Shown: positions 1-57,470 of the stretch, piece by piece
How the letters are laid out: every line of letters starts with the position of its first letter
How positions within the stretch are numbered: the stretch's first letter is position 1
Assembly (NCBI GenBank): GCA_028293125.1
Contig: JAQGPJ010000024.1
Coordinates: forward strand, 1 to 57,470
Origin: Verrucomicrobiales bacterium
Lineage (GTDB): Bacteria > Verrucomicrobiota > Verrucomicrobiia > Verrucomicrobiales > V1-33
Direction: 5' to 3'
DNA: 57,470 nucleotides
Made by a program: the position numbers and the translations under genes
The notes under the pieces: model-generated
Database searches by the model: none
Seen by the model: the letters and a program-made list of their open reading frames with translations, nothing else
Told to the model about the DNA's origin: nothing

Positions 1-85
1 GCGTGGTGAATCGACCCCCGGAAATATGAAGCACTGACGACTTGGCAAAAGCGGATCCCGCCGTCAAACCAAGGCCGGAAATGAA

Positions 86-119
86 TCAGGCGCGCCATTC
101 GCTGGAATGGCGCGCCTGA
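86..119. terminator. Perfect 15-bp hairpin, terminator-like
   Basis: Two perfectly complementary 15-nt arms (86-100 and 105-119, TCAGGCGCGCCATTC and its complement) enclose the 4-nt loop GCTG. It lies about 90 nt beyond the stop of the minus-strand metalloprotease gene, and on that strand it is followed by a short T-rich stretch (TTCATTT). It most likely ends that transcript; without a long T-run the mechanism is inferred from shape and position. The window edge hides what lies on the other side. Confidence 0.6.
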
Positions 120-209
120 CGGCTTGCTGATGGATTGGAATGTCCGGCGGTTCAACGCCGCCTGACCTTTATCCGGATGACACGGCGGCGGGCCTCACGG
201 CCACGGCGG

Positions 210-3029
210 TCACTGCACCACGACGTAGCGGGCGTCGATGAGCTTGGTGATGCGGGCGGCGTTCTCCTTCAGGTGGGCTTTGGTGTAGGCGTCGATTTTG
301 TCCTGGCCGGCCACCGCGTTAAGCCTGTCGCGCAGCTCGGTGAGCTGGACGACGGAGAGGTCGCTGATGGGCTTGGCGGCGGGGGTGCCGCCGAGTTTGT
401 TGTTAGCGAGGTCGATCAGGCGGTTGAGGTGCTCGCGCTGCAGGTTGCGGCGCAGGCTGCTGATCAGCGGATCGCGGTCGGTGTAGGTCTTGGCGGGGTC
501 GATTTTGCCCAGTTCCGTCCAAGTGGCGTCATAGACGGTTTTCAGCACCTCCGGCAGGGTGATGGCGTCCTCGTTGGAGGGAATGCGGATTTCGTTGTCA
601 TACACGCGGGCCAAGGTCACCGGATTCAGCACCGCGGTCATGGCGGACGCCTGGATGCCAAGGATCTTGTCGTGGACCGGCCAGTTGGGATCATCGAACA
701 TGTTCTGGATATCGTACCACTTGTCGATGGTCAGGTATTTCAGCAGTTCCGGAGTCAGACCGTAGGCGTCGTCCTGGAAGGTGTTTTTCAGCACAAAGGC
801 GAGAGCCTTGCGCTGGGTCTCGGCGGAGACCGGAATCACCGGCGCGGTGGCGTTCGGATCGCCTTTGCGGGCGCGGTTGATGTAGGTGCCGCCCAGCCAG
901 TTGGCCATGATGGCCACCGCCTGCACTTGGGTGGTCAGGGTCAGCTGGTAACCGCGGCGGGCCTTGGCCCAGGACTCGCCCTCCTTCACAAACTTGTCCA
1001 GCAGCTTCGTCCGGCTGGTGCGGGCGATCTGAATCTGGTTCTCGGCGAAATCGAGCGGGTTCTTCGAGAAGTCGTAACGGCGGGCGCGGGGGTCGGCGCC
1101 GAAGGCGTCCTCGTCCGTTCCGTAGATGAGCTGGGGCTCGGCGGCGCGGCTGAGGATGGGCTTCAGCTCCTTTTCGAAGGTGTAGCCGTACTCGATCGCC
1201 CACTCGTCATAGGGGCCGACGGCGGCCATGCCGTAGTCGCCCTGCTTGCGGGTCTTGTCCGCGACCACATTGACGGGCAGGTAGTCCATGACGGAGCCGG
1301 CGAAGGCCTTGCCCTTCATGGACTCGCTGTTGATCTCGTTGTAGTCATAGATCGTGGAGGCCTTGAAGTTGTGGCGCAGGCCGAGGGTGTGGCCCACCTC
1401 ATGGACCACGAGGTCGGACAGCAGGGGCCCGATGAAGTTTTCGGGAATGCCGTCGATCATCTGCTCGCCGGGCGCGGGGCCCTCGCCGGATGCCGCGGCC
1501 ATGGTCTGCGCCATTTCCATCAGCCCCAGTCCATGCGACTTCCAGTTGGCGGCCTGGCAGAAGCCGTTGAACTGACTGGCGCGGTTCACCAAGCCATCAA
1601 ACTCACTGCTGCCGGCCATGGGGCCGCCCTGCATGGCGGCGGCCATGGCATGACCGCCCAGGAAGGGAATCGGCTCGCGGGAAATGCGGTCAATCATGGT
1701 GGCGCGGGTCTCCGGCGGGGCGAGGCGCACGCGGGGGTCCCACTGGGGATTGCTGTGCAGCCAGGTCAGCATCTCCGGGCTGGCGCCGTCGAGGGCGATC
1801 TGCGGGATGATGTCGTTGTACTGCTTCCACCAGTGGCGGATCCAGCCGTCCGTCAGGATGATGTCCGCATCCAGGATCTGTCCGGTCAGGGGATGCACGC
1901 GGCTGGGCCCGATGGCTGTGCCTTCGCCGTTGGAGAGCCAGCGGATGAAATTGTAGTTCACATCCTCGGGGTCCTTCTCCATGTGCTCGCCGCTGGCGGC
2001 GTCCTGGAAGCGCACCTCGATGGCGTTGATCAGGCCCACTTTCTCAAAGGCCTTGTTCCACATCATCAGACCCTGCTGCACCCAGCGGCGGTAGCGGATG
2101 GGCGTGGTGTGCTCCACGTAGAAGATGATAGGGTTCTTCGGCGGGCTCAGCTTCAGGGAGGGATCCGCCTTCTCCAGATGCCAGCGGTTGATGTAGCGCA
2201 CCTGGGTGTCGTCCGGGGTGAACTTGCCAAAATCCGAGTAACTGGTGGTGAAGTAGCCCACCCGCTCATCGGCGGCGCGGGGTTGGTAGCCGGTGTTGTC
2301 AGGGATAAGGCTGAAGCTGTAGTGGAAGGTGCGCAGCTGGCCGCCGGCGGTGGGGGCCTCCACGGAGATCTCCACATTGTTCGGGAAGGCTTTGGCACTC
2401 TTGATGGTGTAGATGCCCTTGTTCATGCCACGGGCCTCCAGACCGAAGAATTTCTCCGCGTTCTGGACAATCAGGTCGCCCAGATTGATGAGCGGTCCGC
2501 CCTGCGGGATCATGGTCACGATGGGGATGTCCAGAATCACGCGGTCGGTGAAGAGGCGCTTGATGGAGTCCTGCGAGGCCTTGTCGCCGGAGGAGCGGAT
2601 GTCCAGGCTGGGGGTGACCATGGCCAGACGGCGGCCATAGTTTTTCCAGTAGAAGTAGACCTCGCCGGACTGGAGGCCTGCGTAGGAGTCGCCGCCGGCC
2701 ACGGTCAGGGCCAGGTAATGGCGCTGGCCGGCATAGGCGGCGGGCAGTTCCGCGTAGAGCTGCTGATCGCGGGAACGGCTCCACAGGGTGTAGAAGCTTT
2801 TCCGTCCGTCGGCGATGGAGACGACTTTTTCAAAATCCTTCAGAGCCTCCTCAGGCTTGGGAAAATCCGCGCCCGGAGGACGGCGCTCCTCAGGGCCGGG
2901 GACGGCAGGAATGGTGGAGGGACCGCCCGGCACTGGTCCGGGAGGACCGAGCAGGGGATTTTGCGCGGAGGCCAGGCCAGCCGCGAATGACAGGATCAGT
3001 ACCGGCGCATAGAACGCTGATTTTTTCAT
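210..3029 (-). CDS. Secreted zinc-dependent metalloprotease (DUF5117/DUF4953 type)
   Basis: Predicted 939-residue exported peptidase. It starts with a Sec-type signal (MKKSAFYAPVLILSFAAGLASA) followed by a proline-rich linker to about residue 55. The decisive motif, at about residues 541-553, is HEVGHTLGLRHNF: a metzincin-like HExxHxxGLxH arrangement in which the two histidines and a third downstream histidine bind zinc and the glutamate is catalytic. The N-terminal half fits the DUF5118/DUF5117 region and the C-terminal half DUF4953, the usual order in these 800-950-residue bacterial proteins, so the gene looks full length. Natural substrate is unknown. It is monocistronic, divergent from the SMP-30 gene, and is followed by a strong hairpin. 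The long open frame on the opposite strand is a high-GC shadow. Confidence 0.9.
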   Translation of the reverse strand: MKKSAFYAPVLILSFAAGLASAQNPLLGPPGPVPGGPSTIPAVPGPEERRPPGADFPKPEEALKDFEKVVSIADGRKSFYTLWSRSRDQQLYAELPAAYAGQRHYLALTVAGGDSYAGLQSGEVYFYWKNYGRRLAMVTPSLDIRSSGDKASQDSIKRLFTDRVILDIPIVTMIPQGGPLINLGDLIVQNAEKFFGLEARGMNKGIYTIKSAKAFPNNVEISVEAPTAGGQLRTFHYSFSLIPDNTGYQPRAADERVGYFTTSYSDFGKFTPDDTQVRYINRWHLEKADPSLKLSPPKNPIIFYVEHTTPIRYRRWVQQGLMMWNKAFEKVGLINAIEVRFQDAASGEHMEKDPEDVNYNFIRWLSNGEGTAIGPSRVHPLTGQILDADIILTDGWIRHWWKQYNDIIPQIALDGASPEMLTWLHSNPQWDPRVRLAPPETRATMIDRISREPIPFLGGHAMAAAMQGGPMAGSSEFDGLVNRASQFNGFCQAANWKSHGLGLMEMAQTMAAASGEGPAPGEQMIDGIPENFIGPLLSDLVVHEVGHTLGLRHNFKASTIYDYNEINSESMKGKAFAGSVMDYLPVNVVADKTRKQGDYGMAAVGPYDEWAIEYGYTFEKELKPILSRAAEPQLIYGTDEDAFGADPRARRYDFSKNPLDFAENQIQIARTSRTKLLDKFVKEGESWAKARRGYQLTLTTQVQAVAIMANWLGGTYINRARKGDPNATAPVIPVSAETQRKALAFVLKNTFQDDAYGLTPELLKYLTIDKWYDIQNMFDDPNWPVHDKILGIQASAMTAVLNPVTLARVYDNEIRIPSNEDAITLPEVLKTVYDATWTELGKIDPAKTYTDRDPLISSLRRNLQREHLNRLIDLANNKLGGTPAAKPISDLSVVQLTELRDRLNAVAGQDKIDAYTKAHLKENAARITKLIDARYVVVQ

Positions 3030-3316
3030 AATGGATGGATTGCGTGATGGCGGGAAATTACTTTGAGGAAATTAAAAAATTGATGATTCCATCCGGTTGT
3101 TTCACCATTCGGCCCGCCGGATTTTTCAGCCGCACACGGATTCGAACCTGAAACGCGTCAATGATTCAGCCGTTCCGTCAATGCGGCGGGCGAACTGTCG
3201 TGAGCGGAGCCGCAGTGGCGATTTGTTGGGTGAAATCCGGGTGGATGCACGATTTTTCTTCCGTTTTTGCATCCGGTTCAGCATTTTCCGGCCCAGTTTC
3301 AAACAAATACGCTGCC

Positions 3317-4339
3317 GTGCTCCCTCCAAACGCTCTCCGTGTTCTTTGTCTGTCATCCGCACTTCTTTCGTTGCCTTGGGCGGCGCGGGCGGACGACCCG
3401 CAGCCCCGGCCGGTCATGGGGGAGATCGTCCGCCTGGACCCCGCGCTGGACGCTCTGCTGCCGAAGGACGCCGGGCTGGAGGTGCTGGCCTCCGGCTTGG
3501 ACTGGAGCGAAGGGCCAGTGTGGTCCGATGAACTGGACGCCCTGCTCTTCTCCGATGTCCCGCAAAATGTGGTTTATAAATGGAAGGAGGGTGACGGGCT
3601 TTCTGAATACCTCCGCCCCTCCGGCTACACGGGCCCCCTGCCCTACAGCCGGGAACAGGGCTCCAACGGCCTTGTTTTTGACGCCAAAGGCGGGCTGATC
3701 TCCTGCGAGCACGGCGACCGCCGCCTGTCCATCCTCCGCACCAAAGGCGGCGGCAAACAGACCCTAGCCGACAATTTTGAGGGCAAACGCTTCAACAGCC
3801 CCAATGACGCCTGCGTGGACCGCGCCGGCCATATTTATTTCACCGATCCCCCCTACGGCCTTCCCAAGGGCCCCGGCGACACGGACACGCGGGAGATTCC
3901 GTGGAACGGCGTTTACGGCATCGCGCCGGATGGCAAAGTCACGCTGCTGGTGAAGGACATGACCTTCCCCAACGGCATCGCCCTCTCCCCGGATGAGAAA
4001 ACCCTCTACGTGGCCCAGTCCGACGGCAGGGCGGCGATTTGGAAAGCCTTTCCCCTGCGGCCGGACGGCACCGCAGGCGAACCGCGTGTGCTGGCCGACG
4101 TCACCGAGATGATGAAAACCATGAAGGGTGCGCCGGACGGCCTCAAGGTGGACGCCAAAGGCAACCTCTGGGCTACCGGCCCCGGCGGAGTCCACATCAT
4201 GACTCCGGAAGGCAAACTTCTGGGCCGCATCGACACCAAAATGCCCACCGGCAACTGCTGCTTCGGCGGCAAAAACCGCGACTGGCTCTACATCTGCGCC
4301 GACGCCTTCATCTGCCGCATCCGGGTGACGGCGAACTGA
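3317..4339 (+). CDS. SMP-30/gluconolactonase family protein, exported
   Basis: Six-bladed propeller of the SMP-30/gluconolactonase/LRE family, about 340 residues. These enzymes are metal-dependent lactonases that open sugar lactones. Family motifs in order are SEGPVW, a NDACVDRAGHIYFTDPPYG block, PNGIALSPDEKTLYV, and DGLKVDAKGNLWATGPGGV near the C-terminus. I place the start at the GTG at 3317 because it gives an immediate signal peptide (hydrophobic LCLSSALLSLPWAARA); the open frame extends further upstream but that part shows no family features. No Shine-Dalgarno sequence is evident. The protein is probably periplasmic. The substrate cannot be read from sequence, and no sugar-pathway gene is adjacent. 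Confidence 0.88.
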   Translation: MLPPNALRVLCLSSALLSLPWAARADDPQPRPVMGEIVRLDPALDALLPKDAGLEVLASGLDWSEGPVWSDELDALLFSDVPQNVVYKWKEGDGLSEYLRPSGYTGPLPYSREQGSNGLVFDAKGGLISCEHGDRRLSILRTKGGGKQTLADNFEGKRFNSPNDACVDRAGHIYFTDPPYGLPKGPGDTDTREIPWNGVYGIAPDGKVTLLVKDMTFPNGIALSPDEKTLYVAQSDGRAAIWKAFPLRPDGTAGEPRVLADVTEMMKTMKGAPDGLKVDAKGNLWATGPGGVHIMTPEGKLLGRIDTKMPTGNCCFGGKNRDWLYICADAFICRIRVTAN

Positions 4340-4486
4340 TGCCGGCCGGAGACTCCGAGTTGCTCAATGTAAGGGGTTATCCTGACGCACAGTAGCGCGC
4401 CATTTTGCCGCATGTGATGGTGGCATTGTGACGCAGCCTCATGCCCGATCCCGCCTTCCTTCGGGAAAAACCTTCTTTGTGCCCCT

Positions 4487-4502
4487 TGGCACGGGTTTTG
4501 AT
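4487..4502 (+). promoter_or_regulatory. Sigma-54-like promoter candidate upstream of hsp20
   Basis: TGGCAC-GGGTT-TTGAT resembles the -24/-12 consensus TGGCAC-N5-TTGCA with correct spacing; the -12 GC is GA here, which is a significant deviation. It lies about 125 nt before the Hsp20 start on the same strand. It is a match by eye only, and no enhancer-binding protein gene is nearby. Confidence 0.3.
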
Positions 4503-4626
4503 ACAAGCCATTTCAGGACGGGGCAAACCATTCTGAAACGGCCCCGGTCCGCAGCCGCAGCGGCCCATGGCGGACCGCCGGAGCGGCTGGAACTTAACCT
4601 GGTCCGCTGCCAAGAAACAGAACACC

Positions 4627-5082
4627 ATGAATGCATTGACCCGTTGGAATCCGGTGCGGGAGCTGGAGGAGTTCCAGAACCGCATTCTCACCGCCTTCAG
4701 ACCCGTGGCCGGACGGTATCAGGACGGCAACGACTCCCTCACCTCCGTGGAATGGGCTCCCTCCGTCAGCATCTCGGAGGATGAAAAGGAATACCGCATC
4801 ACCGCCGAAGTCCCCGGCGTGAAGCCGGAGGACGTCAAAGTGACCATGGAGAACGGCACGCTGAGCATCACCGGCGAGCGCCGTCTGGAGAGGGAAGACA
4901 AAAACGTCCGCCACCATCTCACCGAGCGCGTTTACGGACGCTTCATGCGTAGCTTTTCCCTGCCGGGAGACAGCGATCCCTCCCAAGTGGACGCTCAGTT
5001 CAGGGACGGTCTGCTCAGCATCCGCATCGCCAAAAGCGAAATGGCGCGGCCCAAACAGATCGAGATCAAGGTCGCGGCCTGA
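4627..5082 (+). CDS. Hsp20/alpha-crystallin small heat-shock protein
   Basis: 151-residue small heat-shock chaperone that holds unfolding proteins in the cytoplasm without ATP. The alpha-crystallin domain spans about residues 45-140, with the conserved A-x-x-x-n-G-V/L signature visible as DGLLSIRIAK near the end and the PGVKPEDVKV strand near residue 70. The short N-terminal arm (MNALTRWNPVRELEEFQ) is typical of the bacterial IbpA-like group. I use the ATG at 4627; upstream in-frame codons add a segment unlike the family. Monocistronic, followed by a strong hairpin. A sigma-54-like element lies upstream, but its role is unproven. Confidence 0.93.
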   Translation: MNALTRWNPVRELEEFQNRILTAFRPVAGRYQDGNDSLTSVEWAPSVSISEDEKEYRITAEVPGVKPEDVKVTMENGTLSITGERRLEREDKNVRHHLTERVYGRFMRSFSLPGDSDPSQVDAQFRDGLLSIRIAKSEMARPKQIEIKVAA

Positions 5083-5462
5083 TCTTACGGGATGGACGCC
5101 GGCCTCTTGTATCCGGCGGGGCCGAAAGCTATCCCATTTACCTAGGGCGGGCTGTCCGGGCTTTTCAAAGCCCGGGCGGCCTGCCCTTTGTACTGGATGC
5201 AGGCGGCTGCGCGGATCCGGTTTTGCAACACCGCTGAAACCTGATCAAAGCCATGAATCCCAAACGCAAGCCTCTGGCCACGGCCATGGCCGCCAACCAT
5301 ACAGGCACAGGCCCTCCATTCTGATTCCAGCAACAGGCAACAGCCTATTGGCGCAGACATCAGCCCACCTTGTTGAAATCCGGCTTTGCCTCGGAATGTT
5401 AGTGAAGGTATTTTGTCAGGCTTCCATTTCCCGGGCTCCATCCCGGCTTCCCTTTCCTCCTC
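5083..5462. other. Intergenic stretch with one strong hairpin, no gene seen
   Basis: Apart from the hairpin at 5145-5186 I see no gene. Open frames here on either strand lack family features, and the longest minus-strand one runs into the hairpin and the promoter side of the hydrolase gene. The regulatory region of the following hydrolase presumably lies in the last 100 nt. Confidence 0.6.
5145..5186 (+). terminator. Long GC-rich hairpin after hsp20
   Basis: Two 20-nt arms (5145-5164 and 5167-5186) pair fully when two G-U wobbles are allowed; the core CCGGGCTTT/AAAGCCCGG is perfect, giving an effective TTTTCAAA loop. It is followed by TTTGT. It sits 63 nt after the Hsp20 stop, consistent with a terminator. 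A dispersed REP-like element is the alternative. Confidence 0.55.
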
Positions 5463-6278
5463 ATGCCAATTCTGCAAACCCCGGACACTCCCTTGTATTA
5501 TGAAATAGCCGGAGACGGCAGCCCAGTCCTCTTTATTCAGGGTGTGGGGGTGGTTGGCGAAGGCTGGCGTCCGCAGGTTGATACATTGAAGGAAGAATTC
5601 CGGACGATGATTTTTGACAACCGGGGCATCGGAAAAAGCCAGCCCTGCCCTGTCCGGCTAACCATTGAGGACATGGCCCGCGATGCCTTGGCGCTAATGG
5701 ACGCCGCCGACTGGGAGCGGGCGCATGTGGTGGGCCACAGCATGGGGGGAGTGATTGCCCAGCAGTTGGCGCTGGATTGTCCAAGCCGGGTCCGCAGCCT
5801 GTCGCTGCTGTGCACGTTCGCGGAGGGGCGGGAAGCCGCGCGGCTCACCCCTTGGACATTGTGGATGACCCTGCGCGCCCGCTTGGGGACCCGCCAGATG
5901 AGACGCCGCGCTTTTGTGGAAATGCTGGCCTCCCCTGCGGAGCTGGAAAGCTTGGACAAGGACGCCTGCGCGGCTATGCTCACGCCTCTGCTGGGCCGCG
6001 ATCCCGCCGATCAACCACCAATTGTCATGCGTCAACTGATGGCCCTGAGGAGGCACAATGCCTTTCCATCGCTGGGGAAACTGGCGGGCATTCCTGCCTT
6101 GGTGATCAGCGCCTCCCAGGACCGCATTGCCCGCGTGGCATTCGGCAAACGGCTGGCCACTGCCATTCCTGGAGCGGTGATTGAGGAATGGGAGGGGGCA
6201 GCGCACGGCGTGCCCATTCTTCAGGCTGCAGCGGTCAATGAGCGGCTGCGCCGGTTTTTCCGGCAGGTTGAGGACTAA
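5463..6278 (+). CDS. Alpha/beta-fold hydrolase
   Basis: 271 residues, the usual size of a single-domain alpha/beta hydrolase. The nucleophile elbow GHSMGG is at residues 91-96 (Ser93). The likely acid is Asp220 in VISASQD and the likely base His248 in GAAHGVP, so the triad is complete. The oxyanion region begins with FIQGVGVVGEGW (about residues 24-35), and FDNRGIGKS at 51-59 is the classic loop after strand 4. There is no signal peptide, so it is cytoplasmic. The substrate is unknown; sequence alone cannot separate esterase, lactonase or 3-oxoadipate enol-lactonase-like activity. Monocistronic: about 285 nt without a recognisable gene separate it from the next CDS. Confidence 0.88.
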   Translation: MPILQTPDTPLYYEIAGDGSPVLFIQGVGVVGEGWRPQVDTLKEEFRTMIFDNRGIGKSQPCPVRLTIEDMARDALALMDAADWERAHVVGHSMGGVIAQQLALDCPSRVRSLSLLCTFAEGREAARLTPWTLWMTLRARLGTRQMRRRAFVEMLASPAELESLDKDACAAMLTPLLGRDPADQPPIVMRQLMALRRHNAFPSLGKLAGIPALVISASQDRIARVAFGKRLATAIPGAVIEEWEGAAHGVPILQAAAVNERLRRFFRQVED

Positions 6279-6563
6279 ACTCCTGGGAGTGGAAATCCCT
6301 GAACCCGGTGAATTCATAGGCGGGGACTGGACGGACAGGAAGGCCGAAGGTCTTCCACGCCTGGTGCGGTTCCATCCTGGAGAGACCTTGGAAAAGCCCT
6401 GCGTGTTTCCGCAAACGGTGACAGACGGCAGGATTTCAGACTGGGAGGAGGGGTGCTTCAAGGGCCAATCTTAAAAGTCCCGGTTATGGGCTGCCGGGGC
6501 GGTGCCGAGTCTGCGGTCTGGGAATTTTTGACAGGCGGAGCGGTTTCCATAAGTTGATTCCTT

Positions 6564-7511
6564 ATGCCCCTCTCCACCCCCCTTCGTTTTCCGCCCCGCA
6601 TCCGGCTGGCCGCAGCCGTGGGCGCCGCTGCCTGCGGCTGGGTGTTTTGTGTCCCGGCCAAGGCGCAGGAAAAGCTTCCTTCCCATTTCAAAGGCTCCGG
6701 ACTTCAGGTGCGGCTGGTGTCGGATGTCACCGCCCTCCAGCCGGGTCAAACTTTTCACTTGGGGCTGTGGATTCAGCACAACCCAGGCTACCACACCTAC
6801 TGGAGCAATCCCGGCATCGCCGGAGTGCCCACCAATCTGACGCCGGAGCTCCCTGATGGCTTCACGGCGGGCGGCATGATTTATCCCCCTCCGGATAAAG
6901 TGAAAATGGCGGGCCTGAGCGTGCACGGGTATGAGCGCGATATCCTCGTGGCGCTGCCCGTCACCGCGCCGAAGCAGCTGTCCGGCCCGGTCACGGTCAA
7001 AGCCAAGGCTTCGTGGATGTGCTGCCATATCACCTGCAATCCTGGATTCACCGATCTTTCCCTCACATTCCCGACTGCGGCCGCCCCCTCCCCCGACGCT
7101 GAATGGAAGCCCAGGTTTGACGCCCTGCTGGCCAGCCAGCCGCCGGCAGCAACCGGCTGGGTGTTTACCGCGCAACGGAGCGGCCCGGCCGTCAACCTGA
7201 CCGTCACCCCGCCCGCCGGCGTGCCGCTGCCGGAGAAACCACAGTTTTTCTCCTCCGACAATCTGATCTGCTCCCATCCCGTCCAGGAATGGAAAACCGT
7301 CAACGGCACCGCCACCGTCTCCTTGAGCGTCTCCGATTTCCCCCCAAAGGAGGAAAACCGGCTGCGTGGCCTGCTGCACACGGGTATGCCGGGAGCGTCC
7401 CTCCTCCCCGGCACTGCCACCGCCTATGCCTCGCTGGATGTCCCCATCCAGCCGGATACTGCCAAACCCCAGCCGTCGCCGGCTCCGGGGACCGCGTCGG
7501 AAAAACCCTGA
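6564..7511 (+). CDS. Periplasmic DsbD-alpha/ScsB N-terminal-like domain protein
   Basis: 315-residue exported protein. An N-terminal hydrophobic signal (about residues 12-35, ending PAKAQ) precedes a domain resembling the N-terminal part of ScsB/DsbD-type thiol:disulfide reductases: HNPGYHTYWSNPGIAGVPT (72-90), then SWMCCHITCNPG (150-161), which supplies the family cysteine pair spaced as in the alpha domain (Cys154 and Cys158, with an extra Cys153). The transmembrane electron-transfer domain and C-terminal thioredoxin domain of full DsbD are absent; the protein instead ends in a proline/serine-rich tail. It could be a stand-alone periplasmic redox partner. It converges on the prenyltransferase-like gene with about 30 nt between stops. 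Confidence 0.78.
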   Translation: MPLSTPLRFPPRIRLAAAVGAAACGWVFCVPAKAQEKLPSHFKGSGLQVRLVSDVTALQPGQTFHLGLWIQHNPGYHTYWSNPGIAGVPTNLTPELPDGFTAGGMIYPPPDKVKMAGLSVHGYERDILVALPVTAPKQLSGPVTVKAKASWMCCHITCNPGFTDLSLTFPTAAAPSPDAEWKPRFDALLASQPPAATGWVFTAQRSGPAVNLTVTPPAGVPLPEKPQFFSSDNLICSHPVQEWKTVNGTATVSLSVSDFPPKEENRLRGLLHTGMPGASLLPGTATAYASLDVPIQPDTAKPQPSPAPGTASEKP

Positions 7512-7541
7512 AAAAAGTCCCGGACCGAGTCCCGCCCACGG

Positions 7542-8639
7542 TCACTTCCGCTCATCCACCCGCTCATCGCGCTGATAGATGGGCAGCTGCCGCGCGGGCA
7601 CGGTGAAGGCCAGGATCATCATGGAGGTGCCGTAAACGCGCCCGAAGCGCTCCCCCAGCCACGATCCGTCCCCGCTCTGCTCCTCCAGATAGTGCGGGTA
7701 CATCCACTCGGCGTATTGCCTCCAGTATTTGCCGCCCAGCTGGAACATACCCTGGGCATTGTAGTAGTTGCCGTAGAACTCAAACTCGGCGCGCGGCAGG
7801 GACTCGTGATTTTCCAGAATCCAGTCACCGGCTTTCAGATTCTCGGGCGTGCCGTGCCGGCCGCACAGCTCCAGGCAGAGCAGGCCCGCCCCGGTCAGCG
7901 AATCCTTGTGCTGGGCGGTGTCCATATAGCCGAAATGCCCGATCCGGCGGTCGAATCGCCGTTGGGTGTAGGCCACTGCGGCCTCAATGGCCTGCTGCGG
8001 CACCTGCGCGCCGTTCAGCCGCGCCGAGCGCAGCGCCATCAGCGCCCAGCCGCTGCATGACAGGTCGCTGTCCTGGGAAGTCGGCTGGTAACGCCAGCCG
8101 CCCTGGTGCTCGATGGACTTCTGCACCGCCTGCGCCCGCAGGATGATGTTCATCGCCTTGGGCAGGACCTCATCGATCCGGCGCTGACGGGCGGGATCCA
8201 CCATGCCAGACACCTCGCTGAGAAACAGGGTGCTGATGTTGTGCGCGTACATGGGTCCGTTGCCGTGGTCCCCCGCATCCAGCAGGCCTTCAGGGCTGCT
8301 GTGGAGCAGTGTGTAATCGATCCGGCGGTTGATGGCGTCGCCGTATTTTCCCAGCCCCGGCAGATGCCCCTGGGCCAGAAAGGCCATGCCGACGAGCGAT
8401 GAGATGCCGGTGCTGCGGCCATGCGCGTCCGGAAAAGTGCCGTCGGACTGCTCAGTGCTCAGCATGTATTCAAAACCGCGCTCCACCGCTTTGCTGACGC
8501 GCGCCTCATATTGGCGGAACACATCGCCTGTCTCCTGCGCCCGGCACTCCATGGCCATTCCCGCCATCAGCAACAGCGGCAAGAGGAGGAGCAGCCATGG
8601 CCGGAAGCCGGCGGAAATCTGTCTGCGAATCATCCTCAT
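7542..8639 (-). CDS. Exported prenyltransferase/squalene-cyclase-like repeat protein
   Basis: 365 residues from the ATG at 8639, which overlaps the previous stop as ATGA and so is probably translationally coupled. The start is followed by a signal or anchor (LLLLLPLLLMAGMAMECRA); the Cys here could be a lipoprotein-type residue, though the box is imperfect. The rest is an alpha/alpha-toroid repeat protein with motifs of the prenyltransferase/squalene-cyclase-like class: SDGTFPDAHGR, STGISSLVGMAFLAQGH, GGWRYQP, DLSCSGWALMALRSA, SLTGAGLLCLELCG, DGSW. No DxDD or DCTAE cyclase motif is seen, so terpene cyclisation is not supported. It is the last gene of the MoxR operon and presumably a secreted binding or scaffold component. 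Confidence 0.82.
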   Translation of the reverse strand: MRMIRRQISAGFRPWLLLLLPLLLMAGMAMECRAQETGDVFRQYEARVSKAVERGFEYMLSTEQSDGTFPDAHGRSTGISSLVGMAFLAQGHLPGLGKYGDAINRRIDYTLLHSSPEGLLDAGDHGNGPMYAHNISTLFLSEVSGMVDPARQRRIDEVLPKAMNIILRAQAVQKSIEHQGGWRYQPTSQDSDLSCSGWALMALRSARLNGAQVPQQAIEAAVAYTQRRFDRRIGHFGYMDTAQHKDSLTGAGLLCLELCGRHGTPENLKAGDWILENHESLPRAEFEFYGNYYNAQGMFQLGGKYWRQYAEWMYPHYLEEQSGDGSWLGERFGRVYGTSMMILAFTVPARQLPIYQRDERVDERK

Positions 8640-11600
8640 TTGGCTTTCCCTCCCTCCCTGGCCAGAGCTCCGAAATACGCCTTCACCAGATCCCGGTATT
8701 CCGCAGGCACCTGATCGCCGGCCGCGCTGTCCACACCGCCCAGCACACCTTTCAACTTCGCCCAATCGCCCGGAGTCAGGCCCAGCTTCTCCAGCTCCGC
8801 CGGCATGGCTCCGGTAGCGGTGTCCGCCTGGAGAATGTCGCCGCCGTCGCGGCCCGGCTGCCCGGACTCGTTGGGCCGGCCATTGGAGCCCTTGGCTTCG
8901 GAACGCTGACCGGCGCTCTGGGGGGTGTTGGCATTCTTCGGCACCCCGGCTGCGGCCATGGCGGAAGCAGCCGCCGCTGACAGTTTTTCAGCCGCCAGCC
9001 GGGCGGCTCCCGCTCCCTGACGCATGGACGGCTGCTGAGCGCCCTGATTTTCAGACTGGCCCGCCTGCTCCGCCGCCTGACCAGCTTGGCGGGTGCCCTC
9101 CTCCAGCGCCTGCCGGTGATCTCCAATCACGCCGGCCAATGCCTGAAGCTGCACGTCCAGCGCTTCGAACGACCCTGAGGCCGCCTCCAGCGCCTCCTTG
9201 GAGGCTGTGGCGGCAGATTGTCCCGGAATCTCCGCCGGCTCCTTGCCGGCAGTCTCTCTTGCTGAAGGGGACGAAGCTGTCTCCATGGCTGGATCGCCGC
9301 TGGTTTTGGGCGCAGCGGCCTGCCCCGCTCCAGCGGCGGAAGGCGGTGATTGATTCTGATTCTGATTCTGATTCTGATTCTGCTCCGGTCCCGGCTCCTT
9401 CGGATTTCCCGCATGGGGAGCGGCGGCGGATTCGCTGTGGGTGGGCTCGCCGGTGGCGGGATCGCCAGCCCGGGGTTTTGCTTCCCGGGCAGCCGCCTGG
9501 GCCAGTTCGTCTCCTGAGGATTTAGCCTGATCCACCGCCGCCTCCAGCTGATTCTGCACCTGATAGGCCGCCTCCTGCGAGCCCGCGCTCTGCTCGATCT
9601 GATGCGAGGCTTGGATTTGAAATTCGAATGTCTTTTGCTGCAGCTCCTTCGCCTCCGCCGCCAGAGTCTGCTGCTGCGCCGCTGCTTCGGACCGCGCTTG
9701 GGCGGTGCCGGCGGCGGCGATGCGGGCTTCCATTTCCTCCTGCTTTTTGGCCAAGGATTTGGCCGTGGCGGCCAGTTCCGCCGCCTGCGCTCCTGATTTT
9801 TTCAAGTCCTGCTGACGTCCCTCCGGATTGCGGTTCCGGTTTTCATCCATCAGCTGTTTGGCACGGTCCGCCACCTTCCGCTGGGCCTCCAGCCATTGCC
9901 GCTGCTCCTCCGGCGTGGGTTCCGGGGTGGCGGATGCCTGCGGTGAGGGTGGCTGGGTGGCATCCGCGGGCTGGGCCTCAGTCTGTGCTTTGGCCTGCGC
10001 CTGTGCCTGCCCTTTGTCCGGAGCGGAGGGATTGACCTGATCAGGCTGCGGCGCGGTGTCCGCCGGCTGGTCCGCTGATGCTGATGCTGGTTCCGTTTCC
10101 GGATTTTCCGCCGTGGCCGCGTCAGGCTTCACAGGAGCCGCAGCCAGGCGCGCCAGTTCGCGCTGCTGGGCGGCGATATCGGCCAAGCGCGCCAGCTTTT
10201 TCACATCCTCGCGTTTTTCATCCAGTTCCCGCTGCTGCTCCTCAAGTTTCCGAAGGGCCTGCTCCAGCTGGTCCTTGGCCTGCTGAGCCAGCTCCGCCCG
10301 CGCCTCCTGCTTGTCCGTCAGGGGAATCTCCTTCGTGTTGTTGGCCGCCGGCTTCATCATGTGCTGGGCGATCTGCGCCAGGTCCGGCGTCTGTTTGGCG
10401 AAGGCTGTGTTCTTCATACGCTCCGTCAGGGACTGCATCTGCTTCTGCGCCTCCTCCAAGTGGGCCGCTGTGCTCTCCAGATCCTTCATTACTTGGTCCG
10501 AAAGGCTGGCTTCGCGGCGCAGGCGGTCCGGCTTGTCATCAAGGCGGCCCCGGGCGTTCTGAAGCTCGTTTCGCACATGGTCCATGCGCTCTCTGAGCTC
10601 CTGATGCTGGGCTTCGAACACCTGCTCCGTCAAGGACCGCGCCTCACGCCTGACCCGCACCAGCAGTTCCCGGCTCTCCCCGCGCTGAGGTCCCTTCAAA
10701 TTTGGCGGCAGATTGTCCTCCACCACCAGGGCCACCCGGAATTCCTGACCGTCCGGCACCGGCACGTCCCGCAGATTCAGCACCGCCTGCCCCTGCCAGG
10801 TATCGCTGTTCTCCCCTTCCCGCTCCGGCAGTGCGGCCGTCGGCAGAAATGAATCCGGCTGTCCCTGGGCGCGGATGCGCATTCTGACCGTGGCCACGCC
10901 GGCGTCCTCGGTGACGGTGTAGGTCATCGGCAGATGCTCCGTGGGCCGCAGCTCCAGCTCTGAATCCGCCGGGCTTTCCAGTGTGATCACCGGTGCCCGG
11001 TCCTGAAGCGCCCGAATGGGCAACTTCACTTGGCGGTTCGTCAGGCCGTTGGCATCCGTCAGGACACTGTGCCACTCGGACTCCAGACCGGGTGCCAGCA
11101 CCGTGGTCCAGGCCAGCGCCGGATGCTCCGGCCCTCCGGTCAGCTTCACGTCAGGGACCGGCTTGCCGCCGATGAAAATCTCCACTTTGACCACTTCGCG
11201 GTTCAGCAGCGCGCTGATGGAGACGGCGGTGCCGGCAAAGGCTCCGATCTCCCCGGAGGCATTGGCCCGCACCTCGTCCGGGCGCTTCATGTACTCCGGA
11301 AAATGATAGGTCAGGGTCATGCCGCCCGTTTGGGGCCGGTCCATCACCGTGATGGCGAAAGAGGGGCTCACGGCTTTGCCGCTGACAATCCGCGCGGTGA
11401 ATCCCTCCGTCACCGAGGGCAGCCGCAGCGCATAGCCTTTCTCCCCCTCCCTGACCTCCACCGCGGCGTCCGCGCCCAGGGTTTCCACGAGGGTCCGGCC
11501 TTTGGCGTCCGTCATCCGCAGCTCCACGCGGTCGGATTTTCCGGAGACCGCCGCCTCAATGGCCAGTGATTCGCCACGCGCCAGCACCTGGCTTTGAGTG

Positions 11601-12220
11601 ATCACCCGAATGCTCCCCGCCCACGCGTTGCCCACATCCGCCAGCGGGGCGATGGCCCGCACCAGCAGCAGGGAGGCCTGATGCGGCCACACGGCCAGCA
11701 CCGCCACCAGCACCGCCGCCGCCGCAATGGCCCAACGCTTTGCGGCCCGCGAGCGCTGCGGTCCCAGATGCTCCGCCGGATCCAGACCGGCGGCGTCCGC
11801 CACCGCGCCGCGCACCACTTCCTCCAGCAGTTCCCTCGATTCCCCGTCCGGCGGGCCGTGGCGTTCATCCATCAGCTCCACCGCCGTGGAGATGCGCTCC
11901 TGAAGCTCCGGATGCCGCGACTCCAGCCACAGCGCCACGCTGGTCAGGCTGATGCGCCGCAGCAGCGGTCGGAACCAGCAGGTCCACGCCACCCAGGCCG
12001 TCAGGCCCAGCGCGGCCAGCGAGGCAGCCAGCCGCAGCGGCAGCCACTCCAAGGAAAACGCCGCGTCCCCCGTCATCACCGCCAGCAGACTGCCGGTGGC
12101 CGCCGCCAGCGTGGTCAGGCCGCCGCGCACCCATTGCAGCCGCCGGATGCGGGAGATGACCTCTTTCAGCCGGTCAATGATCGGCTGAGGCAGCCGGTGG
12201 AGGCGTTCGTCGGATTTCAT
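8636..12220 (-). CDS. DUF4175-like membrane protein with long coiled coil
   Basis: 1194 residues. The N-terminus has hydrophobic segments at about 33-52, 62-85 and 160-180, then a beta-rich extracytoplasmic region to about residue 530, then a very long charged, Gln/Ala/Glu-rich coiled coil with low-complexity stretches (PQPDQVNPSAPDKGQ and a Gln-Asn run near residue 950) and a compact C-terminal segment. This fits the DUF4175-like proteins found beside VWA and BatA genes. It sits fifth in the MoxR operon, 55 nt after the VWA-like gene, and its stop overlaps the next start. The role is unknown; a periplasmic scaffold tied to the VWA proteins is an inference. Confidence 0.8.
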   Translation of the reverse strand: MKSDERLHRLPQPIIDRLKEVISRIRRLQWVRGGLTTLAAATGSLLAVMTGDAAFSLEWLPLRLAASLAALGLTAWVAWTCWFRPLLRRISLTSVALWLESRHPELQERISTAVELMDERHGPPDGESRELLEEVVRGAVADAAGLDPAEHLGPQRSRAAKRWAIAAAAVLVAVLAVWPHQASLLLVRAIAPLADVGNAWAGSIRVITQSQVLARGESLAIEAAVSGKSDRVELRMTDAKGRTLVETLGADAAVEVREGEKGYALRLPSVTEGFTARIVSGKAVSPSFAITVMDRPQTGGMTLTYHFPEYMKRPDEVRANASGEIGAFAGTAVSISALLNREVVKVEIFIGGKPVPDVKLTGGPEHPALAWTTVLAPGLESEWHSVLTDANGLTNRQVKLPIRALQDRAPVITLESPADSELELRPTEHLPMTYTVTEDAGVATVRMRIRAQGQPDSFLPTAALPEREGENSDTWQGQAVLNLRDVPVPDGQEFRVALVVEDNLPPNLKGPQRGESRELLVRVRREARSLTEQVFEAQHQELRERMDHVRNELQNARGRLDDKPDRLRREASLSDQVMKDLESTAAHLEEAQKQMQSLTERMKNTAFAKQTPDLAQIAQHMMKPAANNTKEIPLTDKQEARAELAQQAKDQLEQALRKLEEQQRELDEKREDVKKLARLADIAAQQRELARLAAAPVKPDAATAENPETEPASASADQPADTAPQPDQVNPSAPDKGQAQAQAKAQTEAQPADATQPPSPQASATPEPTPEEQRQWLEAQRKVADRAKQLMDENRNRNPEGRQQDLKKSGAQAAELAATAKSLAKKQEEMEARIAAAGTAQARSEAAAQQQTLAAEAKELQQKTFEFQIQASHQIEQSAGSQEAAYQVQNQLEAAVDQAKSSGDELAQAAAREAKPRAGDPATGEPTHSESAAAPHAGNPKEPGPEQNQNQNQNQNQSPPSAAGAGQAAAPKTSGDPAMETASSPSARETAGKEPAEIPGQSAATASKEALEAASGSFEALDVQLQALAGVIGDHRQALEEGTRQAGQAAEQAGQSENQGAQQPSMRQGAGAARLAAEKLSAAAASAMAAAGVPKNANTPQSAGQRSEAKGSNGRPNESGQPGRDGGDILQADTATGAMPAELEKLGLTPGDWAKLKGVLGGVDSAAGDQVPAEYRDLVKAYFGALAREGGKAK
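9352..9382. repeat. GATTCT hexanucleotide repeat, five copies
   Basis: Five uninterrupted copies of GATTCT plus one base, in frame inside the DUF4175-like gene, where they encode a Gln-Asn run on the minus strand. Because the unit is six bases, copy-number change would alter the length of the linker without shifting the frame. Confidence 0.9.
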
Positions 12221-12275
12221 GAAGTTCTGACTGATGATTTGATTCCCTCCATACGCCCCGCCGGCGGTGTCCCGC

Positions 12276-15200
12276 TCAGGACAGGGCGTTTCTCCGGCGC
12301 AAAATCCACTCCGCCGTCAGCGCCGCAACAGCGGTGACCAGCAGGATCCAGTTGTCCCAGAGGCTGGTCTCCCTTCTTTCCTGCACCTCCTTGGTCTCCG
12401 GGCCGAAGAGATTCAGCATTCGCTCCGTGTCCGTCAGCCCCGTGACCACGCCCCCGGTCAGTCCCGCCAGCCGCGCCGCCATGCCCCGGTCCGCTGTCAC
12501 CTCCCCCAGCTCCACGGCATTCCCCGCCGCGCCAACCGTGATTTTCTGCTCCACGGCTTTCACCCCCTCTTTGGCCAGCAGCTTTTCCGCATCCGGCCCG
12601 GACACCTCCACGCGGTATTCCCCCGGCTCCGGCAGTCCCTCCAGCGAGGACTCGTACATGCCCTGCGAATCCTTCCGGTATTCCATCTTTTTGGAGGCCA
12701 CCAGCTTCCCACCCTGAAAAATGGAGGCCGTCAGATCCCCCTTCAGCACCGGTCCCGAGTCCGGATGGGTCAGCCGTGAGCGCACGATAACCGACTGCCC
12801 CGGCAAATAGGAAAGCCGGTCCGTGCCCAGCCGGACCGCTTTGGTGCCGGAGGGCAGGCTCTCACCCGCGCCCCAGCGCAGCAGCTGGCCCCAAAAGCGG
12901 TGGTGCGCGGTGTCGCCGATGCCGTAACGGAACCGCCAGGTCTGGTCGAACGTCAGCATCACCACCTTGCCCAGATCCACCTGGGAGGCCACCACCAGCG
13001 CGTTGCGGTTCTCCATCGCCCGGCGGTGCACCAGTTCGCCCGCGGGATCGGCATTGTCCGGCGGGCCCTCCACCACATCCATCTCCACGCCCTGGGCATC
13101 GACCGGCACCGGCTGCGCCCAGGCCAGCACCTGTGCGCCCTCCTTGGCTCCCAGATGCGCGTGACGCCAGCGCATGACCGGCATCTCCCGCCAGATGCGC
13201 TCGTTCTCCATACCGCTGAGTGACTGGGCGAAGACGGGACTGTTCCGTCCCTCCGCCGTCAGCGCCAGCTTGAAGGCCGGCTCGGCGGGAGCGGCGAAGG
13301 TATTGGCCGCCGTGTTGTATTTGACGGGGATCAGCTCCCTCGCAGCTGCGTCATTGAAAGCGTGCGGCAGGAAATTCCGGCCCGCCACCAGCACCAGCAT
13401 GGCTCCGCGGCTGCCCACGCAGTCCCGGATGATGGCCCAGGTTTTCGCGTCCACGCGGTCCGGCGGCACATCCCCCAGAATGATGACGTCGAACTTCCTC
13501 CACTCCTCAGGCGTCGCCGGCAGCCGGGTGGCCTCGGATTCCCCGAACGGCCGGCCCGCCGAAGCCGGGACCGCCGGCGGAGGCGGTGCGCCCTCCACGG
13601 TGTCCGGATGCAGCAGCACATACTGGAGATGCACGGATTTGTCCCGCCTGTCGAAAAGATTGCGCAGATAGCGGAATTCCCAGCGCGGCACATCGTCGAT
13701 CAGCAGCACGTTCGTGCGGTCATCGCTCACCGCGGCGTCGAACGCCCATTCATTGTTCTGTGCAAAAAGCTCGTCCTTCACCGGATCGATGCTGACCTTC
13801 CAGGAATAAATCCCCTTCTCCGCCGGCAGGTCGTCCAGCTTCACCGTCGTGCGCCAGGCGTCGTCGGGCACGGTCAGGGTCTGCTCGCTGACGGATTCCG
13901 TGCCCCTCAGCAGCCGCACCTTCACCTGCTCCCCACGCATGCGGTCCAGCTTGAGGTCCGCGGAGACCCGCAGCCGGTCGCCCAGAAACACACTGTCGGC
14001 GTGGACCACACCGGTCACCGCCGCATCCCGCGCCCCCTCCTCCGTGCCGGCCACCACCGGACACAGCGGCGCGCCCAGCAGCCCCAGCTTCCGGGCCGCG
14101 TCATCGGGCGGCACCGGTCCGTTGTGGCGGGCGTCGGACAGCATCACCACCCCCGCCAGATTCTCTGCCGGCCAGGCGGAGCGGGCTTTCTCCAGGGCGG
14201 CGGTCAAATCCGTGCCGGAGCGGAACACCGCATCCTGCGGAGCCGGCCCTGACAGATTCTCCGCCTCCGCCGCGCCGCGTCCGAAACGCATGAATTTGAG
14301 AGTGTATTTTTTCGCCAGAGCCTCCAGTAGCCCGGGCTTGCCCTCCCGGCTGCCGGTCACCGCCTCCAGCGCCAGATCCCGGCGGGTGCGCGAAGCGGCG
14401 GCCGCCACCCGCTCCCTGACATCCTCCGGAATGCCCTCATAGAATCTTTCCTCCAAGGCTCTGGCCGCCGGCGACAGCTTCCCGATACCCCGGCGCATCA
14501 CGGACGCGGCCTCGCGCAGGGATGGCCGCAGCCTGCGGCCATCCCTGCGGGCAATGCCCTCGGAGGCGCTTTGAAGCGCGCCGCGGGCTGACTCCTCAAT
14601 CAGCTGCCGGCCCTCGCCGATCGCGCGCCGCAGTTCATCCAGTCCGCGCACGTCGCCATTCAGCGGATGCAGCGAACGGGCGGTCTCCTCCTCCCAAGCC
14701 TGGGCTTCGGTCACTGTTTTCCGCAATTCCTCCTGGTGCTGCTCAATCAGATCCCTGGAGGCGGACTCTCCGGTGCCATCCGGGGGCCTGACGGATTCCG
14801 CGGCGGCCTCCAGCCGGCCCGCCAGTGCCAGACCTGTCTTCAGCCGGCCCGCCATGGCCGGGCGCTGACCGATGCCCTTCACGCCCAGAAACTCCGCCAG
14901 CGCCAGCCGTTCCCGAACCGGCATGCCCGTGTCCGCCAGCTGCATGGAGTCCGACTCATCCAGCATCACCACCACATTCCGGTCCAGACGGCGCGTTTCA
15001 TTCCGTGAGAACACCGGCTGCGCCAGCATCACCAGCACCGCCGCCACTGCCGTCAGGCGCAGCGCCAGCAGCCAGCGCCCCACGCGGCGGGACACGACTT
15101 TCAACTCCAGGCGGTAAAGCCCGAGCACGCTCTCGATGGCCAGCGCACCGATGAATCCGCTGAGTGTCAGCGGCCAGGTGGTCTCCAGCACCAGATGCCG

Positions 15201-15416
15201 CGCCACCGCCTGCCAGAAGGCCCAGAGGGCGGCCATGCCCAGCACCACCCGGATCACCGCCCCGGCCACGCGGGCGGCGGCGGAACGGCTCAGCAGGCGC
15301 CGGCAGACGGCATGGGAAGCTATCCACACCGCCATCAGCGCCGCGGCCAGCATCCATACAAAGGCGGTGTGCACTTCACTGCCCAGCAGGTCGGGTCTTG
15401 TAAGAGTCTCCTTCAT
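12276..15416 (-). CDS. VWA-like membrane protein of the MoxR operon
   Basis: 1046 residues. Hydrophobic segments lie at about 19-37, 53-75, 83-100 and 115-133, and a final one in the last 28 residues followed by RRR. A VWA-like strand with the motif VVVMLDESDSMQL (about 148-160) supplies DxSxS-type metal-site residues D153, S155 and S157. A later part (about 610-690) resembles the glutamine-amidotransferase-like segment of these proteins, with GAMLVLVAGRNFLPHAFND. The final TAEWILRRR is typical of the family. It is 18 nt after the BatA-type gene in the same operon. The predicted role is in assembly or control of envelope complexes with MoxR; the actual process is unknown. Confidence 0.82.
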   Translation of the reverse strand: MKETLTRPDLLGSEVHTAFVWMLAAALMAVWIASHAVCRRLLSRSAAARVAGAVIRVVLGMAALWAFWQAVARHLVLETTWPLTLSGFIGALAIESVLGLYRLELKVVSRRVGRWLLALRLTAVAAVLVMLAQPVFSRNETRRLDRNVVVMLDESDSMQLADTGMPVRERLALAEFLGVKGIGQRPAMAGRLKTGLALAGRLEAAAESVRPPDGTGESASRDLIEQHQEELRKTVTEAQAWEEETARSLHPLNGDVRGLDELRRAIGEGRQLIEESARGALQSASEGIARRDGRRLRPSLREAASVMRRGIGKLSPAARALEERFYEGIPEDVRERVAAAASRTRRDLALEAVTGSREGKPGLLEALAKKYTLKFMRFGRGAAEAENLSGPAPQDAVFRSGTDLTAALEKARSAWPAENLAGVVMLSDARHNGPVPPDDAARKLGLLGAPLCPVVAGTEEGARDAAVTGVVHADSVFLGDRLRVSADLKLDRMRGEQVKVRLLRGTESVSEQTLTVPDDAWRTTVKLDDLPAEKGIYSWKVSIDPVKDELFAQNNEWAFDAAVSDDRTNVLLIDDVPRWEFRYLRNLFDRRDKSVHLQYVLLHPDTVEGAPPPPAVPASAGRPFGESEATRLPATPEEWRKFDVIILGDVPPDRVDAKTWAIIRDCVGSRGAMLVLVAGRNFLPHAFNDAAARELIPVKYNTAANTFAAPAEPAFKLALTAEGRNSPVFAQSLSGMENERIWREMPVMRWRHAHLGAKEGAQVLAWAQPVPVDAQGVEMDVVEGPPDNADPAGELVHRRAMENRNALVVASQVDLGKVVMLTFDQTWRFRYGIGDTAHHRFWGQLLRWGAGESLPSGTKAVRLGTDRLSYLPGQSVIVRSRLTHPDSGPVLKGDLTASIFQGGKLVASKKMEYRKDSQGMYESSLEGLPEPGEYRVEVSGPDAEKLLAKEGVKAVEQKITVGAAGNAVELGEVTADRGMAARLAGLTGGVVTGLTDTERMLNLFGPETKEVQERRETSLWDNWILLVTAVAALTAEWILRRRNALS

Positions 15417-15434
15417 GCGTTCACGGTCCGTCTC

Positions 15435-18407
15435 TCAGGCCCCGGCGGTTTCCCGCACCCGGCGCAGCTGCTCCTGGAAGGACGCGGAGGGTCCTCCGCG
15501 GGGTTCAAAATCCACGGTCTCCTCCTGACCGCTGCGCCGCGACAGGGCGATCCAGCGGCTGAGCGCCGTTTCCGCCAGAATCAGGAACAGCGCGCCCACC
15601 GCCAGGTATTTCCACAGCTCCTCACCGAATTTCTTTCCGGTCAGGGCCGCCATCACCTCCTCCATCGAGGATGTCTCCACAATCCCCAGCTGTTTGCGCA
15701 GCCAGTCCATCTCCGACACCCCCAGCGGAGTCAGACGGCTTTCCGAAATATCACTTTCAATACTGAAAGGAATGGTCCCGTCCTCCGCCAGCAGGCCGGC
15801 ACAGGATTCCGCGCTCTCCTTCGGCACCGACAGCCGGTAAAGCCCCGGCGTGACCCCGCCGGCGATGCTGGCCACCAAGCCGGCGCGGGTGAAAAGCATG
15901 TCCGCCTGGTGTTTGGAGCCGTCCGGCGCGTTGACCTCCCACTGGCCGATTTTCGCCTCCGTCTGCGCCGCGTCCGTGGAGAAGGGAGTCAGCACCTCCG
16001 CAGGAATGATCTCGCGGTTCTGGCTCTGGCTGCGCCAGGCGAGCTGGAACGCGGCCCCGCCATTGCGGTCCGCAAACTCCAGCCGGATCGGGCACGGCTG
16101 CCCGGCCTCCAGCTTGATTTTCCCCTCCCCGCCGCGCTCGAACATCAGTTGTCCGTTCACCCAGACCGAAAGGGCGTCATCCCCCCAGCCATCGAAGGCA
16201 TACTCCTCCGAGTGGCGCGGTGTGATGGAGCCCGTCCAGCACACCGAGAAATCCTCCGGCACCCCCGGTCCCGGCGAGCCGCCGCCCCAGTTCACATCCA
16301 TGCGGCTGTCGATGCGCACCAGCACCGGATTCTGAAGCTGACGGCCTTTGAAATACTCCCCGCGCAGGCCTCCTCCGCCATTCAGCGGGGCGGCCAGAGG
16401 CAGGCTCAGCCGGCGTGAGGGTGACCGGTTCAAGGACTGGCCATCGGGGCTGGCGAGGTGGTAAACCAACTGATGCACCAAGGGCACAAACGCCTGGCGC
16501 GAGGGCAGATTCGAGCCGGAGGCATCAAAATTGGCGCAGCACATGACCACCGATCCCAAGCCGGACCGCCGGGCGGTGAGGAAGGGATCGCCATTGCCCA
16601 GCAGCGCGCCGGCGAAGCTGCTCTCCGCGTCCGAGACCTCCATTTTCCAGCAGCGGGTGAACAGCGTGCCGCCCAGATCGCTCTGTTTGGCATCCGCCAC
16701 CATGGCCACCGCCGGATGGGTGAAGCTGGCCAGCGACAACCCGATGGATTCGCGCGAAATGGTTTCGGCCCGCAGCCGCGCCGGCAGCAGCGGCTGGCCG
16801 CCGGCCTCCTGCCAGCGGTTGTAAAAATCCGGCAGCGCCTGCTGTCCCGGCAGCACCAGCAGCCCTCCCCCGCCCTGCACCCAGGCCGCCAGGCGGCGGG
16901 CGGCGGAATCCGGCAGCCGGGCCACGTCCGCCAGCACCACCACGGAATATTTGGCAAACGAGGCCACCGTGCCCAGACGGCCCAGCGGCACCACCTCCGG
17001 ATCCAGCAGCGGTCCGGTGCTTTGGGGCTTCGCCTTTGAGACATTGGACTGGTCCGATCCCTCCGACGACTCCGATCTGACGGGACCGGAGCCTGATGCC
17101 GCCAGCGTCGCCGGAGCCGGAGCCAGGGCCAGCGCGGTGAAGGAGGCCGCCCGCTGCATGAAGGGCGCGGTGGGATTGCCATCCACCAGCAGCACGCCCA
17201 GCCGCTCCTTTACCTCACAGACGCTGACCGCGGTGTTGTCCGCCGCCAGATCGTCCTCCACTTCCAGCGATGCCTTCAGCACCGCGCTCCCGGCGCGGGT
17301 GAAGCGGTGGGTGAAGCGGACGGTCTGTTTGGCCCCCGGCGGCAGCTGGCCGGCGGGCGTGCCGCGCAGCACCTCCGTGTCCACCCTCAAATCCACGGTG
17401 CCTGGCGTGATGGCCTCGGTGCCGGTGTTCTCGATGGTGACCTCGATGGAGACCGGGCGGTCCGTGCCGATGGTGTCGCGTGAATAACGGATGCCGGCCA
17501 CCGCCGCATTGCGGTAAGCGGCCGGCAGGGAAAACCGGCGGAAAATGACCTCCGGCCTGGAGGTCAGGGTCCCCAACCCGTCCACCAGTGCCTGCCACCG
17601 GGCTTTGTTGTCGATTTCCCAGCCTTTGTTCTGACCGTCCGTCAGGATGATGATCTCCTTGGCGGCGTTGGATCCCCTTGCCAGCGACAGGGCGGCGGAA
17701 GCCACCGCGTCAAAGGCCGCCATGCCCCCCCCGGCGGGCTGCAGGTTACGGAGCGCGCCCACGGTCTCCAGCCGGTTGACCACGGGCTCGCTGATTTTAT
17801 CCACCGGCACCGGACCGCCCAGGATCAGGCTGAAGGCGCTGCCCGCCGGGGCCTTGTCCACAATCTCCCGCGCCTCCGCCACGGCGGCCTCGAACACGGT
17901 CAGACCGCCTTTGCTGTTCTTCAGCCGCATGGAGTCCGAGCCGTCGATGATCAGCGCGATGTCCCGCCCGCCGGTGGTGCCGAAGCGCTTCAGACCCCAT
18001 ATTTTCTCAAACATCACCGAGACCACGCTCACCGCCAGCAGCAGCACGGCGCATCCCATCAGAATCCAGAACCATTTCCGGCTGCCCCGCAGCACCAGCG
18101 CCGTGGTCAGGCACACCACCGCCAGCAGGAACGCCGGCAGCACCACCACCCACGGCACCGGAGCGTCCGCCGGCACAAACGGCCGCGCCACCGCCAGGGC
18201 CAGCAGGCCGGCCAGCAGGCAGCGGGTGGCCAGCAGCAGCGCCTCCTCCAGCTGAATGCGGCGCTTCCGGGACTGCACGGACTCCAGCAGAAAGAGCATG
18301 GCCCCCCAGTCCAGCGTCTTCGGCGTCCGCCTGCTCAGCAGGTGCAGAATGACGGGAATCGCCACTGCGGCCAAGCCGCCAAGGAGGGCGAAATTGAGGA
18401 AGGACAT
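15435..18407 (-). CDS. BatA-type VWA membrane protein with a PA14 domain
   Basis: 990 residues. It opens with the BatA N-terminal membrane domain (LLGGLAAVAIPVILHLLSRR, then RRIQLEEALLLATRCLLAGLLALAVARP). Two further hydrophobic segments (about 85-105 and 113-132) precede a VWA domain whose MIDAS motif DGSDS is at D155, S157 and S159. At about residues 675-815 there is a PA14-like beta-barrel (GLRGEYFKGRQLQNP, TGSITPRHSEEYAF, DDALSVWVNGQ), which in other proteins binds glycans. A last membrane helix lies near the C-terminus. The PA14 insertion is unusual for BatA proteins. Position in the operon is 30 nt after the DUF58 gene. The metal-dependent VWA and a carbohydrate-binding domain suggest an envelope or exopolysaccharide target. 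Confidence 0.85.
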   Translation of the reverse strand: MSFLNFALLGGLAAVAIPVILHLLSRRTPKTLDWGAMLFLLESVQSRKRRIQLEEALLLATRCLLAGLLALAVARPFVPADAPVPWVVVLPAFLLAVVCLTTALVLRGSRKWFWILMGCAVLLLAVSVVSVMFEKIWGLKRFGTTGGRDIALIIDGSDSMRLKNSKGGLTVFEAAVAEAREIVDKAPAGSAFSLILGGPVPVDKISEPVVNRLETVGALRNLQPAGGGMAAFDAVASAALSLARGSNAAKEIIILTDGQNKGWEIDNKARWQALVDGLGTLTSRPEVIFRRFSLPAAYRNAAVAGIRYSRDTIGTDRPVSIEVTIENTGTEAITPGTVDLRVDTEVLRGTPAGQLPPGAKQTVRFTHRFTRAGSAVLKASLEVEDDLAADNTAVSVCEVKERLGVLLVDGNPTAPFMQRAASFTALALAPAPATLAASGSGPVRSESSEGSDQSNVSKAKPQSTGPLLDPEVVPLGRLGTVASFAKYSVVVLADVARLPDSAARRLAAWVQGGGGLLVLPGQQALPDFYNRWQEAGGQPLLPARLRAETISRESIGLSLASFTHPAVAMVADAKQSDLGGTLFTRCWKMEVSDAESSFAGALLGNGDPFLTARRSGLGSVVMCCANFDASGSNLPSRQAFVPLVHQLVYHLASPDGQSLNRSPSRRLSLPLAAPLNGGGGLRGEYFKGRQLQNPVLVRIDSRMDVNWGGGSPGPGVPEDFSVCWTGSITPRHSEEYAFDGWGDDALSVWVNGQLMFERGGEGKIKLEAGQPCPIRLEFADRNGGAAFQLAWRSQSQNREIIPAEVLTPFSTDAAQTEAKIGQWEVNAPDGSKHQADMLFTRAGLVASIAGGVTPGLYRLSVPKESAESCAGLLAEDGTIPFSIESDISESRLTPLGVSEMDWLRKQLGIVETSSMEEVMAALTGKKFGEELWKYLAVGALFLILAETALSRWIALSRRSGQEETVDFEPRGGPSASFQEQLRRVRETAGA

Positions 18408-18437
18408 GCGGATTCGGTGAGGGTGGGAGGCGGCGGC

Positions 18438-19379
18438 TCAACGTCGGCGGGTTTCCAGAAATTTGGCCAGAGCCTCGAAATAGAACTGTTTGGTGCTCAC
18501 CGGCACGTAGTCGGCCTGAAGCTGGCCGCAGGCGGCCTCCAGCCGGTCGATGTGGGCACGCACGCGCTCCAGATAGGCGTTGCGGACCGATCCCGGGTCC
18601 ACCCGCAGGCGTTTGGCCTCCCCCTCCAGATCGCGGAATTCCTGACTGCCGATGAAGGGGAAGGTCAGTTCCTCCTCGGCCATGATGTGGAACAGGATGA
18701 CCTCGTGACTGCGGTATTTGAAATGGTGGAAGGCGTTGACGATGTCCTCCACGGCATCAAAGCAGTCGCTGAAAATCATGACCAGGCCGCGCTGCGGGAT
18801 GCGCTCCGCCACCTCATGCAGCACCCCCGCCAGCCGGGTGTCCCCGCCCGTCACCGAGCGGTTCAGCCCATCCAGCACCAGCCGCACCTGGCTGGGACGG
18901 CTGGCGGCGCGGATGAAGGACCGGATTTTATCATCGAAGGTCACCAGCCCCACGGCGTCCTGCTGCTTGACCATCAGATAAGTCAGCGCCGCCGCCATAT
19001 GCCGGGCGTATTCGAATTTGGACTGGATTTTCCCGTCCACAGGACTGGCGAGGCTGCCTTGGTATTTCATCGAGCCCGAGCAGTCCACGACCATGGTGGC
19101 CCGCAGGTTGGTCTCCTCAATGTATTGGCGGATGTAATACTTGTCCGCCTTGGCATACACCCGCCAGTCGAGGTCCCGGATATCGTCCCCCGGCGTGTAG
19201 GGCCGGTGCTCCGCGAAAACCACGGAGAAACCCTTGTTGGGGCTGACATGCCGCCCGCTGATGGGTCCCTGCTTTTTGGCGCGGGCCAGGAACTCCAAGC
19301 GCGCCAGAATGCCGGACGATCCGCCGGGCAGCAGGCGCATGCAGTCGTCATCATTATCGGAGGGGAGAGGCTCGGCCAT
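18438..19379 (-). CDS. DUF58 domain protein, MoxR partner
   Basis: 313 residues with no membrane segment. The family signature HRPYTPGDDIRDLDWRVYAK is at about residues 58-77, followed by RQYIEETN at 84-91. The VWA-like metal motif DCSGS (99-103) matches DxSxS. DUF58 proteins are nearly always encoded next to MoxR AAA+ ATPases and are thought to be the VWA-type clients or adaptors remodelled by them. Here it lies 60 nt after MoxR and 30 nt before the BatA-type gene. The family's biochemical activity is not established. Confidence 0.92.
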   Translation of the reverse strand: MAEPLPSDNDDDCMRLLPGGSSGILARLEFLARAKKQGPISGRHVSPNKGFSVVFAEHRPYTPGDDIRDLDWRVYAKADKYYIRQYIEETNLRATMVVDCSGSMKYQGSLASPVDGKIQSKFEYARHMAAALTYLMVKQQDAVGLVTFDDKIRSFIRAASRPSQVRLVLDGLNRSVTGGDTRLAGVLHEVAERIPQRGLVMIFSDCFDAVEDIVNAFHHFKYRSHEVILFHIMAEEELTFPFIGSQEFRDLEGEAKRLRVDPGSVRNAYLERVRAHIDRLEAACGQLQADYVPVSTKQFYFEALAKFLETRRR

Positions 19380-19396
19380 GGCGTGGCGTCGGTTCC

Positions 19397-19415
19397 GTCA
19401 GTCAGTCAGTCAGTC
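19397..19415. repeat. GTCA tetranucleotide repeat between moxR and DUF58
   Basis: Nearly five tandem copies of GTCA lie in the 60-nt spacer upstream of the DUF58 start. Slippage would change the spacing between stop and start and could tune downstream expression, but nothing in the sequence shows that it does. Confidence 0.8.
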
Positions 19416-19439
19416 CGCCGGTGGACGGGGGTGGGGCGC

Positions 19440-20480
19440 TCAGACATCCAGATCCGTCCGCGGTTTGAAGTGATCCAGCAGCATGCTGACAATCTGGTCG
19501 CTTTTCACCCCGGCGGCCTCGGCGTTGAAGGTGGTGACGATGCGGTGGCGCAGCACCGGCAGGGCCACGGCCTTCACATCCGCCGAGGTGGCGTGATAGC
19601 GTCCCTGAAGAATGGCCCGCGCCTTGGCGGCGGTGATCAGATAGATCCCCGCGCGCGGTCCCGCGCCCCAGCCGACCATTTCCTTCACAAAAGCCGGAGC
19701 CTCCTTCTCTTTCGGGCGGGAGGCCCGCACCAGGCTGGCAGCGTAGGCCACCACGTGGTCCGCCACCGGCACGCGCCGCACCACCTCCTGAAGCTCCTGC
19801 ACGGTGTCGCCGGTGAGCAGCTTGCCCACCTGCGGTTTGTGCGTCCCGGTCACCTGCCGAATGATCTGCTGCTCCTCCTCCTCCGTGGGATAGCCCACCC
19901 GGATGTTGAACATGAACCGGTCCAGCTGCGCCTCGGGCAGCGGGAAGGTGCCCTCCTGCTCGATGGGGTTCTGGGTGGCCAGCACAAAAAAGGGCTCCGG
20001 CAGGCGGTAGGTCACCTCCCCCACGGTCACGCAGTGTTCCTGCATGGCCTCCAGGAGCGCGGCCTGGGTTTTGGGCGGGGTGCGGTTGATCTCGTCCGCC
20101 AGTACCATGTTGGAGAACAGCGGGCCGTGCACGAACCGGAACGACCGGCGGCCGGTGGCATGGTCCTCCTCCAGAATGTCCGTGCCGGTGATGTCCGCCG
20201 GCATGAGGTCCGGCGTGAACTGAATGCGCTTGAACCCCAGGTCCAGCACCCGGCTCAGGGTGGACACCAGCAGGGTCTTGGCCAGCCCCGGCACCCCCTC
20301 CAGCAGCGCGTGGCTGCGGCAGAAAATGGCGATGAGCATCTGCTCCACGACCTCGTGCTGCCCGACGATCACCTTTCCCAGCTCCTCCTTCATCCGCTGG
20401 TACACCCGGTGCAGCTCCTGCACCCTGGCGCGGTCATCGCGGGGCTCGGGGGACTCGGAAGGGAGGGGACGTTCACTCAT
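19440..20480 (-). CDS. MoxR-family AAA+ ATPase
   Basis: 346 residues, typical for MoxR. Walker A is GVPGLAKT (62-69), the Walker B region VLADEINR (about 126-133), and sensor 1 ATQNP (168-172); the GTFPLPEAQLDRFM segment before the lid domain is the MoxR signature. MoxR ATPases act as chaperones or metal-insertion motors working with VWA proteins, here encoded in the next three genes. It is first in the operon, and the AGGA a few bases before the ATG is one of the few Shine-Dalgarno-like sites in the window. Confidence 0.96.
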   Translation of the reverse strand: MSERPLPSESPEPRDDRARVQELHRVYQRMKEELGKVIVGQHEVVEQMLIAIFCRSHALLEGVPGLAKTLLVSTLSRVLDLGFKRIQFTPDLMPADITGTDILEEDHATGRRSFRFVHGPLFSNMVLADEINRTPPKTQAALLEAMQEHCVTVGEVTYRLPEPFFVLATQNPIEQEGTFPLPEAQLDRFMFNIRVGYPTEEEEQQIIRQVTGTHKPQVGKLLTGDTVQELQEVVRRVPVADHVVAYAASLVRASRPKEKEAPAFVKEMVGWGAGPRAGIYLITAAKARAILQGRYHATSADVKAVALPVLRHRIVTTFNAEAAGVKSDQIVSMLLDHFKPRTDLDV

Positions 20481-20650
20481 GGATTCCTGGGGGAGGGGGC
20501 GGGCGTGATAAGGATTCCGGCGGGGCCGGACTCATCCGCTACGCGCCAGCAGAGAGCAGGCTGTCATCCATGGAAATCGAAATGTGACGGCAATTTTGCG
20601 GTCCTCCGTCACCCATTCCACCTGCCCCCCGTATGCTCCGGCGGGAATCC

Positions 20651-23600
20651 TCATAGTTCCCCCGCCATCCACGGCTGCTCCCGCCCCTTGGCCGCCTCCC
20701 GCACGGCGCGGATCTGGTCCGCAGTGACCGGACCCGCCTGATTGCCCAGATTTCCCCGCAGCCAAGTGAGAACATCGGCGATCTGCCCGTCGGTCAGCCC
20801 GGTGGGCGGCATGGGAACCGGAACCGTCTGCACAAACCGGTCAACGGGTCCGGCAAGGCCGTGAATGAGAATTTTGGCCAGCCCTGCGGGGTCGCCGTTC
20901 ACCCGCGCATTGGAGGTGATGGGCGGATAAATGCCGGGCAGACCTTTGCCATCGGCCTGATGGCAGTTCAGGCAGATGGTTTCGTAGATGACCTGGCCGG
21001 GCGGTTTCTCCTTCAGCGCTCCACCCGCAGCATTGAGGGCGAAATCGCGATGGTCCCCCTTCTCAAAGGCCACACCGGCCAGCGGCACGGATTCCGCCAT
21101 ATAACGGAAAGCCTGGGTCAGGGAGTAATCCAGAAACCGGTCGCGGGGCAGGTCCAACACCCTCCCCAAAGCCTGGGCAGCGGCGGCTGAAGGTTTCTGC
21201 GCCAGCGCCACCACCGCACAGAGCCTCACGCGGGGATGGCTGTCGGCGGCCAGCTTTTCCAGCAGGGCACTACCCTCCGGCATATCCCCGGCCAGGCGGG
21301 CGGCATAAGCGCGCAGGCGGAAATCCGCCGACTGGCTGAGCCGCCGCACCGCCTCCTCCACCCCGCAGTCTTTCGGCCACTGACAGGCTTGGGCCACGCA
21401 CAGCGCCTCCCTCACCTCCGTCTCCGGCCGCGCAACGGAGCCGGCGAGCCATCCGCGCAGGGCGGGCACCACCTGATCGGTCGGCAAATCCCCCAGCAGC
21501 CGTTTGGCCTGGACACGCGTCCACCGCTCACGGGATCCCAGCTGTCCCAGCAACTGATCCGCATTCATTTTCGCCAAGTCGGGCTGTTTGACCATAGGCC
21601 GGTCCTTGGCGGTGATGCGCCAGATTCTGCCGTGGCCGTGGTCGCGCTGCGGGTCGCGGTAGCTGGCCTGATAGTGGCCGATGATGGGATTATAGAAATC
21701 GCAGGCGTAGATGGCCCCGTCCGGTCCCACACTCACATCCACGGGACGGAAGGAGTCCGAGGAGGAGGTCAGCAGCCGGCGGGCCGGGCCGGTTTTATAG
21801 CCGGCTCCGTCATCGGCCATTGGGAAGACCTCCACCACGCTGCCCATGAATCCGGCGATGAGCGCGCAACCCTGAAGATCGTCCGGCATGGCAACGGTGC
21901 CAATGAACTCCAGCGCCGTGGTTTTCGGATTGGTCTGGAAGATGCCGCCGATGGCGTCATAATCGTCGGGATTCTCCAGCGGGATCAGCCCCGGCACACT
22001 CCAGTAACCGGTGGGGCGGTCCCCGGATTTGTGGAAGACCTGTCCGAAATCATCGAACGCCACCCCCCAGCAGTTCATGCCCGCCGCGTGGCGGTTGAAG
22101 TAACGCTCCAGTTTCAGCGTGCGAGGGTCCAGCCGCCACACTCCGGCCCGCTCCAGCCGCCGGATGCCGTAGGGAGTCTCCACCCGCGCCAGATTGTGCA
22201 GGCCTTGGGTGAACCACAGAGCGCCGTCGTCCCCGTGGCTGATGGAGTTGATCAGCTGATGGGTGTCCCCTGTTCCAAAACCGGTGTAAATGACCCGCTG
22301 AGTATCGGCCCGGCCATCCCCGTCCGTGTCCTTGAAAAACGTCAGACGGTCGAAGTCGCAGACGTAAACCCCGCCATCGCCGGGCTCCACGCCCTGCACC
22401 ATGGTGAGTCCCTCCGCGAATCTCCAGCTTTTGTCCGCCCGGCCATCGCCGTCCGTGTCCTCGCAGACCAGAATGTAGTCACCGGGTTTGGCCCCCGGCT
22501 CCAGATGCGGATACATGGGCGAGCAGGCCACATACAGCCGCCCGCGTTCATCCCAGGAGAACTGCACGGGCTTGACCACCCCTTCCTTCTCGGAGGCGAA
22601 CAAATTCGCCTCAAACCCGTCCGCCAGGGTGAACGCCGCCTGCTGTTGCTCCGGAGTCATCGCCGGAGCGGAGGGCGGCGGCGTTGCCGGCTGAGGGGAA
22701 ACCGGCGGCTGCGGCTGGTAGCTCACGCGGGCCGCGATCCGGGCGTCCAGCTCCGCCACTCTTGGTTTGAGCATTTCATACTCCTCCCTGAGAAACGGCG
22801 CTCCATCGCGGGCCGGTTTGCCAAAGAGCACATGCATGCGGTCGCCATAGGCGAAGGCCCAGTTGTCCGGTCTCCAGCAGTCGGTCCACAGCCGGTTTTT
22901 CTCCGCGATATCCACCAGCAGTTCCGCGGAGGGGTTTTCAGCGATGGAAATCCCCAAGCCCGCCGCCACCGCCGCCGCATCCCGGTAAAGCCCCTCGCCG
23001 GATTCTCCAGGAAAAGCCGCGTCCTCCGCCTTGATAGCGGACGGAATGGTCAGTTCCGGCAGTTCCGCCGCCTGCCCGTAAACCGCCCCTCTGCCTCTGG
23101 CCATCTCCCGCACCGCCGATGCATACAGGGACGCCAGTCCGGCGCGCCGGGCGGTTTCCTCGGCAGGCGCGCCCGGGGGGCTGTCCGCCGCCGTGGGAGC
23201 AATGAGCACCACGCGCCGGGTGACCGGTGCGATCAGATCCAGCAGCCGGTGATAGGCGGCGATGAACTCCGGCAGGCGATCCGCGCCGTCCAGCGACTCC
23301 ATGCGCCCGAACCGGCATACCGCCACGGTGGCGCCGGCCCACTGCAGCTGACCCGGCCACGATCCGAAATTCATCTCCCGCGCCTGCTCATAAACCGTGT
23401 CCCCCGGCACCGCCATCCAGCGGAACCGTGGAGCCTGACGCGAAAACTCCCGCGCCAGCCGGGCCTCCAGAAAGCCCCGCTCCCCCTGCCGGGCTTCCCT
23501 GCCCCCACCCAGAAAAACCACGGTCTCGCCATTCTCCAAAGTAAACTTTCCATCCGGAAACGGCCCCCGCTCCAGACGCGTTTTGCCATCCCCGAACCGC

Positions 23601-24328
23601 TGCATGGTTTCGGCGTCCCCCAAGGGACGCGGCGCATCGGATTTGATCACCGCCTCCTGGATTTTTAAATTCCGGTATTCCACCACGGCCTTGCACCCGC
23701 CGTGAATCTGAAGCGCGATTTTGCCGGACAACGGAATGCCGGGCTCCGCCTCCGTGTAGTCCACGGTGGTCACGCCATTCACCTTCAGGCGCACCCGCGG
23801 GCCCTCGCACCGGATTTCATACCGATTCCACTCCCCCGGCTTCTCGGCTTTGAGCATCGTCTCCCTGTCCGCCGTCGCCAGCATACGGTTGCGCCGGGAT
23901 TCATCATAGAGGCAGCCCGAGTAGCCCGCGCCGATATCCGCCTGATAACCGCTCATCTCATGGGCCGGCTCGGCGATGCGCTGGCTGCGGATCTGCACCC
24001 CCGCATTCACAAACCCCTCAGTTCCCTTCAGGCGGTATTCCAAGGTCAGGACAAAATCCCGGTATTCCCGCTCCGTGGACAGAAACTCATTCTGCGGATT
24101 TCCCTCCAGGGACCCGCCCGTGATCACTCCATCCACCACCCGCCACACCGTGCCGGTCCGCCCCTCCCAACCGGCCAGCGATTTCCCATCAAACAGCGGA
24201 GCGGCAGGCTGCCAGACCGTTCCGTTTTCGGAGGGGGGCGCCAGCGGCTTGGGTTTTCCATCGGAATCCACCTGGGCTGGCAGTGGAGCGGTCAGACATA
24301 CCAGGGAAAAAAGAAGGACAGGGCGCAT
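20651..24328 (-). CDS. Giant secreted fusion: DUF1080, SGNH-like, PVC-type haem-binding, HEAT, cytochrome c
   Basis: 1225 residues from the ATG at 24328, chosen because it begins a signal peptide (MRPVLLFSLVCLTAPLPAQ). About 44-224 is a DUF1080/3-keto-disaccharide-hydrolase-like lectin fold (FDGKSLAGWEG, WNRYEIRCEGPRVRLKVNGV). About 265-560 resembles an SGNH hydrolase, but a clear GDS serine block is not seen, so activity is doubtful. About 580-930 is the PVC-type membrane-bound dehydrogenase propeller (VKPVQFSWDERGRLYVACSP, EDTDGDGRADK twice). A HEAT-like helical region follows, then a cytochrome c domain with CLNCH near residue 1112 and a Met-containing PMPPTGLTDGQIADV. It likely works in the periplasm on sugars with electron transfer. 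It stands alone, not in an operon. Confidence 0.88.
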   Translation of the reverse strand: MRPVLLFSLVCLTAPLPAQVDSDGKPKPLAPPSENGTVWQPAAPLFDGKSLAGWEGRTGTVWRVVDGVITGGSLEGNPQNEFLSTEREYRDFVLTLEYRLKGTEGFVNAGVQIRSQRIAEPAHEMSGYQADIGAGYSGCLYDESRRNRMLATADRETMLKAEKPGEWNRYEIRCEGPRVRLKVNGVTTVDYTEAEPGIPLSGKIALQIHGGCKAVVEYRNLKIQEAVIKSDAPRPLGDAETMQRFGDGKTRLERGPFPDGKFTLENGETVVFLGGGREARQGERGFLEARLAREFSRQAPRFRWMAVPGDTVYEQAREMNFGSWPGQLQWAGATVAVCRFGRMESLDGADRLPEFIAAYHRLLDLIAPVTRRVVLIAPTAADSPPGAPAEETARRAGLASLYASAVREMARGRGAVYGQAAELPELTIPSAIKAEDAAFPGESGEGLYRDAAAVAAGLGISIAENPSAELLVDIAEKNRLWTDCWRPDNWAFAYGDRMHVLFGKPARDGAPFLREEYEMLKPRVAELDARIAARVSYQPQPPVSPQPATPPPSAPAMTPEQQQAAFTLADGFEANLFASEKEGVVKPVQFSWDERGRLYVACSPMYPHLEPGAKPGDYILVCEDTDGDGRADKSWRFAEGLTMVQGVEPGDGGVYVCDFDRLTFFKDTDGDGRADTQRVIYTGFGTGDTHQLINSISHGDDGALWFTQGLHNLARVETPYGIRRLERAGVWRLDPRTLKLERYFNRHAAGMNCWGVAFDDFGQVFHKSGDRPTGYWSVPGLIPLENPDDYDAIGGIFQTNPKTTALEFIGTVAMPDDLQGCALIAGFMGSVVEVFPMADDGAGYKTGPARRLLTSSSDSFRPVDVSVGPDGAIYACDFYNPIIGHYQASYRDPQRDHGHGRIWRITAKDRPMVKQPDLAKMNADQLLGQLGSRERWTRVQAKRLLGDLPTDQVVPALRGWLAGSVARPETEVREALCVAQACQWPKDCGVEEAVRRLSQSADFRLRAYAARLAGDMPEGSALLEKLAADSHPRVRLCAVVALAQKPSAAAAQALGRVLDLPRDRFLDYSLTQAFRYMAESVPLAGVAFEKGDHRDFALNAAGGALKEKPPGQVIYETICLNCHQADGKGLPGIYPPITSNARVNGDPAGLAKILIHGLAGPVDRFVQTVPVPMPPTGLTDGQIADVLTWLRGNLGNQAGPVTADQIRAVREAAKGREQPWMAGEL

Positions 24329-24850
24329 GGCCCTTTGATTAAACGGGGAAGGAGACACTCTTATCAATGGGAATTTTTTACCGCCGCAGTCCCCATGCAG
24401 AGCGGACAGTGTATCCAGACGGTTTCCCAACAGTCCAGTCTGCATAGCGCTGTCAGGATCCCACGCGGAACGGATCCGTCCTCTGCTCCGCATGGGAACT
24501 GCGGCAGGTCTTTCAAGCTCCCCCATTGTGGGTGACGTATATGATTTTTGCTCAGCACAGCCCAAGGACGGTCAGGAACGCCACACGGACATGGGAAAGG
24601 TGCCGATCACTGTCTGGGGCGGATCAACCGAATGCCGATCCCGAAGAGGGGAAAGCCAAAAGTGGAGGCGTCAGGAATGGGGAGGTCTGCACCAGGATGC
24701 TGCTGAGGGCAATATTGCCGCCGCTGTCATTGGCCATGCGCAGCCGGTTCAGTTCCAGTCCGGGAGCGGGCATTCTGCGTGATCAGGGGTGCCCCTGAGG
24801 CGCTGGCCCCATCAAACAGCTGCATCACTCTGGTGATGAAATCATAATTG
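24329..24850. other. Degenerate intergenic stretch before an IS remnant
   Basis: No intact gene is seen in this 522-nt stretch. The first 100 nt should contain the promoter of the minus-strand fusion gene. A possible minus-strand gene remnant is listed separately at 24624-24773. A small perfect inverted repeat (TCAGGGG, TG, CCCCTGA) lies at 24783-24798. The end abuts the proposed left terminal repeat of the IS630-type element. Confidence 0.5.
24624..24773 (-). pseudogene. Possible 3' remnant of a secreted-protein gene
   Basis: An open minus-strand segment ending at a TGA at 24624-24626 encodes about 49 residues including LNRLRMANDSGGNIALSS. Its tone (a beta-rich N-R-x-x-N-D-S-G-G-N-I-A stretch) resembles the ends of extracellular beta-sandwich repeat proteins of this phylum. 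Just upstream, in another frame, comes FDGASASGAPLITQNARSR, which would precede it naturally, so a frameshift is suspected. No full gene remains. This could be chance coding in high-GC DNA. Confidence 0.25.
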
Positions 24851-24887
24851 ATAACAATTTTATGATTGAAACGGTAAATTAATTGAT

Positions 24888-25607
24888 ATGCTGCCGTCAC
24901 TGGTCAACAGTTTGGGCATGAGCCGTAAACGCACCGAAATCATCAGTCCCGACGCGGAGGAGGTGGAGCGCCTGCTGCACGCCACCACCGATGCACGGGA
25001 CAAGGAGCGCCTCATCGTGGCCCGCATGGCCATGAGCGGGCAGCACACGCTGGCCATGATGGCGCAGGTTTCGGGCCGCTCCCGCTCCACTATCCAGATC
25101 TGGCTGGAACGCTTCCGCACGGGCGGTGTGGAGGGGCTTCTGGAGCGCACACCGTCGCCGGGCAGCATGCCCTCCCTGGGCTTTGAGGTGCAGGCTCAAA
25201 TGGCGGAGAAACTGGCGCAGGGTGCATGGCGCAGCGCCCGTGAGTTCCGGATGTGGCTGGAGGAGGCTCATCATATAAAATTGAGTCTGGCGGGATGCTA
25301 TTACTGGCTTGGAAAGTCAGAGCGGTCTTCCACCAACCGTTGGACAGCGGCGATCCCCGGTGGGCGGATCCGGCCAAAGTCCATGTGCTAAGGCTCCGCC
25401 TTACTGCCTGAGCTCAAATCCCGTGGAGAAGGTCTAGGACCAGTTCAAAGACGCGGTATGCAACCGGGTCTCTAAAAGCATTGAGGGCTGCTGCCCGGGC
25501 TCCGGGAGTCCTGGGAGAATCCGCTGGGGCTGAGTTCCCTCATCGGCAACAACCGGCTGCGGCAGAAAATAAACAAATACCTCGCTGGTCATTTTACCTC
25601 TTTTTGA
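24888..25607 (+). pseudogene. IS630-family transposase remnant
   Basis: The first part (to the stop at 25391, likely starting at the ATG at 24918) encodes the N-terminal helix-turn-helix region of IS630 transposases: MSRKRTEI, then LAMMAQVSGRSRSTIQIWLERFRTGGVEGLLER. The DDE catalytic core is then deleted: the sequence jumps to LLPEL, and after a one-base shift continues as NPVEKV-stop-DQFKDAVCNRV, the familiar PELNPVExxW motif with Trp changed to an amber codon. A further frame change gives LIGNNRLRQKINKYL and a TGA at 25605. At least one deletion, two frameshifts and one nonsense change make it inactive. Confidence 0.8.
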
Positions 25608-25608
25608 C

Positions 25609-25614
25609 TATAAT
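25609..25614 (+). promoter_or_regulatory. TATAAT -10-like box at the IS right end
   Basis: A perfect TATAAT lies inside the right inverted repeat, 29 nt before the start codon of the metallo-hydrolase gene. The hexamer 17 nt upstream (TGGTCA) is only a weak -35. It could let the IS end drive the downstream gene. Confidence 0.28.
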
Positions 25615-25642
25615 TGGTATTATTGCATTGTGATCAAAAATT

Positions 25643-26743
25643 ATGATGCCCCCTCCTTCACCGATGATCGGAAACGCCGCCCCCTGCCGCTGGTGGCGCC
25701 GGCTGGCCCAAAGGGCGCGTGTCGGCCTAAGGCTGCCATCAGCCGTGAAATTCACCGTCCTATCCGCAGGTCCGGGCTGGCCAGGCTCCCCCGGCAGTCA
25801 CTTTGATGGCAGGCGTTTTTTCAATCCCGGCATTGTGGAGGGTGCCACGTCAGTCCGGGAATTGATTAAATGGAAAATGAACGGACAGGCTTCCCCATGG
25901 CCCGCCAACGTGGCCAACGGGCATGCCCCGGAGCTCCCGACGGAACTGCGGGCCGGACAGGCGGCCGTTACTTTTGTGAATCATGCCACCTTTCTGATCC
26001 AACTGCCGCAATTGAACATTTTAATCGATCCAGTCTGGTCGGACCGTGTCAGTCCTGTGAGCTGGGCGGGGCCGAAGCGGATCCGTCCGCCAGGCATTGT
26101 GTGGGATGATCTTCCCCGCATCGACGCCGTGCTGCTGAGTCATAATCACTACGATCACTGGGACACACCCACACTGCGCCGGCTCCATAAGAGGTTCAGG
26201 CCCCAATTCATCAGCGGTCTTGGCAACGCCGCTTTCCTGGAGCATCTGGGCATTCCTGGCGGAGAGGATCTGGACTGGTGGCAGACCAGCGGAAAGGTTT
26301 CCGGGGCCCGGATTGTTTTTTGTCCGGCACGGCATTGGTCCAACCGGGGGGGCGGAAACCGCAATACAACCCTCTGGGGATCTTTTTACATCCAGCAGGA
26401 TCATCAGAAAATATACTTTGGCGGGGATACCGGCTGGCATGGTCATTTCCAAGAAATCCGGCGGAAACTCGGCAAGCCGTCGCTGGCCCTGCTGCCTATA
26501 GGCGCCTACGAGCCACGGTGGTTCATGGCCAGCATGCATATGAACCCGGCCGAAGCCGTGCAGGCCCACCTGGCTCTGGGCGCGGAGCGCTCCCTGGGCA
26601 TGCACTATGGCACGTGGCAGCTCACGGATGAGGGCTTGGATGACCCTGTCAATGACCTCAAAGCCGCCTGCAAAGCCCAAGGCCTGTTTGATGGAGTGTT
26701 TTCCCCGGCCAGCCATGGAAAGACGGTGTTGGCGGACTGGTGA
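25643..26743 (+). CDS. Metallo-beta-lactamase-fold hydrolase, NAPE-PLD-like
   Basis: 366 residues if the first of two adjacent ATG codons is used; an ATG at residue 8 is an alternative. The zinc motif HNHYDH is at 167-172, and the preceding block HATFLIQ, ILIDPVWSDRVSPVSWAGPKRIRPPGI is characteristic of the group that includes N-acyl-phosphatidylethanolamine phospholipase D and RomA-like proteins. Further ligands are likely His334-area (CPARHWSNR), Asp in YFGGDTGWHG and His in LGMHYGTW. It probably hydrolyses a phosphodiester or an amide-linked lipid; the substrate is unknown. No export signal is convincing. It is monocistronic and begins immediately after an IS630 remnant that may carry its promoter. 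Confidence 0.88.
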   Translation: MMPPPSPMIGNAAPCRWWRRLAQRARVGLRLPSAVKFTVLSAGPGWPGSPGSHFDGRRFFNPGIVEGATSVRELIKWKMNGQASPWPANVANGHAPELPTELRAGQAAVTFVNHATFLIQLPQLNILIDPVWSDRVSPVSWAGPKRIRPPGIVWDDLPRIDAVLLSHNHYDHWDTPTLRRLHKRFRPQFISGLGNAAFLEHLGIPGGEDLDWWQTSGKVSGARIVFCPARHWSNRGGGNRNTTLWGSFYIQQDHQKIYFGGDTGWHGHFQEIRRKLGKPSLALLPIGAYEPRWFMASMHMNPAEAVQAHLALGAERSLGMHYGTWQLTDEGLDDPVNDLKAACKAQGLFDGVFSPASHGKTVLADW

Positions 26744-27162
26744 AGTGTGGTACTATTTTTAGTAACAAAGGGCCCTCCGGAAAATAAACTGTGGAACTTT
26801 CCCTCAAATTCCCCCAGAAAAATGACTCAAAATCAGCCAGTTTGTTCTACGGAGACTCCAAAGTGACATTTTGCATTTGATTTGGCATTATCCGGCATGA
26901 CCAGAATCAGACTTCATTGGATCTGCCAGAGATGACCGCTGTCATCGACGAACGGCACAACGCCGAACGCGACGGCTGGCGCAAAACCTGTTTGCAGGCT
27001 CTCAAGCTGGCCGCCCTTGGCAGCTCCTTGGCGGGCTCCTGGACGGGCTTTCCGGTGGCCAGCGGTTCCATATCCTGGGCTTTGAATCCGGAGGGTTAGT
27101 GTGTGTTCTGCTCCGTGGTACTCTGGAGGTTCCTGGTCCGGAAATTTACCGCACTTCATTCT
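26744..27162. other. Intergenic stretch with AT-rich first half
   Basis: The first 190 nt are AT-richer than the surroundings and hold no frame I recognise. The second half contains one short plus-strand frame listed separately. No terminator hairpin stands out after the hydrolase stop. Confidence 0.5.
26932..27099 (+). CDS. Small hypothetical protein, doubtful
   Basis: 55 residues from ATG 26932. The sequence begins with a charged stretch (DERHNAERDGWRKT) and continues with a hydrophobic run (LKLAALGSSLAGSW). Third codon positions are mostly G or C like true genes of this window. No family is recognised and no ribosome-binding site is visible, so it may be a gene remnant or chance. Confidence 0.2.
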   Translation: MTAVIDERHNAERDGWRKTCLQALKLAALGSSLAGSWTGFPVASGSISWALNPEG

Positions 27163-29208
27163 TCAGCGCCGCCGGATGACCTGAACCAGCCAGCACTGCT
27201 CCTCAGGGATTCCGGGCAGGGCATGAAATTCGCTGATGGAAACAATCCGACCGCCGACCGCTGGTGGTGGTGGAGCGCGGTTCACAATCGTAGCAACAGG
27301 GACATTCAGCGGACCCCCTTTCCCGCCACTGTCGGCGGCGGCGGTGAGGGCGGCGGTGTCCGGGAGCATGCGGAGCAGGACATCGTGCCTGAATTCCACC
27401 CCTGTCACGGGCTTTTGAGTTTCGCCGGGCTGACTTGTATCCACCGGGTTCAAGGGTGAGCGAGGACTGGTTGCCGGGCCCCCTGCGGCACCATCCGGCA
27501 GGATCGTCAGCGAAGGCCCGCAGAAGCGGAAGTCAAAGCTCAGGGGTCGCAGCCATCCGCGTTGCGTCCATTCAACGGAAGTGGGAAAACAGTGTTCCAT
27601 CCGGGCTTTGATGAAGGCTTTTCCGGTCTCCTCCGTCCCCAGCATAGCCCACTCCATGGAATGCGCGGTGCCGGCCTCCAAAGCGTCGGCCAGCAAAACC
27701 TCCACTTTGCTGAAGTCGCCGCGCACCTGCCGCAGAGCGGCGGCATCCTCAGCTGTCAGGGTAAATACTTCATATTCCGTCCGAGGGGGCGGCGTCGGCT
27801 CCATGCCCGGTGCGGGGCTTCCTGTCACTTTTAAAAAGGTGATCTCCATTTCAGCTCCGGAACTGTCAAGTCCGGTCATCTCCTCCGGCAGCGTGGCGGC
27901 CCCCAGGCAGACCACGCTTCCGGGGGCGATCCTCACCGTGCCCTCGAAGGCGGTTTCCACAAACTGAGGGCGGGTTACAAAGGATCTGCTGATTCCGTCA
28001 GGCTCAGGCCACAACTTGTTTTCCACCAGGGAATTCTCCTGAAGCCGGATTTCCACCACAGCGGTTCCGGATTTTGATGCCTCCAGGACAGTCGCGGTGA
28101 ACGAGCGGCCAAGGTTTCGGTATTCAAAGGATTGAGGGGTAAAATCAAGATCTGACTCCGTGGCATAAGCATACTCCTCAATCGATTCAGCCTGACTGCC
28201 CAGAGGGACGGTTCTTTCCTCCCCGGTGCCGGAGGCGGGGTGCTGGTCAAACGGATTCCGCTCGCCTGCTGGCTCGCGTGTGGTCAGACGCTGACCGGCA
28301 TTTATCCGCAGAATGGCGTGATTGTGCATACGCGTATTCCCGTCTGCAGTGGACGATGCCAGCAGTGAGGCGAGCAGCCCGGCATCGTTCCGGTTCTGCG
28401 GATTGTCCAACAGCGCCCGGCCCTCGTCCCGAGGAAGGCGGAAAGTGAGTGCATGGAGCCGCCAGTCCGACGGAAGGCCGGCCACTGGCTTTTCCGTGGA
28501 GGGGACAGAGGCGTTCGCGAAAACAAAACAATGAGCCTCCTCCGGGGAGTGCAGGGTCTCCGCCGCGCGGAACATGGAAACCAGGTGATGAGCCGTGTCC
28601 CCCGAGCGCCAGGCGGTGGTGGTTTTCTCTGTAAAAAAGCGCGGGCTCAGCAGCACGCCATCCACCGGGGAATCCGGCAGGCTGACCGGCACGCGTCGCT
28701 GCTGGTCCCCCCGGATATTTTCCAATATCAGCCGCCCAGCCGTTCCCGTGGATGGACCTGAAGTCCCTGACCGGTCGCCGGCGTAAAGCTCAGCCACCAG
28801 GCTGGTGCCGACTAACCTGAATTCGACGCTGGCCGGAAGCATCTCCGTGCCCCGGCGCTCGTATTCGGTGGGATAGGGAAACTCCTTCATGGCCTCCATC
28901 CGCAGCTCCCGGCCGTGCGGGGTGGAGAAATGCTGATCCGCCGCCAGTTCCGCCTGCCCATTGGCAGCCATGGCGGCCAATCGGAGAAAAAGGGCCTCAT
29001 CCTGCGGAGCCGGCTGTTCCAGCAACGACATCGGAATCTCCCGGCCCTTCACTTTGAAAATGGTGGTCCGCACCCGGATCTCCGCAGTGTCCCCGGAGTT
29101 TCCAAAGGGAGGAATCAGCCAGCCTTTCTGTCCCACGCCGGATTCAGCCGGGGACCACCGTGCCAGCGATAAAAAGCAAAACAAGATCAAAGGGATTTTC
29201 ATGATCAT
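27163..29208 (-). CDS. Secreted protein with three secretin-like degenerate modules, coupled to an ECF sigma gene
   Basis: 681 residues from the ATG at 29208, whose ATGA overlaps the stop of the sigma factor gene; a second ATG is 6 nt later. A signal peptide (IPLILFCFLSLARWSPAES) is followed by three divergent copies of one module. Each core reads G-R/Q-x-A, then an acidic segment with YPTEYE or similar, then P-x-S-V-E-F-R-x-x-G-x-S-L. The cores lie at about 98-145, 338-380 and 523-572. The pattern recalls the C-terminal part of secretin-like proteins of this phylum (SGQRATIE, YPTE, FETRNVGVTLEVEP). No membrane-spanning barrel is apparent. Function is unknown; coupling with the sigma factor suggests it is its periplasmic partner or target. 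Confidence 0.75.
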   Translation of the reverse strand: MIMKIPLILFCFLSLARWSPAESGVGQKGWLIPPFGNSGDTAEIRVRTTIFKVKGREIPMSLLEQPAPQDEALFLRLAAMAANGQAELAADQHFSTPHGRELRMEAMKEFPYPTEYERRGTEMLPASVEFRLVGTSLVAELYAGDRSGTSGPSTGTAGRLILENIRGDQQRRVPVSLPDSPVDGVLLSPRFFTEKTTTAWRSGDTAHHLVSMFRAAETLHSPEEAHCFVFANASVPSTEKPVAGLPSDWRLHALTFRLPRDEGRALLDNPQNRNDAGLLASLLASSTADGNTRMHNHAILRINAGQRLTTREPAGERNPFDQHPASGTGEERTVPLGSQAESIEEYAYATESDLDFTPQSFEYRNLGRSFTATVLEASKSGTAVVEIRLQENSLVENKLWPEPDGISRSFVTRPQFVETAFEGTVRIAPGSVVCLGAATLPEEMTGLDSSGAEMEITFLKVTGSPAPGMEPTPPPRTEYEVFTLTAEDAAALRQVRGDFSKVEVLLADALEAGTAHSMEWAMLGTEETGKAFIKARMEHCFPTSVEWTQRGWLRPLSFDFRFCGPSLTILPDGAAGGPATSPRSPLNPVDTSQPGETQKPVTGVEFRHDVLLRMLPDTAALTAAADSGGKGGPLNVPVATIVNRAPPPPAVGGRIVSISEFHALPGIPEEQCWLVQVIRRR

Positions 29209-30707
29209 TGGGGGATGGTGACGGTGGCAAAAAGAAGCACGACGCGGGGTTCCGGCTCTGTCCCGGGCAGGGTGCCGGCATCCAGATATTGGGACATCAG
29301 CAGCCGGGGTTCGCCCGCCCGGATATTCCCCAGACAGCCCTCCGCGCGCAGGGTGTGGAAGGTGTCCGCCTCCATCACCCGCTCCGGATGACGCTCCGCC
29401 TCGATCATTGACAGCGGCCATTTCAAGACCGAAGGCGCGGCGTAGTGGTGGTATATCCGCCAGACCAGCTGAATGGAGTCGGAGGATTGGATTGAGGGCT
29501 CCACCTGCAACTCAGTGCCCACATCCTTCGTCGCCGTTCCAATGTGACTGCGCTGGCCGGTTTCGCGGTCCCAGGCCCAGCTTTCCGCATAATCGTGACC
29601 GTGAATTTCCCTGACACGCCCGGCTTCGCCCGCGAAAGTGTCCAGCTCAAATTCCTGCAATCCGCCCTGAGCCTCCGCCAAAGGGCGGAATTCGGCAAAA
29701 AGCGCCGCATCCCCACTTTCCGGCTGAAAGGTGAGCAGCCGGGCTGCGGCTGTTTTAGCCGGAAGATTGAGGATAGTGCAGACTACGTGAACATTTGGCC
29801 GGGCTCCCGGCGGGTGGCCCGGTCCTCCGCTGTCCACGACGGATACCATCGGCGCACGGCCTCCGGCATCCGAAAACCAGCCGTATTTTATGGCCCACCA
29901 CCAGCAGCCGGCAGCCGTGATCAGGGCGGCGGCGGCGGGGACAACATACGCACGGCTTCGTGAAACCCGCGCGGCCCTGATGGGACCGGAGGCTATCGCC
30001 TGCCGCCAAGCGGCTCCGGGAAGGGTGGCCATGACGCCGGAGGGGACCCCGCCCGGAGCTGCGGAGGCGTGGTGGAGCAAAATCTGTGACAGCAGGGCGG
30101 CCGTGAGCAGGACACCCCGGCGGCGCAGGGCATGGCGCAGTTTTTCCAAGCCGCGGGTGATGCGTTTGCGGGCGGCCTCGCCACTGATACCGAGCGCGCT
30201 GCCGATGACAGGGTGATCCTCGCCACTGAAAAAGCGCATCAGAATGGCCTCACGCTCGGTCTTTGGAAGGCTGTCCAAAGCGGCATCCAGGAGCGGCGCC
30301 GCCTCCAGCCATGCGGTTTGGAGAAAGGGATCGGAATGATCAGTCATGGCTTCGTCCTGCTGAATTTGGGCGGCGTGCCGCTCACGGCTCCGGCGGCGGA
30401 CCTCTGTGCGCACCACTTTCCGGGCCGTGAAACAGGTGTGGCGGTGGAGCCAGCCCACGGCGGCGGTGTCCGGGGGCAGTTGCGGCGCTTTCCGGGCGAA
30501 ATCGGCGAAAACCATCTGCGCCACATCCTCCGCCAAGGCGGCATCCCCGTTCACCAGCCTCCGCGCGGTGGCCCACACCATCGGCAGATGCCTCACCACC
30601 AACTGGCGGAAGGTGTCTCCACAGGGAGCCGACTGGTAACGCCGTAGCAGGGTGGTTTCCCCGCCGTTGGCCGGAGCATGGGAAGGAGCGATGGAAAAAG
30701 TGGACAT
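29205..30707 (-). CDS. ECF-type sigma factor fused to a membrane segment and extracytoplasmic secretin-like domain
   Basis: 500 residues against about 190 for a plain ECF sigma factor. Sigma region 2 (about 22-100) includes NGDAALAEDVAQMVFADFARKA; region 4 (about 136-195) has LPKTEREAILMRFFSGEDHPVIGSALGISGEAARKRITRGLEKLR. After RRG comes a hydrophobic stretch (199-215), and a transmembrane helix at 254-272 (YVVPAAAALITAAGCWWWAI) puts the C-terminus outside. That part (about 305-500) has AGEAGRVREIHGHDY and VGTELQVEPSI, resembling the C-terminal module of secretins and of the next gene. It may act as its own membrane anchor and sensor. It is divergent from the gene at 30882 and carries a promoter motif shared with the other sigma gene. 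Confidence 0.85.
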   Translation of the reverse strand: MSTFSIAPSHAPANGGETTLLRRYQSAPCGDTFRQLVVRHLPMVWATARRLVNGDAALAEDVAQMVFADFARKAPQLPPDTAAVGWLHRHTCFTARKVVRTEVRRRSRERHAAQIQQDEAMTDHSDPFLQTAWLEAAPLLDAALDSLPKTEREAILMRFFSGEDHPVIGSALGISGEAARKRITRGLEKLRHALRRRGVLLTAALLSQILLHHASAAPGGVPSGVMATLPGAAWRQAIASGPIRAARVSRSRAYVVPAAAALITAAGCWWWAIKYGWFSDAGGRAPMVSVVDSGGPGHPPGARPNVHVVCTILNLPAKTAAARLLTFQPESGDAALFAEFRPLAEAQGGLQEFELDTFAGEAGRVREIHGHDYAESWAWDRETGQRSHIGTATKDVGTELQVEPSIQSSDSIQLVWRIYHHYAAPSVLKWPLSMIEAERHPERVMEADTFHTLRAEGCLGNIRAGEPRLLMSQYLDAGTLPGTEPEPRVVLLFATVTIPQ

Positions 30708-30752
30708 AGGATGAGGTGAATCTTTGCCTTAAGAACCCGCCGGCCGCATCAC

Positions 30753-30762
30753 TCGGACAGAA
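30753..30762 (-). promoter_or_regulatory. TTCTGTCCGA motif before the first sigma gene
   Basis: On the minus strand TTCTGTCCGA lies 46 nt before the start codon of the sigma factor gene. Nearly the same motif (TTCTGTCGGA) lies about 39 nt before the other sigma gene in this window. A shared autoregulatory promoter is the simplest explanation, but only two copies are visible. Confidence 0.4.
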
Positions 30763-30881
30763 TTTCACCAAAACTTTCCGCCTCCCCCTGATCCGGGATT
30801 TCCGCCCCCTGTTCATCAAACCGGCGGCGGACGGGATTTTTCTTCTCGCAGCCCGCCGGTAGGCGGTCCAAGTTTGCCTAT

Positions 30882-31700
30882 ATGAAGTTCCTCCCTCCTC
30901 CCGGTCCGCGCCGCCCTCTGGCATCCCTGCTGCTCCTTTCAGCCCTGCTGGGCGGGACGACGCCGCTCCTGCGCGCAGACAGCGTGGAGCGGGTGCCGGC
31001 CACGGCGGAGGATCTGGCGTCGGCTCTGGGCATGGACATGAAGAAGTTCACGGCCAAATTCGCGGATCCGGTTTACGCCACCATGACCCTGAGCTGGCGG
31101 CAGCCGGGGGATGAGCTGGTGAACCAGCTGAAGCACAGCAGTCCGGAGCCGGCGCAGGAATTCACCATGCTCTTCACCCGCCGGGATTATGGCCGGATGC
31201 AGATGAGCACCGGCGGCGACAATGCCAAAAAGATGAAGGACATCGTGGAGATGAACGTGAAGTTCGCCGGGACCGGCTTCTATTACCGGGACTTCAATCC
31301 CTTCGCCAAACTCAAAGGCCGGCAGCCCATCCAGTCCTTTGTGAAGGATCAGAGCTTTGAGGCTCTGCCTCTGGACGAACCCATTCCGCTGGTGATTGAA
31401 GCGGCGGCGGAGGCCCCGGACAAGCTGATGACCGTCATCCAGACCCAGTATGCGGTTTCCCCGGCATTCGTGCATTTAAGCGTCACCTTCTCACGGGAAA
31501 AACCAGAGCCTCTCCCGCAAGCCGATCCCAAGGCCATTCCTCTGCCCTCCCCTGTTCCGACTTCTCCAATCACTCCGGACGGCCCCCCCGCCCCCGCCCC
31601 CGCGCCGGCTCCGTCCAAAGCCGTGGATGCTCCCGCGGCGCCCGGCAACGTCAAGCCGGCCTCCCCGCCCGCCTCTCCGTCTCCCGCCGCCAGACCATGA
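30882..31700 (+). CDS. Secreted protein of unknown function with proline-rich tail
   Basis: 272 residues. An N-terminal signal (about residues 11-32, LASLLLLSALLGGTTPLLRA) leads into a globular part of about 170 residues that I do not recognise, with motifs such as MTLSWRQPGDELVNQL and YYRDFNPFAKLKGRQP. The last 60-70 residues are almost entirely Pro, Ala and Ser. The stop overlaps the trmB start as ATGA, so the two are probably cotranslated, although no functional link to tRNA modification is evident. It is divergent from the first sigma factor gene, with a 174-nt shared promoter region, so it may belong to that regulon. Confidence 0.8.
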   Translation: MKFLPPPGPRRPLASLLLLSALLGGTTPLLRADSVERVPATAEDLASALGMDMKKFTAKFADPVYATMTLSWRQPGDELVNQLKHSSPEPAQEFTMLFTRRDYGRMQMSTGGDNAKKMKDIVEMNVKFAGTGFYYRDFNPFAKLKGRQPIQSFVKDQSFEALPLDEPIPLVIEAAAEAPDKLMTVIQTQYAVSPAFVHLSVTFSREKPEPLPQADPKAIPLPSPVPTSPITPDGPPAPAPAPAPSKAVDAPAAPGNVKPASPPASPSPAARP

Positions 31701-32317
31701 CCCGCCCCACTCCGGAAACGGTGGAGCTGGTGCCCGCGGATTACTTCCGCGCGCTGCGGCGGGAGGAGATTTTTTCAAACTTTGAACGGCGGTTGGAGCT
31801 GGATGTCGGCTGCGGCGACGGCACCTTCCTGATGGAGATGGCGGCCCGGTTTCCCGAACGCAATTTCCTGGGCATAGAGCGCCTGGGGGGACGCGTCCGG
31901 AAAATCTCCCGGCGCGCCGCCCGGCTGGGGCTGGCCAATGCCCGGGTGCTGGGGCTGGAAAGCTCTTATGCGCTCGGCTGGCTGCTGCCGGAGGGCTGCG
32001 CCACGCGGCTGCACCTGCTTTTCCCCGATCCGTGGCCGAAAAAGAGGCATGCGCGACACCGTTTTGTGCATGGGGAGAACCTTGCCACCCTGCACCGGGT
32101 TCTGGCGTCGGACGGGGAGTTTCTGTTCAAAACAGACCACCCGGACTACTTCGACGAGGCCACCGCCGCCGTGGATGAATCCCCGCTCTTCTCCCGCCTG
32201 CCATGGCTGGATTCCGGGGAATTTTATGCCGTCACCGACTTCGAGCGCCAATGGATGGAGGAGGGCAAACGGATCCAAGGGGCCCGCTGGGTGAAGCGGC
32301 CCGGCTCCGCCACTTGA
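31697..32317 (+). CDS. trmB: tRNA (guanine-N7-)-methyltransferase
   Basis: 206 residues, normal for TrmB, which makes 7-methylguanosine at position 46 of tRNA from S-adenosylmethionine. The SAM-binding motif LDVGCGDGTF is at 35-44 with the ribose-binding Glu61 (GIER). The diagnostic LFPDPWPKKRHARHR lies at 108-122, and TDHPDYF follows near 146. The start codon overlaps the previous stop (ATGA). No truncation or oddity is seen. Confidence 0.96.
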   Translation: MTRPTPETVELVPADYFRALRREEIFSNFERRLELDVGCGDGTFLMEMAARFPERNFLGIERLGGRVRKISRRAARLGLANARVLGLESSYALGWLLPEGCATRLHLLFPDPWPKKRHARHRFVHGENLATLHRVLASDGEFLFKTDHPDYFDEATAAVDESPLFSRLPWLDSGEFYAVTDFERQWMEEGKRIQGARWVKRPGSAT

Positions 32318-32395
32318 TTTATTCATTAAAATTTCCAAATCCCTCTGCCGCGGACGTCCCACGTCCCCGCTCAATCGTTTTTCATAACCACCACC

Positions 32396-33583
32396 ATGCC
32401 AGACATTGCTTGCTCCTCCTTCCCGCCCGTTAACGCCTCGAAGCGCATTTTCCCTCCCTTCAGCCTGGAGCGCCTGCTGCGGACGGTTTTCGAGCCCACG
32501 GAGGGCCGGAAGGTGTGCGTGCTGATCGACCTGCCGGATCTTTCGCTGATGAAGGACTTGGCGTTTCTCAGCGATCCGCAGTTCGCCATCCAGCGCCGGG
32601 CCCATGAGCACTTTTATCTAGCGCTGAAAAACGGCGTCATGGACGCCCTCGGCCTGCAGGGAGGCGAAATCTACGCCTATGCCATGACCTATGGCAGCAA
32701 TCTGGATCTGGAGGACGAATGCCGCGACGCCGCCGGCAACATCCTCAGCCTGGAGACGGATATTTACCCGGACTACGACCTCATCCTCTGCATCTCCACC
32801 TTCAGCGCCACGGCCCCGCTGACGGCCATGGCGAAGAAATACAACTTCCGGGGCGCCACCCTGCACGGGGTGAACGAGGTGATCCTCAGCACCGGCTTGG
32901 CAGTTGATTACCAGGAGGTCAGCCGCGATGCGGAGAAGTTGCGTTTGGCCGTGACCCGCGCGGATGAAATCGAGATCGACTTCGAGCTCGAAACCGGCGA
33001 AATCCTGACCGCGCAGCTTTTCCTCGCAGGACAGGAGGCGCAGAAGAGTCACGGTCTTTGCCGCGGCACAGCCCCGGACATCGCCAATCTCCCTGCCGGA
33101 GAGGTGTATTTTGTCCCCGCCGGAGCCGAAGGCAGCTTCCCCATGAAATATGAGGATGGAACCCTGGGCCGGCTGACAGTCACCGGCGGACGCATCGTTA
33201 AGTCCGACCTCATAGAGGGAAATCCCGAAACTATCGCCGCCCACAACACCAAGCTGACCGCCGATCCCATGACCGGCGTGCTGGGGGAGCTGGGATTCGG
33301 CACTCAAGTGCTGCCGGTCTCCGGAGCGGATATTCAGGATGAGAAGGTCCTCGGCACCTGTCATATGGCCACGGGACGCGATGACCATCTGGGGGGCCAT
33401 CTCACGCCCGATCTGTTCAAGGAGAAGCGCAACGCCACGCATGACGACATCCTTTTCGCTCCCCACAAGACGCCGAACTTCAATATCCGGCAGGTCCGTA
33501 TGAGGCGCGGGGAGCAGCGTGAGGTTCTGATCGAGAATTTCCAGCCCGCCGCCTATCTGCGGAACGCCTTGGCGGCGGAGTAG
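32396..33583 (+). CDS. M29-like metalloaminopeptidase family protein
   Basis: 395 residues, no signal peptide. The C-terminal half carries the metal-site motifs of the thermophilic aminopeptidase (M29) family: GELGFGT, then DEKVLGTCHMATGRDDHLGG, then ATHDDI, which supply the Glu, Glu, His, His and Asp ligands of a two-metal centre. The N-terminal half (DLSLMKDLAFLSDPQ, LCISTFSATAPLTAMAKK) is more divergent. Members remove N-terminal residues from peptides, but the family also includes proteins of unproven activity, so I call it family level only. It follows trmB by 78 nt on the same strand. Confidence 0.72.
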   Translation: MPDIACSSFPPVNASKRIFPPFSLERLLRTVFEPTEGRKVCVLIDLPDLSLMKDLAFLSDPQFAIQRRAHEHFYLALKNGVMDALGLQGGEIYAYAMTYGSNLDLEDECRDAAGNILSLETDIYPDYDLILCISTFSATAPLTAMAKKYNFRGATLHGVNEVILSTGLAVDYQEVSRDAEKLRLAVTRADEIEIDFELETGEILTAQLFLAGQEAQKSHGLCRGTAPDIANLPAGEVYFVPAGAEGSFPMKYEDGTLGRLTVTGGRIVKSDLIEGNPETIAAHNTKLTADPMTGVLGELGFGTQVLPVSGADIQDEKVLGTCHMATGRDDHLGGHLTPDLFKEKRNATHDDILFAPHKTPNFNIRQVRMRRGEQREVLIENFQPAAYLRNALAAE

Positions 33584-34011
33584 TGTCCCCCTCCGGTGTG
33601 AAAGCCGGTTGGCAAGCCGTCGGACATCTGAGCGCCTTGGAGAATTGGCTGCCTGATGCCGGCTCGCGGGGCCGCACAGGCACCTGCGGCCCTGCACCTG
33701 CGCCATAATGCTGCCCAGACCGGCGGATGAAAACCTATTCACCAGGATTTCAGGCTGGCCTTTGGTTTGCTTATGGCGTTGAAACGGAACCAGATGGGCC
33801 GGCTGGCCGGCGTGACAGGCATCTTGCCACTTGGCCAGGCTTGGTCCATATTGGTTGGTCATTACAAGTTTCCAATGCCGCAGAAATCCCACATCAGTTC
33901 CGGACTGTGCCCCGGGTCTTCTCCCGGATGCGGGACCACTGCTGTGCATCCGTTCGGTTGACTGACGGCGTTAACCACCACCAATGATGGATACCTGCCC
34001 TATTTTCTGAA
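33584..34011. other. Intergenic stretch, no gene seen
   Basis: 428 nt with no convincing frame. An imperfect dyad (GGTTGAC at 33956-33962 and GTTAACC at 33970-33976) lies 36-56 nt before the chorismatase start and could be an operator. No terminator after the aminopeptidase stands out. Confidence 0.5.
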
Positions 34012-34995
34012 ATGTCCCTGTTTCCTGAGGCTTGCCCCCCTGAATCCACTCTCTCCACGGCTTTGAACCCCGCAGTCATTCCCGGCGGAAGACAGGAACT
34101 TCAGGTGCGCACCGGGGCTGAAAAGCCGGCCATTCACTCCGGCGAAGGCACAGTCACTCTTGATCTTCCCATGCCCCGCCTTGCCGGACCGGAGACGGAG
34201 TGGGTGGGCCGTGGAATTTCCGCCAGTGGGGAGAACCCGGAATTTCATCTGATCAGACAGTCCGGCGGCTGTTATGGCCTCGCGCTGGGGCATCCAGGAG
34301 AGCCGCCTCAGGCCGCCGCGCACCGGCTTTACGCCGCCCTACTGCGGGAAATTCCGGGTCACCACCTGCATCGGGTCTGGAACTGGATTCCGCGCATCAA
34401 TGACTCCAACGGGGAGGGCGAGGAGAACTACCGCGCCTTCAATGCCGGACGCCATGCCGCTTTCACTGAGCACTTCGGCCCCGACGCGCTGCGCCCCCAT
34501 CTGCCGGCGGCCTCAGCGCTGGGCATTGAGGGGGATCGCATGGCCATCCTGTTCGCCGCCGGATTCACCGCGCCGGATAACTTTGAAAATCCGGAACAGG
34601 TGCCTGCCTGCGAGTATCCCGCGCAGTATGGCCGCCGACCTCCGGCCTTTGCCCGCGGCACCAGTGTCACCACTCCGGAGGGGGGACGCGAGTGGTTCCT
34701 ATCCGGCACGGCCAGCATCAAGGGCCACCGGACGCTGGGGGGCAACTTCGATGACCAGATGCGTCTGACCTTGGACAATGTCCGCCTCATGCGCGCCCAC
34801 ATGGGCGTTCCGGACCATGCCTCCGCCCGCTGGAAGGTGTTTCTCCGCCACGCTGACGACCTCGCCGCCTGTCAAAAAGCCTTCACGGACGCTTGGCCGC
34901 AGGACACCGCCACCACGCTCTATTTACGGGCCGATATCTGCCGGGCCTGCCTTCTGGTGGAGGTCGAGGGCACTTTCTCCATTCCTCCAGGCTGA
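34012..34995 (+). CDS. Chorismatase of the FkbO/Hyg5/XanB2 family
   Basis: 327 residues, the usual length. Family enzymes convert chorismate to pyruvate plus a dihydroxycyclohexadienoate or 3-/4-hydroxybenzoate. Visible signatures are RVWNWIPRIN (121-130), ENYRAFNAGRHAAF (138-151), the FLSGTASIKGH block (229-239) that marks the ligand pocket, and YLRADICRACLLVEVEG (304-320) at the C-terminus. Which subtype it is (FkbO, Hyg5 or XanB2-like) depends on a few pocket residues I cannot assign by eye. No aryl-polyene, quinone or polyketide gene is adjacent, so the product's use is unknown. The gene converges on the small helix-turn-helix-like gene. Confidence 0.85.
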   Translation: MSLFPEACPPESTLSTALNPAVIPGGRQELQVRTGAEKPAIHSGEGTVTLDLPMPRLAGPETEWVGRGISASGENPEFHLIRQSGGCYGLALGHPGEPPQAAAHRLYAALLREIPGHHLHRVWNWIPRINDSNGEGEENYRAFNAGRHAAFTEHFGPDALRPHLPAASALGIEGDRMAILFAAGFTAPDNFENPEQVPACEYPAQYGRRPPAFARGTSVTTPEGGREWFLSGTASIKGHRTLGGNFDDQMRLTLDNVRLMRAHMGVPDHASARWKVFLRHADDLAACQKAFTDAWPQDTATTLYLRADICRACLLVEVEGTFSIPPG

Positions 34996-35051
34996 ACCCG
35001 CCTGTCCTGTCCGTCCGGTCTCCACGGGAAGCCGGAATCCCGGCAATCCCG

Positions 35052-35372
35052 TCAGCGTCCGATGTAATTGAATGCCCCGCTGTGCCCGACTGAAGGCAGA
35101 TCACGGGTTTTGCGGGCTCCATTGAGGGCGGCAAGCACCTTTTTCTGCGCCCGCGCGGTCAACTGACGGCCCTTGCGAGCCTTCTGCACCACCTTGTGGG
35201 TGAGACCGGTCCCGACCGCTACGGCTACCAGCGCGTGGTTGTCCATGCCATCCGCCTCCAGCAGCGCGTCCAACGGCTGCAAGCCCATATCCATCTCCAT
35301 CTTTTGGAGTTCGGAATCAGGACGGGCTGCGGATTCATCACCGGATGTTATGGATGGGCCAACGGAACTCAT
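35052..35372 (-). CDS. Small helix-turn-helix-like protein
   Basis: 106 residues. After a variable acidic N-terminus, the segment LVAVAVGTGLTHKVVQKARKGRQLTARAQKKVLAALN (about 48-84) has the length and pattern of a Cro/C1-type helix-turn-helix followed by a third helix, with a strongly basic recognition region. It is probably a DNA-binding protein, though no named family is recognised. The gene is convergent with the chorismatase (56 nt between stops) and divergent from the second sigma factor gene, with 192 nt between starts. Confidence 0.65.
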   Translation of the reverse strand: MSSVGPSITSGDESAARPDSELQKMEMDMGLQPLDALLEADGMDNHALVAVAVGTGLTHKVVQKARKGRQLTARAQKKVLAALNGARKTRDLPSVGHSGAFNYIGR

Positions 35373-35514
35373 CAGGAAAAGTGGTTATAAAAATGAAAAA
35401 TAAACGGCGGAAACCGGCAGTGTCCTCCGTCTTGGAGAAGAAGTCAACCCGTCCAGCGTGAGGCCTGGCCGGCATGTGGCTCCATCCCCTCCCTCCCTGC
35501 GTTCCTCTCTAAAC

Positions 35515-35526
35515 TTTTCTGTCGGA
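35515..35526 (+). promoter_or_regulatory. TTTTCTGTCGGA motif before the second sigma gene
   Basis: The motif is preceded by AAAC and followed by ACA, so the -35-like GGAAC of many ECF promoters is also present at 35524-35528. It ends 38 nt before the start codon. Its counterpart before the other sigma gene reads TTCTGTCCGA. Confidence 0.4.
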
Positions 35527-35564
35527 ACAGCATCCTCCGCGCCGACTACTTGGAAAGATAAAGT

Positions 35565-37085
35565 ATGATCTCTCCCGAACGGTCCCAGGAACTGCTGCGC
35601 GCCTACACGGCCACCCGTTGCGCAACCGCGTTCGGGGAACTCGTGGCGGGTTGGACCGGGATGGTCCACGCCACCACCCTGCGGGTCGCGCGTGGCCAGG
35701 AGGCACTGGCGGAGGATGTCACGCAGACCGTTTTCTCACGGCTCGCCGCCACGCCCGAAAAGGTGAGGGACGCCTGGGCGCTTGGCTCCTGGCTGCACGC
35801 CGCGGCCACCGGCCTCACACTGGATGCCCTGCGTGCTGAGGCCCGACGGCGGCGGCGGGAGGAGGAAACTTCCCGGCAGCTAATGACACACACACCGGAA
35901 CCTCCAACGCCGGGTGCCGGGGAGGGCGGGCACCCACTCATTACGGAAATCGATAGTGCGCTCACCGGACTTCCACCGCAGGATAGCCAGCTGCTCATCA
36001 TGCGCTTCTGGCAGCGGCAGGACTGGCGCAGCATCGGACGGGCTTTCGGACTGAGTGACGACGCTGCGCAGAAGCGCATGGGCCGCGCGCTGGAGCGTCT
36101 GCGGCGCATTCTGGCCCGGCGCGGCATCACCAGCACTGCCGGGATGCTCTCGGCCGTGCTGGCGGGCACCGTCCCCCATGACCTGTCCGCCGCCGTCGTG
36201 CTGAAAATCATCACTGCCTCCCAAGCCTCCCTTTCCTCCGTCCTAACCACCGCCCTCATGACCACTAAAACAAAAGCCGCCATCGCCGCCATCGTGATCG
36301 CCGCCACCGCCTCTATTGTTTACCAGCAACAGCGGATCACCTCCCAGCAGGAGGAGATACAGTCCTTGAGGAAAAGCGCGCCTGTTACTGCGTTTAAAAG
36401 GGCTCCTGTCCCTGTTCTTGTGGAAGAAAGGACTTCCGCCGGTGCCGTTGCTGTTAAACCCAGGGACCTGCCCGCCACCCCGGAACCGGAAAGCTCCCGC
36501 CCCTCCGGCCCGGAAGTGAATAAAGGCCTCAGGGATTTTGACGCTATGAACCGCGGAAAATTGAAGGAGAAGCTCGCTGTTCTGCGGACACGTCTGTCGC
36601 TCACACCGGAGCAGGAGGCGGAAACCGCCAAAGCGCTCGAATACGGGCAGTCCAAAATCAAAATCTCCCCACCCAATGTCATCGTCTCCAAAGCCACCGC
36701 GGAGGATATCCGGAAAATGGAGGAGGCCATCAGCGACACTCTCAATCCCGGCCAGCGGGCGGAATACGAGTCCTTCCGTGCGGAGGAAAAGGCCAATACC
36801 CTGGAGGCGGCCGCAAACCGCGAGCTCTCGAATCTGCAGTCGATGATGAATCTCTCGCAGGAGCAGAAGGATCAGGTTTTTACCATCTTCTCGGAAATCG
36901 CTGAAAAGGAGTCCACGCTGCCCGTGCTGGAACCCGGCGGGGAGAGGGAGGCCAAAGCCATCGAAGCGGCCGTCAATGCCCGCTGGGCTGACCGCCGGGA
37001 AGCTCTCAGCGCCATTCTGACACCGGAGCAGATGGCTGTCTATAATCAGGCAGGAAGCCCCTACAAACGCGGAGCCGGCGGCTGA
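35565..37085 (+). CDS. ECF-type sigma factor fused to a membrane segment and Spy/CpxP-like LTxxQ domain
   Basis: 506 residues. Sigma region 2 (about 10-90) includes GQEALAEDVTQTVFSRLAA; region 4 (about 130-185) has LPPQDSQLLIMRFWQRQDWRSIGRAFGLSDDAAQKRMGRALERLR. A hydrophobic linker (RRGITSTAGMLSAVLAG) and a transmembrane helix at 237-253 follow. Outside the membrane are a short coiled coil (QQEEIQSLRK), a proline-rich linker, then a helical domain with four LTxxQ-type motifs: LTPEQ (346), LNPGQ (393), LSQEQ (430) and LTPEQ (485). Such motifs define Spy/CpxP/ZraP/CnrX-type envelope-stress or metal sensors. The arrangement suggests a sigma factor that is its own transmembrane sensor. No separate anti-sigma gene is nearby. 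Confidence 0.87.
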   Translation: MISPERSQELLRAYTATRCATAFGELVAGWTGMVHATTLRVARGQEALAEDVTQTVFSRLAATPEKVRDAWALGSWLHAAATGLTLDALRAEARRRRREEETSRQLMTHTPEPPTPGAGEGGHPLITEIDSALTGLPPQDSQLLIMRFWQRQDWRSIGRAFGLSDDAAQKRMGRALERLRRILARRGITSTAGMLSAVLAGTVPHDLSAAVVLKIITASQASLSSVLTTALMTTKTKAAIAAIVIAATASIVYQQQRITSQQEEIQSLRKSAPVTAFKRAPVPVLVEERTSAGAVAVKPRDLPATPEPESSRPSGPEVNKGLRDFDAMNRGKLKEKLAVLRTRLSLTPEQEAETAKALEYGQSKIKISPPNVIVSKATAEDIRKMEEAISDTLNPGQRAEYESFRAEEKANTLEAAANRELSNLQSMMNLSQEQKDQVFTIFSEIAEKESTLPVLEPGGEREAKAIEAAVNARWADRREALSAILTPEQMAVYNQAGSPYKRGAGG

Positions 37086-37155
37086 TCCGGACCCGGATGG
37101 GGAGGTGCCGGCTGACGATGGCAGGAAAAAACCTGCTTCTGTTCAGAAGAATCCT

Positions 37156-38166
37156 CTAATCCGCCTCCGCGCGGGGATCCCGGGAAAGCAGTTCAGTGAG
37201 GGCCGACGAGCAGGATTTCTCTTGGTAGAGCACGGCGTAAACCACATCGATGATCGGCGTGCGCACGCCGAAGGCGCGGGCGGCCGTGTAAATGCTTTCC
37301 GTGTTGGGCACGCCCTCGGCGACCATGTTCATGCCGGCGGTGATTTCCTCCAGGCTCTGGCCCGCCCCCAGCAGCCGGCCCACGCGGTGGTTCCGGCTGT
37401 GGCTGCTGTAGCAGGTGACCACCAGGTCGCCCACGCCGCTCAGGCCTTGAAAGGTTTCGAACCGTCCACCCGCCGCTTGGCCAAGACGCGCCAGCTCCAC
37501 CAGACTGCGGGTGACCAGCGCCGCACGGGCGTTGTCGCCCAGCCCCAGGCCCTCACAGATGCCACTGGCGATGGCGAAGATGTTCTTGGCCGCCCCCCCC
37601 CACTCGATCCCGGCCACATCGGTGCTGCGGTAGGTGCGGAACCACGGCAGCGTGAAAAATTGCTGGACCCGCACGCTCACCTCCTCATCATGGCTGCCGA
37701 TGACGGCGGCGGCGGCCAGCCGCCGGCCGATCTCCTCGGCGTGGTTGGGGCCGGAGAGCACGGCCACAGGATTCTCCGGGAAAATACCGTGCAGGATTTC
37801 GGACATGCGGAGGCCGGTCCCGCTTTCGATGCCCTTGGCGCAGGAGATCAGCACCGCGCCCGGTTTTACGGCTTCGGCGGTGCGCATCTCCTCCGCCACC
37901 TGCCGCAGCGCCCGCGATGGAACCACAAACAGAATGGCATCGGCTGACGCGGTCTCCTGCACCGAGGCCGTCACCAGGACATTGTCCGGCAGCTCACAGT
38001 CCGGCAGATACCTCGTATTGCGGCGCGAAGCCATAATACTGCGGCACTCCACCCTGTCCCTTCCCCTCAGAGTGACGCGGCCGGCTTTGTGGGCGGCGGT
38101 GAAGGCCAGGGCGGTGCCCCAGCTGCCGGTTCCGATGACAGCGATTTCGTGCATTCGGCTGCTCAT
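37156..38166 (-). CDS. gpsA: Glycerol-3-phosphate dehydrogenase (NAD(P)+)
   Basis: 336 residues, normal length. It reduces dihydroxyacetone phosphate to sn-glycerol 3-phosphate for phospholipid synthesis. The Rossmann motif IGTGSWGTAL is at 11-20. ISCAKGIE, LSGPNHAEEIG and the IEWGGAAKNIFAIASGI block with the catalytic Lys follow in the family order. The start at 38166 overlaps the plsY stop as ATGA, so the two early lipid-synthesis genes are coupled: GpsA makes the substrate PlsY acylates. A run of nine C (on the plus strand) occurs at 37593-37601 inside the coding region. Confidence 0.97.
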   Translation of the reverse strand: MSSRMHEIAVIGTGSWGTALAFTAAHKAGRVTLRGRDRVECRSIMASRRNTRYLPDCELPDNVLVTASVQETASADAILFVVPSRALRQVAEEMRTAEAVKPGAVLISCAKGIESGTGLRMSEILHGIFPENPVAVLSGPNHAEEIGRRLAAAAVIGSHDEEVSVRVQQFFTLPWFRTYRSTDVAGIEWGGAAKNIFAIASGICEGLGLGDNARAALVTRSLVELARLGQAAGGRFETFQGLSGVGDLVVTCYSSHSRNHRVGRLLGAGQSLEEITAGMNMVAEGVPNTESIYTAARAFGVRTPIIDVVYAVLYQEKSCSSALTELLSRDPRAEAD

Positions 38167-38813
38167 GGGGCTGAGGGTTTGGGGCGGCGCTCAAAACGGT
38201 TCTCCGTTCCGGCCATCAGACGTTTCAAATTGGACCGGTGCCGCCAAACGGCCAGCCCTCCGATGACAGTGGCGAATCCCAGCAGCGGCAGGGCCGGGCC
38301 ACCCGTAAGAATGCGCTGCACGAGCACCGTCACTGGCAGCACGGCCCCGGCTCCAACAGAGGCCATCGCGACATAGCGGGTGGTGTAAAACAAAATCAGC
38401 CAGAGCAGCAGCGCCACTCCCAGAGCCACCGGCAGCAGCGCCAGGAGGACCCCTGCGGAAGTAGCGATTCCCTTGCCGCCTTTGAAGTTCAGCCAGAAGG
38501 TGAAATTATGCCCCAGCACGGTGCCCAGGCCGGCCAGCAGGGAGGCCCAGGTGCCGTCAAGGCCGTGACCGGCGCACCAGGATTTGGCGAAAAGGACAGG
38601 CAGCAAACCCTTCAGGCAGTCGAGGGCGAAGACTGGGAGGCCAATCTTTTTGCCCATCACCCGGATCACGTTGGTGGCTCCGATGTTGCCGCTGCCATGC
38701 TGGCGGATATCCACCCCCTTCCACCGCGCGGCAAGGAAACCGAAAGGCGTGGCTCCGGCTATATAGGCCAGAAGAGTGATGACGATAAGCGGCAGAGGAC
38801 CGGGGGGGGGCAT
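38163..38813 (-). CDS. plsY: Acyl-phosphate:glycerol-3-phosphate acyltransferase
   Basis: 216 residues with five or more hydrophobic segments, as expected for this inner-membrane enzyme that transfers acyl groups from acyl-phosphate to glycerol 3-phosphate. The conserved loops are visible: GSGNIGATNVIRVMGKK (about 36-52), the long GHNFTFWLNFKGGKGIATSAGV (about 102-123) and a later loop after ARYVAMAS-like sequence. The start codon is followed at once by nine C residues coding for three prolines (38802-38810), a homopolymer that could slip. Overlaps gpsA by ATGA. Confidence 0.95.
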   Translation of the reverse strand: MPPPGPLPLIVITLLAYIAGATPFGFLAARWKGVDIRQHGSGNIGATNVIRVMGKKIGLPVFALDCLKGLLPVLFAKSWCAGHGLDGTWASLLAGLGTVLGHNFTFWLNFKGGKGIATSAGVLLALLPVALGVALLLWLILFYTTRYVAMASVGAGAVLPVTVLVQRILTGGPALPLLGFATVIGGLAVWRHRSNLKRLMAGTENRFERRPKPSAP

Positions 38814-38957
38814 GGGGCCGGATGTTCAGAAGGATTGCCCCGGCCTGTCAACGGAAAGTAAGCGGTGCGGCAGTCCACGCGCCGGAAAGGAGCGGTCTTT
38901 CATCGGCTCCGGTCAAGGCACTGTTGCAATCCCCGGAGGGTGCGGGATGGTGGTCCG

Positions 38958-39326
38958 GTGTTTCAGGTTATTTTCAATGAGATCAGCGCGGCCGAGATGT
39001 CGCAGTTGGACACCATCCTGCAGCTGGAGCTGCTCACGGAGTTCAAGGTCACGCCGGAGGACCTGAGCGCCCCGCACGGGGATCGCTTTGGCCGGATTGA
39101 GCGTGACGGCAAGGCGCTCTACCGCTACCGTGCCAAGGGATACCGTATTTATTTCGAAGTCGTGGACGGCGGAGTCCGGGTCCACCGCGTGCTGCACAGG
39201 AACTCGCTGAAGGATTTCCTTTTCCGAAATGGCAGCCGCCGCGACGGCGCGGAGGACGAGGTGCTGGCCAATTCCAAAAACTTCTGGAAGCTGATCGAGG
39301 AGGGCCAGCGTGCCCGCCGGGCCTGA
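38958..39326 (+). CDS. RelE/ParE-like toxin family protein, no antitoxin seen
   Basis: About 122 residues from the GTG at 38958; the open frame extends upstream but that part is basic and unlike the family. The core (FNEISAAEMSQLDTILQLELL, then RFGRIERDGKALYRYRAKGYRIYFEV and VHRVLHRNSLKDFLFR) follows the RelE/ParE beta-hairpin fold, with the basic and aromatic residues of a ribosome-acting toxin. A C-terminal helix (ANSKNFWKLIEEG) extends the fold. No antitoxin gene flanks it, so it may be a domesticated relative rather than an active toxin. The start is uncertain because no ribosome-binding site fits. Confidence 0.7.
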   Translation: MFQVIFNEISAAEMSQLDTILQLELLTEFKVTPEDLSAPHGDRFGRIERDGKALYRYRAKGYRIYFEVVDGGVRVHRVLHRNSLKDFLFRNGSRRDGAEDEVLANSKNFWKLIEEGQRARRA

Positions 39327-39562
39327 ATAGGACCTTATGCTTTTATCCTCCCGGTCAGCACGGGAAAGCCGCCGGCTGCCGGCTGCCTCGGCGCTGACAG
39401 GATTTGAGGAGCTTTCGTTTGCCGAATCCGAAGCTGTTTGTCCGGAAATTGGACTTTTGGCCTGTCCGTGCCCACATTGCGCGCCTTGCCTGTGGAACCT
39501 TTCCGCTGGAAACCCATTCACCGGAAGTAAAAAAGCCAACGCCCCTTTTCCCGACTCAATTT

Positions 39563-39775
39563 ATGGAAGCATTCGGAGTCAAACTCACCAGTGGCAAAAT
39601 CATGTGGATTCAGGCCGATGAGGCGGAGTGCCGCGACGGCGCGGTTGTATTTTACCGGGGACAGGGAGACAGCCGCACCCTCGTCGCCGGCTTCAGCCTC
39701 GCCCATATCAACCATTTCGGAGTTCCCTCCGCTTTTGCCGCGGCGGAATCCGGTGCGGCTCCGGGCCAGGTTTGA
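39563..39775 (+). CDS. Small protein of unknown function
   Basis: 70 residues from the ATG at 39563. The sequence (GVKLTSGKIMWIQADEAECRDG, then LVAGFSLAHINHFGVPSAF) alternates like a small beta-barrel and reads like a genuine conserved protein. No signal peptide or membrane segment. It is 54 nt upstream of the proline-rich secreted protein and may be cotranscribed. Function is not recognised. Confidence 0.55.
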   Translation: MEAFGVKLTSGKIMWIQADEAECRDGAVVFYRGQGDSRTLVAGFSLAHINHFGVPSAFAAAESGAAPGQV

Positions 39776-39829
39776 TCGTTGTCTTTTTGAAGCCGGTGTC
39801 CGGCACCGGCCCTGTCTCCTTTTCCGGTT

Positions 39830-40816
39830 ATGAAGCTGAAATTCCTCCGCACCCTGCCTTTTGCGGCTCCACGCCGGCTGCTGAATCCCAAGCCTGGACC
39901 GGGCGCGGTGATAATCCGCCTGTTGCTTTCACCCGTCGCACCGCTGACGGTTCACGCACAGGAACCCTACCGTCCGCAGACGCCGGGCGCCCTGCTGGCC
40001 GCGGAGACATTGAAGCGCCAAGTGCTGGACCGGACTTTTGAGCGTTTTGTGGAAATCTCCGGCCAAGAAGGCAATCCCATCCCCAATGTGTGGACGATCG
40101 TGACGCGGGATTCCCGCAGCCCCTCAGGTCTGTCCGAGTATGTGGTGCGGGGGCGCAGGGTGGAGGTGCGAGGGGAAACCAACACCTTTTATCCCAAAGT
40201 CCCTCCCATCGGGTTTTTCGCCCTGCCGAAAGTGGCGGTGGACAGCGAGAAGGCATTCCGCATCGCGGACCGGGAGGCTGGTCTGGCCAAAGTGGGATTC
40301 GACTCCCTGAATTTCCGCCTGCGAGCCCGCGAGTTTTCGGATGACGCCCTCTGGACGGTGCAGCTGCTCAATTCAGACGATGAAATCGTAGGCCACGTGG
40401 ATCTCTCCGCCGCCTCGGGCAAAGTGCTGCGCACCATATGGTATTACCGCGATTCCGAAGCTGAAATCATGCGGATCGTGGACAGCGCCTGGCCGGGCCC
40501 TCCCAAGCTCCCGCTGGAGCCAGCCATACCACCCTCGTCCCTGCCGGCACCTATTCCTCCCAACACTCCAGCGCCGGGCACCCTGCCCCCGGCTCCATTG
40601 ACGCCGCCGGAAGTCCTCCCACCCACGCTGCCGCCCCCGGTGGTTGATCCCGCCGATCCATCCCAGCCTGAGCCTGAGCCACTCCCGGTTCCTGAGCCGG
40701 GCACCCTCCCGGAGCCGGCACCCCTTCCCGTTCCCAATCCGAATCCGGGCCTCAATCCCCGTCCTAAACCGCAACCGGTTCCGGTTCCGGAACCCACGGC
40801 TCCCGTTCCGCGCTGA
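39830..40816 (+). CDS. Exported protein with proline-rich repetitive tail
   Basis: 328 residues. An N-terminal hydrophobic region (about 25-44, ending in THVHAQ-like sequence) suggests export. Residues 45-220 form a globular region with a PepSY-like flavour: KAFRIADREAG, NFRLRAREFSDDALWTVQLL, GHVDLSAASGKVLRTIWYY. The last 100 residues are a run of Pro-x-Pro units, including EPEPLPVPEP and NPNPGLNPRPKPQPVP, likely an extended spacer. No gene nearby reveals its role. Confidence 0.72.
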   Translation: MKLKFLRTLPFAAPRRLLNPKPGPGAVIIRLLLSPVAPLTVHAQEPYRPQTPGALLAAETLKRQVLDRTFERFVEISGQEGNPIPNVWTIVTRDSRSPSGLSEYVVRGRRVEVRGETNTFYPKVPPIGFFALPKVAVDSEKAFRIADREAGLAKVGFDSLNFRLRAREFSDDALWTVQLLNSDDEIVGHVDLSAASGKVLRTIWYYRDSEAEIMRIVDSAWPGPPKLPLEPAIPPSSLPAPIPPNTPAPGTLPPAPLTPPEVLPPTLPPPVVDPADPSQPEPEPLPVPEPGTLPEPAPLPVPNPNPGLNPRPKPQPVPVPEPTAPVPR

Positions 40817-40923
40817 CAAAAGGAGCCCAATCTTATCCTGCGACTTGGTTTTCCTTCGGAAACCCGTGCCTCCACGCACCCGCGCAATTGACAAATCCAT
40901 GCCCGGCCTTTCTCATCGGGCCT

Positions 40924-42081
40924 ATGGAAAACGTCCGTATCGGCATCGTCGGCCTTGGCAACATGGGAAAAGCGCACCGGGCCTGCCTGCGGGCGGGAAA
41001 AGTCAGCGGTCTGCAGCTGACCGCCATCTGCGACCGCACCACCAACCTGCCCCCGCCGGAGGAGGGGGAGGCCCAGTTCGCCGATGTGGAGGCCATGATC
41101 GCCTCCGGCTGTGTGGACGCCCTGCTGATCGCCACCCCGCATTATTTCCACACCACCGTGGGCATCGCCGCGCTGAGAGCCGGCCTGCATGTGATGGTGG
41201 AGAAACCCCTCTCCGTCCACAAGGCCGACTGCGAGCGTCTGATCAATGCCCATCAGGGATCTGGCCAAATCTTTGCGGCCATGTTCCAGCTGCGGACCGA
41301 TCCGCTTTACAAACAGCTCAAAAGCCTCGTCAGCCAGGGGGAGCTGGGCTCCATCCGCCGCGTGCTGTGGGACTGCACGGACTGGTTCCGCACCGAGACC
41401 TATTACACCAGCGGCGGCTGGCGCGCCACCTGGAAGGGGGAGGGCGGTGGCGTGCTGCTGAACCAGTGCCCGCACAATCTTGACCTCTACCAGTGGCTTT
41501 TCGGCATGCCGTCGGAGGTCACCGGCTTCTGCCAGTTCGGGCGCTATCACGATATCGAGGTGGAGGACGACGTCACGGCCTATTTTCGTTATAAAAACGG
41601 CACCCACGCCACCTTCATCACCAGCACCGGCGAGGCCCCCGGCAAAAACCTGCTTCAGATCACGGGTGAGAATGGGCTGGTCACGGTGAACGGGCGCCAA
41701 GTGACCTTTCAGCGCAACCGCACCTCCATGTCGGAGTTCAGCCTGGAATCCGACGCCGGCTTCGCCAAGCCGGAGAACTGGAGCATTGACATGCCAGTGC
41801 CCCCCGGCACCGCCAGCCATGTCGAGGTCCTGCAGAACTTCACGGACGCCATCCTGCACGGCGTGCCGCTCATCGCTCCGGCGGCGGAGGGCATCCACTC
41901 CATCGAGCTGGCGAACGCCATCCTGCTCTCCACTTGGAAAAACCGCACCGTGCCCCTGCCCATGGACAGCCTGCAGTACGAGAGGGAACTCCATAACCGC
42001 ATCTCCTCCAGCACCCATGTCCGGAAGCCCCGCAGCGTGAAAAAGCTCACCAGCGACGATTTTGCGAAATCATTCAAATAG
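40924..42081 (+). CDS. Gfo/Idh/MocA-family oxidoreductase
   Basis: 385 residues from the ATG at 40924; a TTG 36 nt earlier is less likely. The dinucleotide motif GLGNMG is at 10-15, and the catalytic EKP motif at 93-95 within MVEKPLSVHK, followed by NQCPHNLDLYQWLFG, where the conserved His of the family sits. These enzymes oxidise or reduce sugars and cyclitols with NAD(P). The substrate cannot be told. It is cytoplasmic, with no signal. The stop overlaps the convergent HicB-like gene by 12 nt. Confidence 0.92.
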   Translation: MENVRIGIVGLGNMGKAHRACLRAGKVSGLQLTAICDRTTNLPPPEEGEAQFADVEAMIASGCVDALLIATPHYFHTTVGIAALRAGLHVMVEKPLSVHKADCERLINAHQGSGQIFAAMFQLRTDPLYKQLKSLVSQGELGSIRRVLWDCTDWFRTETYYTSGGWRATWKGEGGGVLLNQCPHNLDLYQWLFGMPSEVTGFCQFGRYHDIEVEDDVTAYFRYKNGTHATFITSTGEAPGKNLLQITGENGLVTVNGRQVTFQRNRTSMSEFSLESDAGFAKPENWSIDMPVPPGTASHVEVLQNFTDAILHGVPLIAPAAEGIHSIELANAILLSTWKNRTVPLPMDSLQYERELHNRISSSTHVRKPRSVKKLTSDDFAKSFK

Positions 42082-42270
42082 GGTAATGGTTCCCTGACAC
42101 GTCACACTCTGCCCCGGTTTAGCCGCCAGAAGCCATCCTTCAATCGCCTCGTGCAGATTGGCTTCAAGCTCCTGAAGCGATTCCCCCTGCGTAAAGCAGC
42201 CCGGCAAACCCGGAACCTCCGCCCAGAGTCCCCCCTCCTCCGCCTCATGAATGATGGCTTGGAATGTCAT
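42070..42270 (-). CDS. HicB-like antitoxin-fold protein, no HicA seen
   Basis: 66 residues from the ATG at 42270. The sequence FQAIIHEAEEGGLWAEVPGLPGC-FTQGESLQELEANLHEAIEGWLLA is the classic partial RNase-H-like HicB fold. It lacks a C-terminal DNA-binding segment. No HicA-type gene is found upstream or downstream on this strand, so it is an orphan. Such proteins exist widely without toxins. It ends inside the last codons of the convergent oxidoreductase gene. Confidence 0.78.
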   Translation of the reverse strand: MTFQAIIHEAEEGGLWAEVPGLPGCFTQGESLQELEANLHEAIEGWLLAAKPGQSVTCQGTITLFE

Positions 42271-42370
42271 GCCGCCAATATATCCACGCGCCGCATACAG
42301 CGAAAGCTGAATCCGTCCCACGCCGCTCCACCTGACGATGGGATGTGGCGCACCTCTCAAGGCGGGCGCC

Positions 42371-43594
42371 TCACCCCACCACCTTCACCCGTCGGGCCAC
42401 CCACAGGCTGATCAATCCGCAGACGACGGCGATCCAGCCCAGCAGGTGGTAGCCGTGATAGGGGCCGGTGTCGCCGTCGCGTTTCACGACCACCCCGGCA
42501 AGGACGCCAATCCCCCCGGACGCGAGGTCGCGGACGCAGGAGGACAGGCTCATGAAGGCTCCGCGCTGCGCTGGCTTCACCGCCAAACTGGCAATGGCCT
42601 GTCCCGGCCCGAACCGCCCGCTGGCAAACACAAAAAAGAATCCCGCCAGCATCAGCACCGCCCACAACGACAGCGGCGGGGCATTGGTCAGCATCAGAAT
42701 CACCACCGACGCCACCGCGGTCATGATGGCGTACACCCGCCAGCGCCCGAAGCGGTCCGCCCATCGGCCCGCCAGCGGTCCCGTGAAAACCGTCAGCACC
42801 CCGCCGGTCATGTACACCAGAAACAGCTGGCTCTCCGGCAGGCCCACGTTGGACACCAGATAGGGCGACAGAAAGGGAATAACGGTGAAATGCGCGGCCA
42901 TCATGCAGATCATCAGCAGCAGGCCCCACTGCACGTTCCGGTTTCCGATCAGGGCGATCAGATTGCGCCATTTGCCGGAAGGGCCGCCTGTGGTCAGATG
43001 CCCGCGCAAGGCGGGCATGCCCAGGAGAGCCACCACCCACATCACCGCCGCGACGATGGCGATAAAGACAAAGGGACTTTCCCAGTCAAACCATTCCGCC
43101 AGTTTCAGCCCAGCGGGCACTCCCAGCGCCGAAGCCGCGGAAAAGGCGGTCATCACAATGCCGATGCCCGCCGCACGCCGGGACGGGGGCATCACATCGC
43201 TGACAATGGTCATCACCAGGGCTGCGGAGACTCCGCCGAAGGCTCCGCTGACCAGGCGCGCGGCCAGCAGCTGTTCATAGGAATGGGACAACGCGCAGGC
43301 CAGCGTGCCCACGGCGAAACCCGCATACATCACCAGCAGCAGGGGCCGCCGGTCAAAGCGGTCCACATACAGGGTGGCCACCAGCCCGGCAATGCCGGCG
43401 CTCCAGGTGTAGGCGGACAGGAGCCAGGTGAACTGATCCGGTCGGATGGCCAACTGCCGCATGAGCTGGGGGCCCAGCGGCATCATGATCATGAAGTCCA
43501 TGATGTGCGTGAACTGCACCGCCGCCAGCAGCAGCAGCAGAACCCGCTCGGAGAGGGTTACAGGTTTGAAAGGGGTCACAAGGGGGTCGGCCAC
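42371..43594 (-). CDS. MFS transporter
   Basis: 407 residues with about 12 hydrophobic segments; the start is GTG at 43594. The first loop (SAGIAGLVATLYVDRFDRRPLLL) shows the D-R-x-x-R-R-P/K motif A of the major facilitator superfamily, and the partner GPLAGRWADRFGRWRVY lies after the sixth helix. The arrangement resembles the drug-resistance or sugar-efflux (AraJ-like) groups. The substrate is unknown. It is a single gene on the minus strand. Confidence 0.92.
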   Translation of the reverse strand: MADPLVTPFKPVTLSERVLLLLLAAVQFTHIMDFMIMMPLGPQLMRQLAIRPDQFTWLLSAYTWSAGIAGLVATLYVDRFDRRPLLLVMYAGFAVGTLACALSHSYEQLLAARLVSGAFGGVSAALVMTIVSDVMPPSRRAAGIGIVMTAFSAASALGVPAGLKLAEWFDWESPFVFIAIVAAVMWVVALLGMPALRGHLTTGGPSGKWRNLIALIGNRNVQWGLLLMICMMAAHFTVIPFLSPYLVSNVGLPESQLFLVYMTGGVLTVFTGPLAGRWADRFGRWRVYAIMTAVASVVILMLTNAPPLSLWAVLMLAGFFFVFASGRFGPGQAIASLAVKPAQRGAFMSLSSCVRDLASGGIGVLAGVVVKRDGDTGPYHGYHLLGWIAVVCGLISLWVARRVKVVG

Positions 43595-43762
43595 CTACGC
43601 CGCCCCGCCCTTTTCCGCCAGCGGTAGTTGTGTTGGAAATCCCTCACTGATTCCTCATTCGGCCCTGAGGCCCAGTATTGAACGGCGGGCAAAGGCAGGC
43701 CCGTGCCTGAACGGCAAACCGGCGCTTGGAGGCCGGCTTGGGAAAACCGCCGCCGGCAGGCG

Positions 43763-44329
43763 CTACACCTGCATCACCTCAGCCTCTTTTTTCATCGCGT
43801 GGGCTTCGAGATCCTTGATGAATTTGTCCGTCATCTCTTGGATGGCTTTTTCCGTGCTTTTGAGATCGTCCTCCGTGATGGCGCTGGCTTTCTCGGCTTT
43901 GCGGACGGCCTCCACGGTGTCGCGCCGGTGGCCCCGCAGGCGGACTTTGCCCTCCTCGGCCTTTTCCTTCAGCACCTTCACCATCTCCTTGCGGCGCTCC
44001 TGGGTCAGCTCCGGGACCGGCAGGCGCAGGATCTTGCCGTAGGTCACCGGATTCAGCCCCAGCCGGCTCTCGCGGATGCCGCGCTCGATGTCCTTGAGGT
44101 TGCTGCTGTCAAAGGGCTCGACCACGATCATCCGGGGCTCCGGGGTGGTGATGTTGGCGAGCTGCCGCAGCTTCATGTTCATCCCGTAGGCGGTGACGTG
44201 GATCTCCACGCCCTCCACCATGGCGGGGTTGGCTTTGCCGGTGCGGATGCTGGAGAAATCATGCAGGGTGTAGTCGAGGGACTTCTGCATGTGCTCCTCC
44301 AGTTCCAGCAGGGCGAGTTCGGTATCCAT
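43763..44329 (-). CDS. frr: Ribosome recycling factor
   Basis: 188 residues from the ATG at 44329, normal for RRF, which with EF-G splits post-termination ribosomes. The family motifs are clear: SSIRTGKANPAMVEGV, then PFDSSNLKDIERGIRESRLGLNP near 90-112, and PVPELTQERRKEMVKVLKEKAEEGKVRLRGHRRD. An upstream extension of the frame lacks family features. It follows pyrH by about 40 nt, the common pyrH-frr order; rpsB and tsf are not adjacent. Confidence 0.97.
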   Translation of the reverse strand: MDTELALLELEEHMQKSLDYTLHDFSSIRTGKANPAMVEGVEIHVTAYGMNMKLRQLANITTPEPRMIVVEPFDSSNLKDIERGIRESRLGLNPVTYGKILRLPVPELTQERRKEMVKVLKEKAEEGKVRLRGHRRDTVEAVRKAEKASAITEDDLKSTEKAIQEMTDKFIKDLEAHAMKKEAEVMQV

Positions 44330-44369
44330 AAAAGGGTCGGGGTCGGGTTGGGCCGGCACTATCGCCTGG

Positions 44370-45149
44370 TCAGCCCGCCGTGGCAAGCTCCGCCGGCAGG
44401 GTTGGTCCTTGGCATACAAGAGTGCCGATCGGATCGCCGGCCAGCGCTTTCCGGATGTTGTCGGGCTGGTGCATGTCAAAGACGATGATCGGCTTCAGGT
44501 TGTCCTGGCACAGGCTGAAGGCGGTGGAGTCCATGACCTTCAGCTGCCGGGCCAGAGCGTCCTGATAGCTGACCTGGGTGAAGCGTTTGGCGCCGGGATT
44601 TTTCTTGGGGTCGCAGTCGTAGATGCCGTCCACCTTGGTGGCTTTCAGAATCACGTCCGCGTTGATCTCGCTGGCGCGCAGAGCGGCGGTGGTGTCGGTG
44701 GAGAAGTAGGGATTCCCCGTGCCGGCGGCGAAAATGACCACCCGGCCCAATTCCAGATGACGCACCGCCTGGCGGCGGATGAAGGGCTCGGCGACATTCT
44801 TCAGCTCCAGAGCGCTGAGCACGCGGGTGGGGACATCAATGCCCTCCAGCATGGACTGGATGGCGAGGGAGTTCATGATGGTGGCCAGCATGCCCATGTA
44901 GTCCGCCGTGGTGCGCTCCATCCCCTTGTTGGCGGCGGAGATGCCGCGCCAGAAGTTGCCGCCGCCGACCACGATCCCGATCTCCAGGCCGCTCTGGTAG
45001 GCGGCTTTGATTTGGAGGGCGATATCCTCCACGATGGGAGGCGAAATATTGTCCAGACTGCCGTCCGCCCGGAGCGCCTCCCCGCTCAATTTCAGGACTA
45101 CTCGTTTATAAGACCGGCGCGATACACTGGAACCTGAAAGTGATGACAT
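44370..45149 (-). CDS. pyrH: UMP kinase
   Basis: 259 residues from the ATG at 45149. It phosphorylates UMP in pyrimidine nucleotide synthesis. [62 protein letters not shown] and the C-terminal GTLV are all characteristic of the bacterial amino-acid-kinase-fold UMP kinase. The N-terminal 15 residues before YKRVV are extra and may be over-called. It heads the pyrH-frr pair and is divergent from the large secreted protein. Confidence 0.97.
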
Positions 45150-45426
45150 ATTTGAGTGGCTCCGACCAAACCGCGGTTCCCGGCGGCTTGCAAAGCAAAA
45201 GTTGCGGCTGAATCCGGCAGCCGGGAGCGTCATCCACTCCCCGGCATCCCGTCATTCTTAAAATTTCCGTAAATAAAATGATGATCAGGATGTTTTTTAC
45301 TAGCGGAAAAACCCCTGTTCCCGTTAAGGTCCACCCATGGCGTCTCCCGCCGTTATTCCGGCGGTCCGGGATCCCCGTCTCCGGACTCCTCCCGCTCCGG
45401 TTCACCTCCCTCTCCCCATCTTCCCT

Positions 45427-48400
45427 ATGAAATCCCAGGCTGTCCTGCTGCTGGCTCTGAGCACCTTCCCCCTGATGGCCGGCGTCAAGCTGGGCGGCGG
45501 CACGGTTTACCGGCAGAATTTTGACACCCTGCCCCCCGCCGCCGGCTCCACTTGGACCAATGCCGTCACACTGCCGGACTGGTATCTGTTCCGCACCGTC
45601 GCGGACAGCCCCGCGCCCGTGGAGGTCCCCATCATGGTGAATGACAATGATCCGTTCGCGGCTTGGGCTGGCGGACTTTACAGTCTGGGCTCCGTGGACG
45701 GCACGGACCGGGCGCTGGGCTCTTCCCCCACCACCAGTGTCGGCAACTACGGGCACATCGTGATCCTGCAGAACAACTCCGCCGCGCCGATGCGGATCAC
45801 CCATGTGAAATACAAGGTGGAGAACTGGCGGGAAAACACCACCGCCGGCATTGTGGAGCACATGGTGTTCGGCACCCGCGCGGCGGCCACGGAGGGCGCG
45901 CTGATCTCCAGCCTGGGCACCGGCTTCACGGATATTCCAGCCCTTTCCGTCACCATTGACCATTCCGGGGTGTCGGCCGAGGTCAACGATCCCGCCCGGG
46001 AGGTGCAGGTGAATGCGGCACCGCCCTCGGCCATTCTCATTCCGGCGGGGAACTTCATCGCCCTGCGCTGGCTCAACGCCAACGACGGGGGCTCCGATGC
46101 CTATCTGGGCATTGATGATGTGGAGATCACCTATGAGCAGGTCGCCACCGCGCTGGATACCACCGCCGCCAATGTGGTGCGGGACTCGAAAGGCACAGCC
46201 AATCCAGCGGATGACACCGTCAGCTTTTCTGTCACCATCACCGGTCTGGGCGCACTGAGCCCGGCGGGATGGACGCGGACCTCCGCCCCCGCCGGCGTGA
46301 CCGGTCCGGCCAGCGGGGGCTACGGGACGGCGGTCACCTTTTCCAATATTCCGGTGAATGCCGCCACGCAGGTCTTTGGGTTCCGGGATGCGGCCACCGC
46401 CTCCGCCCAGAGCACCCTGAACGTCACCATTCCGCCACCGCCTGCCGAACTGACCGCCGCCAGCGGACCGCTGCGCATCACTTTTGAAACCCCGGCCTTG
46501 GGAGCAGTCTCCTTCACGCGTGATTTTAACGATCCCACCACTGATCTGGGCTGGACCAGCGGCCTGCCGGCCAGCGCCGGCAATGGCGTGCGCGCCCGGC
46601 TGGACAATATTGCCACCAACCATTATTTCCGCCTCAACGGTGCCCGGCTGACCGCCGCCGCCGGGCCGCTGGTCACCGAGCCGGTGCGCATCGCCGGGCT
46701 GGCGGCGGTGAGCGTGGGCATCGGCGTCACTTCCTACACCACTTCCGCCACGGGATTCGAGGACGCCGCCACCGCCCCCACTATCCTCAACAGCGACCGC
46801 CTGCAATGTTATGTGGAGGTGAGCACCGACGGCATCACCTGGACACAGAACGGCGGCGGAACCCTGATCGATCCCGCCACCACCGGACCAGCCCTGTTCG
46901 AGGCCACCAAACTGATCGACGAGGCCGGCGGCAATGTGACGGGAATGAATCACTTCGAGGACATTGCCGCGGCCTTCACCTCCCTGCCGGACCCCCTGCC
47001 CTTCACGGTGCAGCGCCGGATTTCGTTGGTGCCCGGCACCCATCAGTATGCCCGCCTGGTGCTGCTGGGGGGCAATGACTCGGCAAGCGAGAACATGCTG
47101 TTCGACAACATCGAGTTCAACATTCCGCGCAACGCGGTGACGGCCACCGCCTCCGCCTTCACTTACAACAACCAGAACAACAACAATCCGGAGGATGACA
47201 CTTGGTCCTTCACGGTCACGGTGACCAATCAGGACCCGCTGCGGCCCCAGGGCTGGACTGGCGACGGGGGCGTCAACGGCCCCTACGGTGCCGGAGTGGT
47301 ATTCGGTCCTTTTCCGGTCAGCGCCACGCCGCGGACCATTCTGCTCAAGGATGCGGCGGATCCCTCCGTCACCCACACGCTCACCGTTGACCGCCCCGCC
47401 GCCACGCTTGGAGGCACAATAGCGGTGCTGAGCCGGGAGGAGGGAGCCACCTCCTCCTATGAGGATGACGTCTGGACCGCGCGGGCGAACCTCACTGCCA
47501 CCGGGGCCTCCACCGGCTGGGTGGAGACCACCACCGGGATCACGGGACTTTACGGCACTCCCGCGGATCTGGGATCGTTCCCCGTCTCCGACGGCCCACA
47601 GAGTTTTGTGTTCCAGGATCTGGGGGACTCCACTCTGGAAAGCGGCGCTGTGGCTCTGGATCCGCCCTCCCGCCCCATCGTGGGCGTGGTGAGCTTTGGC
47701 GGCGCGGACCGCGACCTGCCGAATGTCCTGACGGATGCCGCCGCCAGCGTGGCCTGGCGGGCCGGTGCGGAGCCTTGGACCTCCGAGCAGAACAACGGTG
47801 GCGGCACCGTGCCGCATGCGCTGCGCTCCGCCCCCGTGGATCTGACCGCCGCCGGAGGAGCTGTCACCTTCTCCGCGGAGCTGGAGGCCCGCGACACCAG
47901 CACCGGAACCAATTTCGAATCCAACGACACGTTCCGCATCGACCTTGAACTCACCGGCCCCGGCGGCGCCGTCACCACGGTCCCCCTGATCACCTCCGCC
48001 CAGGATACGGGGGACGGAGCGTCATCCGCCGCGCTCAATGGCCCGCCCAACGGGGTGCTCAACGGCTTCACAGGCGCGGCCACCACGGTCAATGGCGTGG
48101 CGGTCACCGCGGTGCAGGATTATGACACCCATCTGGACCGTGATGAGTTCAATCCCGATGGGCTGGACTCCGCCGGCCTGCCCTCCGGATTTTTCCAGTG
48201 GACTTATCAGATTCCCGCCGGCTTCACCTCCGCCTCCGTGGTCGTGACGGCGCTGAATAATTCCGCCTCCGAATTCTACACGGTGCGGAATGTGCGCTTC
48301 ACCGCCGGTGGGGCCGCCGCCCCGGACACCGACGGCGACGGTGTCCTTGATGCCGCGGAACTAACCGCCGGCACCAATCCCAATGATCCCGCCTCTGTGT

Positions 48401-48672
48401 TCCGCATCCGGTCTCTTGTCATGCAGCCTGCCTCAGGGCCCAATCCCGGGGCCTTGGAGGTCCGTGTGCCCACCGTCGCCAACCGGTTCTACCAGATGTA
48501 TTCCAGCGCCAACCTCCAAACGTGGACCCGTGAAGACAATGGCGGCTCCACCATCGGGGACGGCACGGAGAAACTCCTCCGGCTGAACATCACGCCCAGT
48601 ACCGGCAATCCCCGGAGATTCCTCCGGCTGCACGTCCGCACGGACAATCAGTTCCCCGCCACGGTTCCCTGA
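45427..48672 (+). CDS. Large secreted repeat protein
   Basis: 1081 residues from the ATG at 45427, which starts a signal peptide (SQAVLLLALSTFPLMAG). Three related beta-sandwich modules of 85-100 residues occur at about 238-338, 570-657 and 658-745. Each has a DD-x-W/V-S-F-x-V-T/R strand, then G-W, G-x-Y-G, P-V-S/N and F-x-D. Other segments resemble concanavalin-like extracellular domains with repeated V/I-D-N or F-D-N-I-E strands. Near the C-terminus DTDGDGVLDAAELTAGTNPND is a thrombospondin-type-3, calcium-binding repeat. No sorting signal of PEP-CTERM type is seen. It is probably a cell-surface or extracellular protein of unknown role. Confidence 0.85.
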   Translation: MKSQAVLLLALSTFPLMAGVKLGGGTVYRQNFDTLPPAAGSTWTNAVTLPDWYLFRTVADSPAPVEVPIMVNDNDPFAAWAGGLYSLGSVDGTDRALGSSPTTSVGNYGHIVILQNNSAAPMRITHVKYKVENWRENTTAGIVEHMVFGTRAAATEGALISSLGTGFTDIPALSVTIDHSGVSAEVNDPAREVQVNAAPPSAILIPAGNFIALRWLNANDGGSDAYLGIDDVEITYEQVATALDTTAANVVRDSKGTANPADDTVSFSVTITGLGALSPAGWTRTSAPAGVTGPASGGYGTAVTFSNIPVNAATQVFGFRDAATASAQSTLNVTIPPPPAELTAASGPLRITFETPALGAVSFTRDFNDPTTDLGWTSGLPASAGNGVRARLDNIATNHYFRLNGARLTAAAGPLVTEPVRIAGLAAVSVGIGVTSYTTSATGFEDAATAPTILNSDRLQCYVEVSTDGITWTQNGGGTLIDPATTGPALFEATKLIDEAGGNVTGMNHFEDIAAAFTSLPDPLPFTVQRRISLVPGTHQYARLVLLGGNDSASENMLFDNIEFNIPRNAVTATASAFTYNNQNNNNPEDDTWSFTVTVTNQDPLRPQGWTGDGGVNGPYGAGVVFGPFPVSATPRTILLKDAADPSVTHTLTVDRPAATLGGTIAVLSREEGATSSYEDDVWTARANLTATGASTGWVETTTGITGLYGTPADLGSFPVSDGPQSFVFQDLGDSTLESGAVALDPPSRPIVGVVSFGGADRDLPNVLTDAAASVAWRAGAEPWTSEQNNGGGTVPHALRSAPVDLTAAGGAVTFSAELEARDTSTGTNFESNDTFRIDLELTGPGGAVTTVPLITSAQDTGDGASSAALNGPPNGVLNGFTGAATTVNGVAVTAVQDYDTHLDRDEFNPDGLDSAGLPSGFFQWTYQIPAGFTSASVVVTALNNSASEFYTVRNVRFTAGGAAAPDTDGDGVLDAAELTAGTNPNDPASVFRIRSLVMQPASGPNPGALEVRVPTVANRFYQMYSSANLQTWTREDNGGSTIGDGTEKLLRLNITPSTGNPRRFLRLHVRTDNQFPATVP

Positions 48673-48805
48673 TCCTGGGCCCAGAAACAAGAGCTGTCTC
48701 CAGTGCCAAACCACCACCTCTGCTTTTTCCAGTGGGCGGTCCCCCCCTGGCAGGAGAAAATCCTGACTGGATATGGCAAAAATGATGTCACGCCCGACTT
48801 TTCCT

Positions 48806-49108
48806 TCACAAAGCCACTTGATATTCACGCACCTCCTCATCCGTGCCGGTTACGGAGGCCTCCGCCGCCAGTCTGTGATATTTTCCCAATTCCGCGCTTA
48901 GCTCCGTCTCTTCACTGCCTGCCAGAGTCAAAGCGAGACGGTATGGTTCCTGACGGTTAATCATATCCCGTCTAAGATGGGATGGAGTTTCCTGAAGGCG
49001 GCGGCGTAAATCTCTCACACGCTGACGTGCGGCCTCCTGCGGGAGACCGCACAGCTGGACCAGTGACCGCAGCACAATATTCCAATAGGTCGTGAAGGTG
49101 GTGTTCAT
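48806..49108 (-). CDS. Small hypothetical protein
   Basis: 100 residues from the ATG at 49108; a GTG at 49141 would add 11. The sequence has a hydrophobic start (IVLRSLVQLCG) and then long charged helices (QRVRDLRRRLQETPSHLRRDM, then GSEETELSAELGKYHRLAAEA). Codon choice is less GC-biased than in its neighbours, which could mean recent transfer. No family is recognised. Confidence 0.45.
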   Translation of the reverse strand: MNTTFTTYWNIVLRSLVQLCGLPQEAARQRVRDLRRRLQETPSHLRRDMINRQEPYRLALTLAGSEETELSAELGKYHRLAAEASVTGTDEEVREYQVAL

Positions 49109-49241
49109 AGAAAATGAACCATTGGCCCACACAGGCGGCACAAGAAATGGCGGAGGCGCAGGCCTGTGGAAATATCATCCGATATTCCACAAAAATTACG
49201 CCCTGTGTTGGGAGGACTCCTCCGGCCTTGGTCTGGCTTGT

Positions 49242-51167
49242 TTATTCCGCCAGAGGCGGAGGAGCACCGGGAACGACCGGGGACATGACTTTCTCCAAGC
49301 GGGTGCCCACGGCGCGCTCCAAGGCCATCACGGCCTTGTGGTAGTCGGACCAGACTTCGTGCCGTTCCGATTCAAAGCGGGAAAGCAGTTCCTTGACTTG
49401 GTATTCGGTCTTCTGTGCTTTGAATGAATCAATGGAGGTCTCCTTTAAACTAACTTCAGAATCGGCCCTCGTCTGGGCAAAATCCTTCTCAAAAGTGCTC
49501 ACTTCATTCGTGGCCTCCCTGATCCGGCTGATGGCCTGAATGATGGCCACACGGATAAGATGCTGCTGGTTCTCGATCTGCCGGGAATACACCTCCGTGG
49601 CTTTTTCAAACTCTTTGTGCGCTTTGTTGATGCCCGTCCACTCAAACAGCGGCAGGGTGATCCCGGCGCGGATGGCCCATTCGTCGGATTCCCCGGTGCG
49701 CCCGGTGCTCTGGGCGGTGCTCCAGCCAGCATCGATAAACGTCAGGGACGGGATGCGCATAGCCTTGGCCCCCATCAGCTCCGCTTTGGCCAGCTGATGG
49801 CGGGAGCGCAGATCCAGCAGATCGGACCGGTGCAGCTCCGCGATGCTCGTCAGGTAATCCACATCCAAGTCCTTGACCGGCACCACGCGCCGCAGAGGAC
49901 GGTCCAGGATTTTGATGCGCTCCGGCCGGTCCAGTCCGCAGAAGGAGGACAGTTCCTCACGCACGCGGGCAATGTCACTGCGCTGCTCCCGCTGGTCCAA
50001 GCGGTTTCCGCCCTGCTGGCGGCGGATGTCCGCCGCCACATCTGCCAGATCCGGCAAATTGGCCGCTTCAAACTTGGTGCGGAAACCTTGGTACATGGCC
50101 CCGCGCTGAACATTGCTGCGGTAGGTGCTCTCCAGCATGATCAGCTCCTCGTAGAGCTCCCGCACGTTGAGAATCACCTTGTCCTCCTCGATCAGATATT
50201 CGGACTCTGCGCGGGCCGTCTCGGCGGCGGCGATCTGAATTTTGGCCCGGCGCTCCCACCAGTTGGGCAGCCGGAAGCGCACCGTCAGGCTGAGCTGGTC
50301 GTCCCGGGAGTAGGCGTCATCATGCTTCGTCACCTTCCGCGACTCCTCCACAATTCTGCGGTTCTGGTTTTCAGAAATATCCAGAGGTTCGTTCTCAATG
50401 GTGCCTCCGGACTGCTTGGCCCGGAGCTGCCGCTCACTGGAGGACTCATTGCGGGTTTCATATACCTTGGTCACCTCCACATCCTCGTAACGGCCAGGCG
50501 TGACCTTGGTTTCGATGGTCTGATAGCGTGACGTGATGTTCCGGCCCGCCGTGGTGCGGTATTGGGAATCCCCGTAGCCGGGGGAAAGAAACGGCGCGAG
50601 ATTGGTGCGGCTCTGAGTGCTGGCATACCGCTCGTCGGAGAAAATAGCCTCCTGCGAGGTTTCCATGAACGCCGAGTCCAGACGGTCATCGTGGTCCCAG
50701 GCGTAACCGATGCGAAGCTCCGGATTCTCAAAATCCCCCGCCCCCTGGATTTTGGCGCGGGCGATAAGCACCTCGTCGCGGCGGCGGGCGAGATCGGTGT
50801 TGTTGGCGATGGCCATGCGGATCAGCGCGTCCTCGTCCAGCTGTCCCACTGAGGGAGCCTCGCGCATCAGTTCCTCCTCCTCGGGGATGGGCCGTGCGGG
50901 CGGCGGGGCCGGTTCGCCCTTGCGGCGGCGGGCGGGTGGAGCCTCCGGAGGTGAAAGGGGGGCCGGAACAGTCCGGGCCTCCGTTTTGGCCTGCACTTTG
51001 GTTTTAGCCTGTACTTTGGCTTTGACCTTTGCTTTCCCGCCGGGCTTGACTTTCGCTTGGTCCCACGCGGCACCCGGCTGGTTGCCGGCCCATGCGGGAT
51101 CCGACAGGCACACAAGCGCCGCCAGCGGCATCAGCAGGAGTCGGGGGAAAAGGAAAAGGGAACGCAT
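49242..51167 (-). CDS. TolC-like outer-membrane efflux protein
   Basis: 641 residues from the ATG at 51167, with a signal peptide (LLLMPLAALVCLSDPAWAG). A lysine/valine/alanine-rich repetitive linker (KAKVKAKVQAKTKVQAK) and a proline-rich region precede the TolC-type duplicated helical-barrel domain. The latter has NTDLARRRDEVLIARAKIQGAGDFENPELRIGYAW, RFRLPNWWERRAKIQIAAAETARAE, and LPLFEWTGINKAH in the second half. TolC proteins form the outer-membrane exit duct of efflux and type I systems. An insertion (about residues 170-250) between strands is longer than usual. It is divergent from the PepSY-like, two-component and HlyD genes and would be their outer-membrane partner. Confidence 0.88.
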   Translation of the reverse strand: MRSLFLFPRLLLMPLAALVCLSDPAWAGNQPGAAWDQAKVKPGGKAKVKAKVQAKTKVQAKTEARTVPAPLSPPEAPPARRRKGEPAPPPARPIPEEEELMREAPSVGQLDEDALIRMAIANNTDLARRRDEVLIARAKIQGAGDFENPELRIGYAWDHDDRLDSAFMETSQEAIFSDERYASTQSRTNLAPFLSPGYGDSQYRTTAGRNITSRYQTIETKVTPGRYEDVEVTKVYETRNESSSERQLRAKQSGGTIENEPLDISENQNRRIVEESRKVTKHDDAYSRDDQLSLTVRFRLPNWWERRAKIQIAAAETARAESEYLIEEDKVILNVRELYEELIMLESTYRSNVQRGAMYQGFRTKFEAANLPDLADVAADIRRQQGGNRLDQREQRSDIARVREELSSFCGLDRPERIKILDRPLRRVVPVKDLDVDYLTSIAELHRSDLLDLRSRHQLAKAELMGAKAMRIPSLTFIDAGWSTAQSTGRTGESDEWAIRAGITLPLFEWTGINKAHKEFEKATEVYSRQIENQQHLIRVAIIQAISRIREATNEVSTFEKDFAQTRADSEVSLKETSIDSFKAQKTEYQVKELLSRFESERHEVWSDYHKAVMALERAVGTRLEKVMSPVVPGAPPPLAE

Positions 51168-51391
51168 GGTCGGAATCGGAACGGGAGGAAAGTGGAAAGT
51201 AAACCCGGATTTAAATCCGAATTTTTTGTCACGGTCCAGGAAAAGGTGCCTCATGGAGACTGAAAGAGCGATGAAAAACCTGACATTCCCCCGTCCGGTA
51301 ATGCCTCCGTCATGTTGGGCGGGCACTGGTGTCCAAGCGGCGGAACTCCCGCCCGCTTATATCAAACCCACAAACCCCATCAAGCAAAACC

Positions 51392-51878
51392 ATGAAAACC
51401 CTCCTGAAGCTGAGGCCGACGCTGACACTGCCCGCTCTGCTTATCCCTGGCGCCGCGCCAGCCAAATCCGCCCGGCTGCTGGGCAGCCTGCCCGAAGCCG
51501 TGCGGCCTCGGCAGTCAAAGCCGCCAACGGAGGGCGTGCCGATGAGGTGAAAATTATTCATTCCTCCGGAGACAGCGGGAAAATTTACGTGGTGGAGATC
51601 GGACTCGGGGATAACCGCGATCTGGACCTCCGCGTCGCCGCCAACGGGGAGATTCTGAAATCCATTGAGAAGGTGGCCCTAAGCTCCACTCCGGAAGCCA
51701 TACGCACCGCCTTGGAAAAGCTGGCGGGAACCACGGCCCGCATTGAGGACGTGAAAAAAATGACGAAAGGACAGGAGGTCACCTGGCAGGCGGAGCTGGA
51801 CCGCAAAGACGCCCGGACACCAAAATCCGTCTGAATGCCCAGGGAGCCGTTCTGGAAAAAACAGAGGAACTGGACTGA
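51392..51878 (+). pseudogene. PepSY-like secreted protein gene with two apparent frameshifts
   Basis: The ATG at 51392 begins a signal peptide (MKTLLKLRPTLTLPALL). That frame stops at 51550, while the continuation lies one frame over: AVKAANGGRADEVKIIHSSGD, then KIYVVEIGLGDNRDLDLRVAANGEIL and the EVTWQAELDRK strand, as in PepSY-like proteins. A second shift near 51800 moves to the frame reading DTKIRLNAQGAVLE and a TGA at 51876-51878. Each shift matches the loss of a single base. Either a recent pseudogene or sequence errors; the region between is otherwise well conserved. PepSY-like proteins commonly precede response regulator and histidine kinase genes, as here. Confidence 0.62.
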
Positions 51879-51996
51879 ACCGCACCTCCATCCTGGACTA
51901 TAATCCATCCGTGAATGATCCGCACTCCGCCGGCCACCGCCGCCGCTAAGGTCAAGGTGGACAAAACCTGGTCCCCGGGCTTCCCTGCTCCGCTTT

Positions 51997-52671
51997 ATGA
52001 AGCTGCTCATCGTTGAGGATGCGCCCCGCCTGCGGACCACCGTGGGCACGGCCCTGGATAAAATCGGCCACACGGTGGATCTGGCACCGGATGGAGCGGA
52101 GGCCGCAGTCCTGCTGATCGATCACGCCTACGACGCCGTGGTGCTGGATATCATGCTGCCGGGCATCGATGGCTTGGAACTGCTGCGCCGGATGCGCGGC
52201 CGGGGCGACACCACGCCGGTCCTGATGCTCACCGCGAGGGACAGCATCGAGGACCGCGTGGGCGGACTGGCGGCGGGTGCCGATGACTACTTGGTGAAAC
52301 CCTTCTCCTTGGCGGAGCTGGCCGCCCGGCTGGAGGCCCTGCACCGCCGCCGGCATGGCATCGCCCAGCCGGTGGTGAAGGTCGGCCCCGTGGAGATCAA
52401 CACCGGAGCCCGGCAGGTGCGCGTGGAGGAGAAGGAAATCCAGCTGACCGCCCGCGAGTACGCCCTGCTGGAGTACTTTGCCCTCCGCCCCCGCCGCATC
52501 CTGTCCCGCGAGCAGATCGAGGCCCACCTGTATCCGGACGGGGGCTCGCCGGCAAGCAATGCCGTGGATTCCGCCATCTGCCAGCTCCGCCGTAAGCTTT
52601 CGCCCGACGGCTCACTCTCCCTGATCCACACCCGGCGCGGGCTCGGCTACACGCTGGACCCCACGGCATGA
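51997..52671 (+). CDS. OmpR/PhoB-type response regulator
   Basis: 224 residues. The receiver has the acidic pair E7/D8, the phosphoacceptor Asp51 (VVLDIMLPG), Thr79 and Lys101 (YLVKPF). The C-terminal winged-helix domain (about 125-224) shows VEINTGARQVRVEEKEIQLTAREYALLEYF and the recognition helix LRRKLSPDG-x-IHTRRGLGY. The stop overlaps the kinase start as ATGA. It should control this cluster, including the divergent TolC-like gene and the downstream HlyD gene. Confidence 0.96.
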   Translation: MKLLIVEDAPRLRTTVGTALDKIGHTVDLAPDGAEAAVLLIDHAYDAVVLDIMLPGIDGLELLRRMRGRGDTTPVLMLTARDSIEDRVGGLAAGADDYLVKPFSLAELAARLEALHRRRHGIAQPVVKVGPVEINTGARQVRVEEKEIQLTAREYALLEYFALRPRRILSREQIEAHLYPDGGSPASNAVDSAICQLRRKLSPDGSLSLIHTRRGLGYTLDPTA

Positions 52672-54053
52672 AATCCATCCGCGGCCACCTCGTCCGGCGG
52701 CTTGCCATGGCCATGGCCGTGCTGCTCACGGCCTGCGGCATCACAGTATGGGCGCTGGCGAGGGAAGCCCTGCTGGAGCAGTTCGACCTCACCCTGGAGG
52801 CCAAGTCGCACATCATCCGCGCGGGCGTGGAGGAGGACGACGGAGAGTTGGAGATGGAGATCAAACTGGAAAAGCAGCACGGTTTTGACGCCGACTCCGG
52901 CCAGTTCTTTTTCGAGGTCCGCTCCCCCTCCGGCACCTCCCTGCTGCGGTCCGCCTCGCTTCAGAATGACCACCTGCCGGCCCTGAAGGGAGGAAGGCTG
53001 GAAGACCTGTATTACAACCTGACCCTGCCCGACGGGGGACCCGCCCGTGCCGTGGCCTCGGTGATCGATGCCGCGGATGACAAAAAAGGACTGTTCCGCG
53101 GCATCACCCTTATCACCGCCCGCCGCAGTGATGAGTTCGAGTCCACCGTGCGCCTGCTGCGCTGGCTGCTGGCCGCGACCGGGGGGGCCACCCTGGCGCT
53201 GATGGTGCCGCTCATCCGCCACAGCCTGCGGCATGGTCTTCAGCCCCTGAGCCAGCTGGCGGAGCGCACCGCCGCCATCGACGCCCGCCATCTGGACACC
53301 CGGCTGCCCACGGGGGGCAGCCCCGAGGAACTGCGTCCGGTGGTCATCACTTTGAATGGCCTGCTGGAACGCTTGCACGACTCCTTCGCCCGCGAGCGGC
53401 GGTTCAGCAGCAATGTCGCCCACGAGCTGCGCACCCCGGTGGCGGAACTGAAAAGTCTGGCGGAACTGGCCACCCAATGGCCGGAGGAGGCCACTCCCGA
53501 GGCCTTCGCCGAGGTGCTTGCCATCGCCGGGGAGATGGAGACCGTAGTGGAGCGCCTGCGCTTTCTGGCCCGTGCCGAAGAGGGCACCCAGCCGGTAATC
53601 CTCAACACCGTGGCCTTGGGGGATGTTGTCCAGGAAACCGTATCCCGTCTTGCCGCCCTCGCGGAGGAGCGCGGCTTGGCGCTGCGCACGGAGGCGGCTC
53701 CGGTGGAGCTGCTGACGGATGCCGGCCTGTGGCGGATGATCGCTGCCAATCTTATCGGAAACGCCGTGCATCATGCCCTCTCCGGATCCACGGTGGCAGT
53801 CAGCCTGACCTCCGCCTCTTTCCAAGTGTCGAATCAGGCCCCACTGCTCACCCCGGAGGATGTGCCGCTGCTGTTCGGGCGCTTCTGGCGCAAGGATACC
53901 GCCCGTTCCGGTTACGGGCACTCCGGCCTCGGGCTGGCCCTCGCCCACTCGCTCGCCGGCCTGCTGGGGCATTCCCTGACGGCGGAACTCGGGACTGATG
54001 GTGTGTTATCCATGACGGTGGATCTTCAGCCTGCAAAAGGCGGGCTCCCATGA
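52668..54053 (+). CDS. Sensor histidine kinase of the QseC-like group
   Basis: 461 residues with two membrane helices (about 11-30 and 163-182) that flank a 130-residue periplasmic sensor, then HAMP (about 184-235). His252 in HELRTPVAE is the phosphorylated residue. The N-box NLIGNAVHHA (361-370) and G-box GYGHSGLGLALAHSLAG (415-431) are clear. The usual DxGxG G1 box is replaced by VSNQAPLLTPEDV, though FGRFWRKD follows as in other members. Partner of the overlapping response regulator. The signal is not known; efflux and PepSY neighbours suggest envelope stress or metals. Confidence 0.93.
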   Translation: MKSIRGHLVRRLAMAMAVLLTACGITVWALAREALLEQFDLTLEAKSHIIRAGVEEDDGELEMEIKLEKQHGFDADSGQFFFEVRSPSGTSLLRSASLQNDHLPALKGGRLEDLYYNLTLPDGGPARAVASVIDAADDKKGLFRGITLITARRSDEFESTVRLLRWLLAATGGATLALMVPLIRHSLRHGLQPLSQLAERTAAIDARHLDTRLPTGGSPEELRPVVITLNGLLERLHDSFARERRFSSNVAHELRTPVAELKSLAELATQWPEEATPEAFAEVLAIAGEMETVVERLRFLARAEEGTQPVILNTVALGDVVQETVSRLAALAEERGLALRTEAAPVELLTDAGLWRMIAANLIGNAVHHALSGSTVAVSLTSASFQVSNQAPLLTPEDVPLLFGRFWRKDTARSGYGHSGLGLALAHSLAGLLGHSLTAELGTDGVLSMTVDLQPAKGGLP

Positions 54054-54251
54054 GCCCGGGAGGAATCCCTTGATGCTTTTCCGGTTCATTTTCCGACACG
54101 TAACCGCCACGTAATGTTCCTGTGGGAGGATGGAGGAAATGAACCCCTGCCGCCTGTCAGCCACAGGGCCGCCTCTCTTGGCAGCCCGGCGGACAGGCGG
54201 CGAATCCCTCATTCCATTTTCCTTAACCCCCCAGCCACCAGCTGCTCCTCC

Positions 54252-55262
54252 ATGAAACCCACGCTCCTCCTGTCCACGCTCCTCCTGTCCGCCCTGCCCG
54301 CTGCCCTTGCCGCCCCCGCCTCCTGGCGGATGGAGCCGCTTTCCCCCGTGTGGCAGGTGACGGGTTTCGCGGAATCACTCGACCTCAGCGCCATCGCCGC
54401 CGTGAACGACACTCGGTGCCTGGTAGGCAGTGATGAACTGTTCAGCGTGCAGAACGGCACCATTGACACCGCCACCCGGCGCATTTCCGGCGGTGGGCTC
54501 GTCCCTCTGCTGACCGTCGGAAAAGGCAAAAAGAAAAAGGAAATCGACATCGAGGGCATCGCTGTCTCGCCCAAGGATAACCGCTACTACATCACCGGCT
54601 CACACGGCACCGGCAAGAAAAAGGGTGACTTCCAGCCCAGCCGCTGCAGCGTCTTCGAACTAAGCGTGGATCCCGCCACCGCGGAAGTCCGGCCGGACCA
54701 AATCCGCCAAGCCAGCCTCCTGCCTTGGCTGGAGAAAAACGCGGAGCTGAATGCTTTCCTCCGCCAGCCGCTCCAACAGAACGGCTTCAATATCGAGGGT
54801 CTGACCTTTTCCGGGGGCAAACTTTACTTCGGGGTGAGGGGTCCCAATGTCTCCGGCACCGGCTTTGTGATCGAGGCGGATCCGGATTCGCTTTTCAGCG
54901 ACGGCATGCCGGAATGCCGCCTGCACAGGCTGCCGCTGGGTGAGGGACGCGGCATCCGGGAGATCGCGGCAGTGGAGGGCGGGTTTCTGATCCTCACCGG
55001 CAACGCCAGCGCCGAGGCTTCGGAAAAATTTCCTGTCTCCCTGTCCCGTTCGGGCGATGGCCGTTTTGAGGTGCTGCACTGGCAGCCGGGCAAAACGGAG
55101 ACAGTATCGAGCGTCGGCACCCTGCCCCCCTTCGCCGGCAAAGCGGAGGCTCTGCTGGTGCTGGAGGATCAAAAAAATTATGTGGATGTCCTCGTTCTAT
55201 TTGACGGTGCGCAGGACGGCGGCCCCCGCAGCCTGCGCCTGCATCGTCCGCAAACCGATTGA
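54252..55262 (+). CDS. Exported DUF3616-family protein
   Basis: 336 residues from the ATG at 54252, beginning with a signal peptide (LLLSTLLLSALPAALAAP). The DUF3616 signature is IDIEGIAVSPKDNRYYITGSHGTGKKKG, followed by QPSRCSVFEL and NIEGLTFSGGKLYFGVRGP. The fold is probably a beta-propeller. The family's function is unknown. It lies between the histidine kinase and the HlyD-like gene, 11 nt from the latter. Confidence 0.8.
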   Translation: MKPTLLLSTLLLSALPAALAAPASWRMEPLSPVWQVTGFAESLDLSAIAAVNDTRCLVGSDELFSVQNGTIDTATRRISGGGLVPLLTVGKGKKKKEIDIEGIAVSPKDNRYYITGSHGTGKKKGDFQPSRCSVFELSVDPATAEVRPDQIRQASLLPWLEKNAELNAFLRQPLQQNGFNIEGLTFSGGKLYFGVRGPNVSGTGFVIEADPDSLFSDGMPECRLHRLPLGEGRGIREIAAVEGGFLILTGNASAEASEKFPVSLSRSGDGRFEVLHWQPGKTETVSSVGTLPPFAGKAEALLVLEDQKNYVDVLVLFDGAQDGGPRSLRLHRPQTD

Positions 55263-55273
55263 TACCTTTCCCC

Positions 55274-56491
55274 ATGCCCTCGGATTTCACCGCCACTTCC
55301 GCCCCTGCGGCCGCCACCGCCGCCGGGGAGCAGGCTCGAACCGCCGGCCACCGCCAGCGCTGGATGCGCATCCGCCTGAACCGTCTGCGGCAGGAATGGC
55401 CGCTGCTGATCTGGCTGCTGGTGGGCGGCGTGGTCCTCTGGAGCGTCTCCCGCGGCCAGGTGTTTGAGCGCATGAACGGCCAGGTGGAGGAGGATTATCA
55501 GTATATCGCCCCCGTACAGGGAGGCCGCCTGCTGAAAATCCATGTGAAGCCGGGGGACCATGTGGAGCCTGGCGGCATGGTGGCGGAACTGGATCCCGAA
55601 CCGTGGAACCACCAGATGCGCGGACTCCTTCTCGCGCTGTCCACCAGGCATAACGACAAACTGCTGCCCATGGAGCGGGAGCGCAGCAGCCTCAGCCTGC
55701 AGCTCGGCACTTTAAAAGAGTCCATCGCCGCCGATGAAGGCCGTCTGGCGGCCTTGACAGCCGCCCCCGCCGGGCCGGACCGCCCGCTGCTGGTCAAAGA
55801 GCAAAAAGCGCAGGGAGATCTGCAGGCCCAGGCCGGCGAGGTCCGCGCACGTTTGGAAACCACCCGCCGCATGGTCCCCGAACTGGAGGCCGGCATGGCG
55901 AAACTGGACGTGGAGATGGCCCGGCTCCGTTCTAAAGCTGCGGAAACCGCCGCCGCCTCCGTGGAGGATGACCGGGAGTCGCTGCTGGCCCTGTTTCCGG
56001 AGGAGGAGCGCATCCAGTTCCAGGAGCTGCTGGACGGCCGCTCGCACTGCCGCATCGCCAGCGCCATCGGCGGCACAGTGGACAAAGTGGTCAAAACGCC
56101 AGGCGACTACCTGGAGCCCGGTGACCATGTGATCGAAATGGCCGGTCAGCCCCGACACATCACGGCTTTTCTCAGCACGGACGAGGCTGCCGCTTTGCAG
56201 CCGGGCGACCGTGTATGGGTCACACCCGCGCACAGCCGGGAGTGGTCCATTCACGAATCCACAGTCATCCGGGCCGCCCCCGACGCCGAGCGCCTGCCGC
56301 TCAGCAGCAAGGCCGGCAATGGAGCCTATAAACCCGGCCGCCGCATCACGGTCGCTTTCCCCTCCTCCGCGCGCGCGGTGTCTCCGGACGGCATTCCCGC
56401 GCTGCGGCCCGGCGAGGGCATCACAGTGCATATAAGCCATCCCGGTGAATTTTCGATCCTGCGCAAGCTCAAAAGCATGGCCGTTGATTGA
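55274..56491 (+). CDS. HlyD-type periplasmic adaptor (membrane fusion protein)
   Basis: 405 residues from the ATG at 55274, rather than a TTG 15 nt earlier. A membrane anchor lies at 43-60, then a lipoyl-type half-motif (IAPVQGGRLLKIHVKPGDHVEPG, about 78-100), a long coiled coil (about 115-245) with LEAGMAKLDVEMARLRSKAAE, a second half-motif (IASAIGGTVDKVVKTPGDYLEPGD) and a beta-barrel end. It would bridge an inner-membrane pump to a TolC duct such as the divergent gene at 49242-51167. No pump gene follows; an ISL3 element begins 133 nt later. Confidence 0.9.
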   Translation: MPSDFTATSAPAAATAAGEQARTAGHRQRWMRIRLNRLRQEWPLLIWLLVGGVVLWSVSRGQVFERMNGQVEEDYQYIAPVQGGRLLKIHVKPGDHVEPGGMVAELDPEPWNHQMRGLLLALSTRHNDKLLPMERERSSLSLQLGTLKESIAADEGRLAALTAAPAGPDRPLLVKEQKAQGDLQAQAGEVRARLETTRRMVPELEAGMAKLDVEMARLRSKAAETAAASVEDDRESLLALFPEEERIQFQELLDGRSHCRIASAIGGTVDKVVKTPGDYLEPGDHVIEMAGQPRHITAFLSTDEAAALQPGDRVWVTPAHSREWSIHESTVIRAAPDAERLPLSSKAGNGAYKPGRRITVAFPSSARAVSPDGIPALRPGEGITVHISHPGEFSILRKLKSMAVD

Positions 56492-56624
56492 AAAGCATCG
56501 GATCAGGCCGGGTTTGATCCATTTATGAAGAGAGAGGATCAATTACCCGAATTTTAAGGTGCTACGGGAATGAGTGGGGTGTGGAAGAGTTGAAAATTGA
56601 AAAGTTGAGTCCGGAGTTTACCGC

Positions 56625-57470
56625 ATGAGCCTCCTCAACATCAAGGAATTTTACGGTCAGTCCCTTGGAGTGAAAACTCCATGGAAGGTCACCGATGTGA
56701 GCATCGACAGCGGCAGCCGTCAGGTGCGGGTGCGGGTGGAGTGCGCGCGGGGCGTGCCGTGGGCGGATCCGGAAACCCATGAGCGGGCGGCGATCAAGGA
56801 CTGGCAGGAGCGGACCTGGCGGCACCTTGACACCTGCGAGTATGAGACGGTGATCAGCGCCAGCGTGCCCCGCATCATTCTGAGCGGCGGGCGGACCATG
56901 ATGGTGAGCGTGCCGTGGGCGGAGGCCGGAGGACGCTTCACCCGGAGCTTCGAGGGGCACATCATTGAGCTGCTGACCCAGTGCCGCACCGTGAAGGGAG
57001 CGGCCCGCCTGGCGGGCATCACGGAGGACTCGGTGGAGGGCGTGCTCAAACGGGCCGTGGAGCGCGGGCTGTCCCGGCGCGCCATCGCGGAGCTCAAAAA
57101 CATCGGACTGGATGAGAAGGCCATCCGCAAAGGGCACAAATACGCCACCATCCTGACGGACCTTGACAGCGGCGCGGTCATTGACGTGGCGGAGGACCGC
57201 ACCCGGGAGGCCGCCGCGGGGCTCCTGACCAAACTGCCGGAGCGCAGCCCCGCCGGCATTGAGGCCGTGGCCATGGACATGTGGCCGGCCTTCATTGGAA
57301 CGGTGGGGGAGCTACTGCCGGAGGCCTCCATCGTCTTCGACAGATTCCATATCAAAAAGCATTTCAACGAGGCCGTGGACAGGGTGCGCAAAAGTGAGAA
57401 CCGGGAGCCGGGGGCGGCCGGATCGAACGTTCTCAAAAAGACCAAATACGAGTGGCTGAGGAACCATGAG
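56625..57470 (+). mobile_element. ISL3-family transposase, cut by the window edge
   Basis: An open frame from the ATG at 56625 runs off the window end with 282 codons. It has the ISL3 transposase features: an N-terminal zinc-finger-like region (CEYETVISASVPR), LTQCRTVKGAARLAGITEDSVEGVLKRAV, and two DDE acidic residues, in ILTDLDSGAVIDVAEDRT and in VAMDMWPAFIGTV-x-IVFDRFHIKKHFNEAVD. The missing part would hold the third acid. It looks intact so far. No inverted repeat could be placed at the left end. It lies just after the HlyD-like gene and may have separated it from a pump gene. Confidence 0.88.

Follow-up and report, generated by a model that had tools for sequence, protein, structure and literature searches.

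The word TTCTGTC(C/G)GA, found upstream of two sigma factor genes in the window (the whole analyzed stretch of 57,470 nucleotides from a Verrucomicrobiales bacterium), is very probably the -35 half of an ECF-type promoter that drives a fused sigma factor gene and is read by the same sigma factor. Judged from sequence, each fused sigma factor is most likely the activator of its own gene. The computed basis is a two-part element with near-fixed spacing, its placement before genes of one class in many Verrucomicrobiota, and the co-variation of its bases with the recognition helix. Autoregulated ECF sigma factors and a sigma4 code are known in principle; the present promoter, of which we found no description in the literature searched, and its code appear new.

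The window contains two exact copies of the shared word, TTCTGTCCGA (30762-30753, minus strand) and TTCTGTCGGA (35517-35526, plus strand), against 0.16 expected, and 2 of 100 dinucleotide shuffles reach two copies. The shared 10-mer before both sigma genes, as originally predicted, is thus real. Its minus-strand coordinates are confirmed, while the plus-strand start given as 35515 included two bases too many; the distances of about 46 and 39 nt to the start codons are borne out, the ATG of sigma 1 at 30707 being 45 nt away from its site and that of sigma 2 at 35565 being 38 nt away. AAA(C/G)TTTT runs are present near both sites, as claimed, but they do not share a register. For sigma 1, the site is preceded, 7 nt away, by AAAGTTTT (30777-30770) within the A/T-rich stretch GGAAAGTTTTGGTGAAATT (30761-30779, minus strand), whose second tract AAATT (30765-30761) runs into the site. 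For sigma 2, the A/T-rich stretch AAACTTTT (35511-35518, plus strand) itself overlaps the -35 half.

Genome-wide enrichment, which had been proposed as a check, was not observed: the exact 10-mer occurs 20 times, compared to 23 times for its reversed control, and a longer 14-mer with one mismatch allowed shows no enrichment either (44 versus 110 reversed-control matches). Among the 20 copies, only the two window sites have a sigma gene downstream, and 16 of the remaining 18 lie inside ORFs of at least 180 codons. The 10-mer signal is positional and class-specific. Raw counts therefore carry no information on this point unless they are confined to the sigma class.

Both window proteins match Pfam Sigma70_r2 and r4 and score above the cut-off of TIGR02937, while no Pfam match to sigma3 was obtained in either; with sigma2 and sigma4 but no sigma3, they are ECF (group IV) sigma factors. 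They are paralogs; the two upstream regions, which had been assumed to be unrelated, may therefore be related. The window's genome encodes 14 full-length members of the class (232-261 bits; next match at most 111). A hydrophobic stretch follows sigma4 in 69 of 75 class proteins of at least 300 aa, using a hydropathy cut-off of 1.6. The C-terminal extensions are TonB_C (15 of 49 Pfam-scanned relatives), LTPEQ-like, helical repeats or of unknown type; neither a SnoaL-like nor a zinc-finger anti-sigma domain gave a Pfam match in either window protein or in the 49 relatives. Four relatives from another family (L121-L124) carry a different upstream box. A gene that carries a near-consensus site directly before a sigma gene (L314) resembled TonB on inspection; it was set aside, as Pfam assigned it to no family. 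It is possible that the published classification already lists the class under an ECF group number. Two things had escaped the original prediction, namely the element's other half (30742-30730, minus strand) and the 12 further paralogous genes.

Sigma 1 (500 aa; 29205-30707, minus strand) was delineated by Pfam, TIGR02937, class alignment and hydropathy, and is composed of sigma2, sigma4, a hydrophobic helix near residue 255 (hydropathy maximum 1.63) and a C-terminal part. The codons for its sigma4 recognition-helix residues E177-A-A-R180-K181 occupy 30165-30179 (minus strand). Its -35 half at 30753-30762 is followed by the -10 half CGGCGGGTTCTTA (30730-30742, minus strand), after a spacer that exceeds the commonest length by one base. 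The transcription start is predicted at 30722-30723 (minus strand), 35 nt from the G of TGT and in the register of a conserved TGAA.

Sigma 2 (506 aa; 35565-37085, plus strand) was assigned by Pfam, TIGR02937 and the similarity of its C-terminal part, which carries LTPEQ-like repeats, to relatives. Its helix residues D166-A-A-Q169-K170 (codons at 36060-36074, plus strand) are equivalent by alignment to residues 177-181 of sigma 1. Downstream of the -35 half at 35517-35526, a degenerate -10 half CGCGCCGACTA (35538-35548, plus strand) was recognized by eye against the consensus. It keeps CTA but is weak, with 4.9 bits and a slightly shifted register in the second-box search; the start predicted from the register alone falls at 35556-35558 (plus strand). 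The description of both genes as membrane-anchored fits sigma 1 and most of the class; in sigma 2 no 19-residue window reaches the hydropathy cut-off, and its anchoring is only presumed. Single-sequence structure prediction of sigma 2 was poor (mean pLDDT 51.7), and a fold search with the predicted structure returned nothing at E<=0.001.

De novo motif searches recovered the element in separate sets. The 14 members of the window's genome gave a log-likelihood (LL) of 81.0, compared to at most 55.4 in 12 shuffles, and 18 non-redundant relatives gave 96.6, compared to at most 52.0 in 8 shuffles; the second box reached 65.5 versus at most 46.5 in 10 shuffles. From 78 upstream regions of relatives in other Verrucomicrobiota, the motif TTTGTcCGATTT-N6-CGGCGGGTGcTA was obtained (26.8 bits), and 68 of the 78 score at least 12 bits. 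The motif found de novo includes an A/T-rich flank, conserved letters extend through GATTT and GGCGGG, and the spacer is identical in 81 of 100 pairs. Past TGYTA no base is strongly conserved before TGAA, which is start-like and stands at a fixed distance from the boxes. Among anchored sites, a fixed core is accompanied by variable flanks. The class genes are thus preceded by a bipartite promoter with ECF spacing, the -10 half of sigma 2 being weak, and the predicted promoter class before sigma genes is upheld by the recurrence of the motif upstream of paralogs and in other Verrucomicrobiota.

When relatives alone were used for training, the resulting model yielded four matches at E<=10 in the 6.48 Mb genome, three of them before fused sigma genes and the sigma 1 site (30731-30765) in first place; 150 of 1,100 candidates were scored, and the E-values are weak (1.4-2.2). 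The fourth match (C38), like five non-training matches of the own-trained model considered as extra targets (C19, C92, C88, C22, C31), has no convincing gene start downstream and was taken as chance; most of these six fall within long ORFs. The full bipartite element scores at least 8 bits in 14 of 43 rows from the own genome, family and order (8 without a candidate) and in 73 of 80 rows of the wider set (5 without a candidate); with the degenerate -10 half of sigma 2 and the paralog L039 lacking a clear box, the window's own family is the less canonical one. Cross-scanning with the 14-mer matrix at the same threshold was modest, picking up 9 of the 14 members in the window's genome and 9 of the 18 relatives, but also 7 of 34 control genes, so that the case is not carried by the matrix scan alone. 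As further region-4 genes of the window's genome also reach 8 bits (L031, L035, L041, L051, L056, L062, L063), the motif possibly belongs to a wider ECF theme.

Across 38 genomes, 55 consensus sites were counted, compared to 4 for the reversed control. While 35 of them are the query loci's own, 13 of the other 20 are followed within 180 nt by a class sigma gene, and two stand before broken ones; altogether, 48 of the 55 precede class sigma genes. In 145 genomes of the phylum, the strict consensus was found 3 times versus 12 times for the reversed control, and it is absent from the window's own genome.

The variable bases of the -35 half change together with three residues of the sigma4 recognition helix (177, 180 and 181). 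R-K goes with TGTCCG, Q-K with TGTCGG and R-M with TGT(G/T)CG, and K180 goes with C at the next base; QK, RK, RM, KK, KM and QR occur in the class. The strongest pairs (-35 base 5 with residue 181, bases 6 and 8 with residue 180, base 5 with residue 177) all involve the recognition helix, and disjoint-pair tests gave p=1e-5 and 2e-6. In two held-out sets the code was right in 25 of 27 cases (shuffled mean 13.1, p<=5e-6) and in 45 of 45 (shuffled mean 28.5, p<=5e-5). Of the 81 members of the third set, 27 have no bipartite match above threshold; C at base 7 was found in 15 of 15 members with K180 versus 1 of 45 otherwise, among the 60 rows whose best match contains TGT. The C/G difference between the window sites follows from this code, as sigma 1 combines RK with CC and sigma 2 QK with CG. 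Exceptions are L073 and L120 (RK with CA at bases 5-6) and L033 and L049 (RK with C at base 7). When all columns were paired with -35 bases 5-6, residue 42 in sigma2 ranked first and residue 180 second, and the domain contrast was reached by 9 of 199 circular shifts. Tree-independent pairs on supported branches number only five per trait (p 0.0625), and the choice of boxes by score or eye biases them towards common letters.

Class residues 180 and 181 are the equivalents of R171/S172 in E. coli SigE and K170/T171 in B. subtilis SigW, described as -35 DNA contacts in the excerpted text of PMC6713349; an alignment of the class to another SigE was also made. Since the -35 variants track the residues of each gene's own sigma4, each sigma factor most likely reads its own version. 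This speaks against the common regulator suggested originally.

An ordinary housekeeping (sigma70) promoter, with TTGTCG/TTTGTG as -35 and an extended -10 TGnTA(TAAT), is an improbable reading of the element. Many sites do read GTGCTATAAG or similar, like an extended -10, with a spacing near 17-18. However, TTGACA and TATAAT before genes of all kinds would then be expected, whereas the conserved letters differ and, in the 38 genomes searched, one gene class is favoured, even when the query loci are set aside. GATTT and GGCGGG are unneeded by such a promoter, the stretch between TGYTA and TGAA lacks strong conservation, and the -35 bases track the recognition helix of the sigma factor that each gene encodes. 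Still less probable is an operator for a separate DNA-binding regulator common to all fused sigma genes, a proposal that draws on words shared upstream of paralogous genes. A single regulator should keep a single word, yet the variants follow each gene's own sigma4; moreover, the -35 half has no dyad symmetry, and ECF-like spacing is combined with TGAA at its fixed distance. Least probable, and hard to hold for the class as a whole, is chance likeness or functionless residual homology after gene duplication, for although shuffled windows sometimes hold two copies, the genome shows no excess and the two genes are paralogous, the motif was recovered de novo in separate sets, a relative-trained model matches the window site, the core is fixed while its flanks vary, and the bases co-vary with a sigma domain.

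Among known systems, ECF41 is similar in its TGTC-type -35, its spacer of about 16 nt, its C-terminal extension and its promoter before the own or a neighbouring gene (TGTCACA-n16-CGTC, as given in an extract of PMC3426412). In contrast, the -35 of our class is mostly TGT(C/G)(C/G)G followed by (A/G)TTT, and its -10 half is CGGCGGGTGYTA. The window sites read TGTCCGA and TGTCGGA; TGTCACA occurs in 3 of 34 anchored sites (L026, L073, L129) and CGTCACA in one (L120). The ECF41 extension is SnoaL-like (PMC8999054, in part), whereas that of our class usually opens with a membrane helix, and SnoaL was not found in the window proteins and relatives scanned. IutY, ECF48, ECF52 (SCO4117) and ECF53, described in the same portion of PMC8999054 as membrane-fused ECFs activated by proteolysis, are likewise single polypeptides in which the ECF domain is joined to a transmembrane helix and a C-terminal extension that stand in for a separate anti-sigma factor. 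The helix is shared by most of our class and by sigma 1; differences are the lack of a Pfam-detectable zinc-finger anti-sigma domain, the 14 paralogs in one genome and the types of extension. The same two helix positions specify -35 bases in SigE and SigW, and a tool predicting ECF promoters from contact residues is described in an excerpt of PMC8103513, citing Todor 2020. Unlike these, the present code emerges from natural variation within one fused class, with promoters before the own genes and letters of its own.

Our preferred reading, an ECF-type promoter read by the sigma factor it encodes, suggests the following course. The -10 half, about 17 nt beyond the -35 half, would complete the promoter of the fused sigma gene. 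The sigma part would be held at the membrane until a signal sensed by the extracytoplasmic part frees it, by analogy with fused ECFs activated by proteolysis. Once freed, it would raise the transcription of its own gene, which would begin some 35 nt past the G of TGT and so leave a very short leader. Paralogs with different codes would be mutually insulated, while those with the same code could cross-activate. It is conceivable, if rather unlikely, that the class forms self-contained, self-amplifying switches, in which a membrane protein brings along its own sigma factor, the only clear target of the sigma factor is its own promoter, the extracytoplasmic part is effector as well as sensor, and the three-residue code limits cross-talk. 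If so, the extracytoplasmic part would be made in quantity once the sigma part is freed, and a single cell could harbour ten or more such switches that interfere little with one another.

In many genomes from little-studied phyla, sigma factors without a known target number in the dozens. For one paralogous class in the Verrucomicrobiota, sequence alone yields a promoter, the protein that likely reads it and a code linking residues to bases, and this makes insulation between paralogs testable. The findings suggest an unusual regulatory design, in which the main target of a sigma factor is its own gene.

The TTCTGTC(C/G)GA motif occurs in exact copy before each of two fused ECF sigma genes, as TTCTGTCCGA at 30762-30753 on the minus strand, upstream of sigma 1 (29205..30707, minus), and as TTCTGTCGGA at 35517-35526 on the plus strand, upstream of sigma 2 (35565..37085, plus). 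Beyond these two sites, the window holds no further exact copy; two were observed against 0.16 expected, and 2 of 100 shuffles likewise contain two. The genome-wide enrichment check proposed with the original prediction revealed no excess: the 10-mer as such is not enriched in the 6.48 Mb genome, since 20 exact copies face 23 of the reversed control. Only the two copies in the window have a sigma gene downstream, and 16 of the remaining 18 lie inside ORFs of at least 180 codons.

In both ORFs, about 300 further residues come after the sigma2 and sigma4 domains. Sigma70_r4_2 has 50 matches in the window's genome; A1, a fused-type profile built from the same 14 full-length members that it sets apart, scores these at 232-261 bits and all else at 111 bits or less. 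Membrane-fused ECFs are already described in an excerpt of PMC8999054. A hydrophobic stretch follows sigma4 in sigma 1, and no stretch of sigma 2 exceeds the hydropathy cut-off of 1.6. Such a stretch is found in 69 of the 75 proteins with 300 aa or more from a wider set of 80 loci (the best 80 of 212 from a search with five closer members), which belong to Verrucomicrobiota wherever the title names a taxon.

A TonB C-terminal domain (PF03544; best E 2.2e-20) forms the C-terminal part of 15 of 49 class members scanned out of 75 (the A5 set), L195 included, with Opitutaceae-type loci over-represented; with a membrane helix linking the sigma factor to this domain, such a protein might directly read TonB-dependent receptors. 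In sigma 2, residues about 315-496 make up a helical part with LTPEQ-like repeats, about 25-29% identical to the relatives L113, L102, L119, and L106; by eye, this part resembles LTxxQ periplasmic proteins. Broken or truncated fused sigma copies in the same genome (G000:C88:171766-172337, G000:C31:73838-74227, and G000:C64:388-672) suggest family turnover. At its end, the sigma 1 gene overlaps a 752-codon ORF (27163-29421, minus) that has no match in Pfam; the two may share a transcript.

The motif shared by the two upstream regions is real and larger than originally described. What the original prediction picked out, in two of the 14 paralogs, is the -35 half of a promoter that is probably read by its own product. 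Boxes of TGTC or TGTT type, anchored by eye, lie 36-63 nt 5' of the start codon in 13 of the 14 class paralogs, L039 being the exception. De novo search in 110 nt upstream of these members returned GGAAATTTTTTGTC (LL 81.0, vs no more than 55.4 in 12 shuffled sets), and 18 non-redundant same-family relatives gave AAAATTTTTGTCCG (LL 96.6, vs no more than 52.0 in 8). Agreement in cross-set scans is only moderate: at 8 bits or more, the relatives' matrix detects 9 of the 14 own genes vs 7 of 34 other genes with a region-4 hit (p=4e-4), and the own matrix 9 of the 18 relatives. With TGTC as the anchor, a second, GC-rich box that ends in TAT or TTA is most often offset by +17 (14/33; LL 65.5, vs no more than 46.5 in 10 shuffled sets). 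R1, a promoter model built solely from the relatives' elements, has four matches at E<=10 in the window's genome, with weak E-values (1.4-2.2) and drawn from 150 scored out of 1100 first-look candidates; the top one is the sigma 1 site (30731-30765, minus), two precede other fused sigmas, and the fourth does not.

Upstream of other ECF genes of the genome (L035, L051, L056, L063), A/T-rich words end in TGTCA-, CGTCA- or TTTCG-like boxes, and the promoter theme possibly extends to them. L121-L124, class relatives from another family of the order, carry GCAAGTT or GCAAGCT followed 18 nt on (start to start) by CGGACACTT, perhaps another promoter version.

For 78 upstream stretches of the wider set, a de novo search run without assuming any start codon yielded TTTGTcCGATTTtcccgtCGGCGGGTGcTA (26.8 bits), and 68 of them reach at least 12 bits. 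Among 100 promoter-sigma pairs, the spacing is identical in 81 and one longer in 14, and TGAA is conserved at a fixed distance downstream. Taking the G of TGT as -35, the final A of TGAA sits at about +1 with the start codon close behind, so that leaders at class promoters would be very short.

In the 38 genomes reached via 41 wider-set loci, the consensus has 55 sites at up to two mismatches vs 4 of the reversed control; 35 are the query loci's own promoters. Thirteen of the other 20 have a class sigma domain within 180 nt downstream, two (L316, L297) precede sigma genes broken shortly after the start, one (L303) has a sigma about 250 nt downstream, and one (L314) stands before a gene of 213 aa, assigned to no family by a Pfam search, which is itself immediately followed by a sigma gene; L305, L312, and L313 look like chance sites. 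With at most one mismatch, 41 of 41 sites lie before a class sigma (pool of 68 distinct sites, query loci included); a strict consensus would overlook weaker targets. Because 145 genomes of the phylum hold 3 sites vs 12 of the reversed control, with none in the window's own genome, the canonical element has a restricted range within the phylum, the window versions being divergent.

Across the 100 pairs (effective number 61), the combinations of promoter base and sigma column with the most mutual information are base 5-residue 181, base 6-180, base 8-180, and base 5-177 of the -35 half. These residues (sigma 1 numbering) all lie within the sigma4 recognition helix; the best partners of the -10 bases are sigma2 residues 90 and 97. 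TGTCGG goes with the residue pair Q-K in 33 of 35 cases and TGTCCG with R-K in 20 of 20, and R-M (n=38) with TGTGCG in 33 and TGTTCG in 5. Kinship was controlled with 49 disjoint nearest-sequence pairs, in which 181 and base 5 (p=1e-5) and 180 and base 6 (p=2e-6) change jointly. Taking bases 5-6 together in disjoint pairs, sigma2 column 42 comes first and residue 180 next; column permutation gives p=0.0014 for the domain contrast, whereas 9 of 199 circular shifts attain it. When the helix columns were left out of the tree, five supported independent pairs per trait gave averages of 4.6 and 5.0 concordant and 0 opposite. By alignment, together with an excerpt of PMC6713349 that compares SigE and SigW, residues 180/181 correspond to SigE R171/S172 and SigW K170/T171, which contact -35 bases, the step from the aligned SigE to E. 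coli SigE numbering being made by reading of the helix rather than by separate alignment.

Learned solely from the other loci, the code was then tried on 34 sites from the own genome, the same family, and the same order, the two window genes among them. For 27 the training data contain the residue pair, and the code holds in 25 of these, in 19 with the commonest base pair (mean under shuffling 13.1, p<=5e-6). The C/G difference between the window sites, already noted in the original prediction, is as the code predicts, since sigma 1 carries R-K (TGTCCGA) and sigma 2 Q-K (TGTCGGA). A third set comprised 81 additional members, which come from no more than 27 of 40 genomes. In 54 of them the bipartite element scores above the 99th percentile of shuffles; all 45 of these whose residue pair is known agree, in 37 cases with the commonest base pair (mean under shuffling 28.5, p<=5e-5). 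Among the 60 of these 81 whose top match contains TGT, further letters, provisional as they derive from the same rows, are C at base 7 with K180 (15/15, vs 1/45 otherwise), TGTCTG with Q-R in L399, as in L048 and L057, and a shift of Q-K to CC by E or G at 177. The base-7 rule is broken by L033 and L049 within the own family.

In principle, such -35 codes are already known for ECF sigma4. The promoter and the code letters were not found in the literature searched, a scope outside which the main ECF classification lies. ECF41 has a -35 of TGTC type (excerpt of PMC3426412), and autoregulation is common in ECFs, at about 55% per a prediction tool (excerpt of PMC8103513). We consider the element a promoter with high confidence. 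Co-variation and the two held-out sets strongly support autoregulation, in which the fused sigmas would read the promoters of their own genes.
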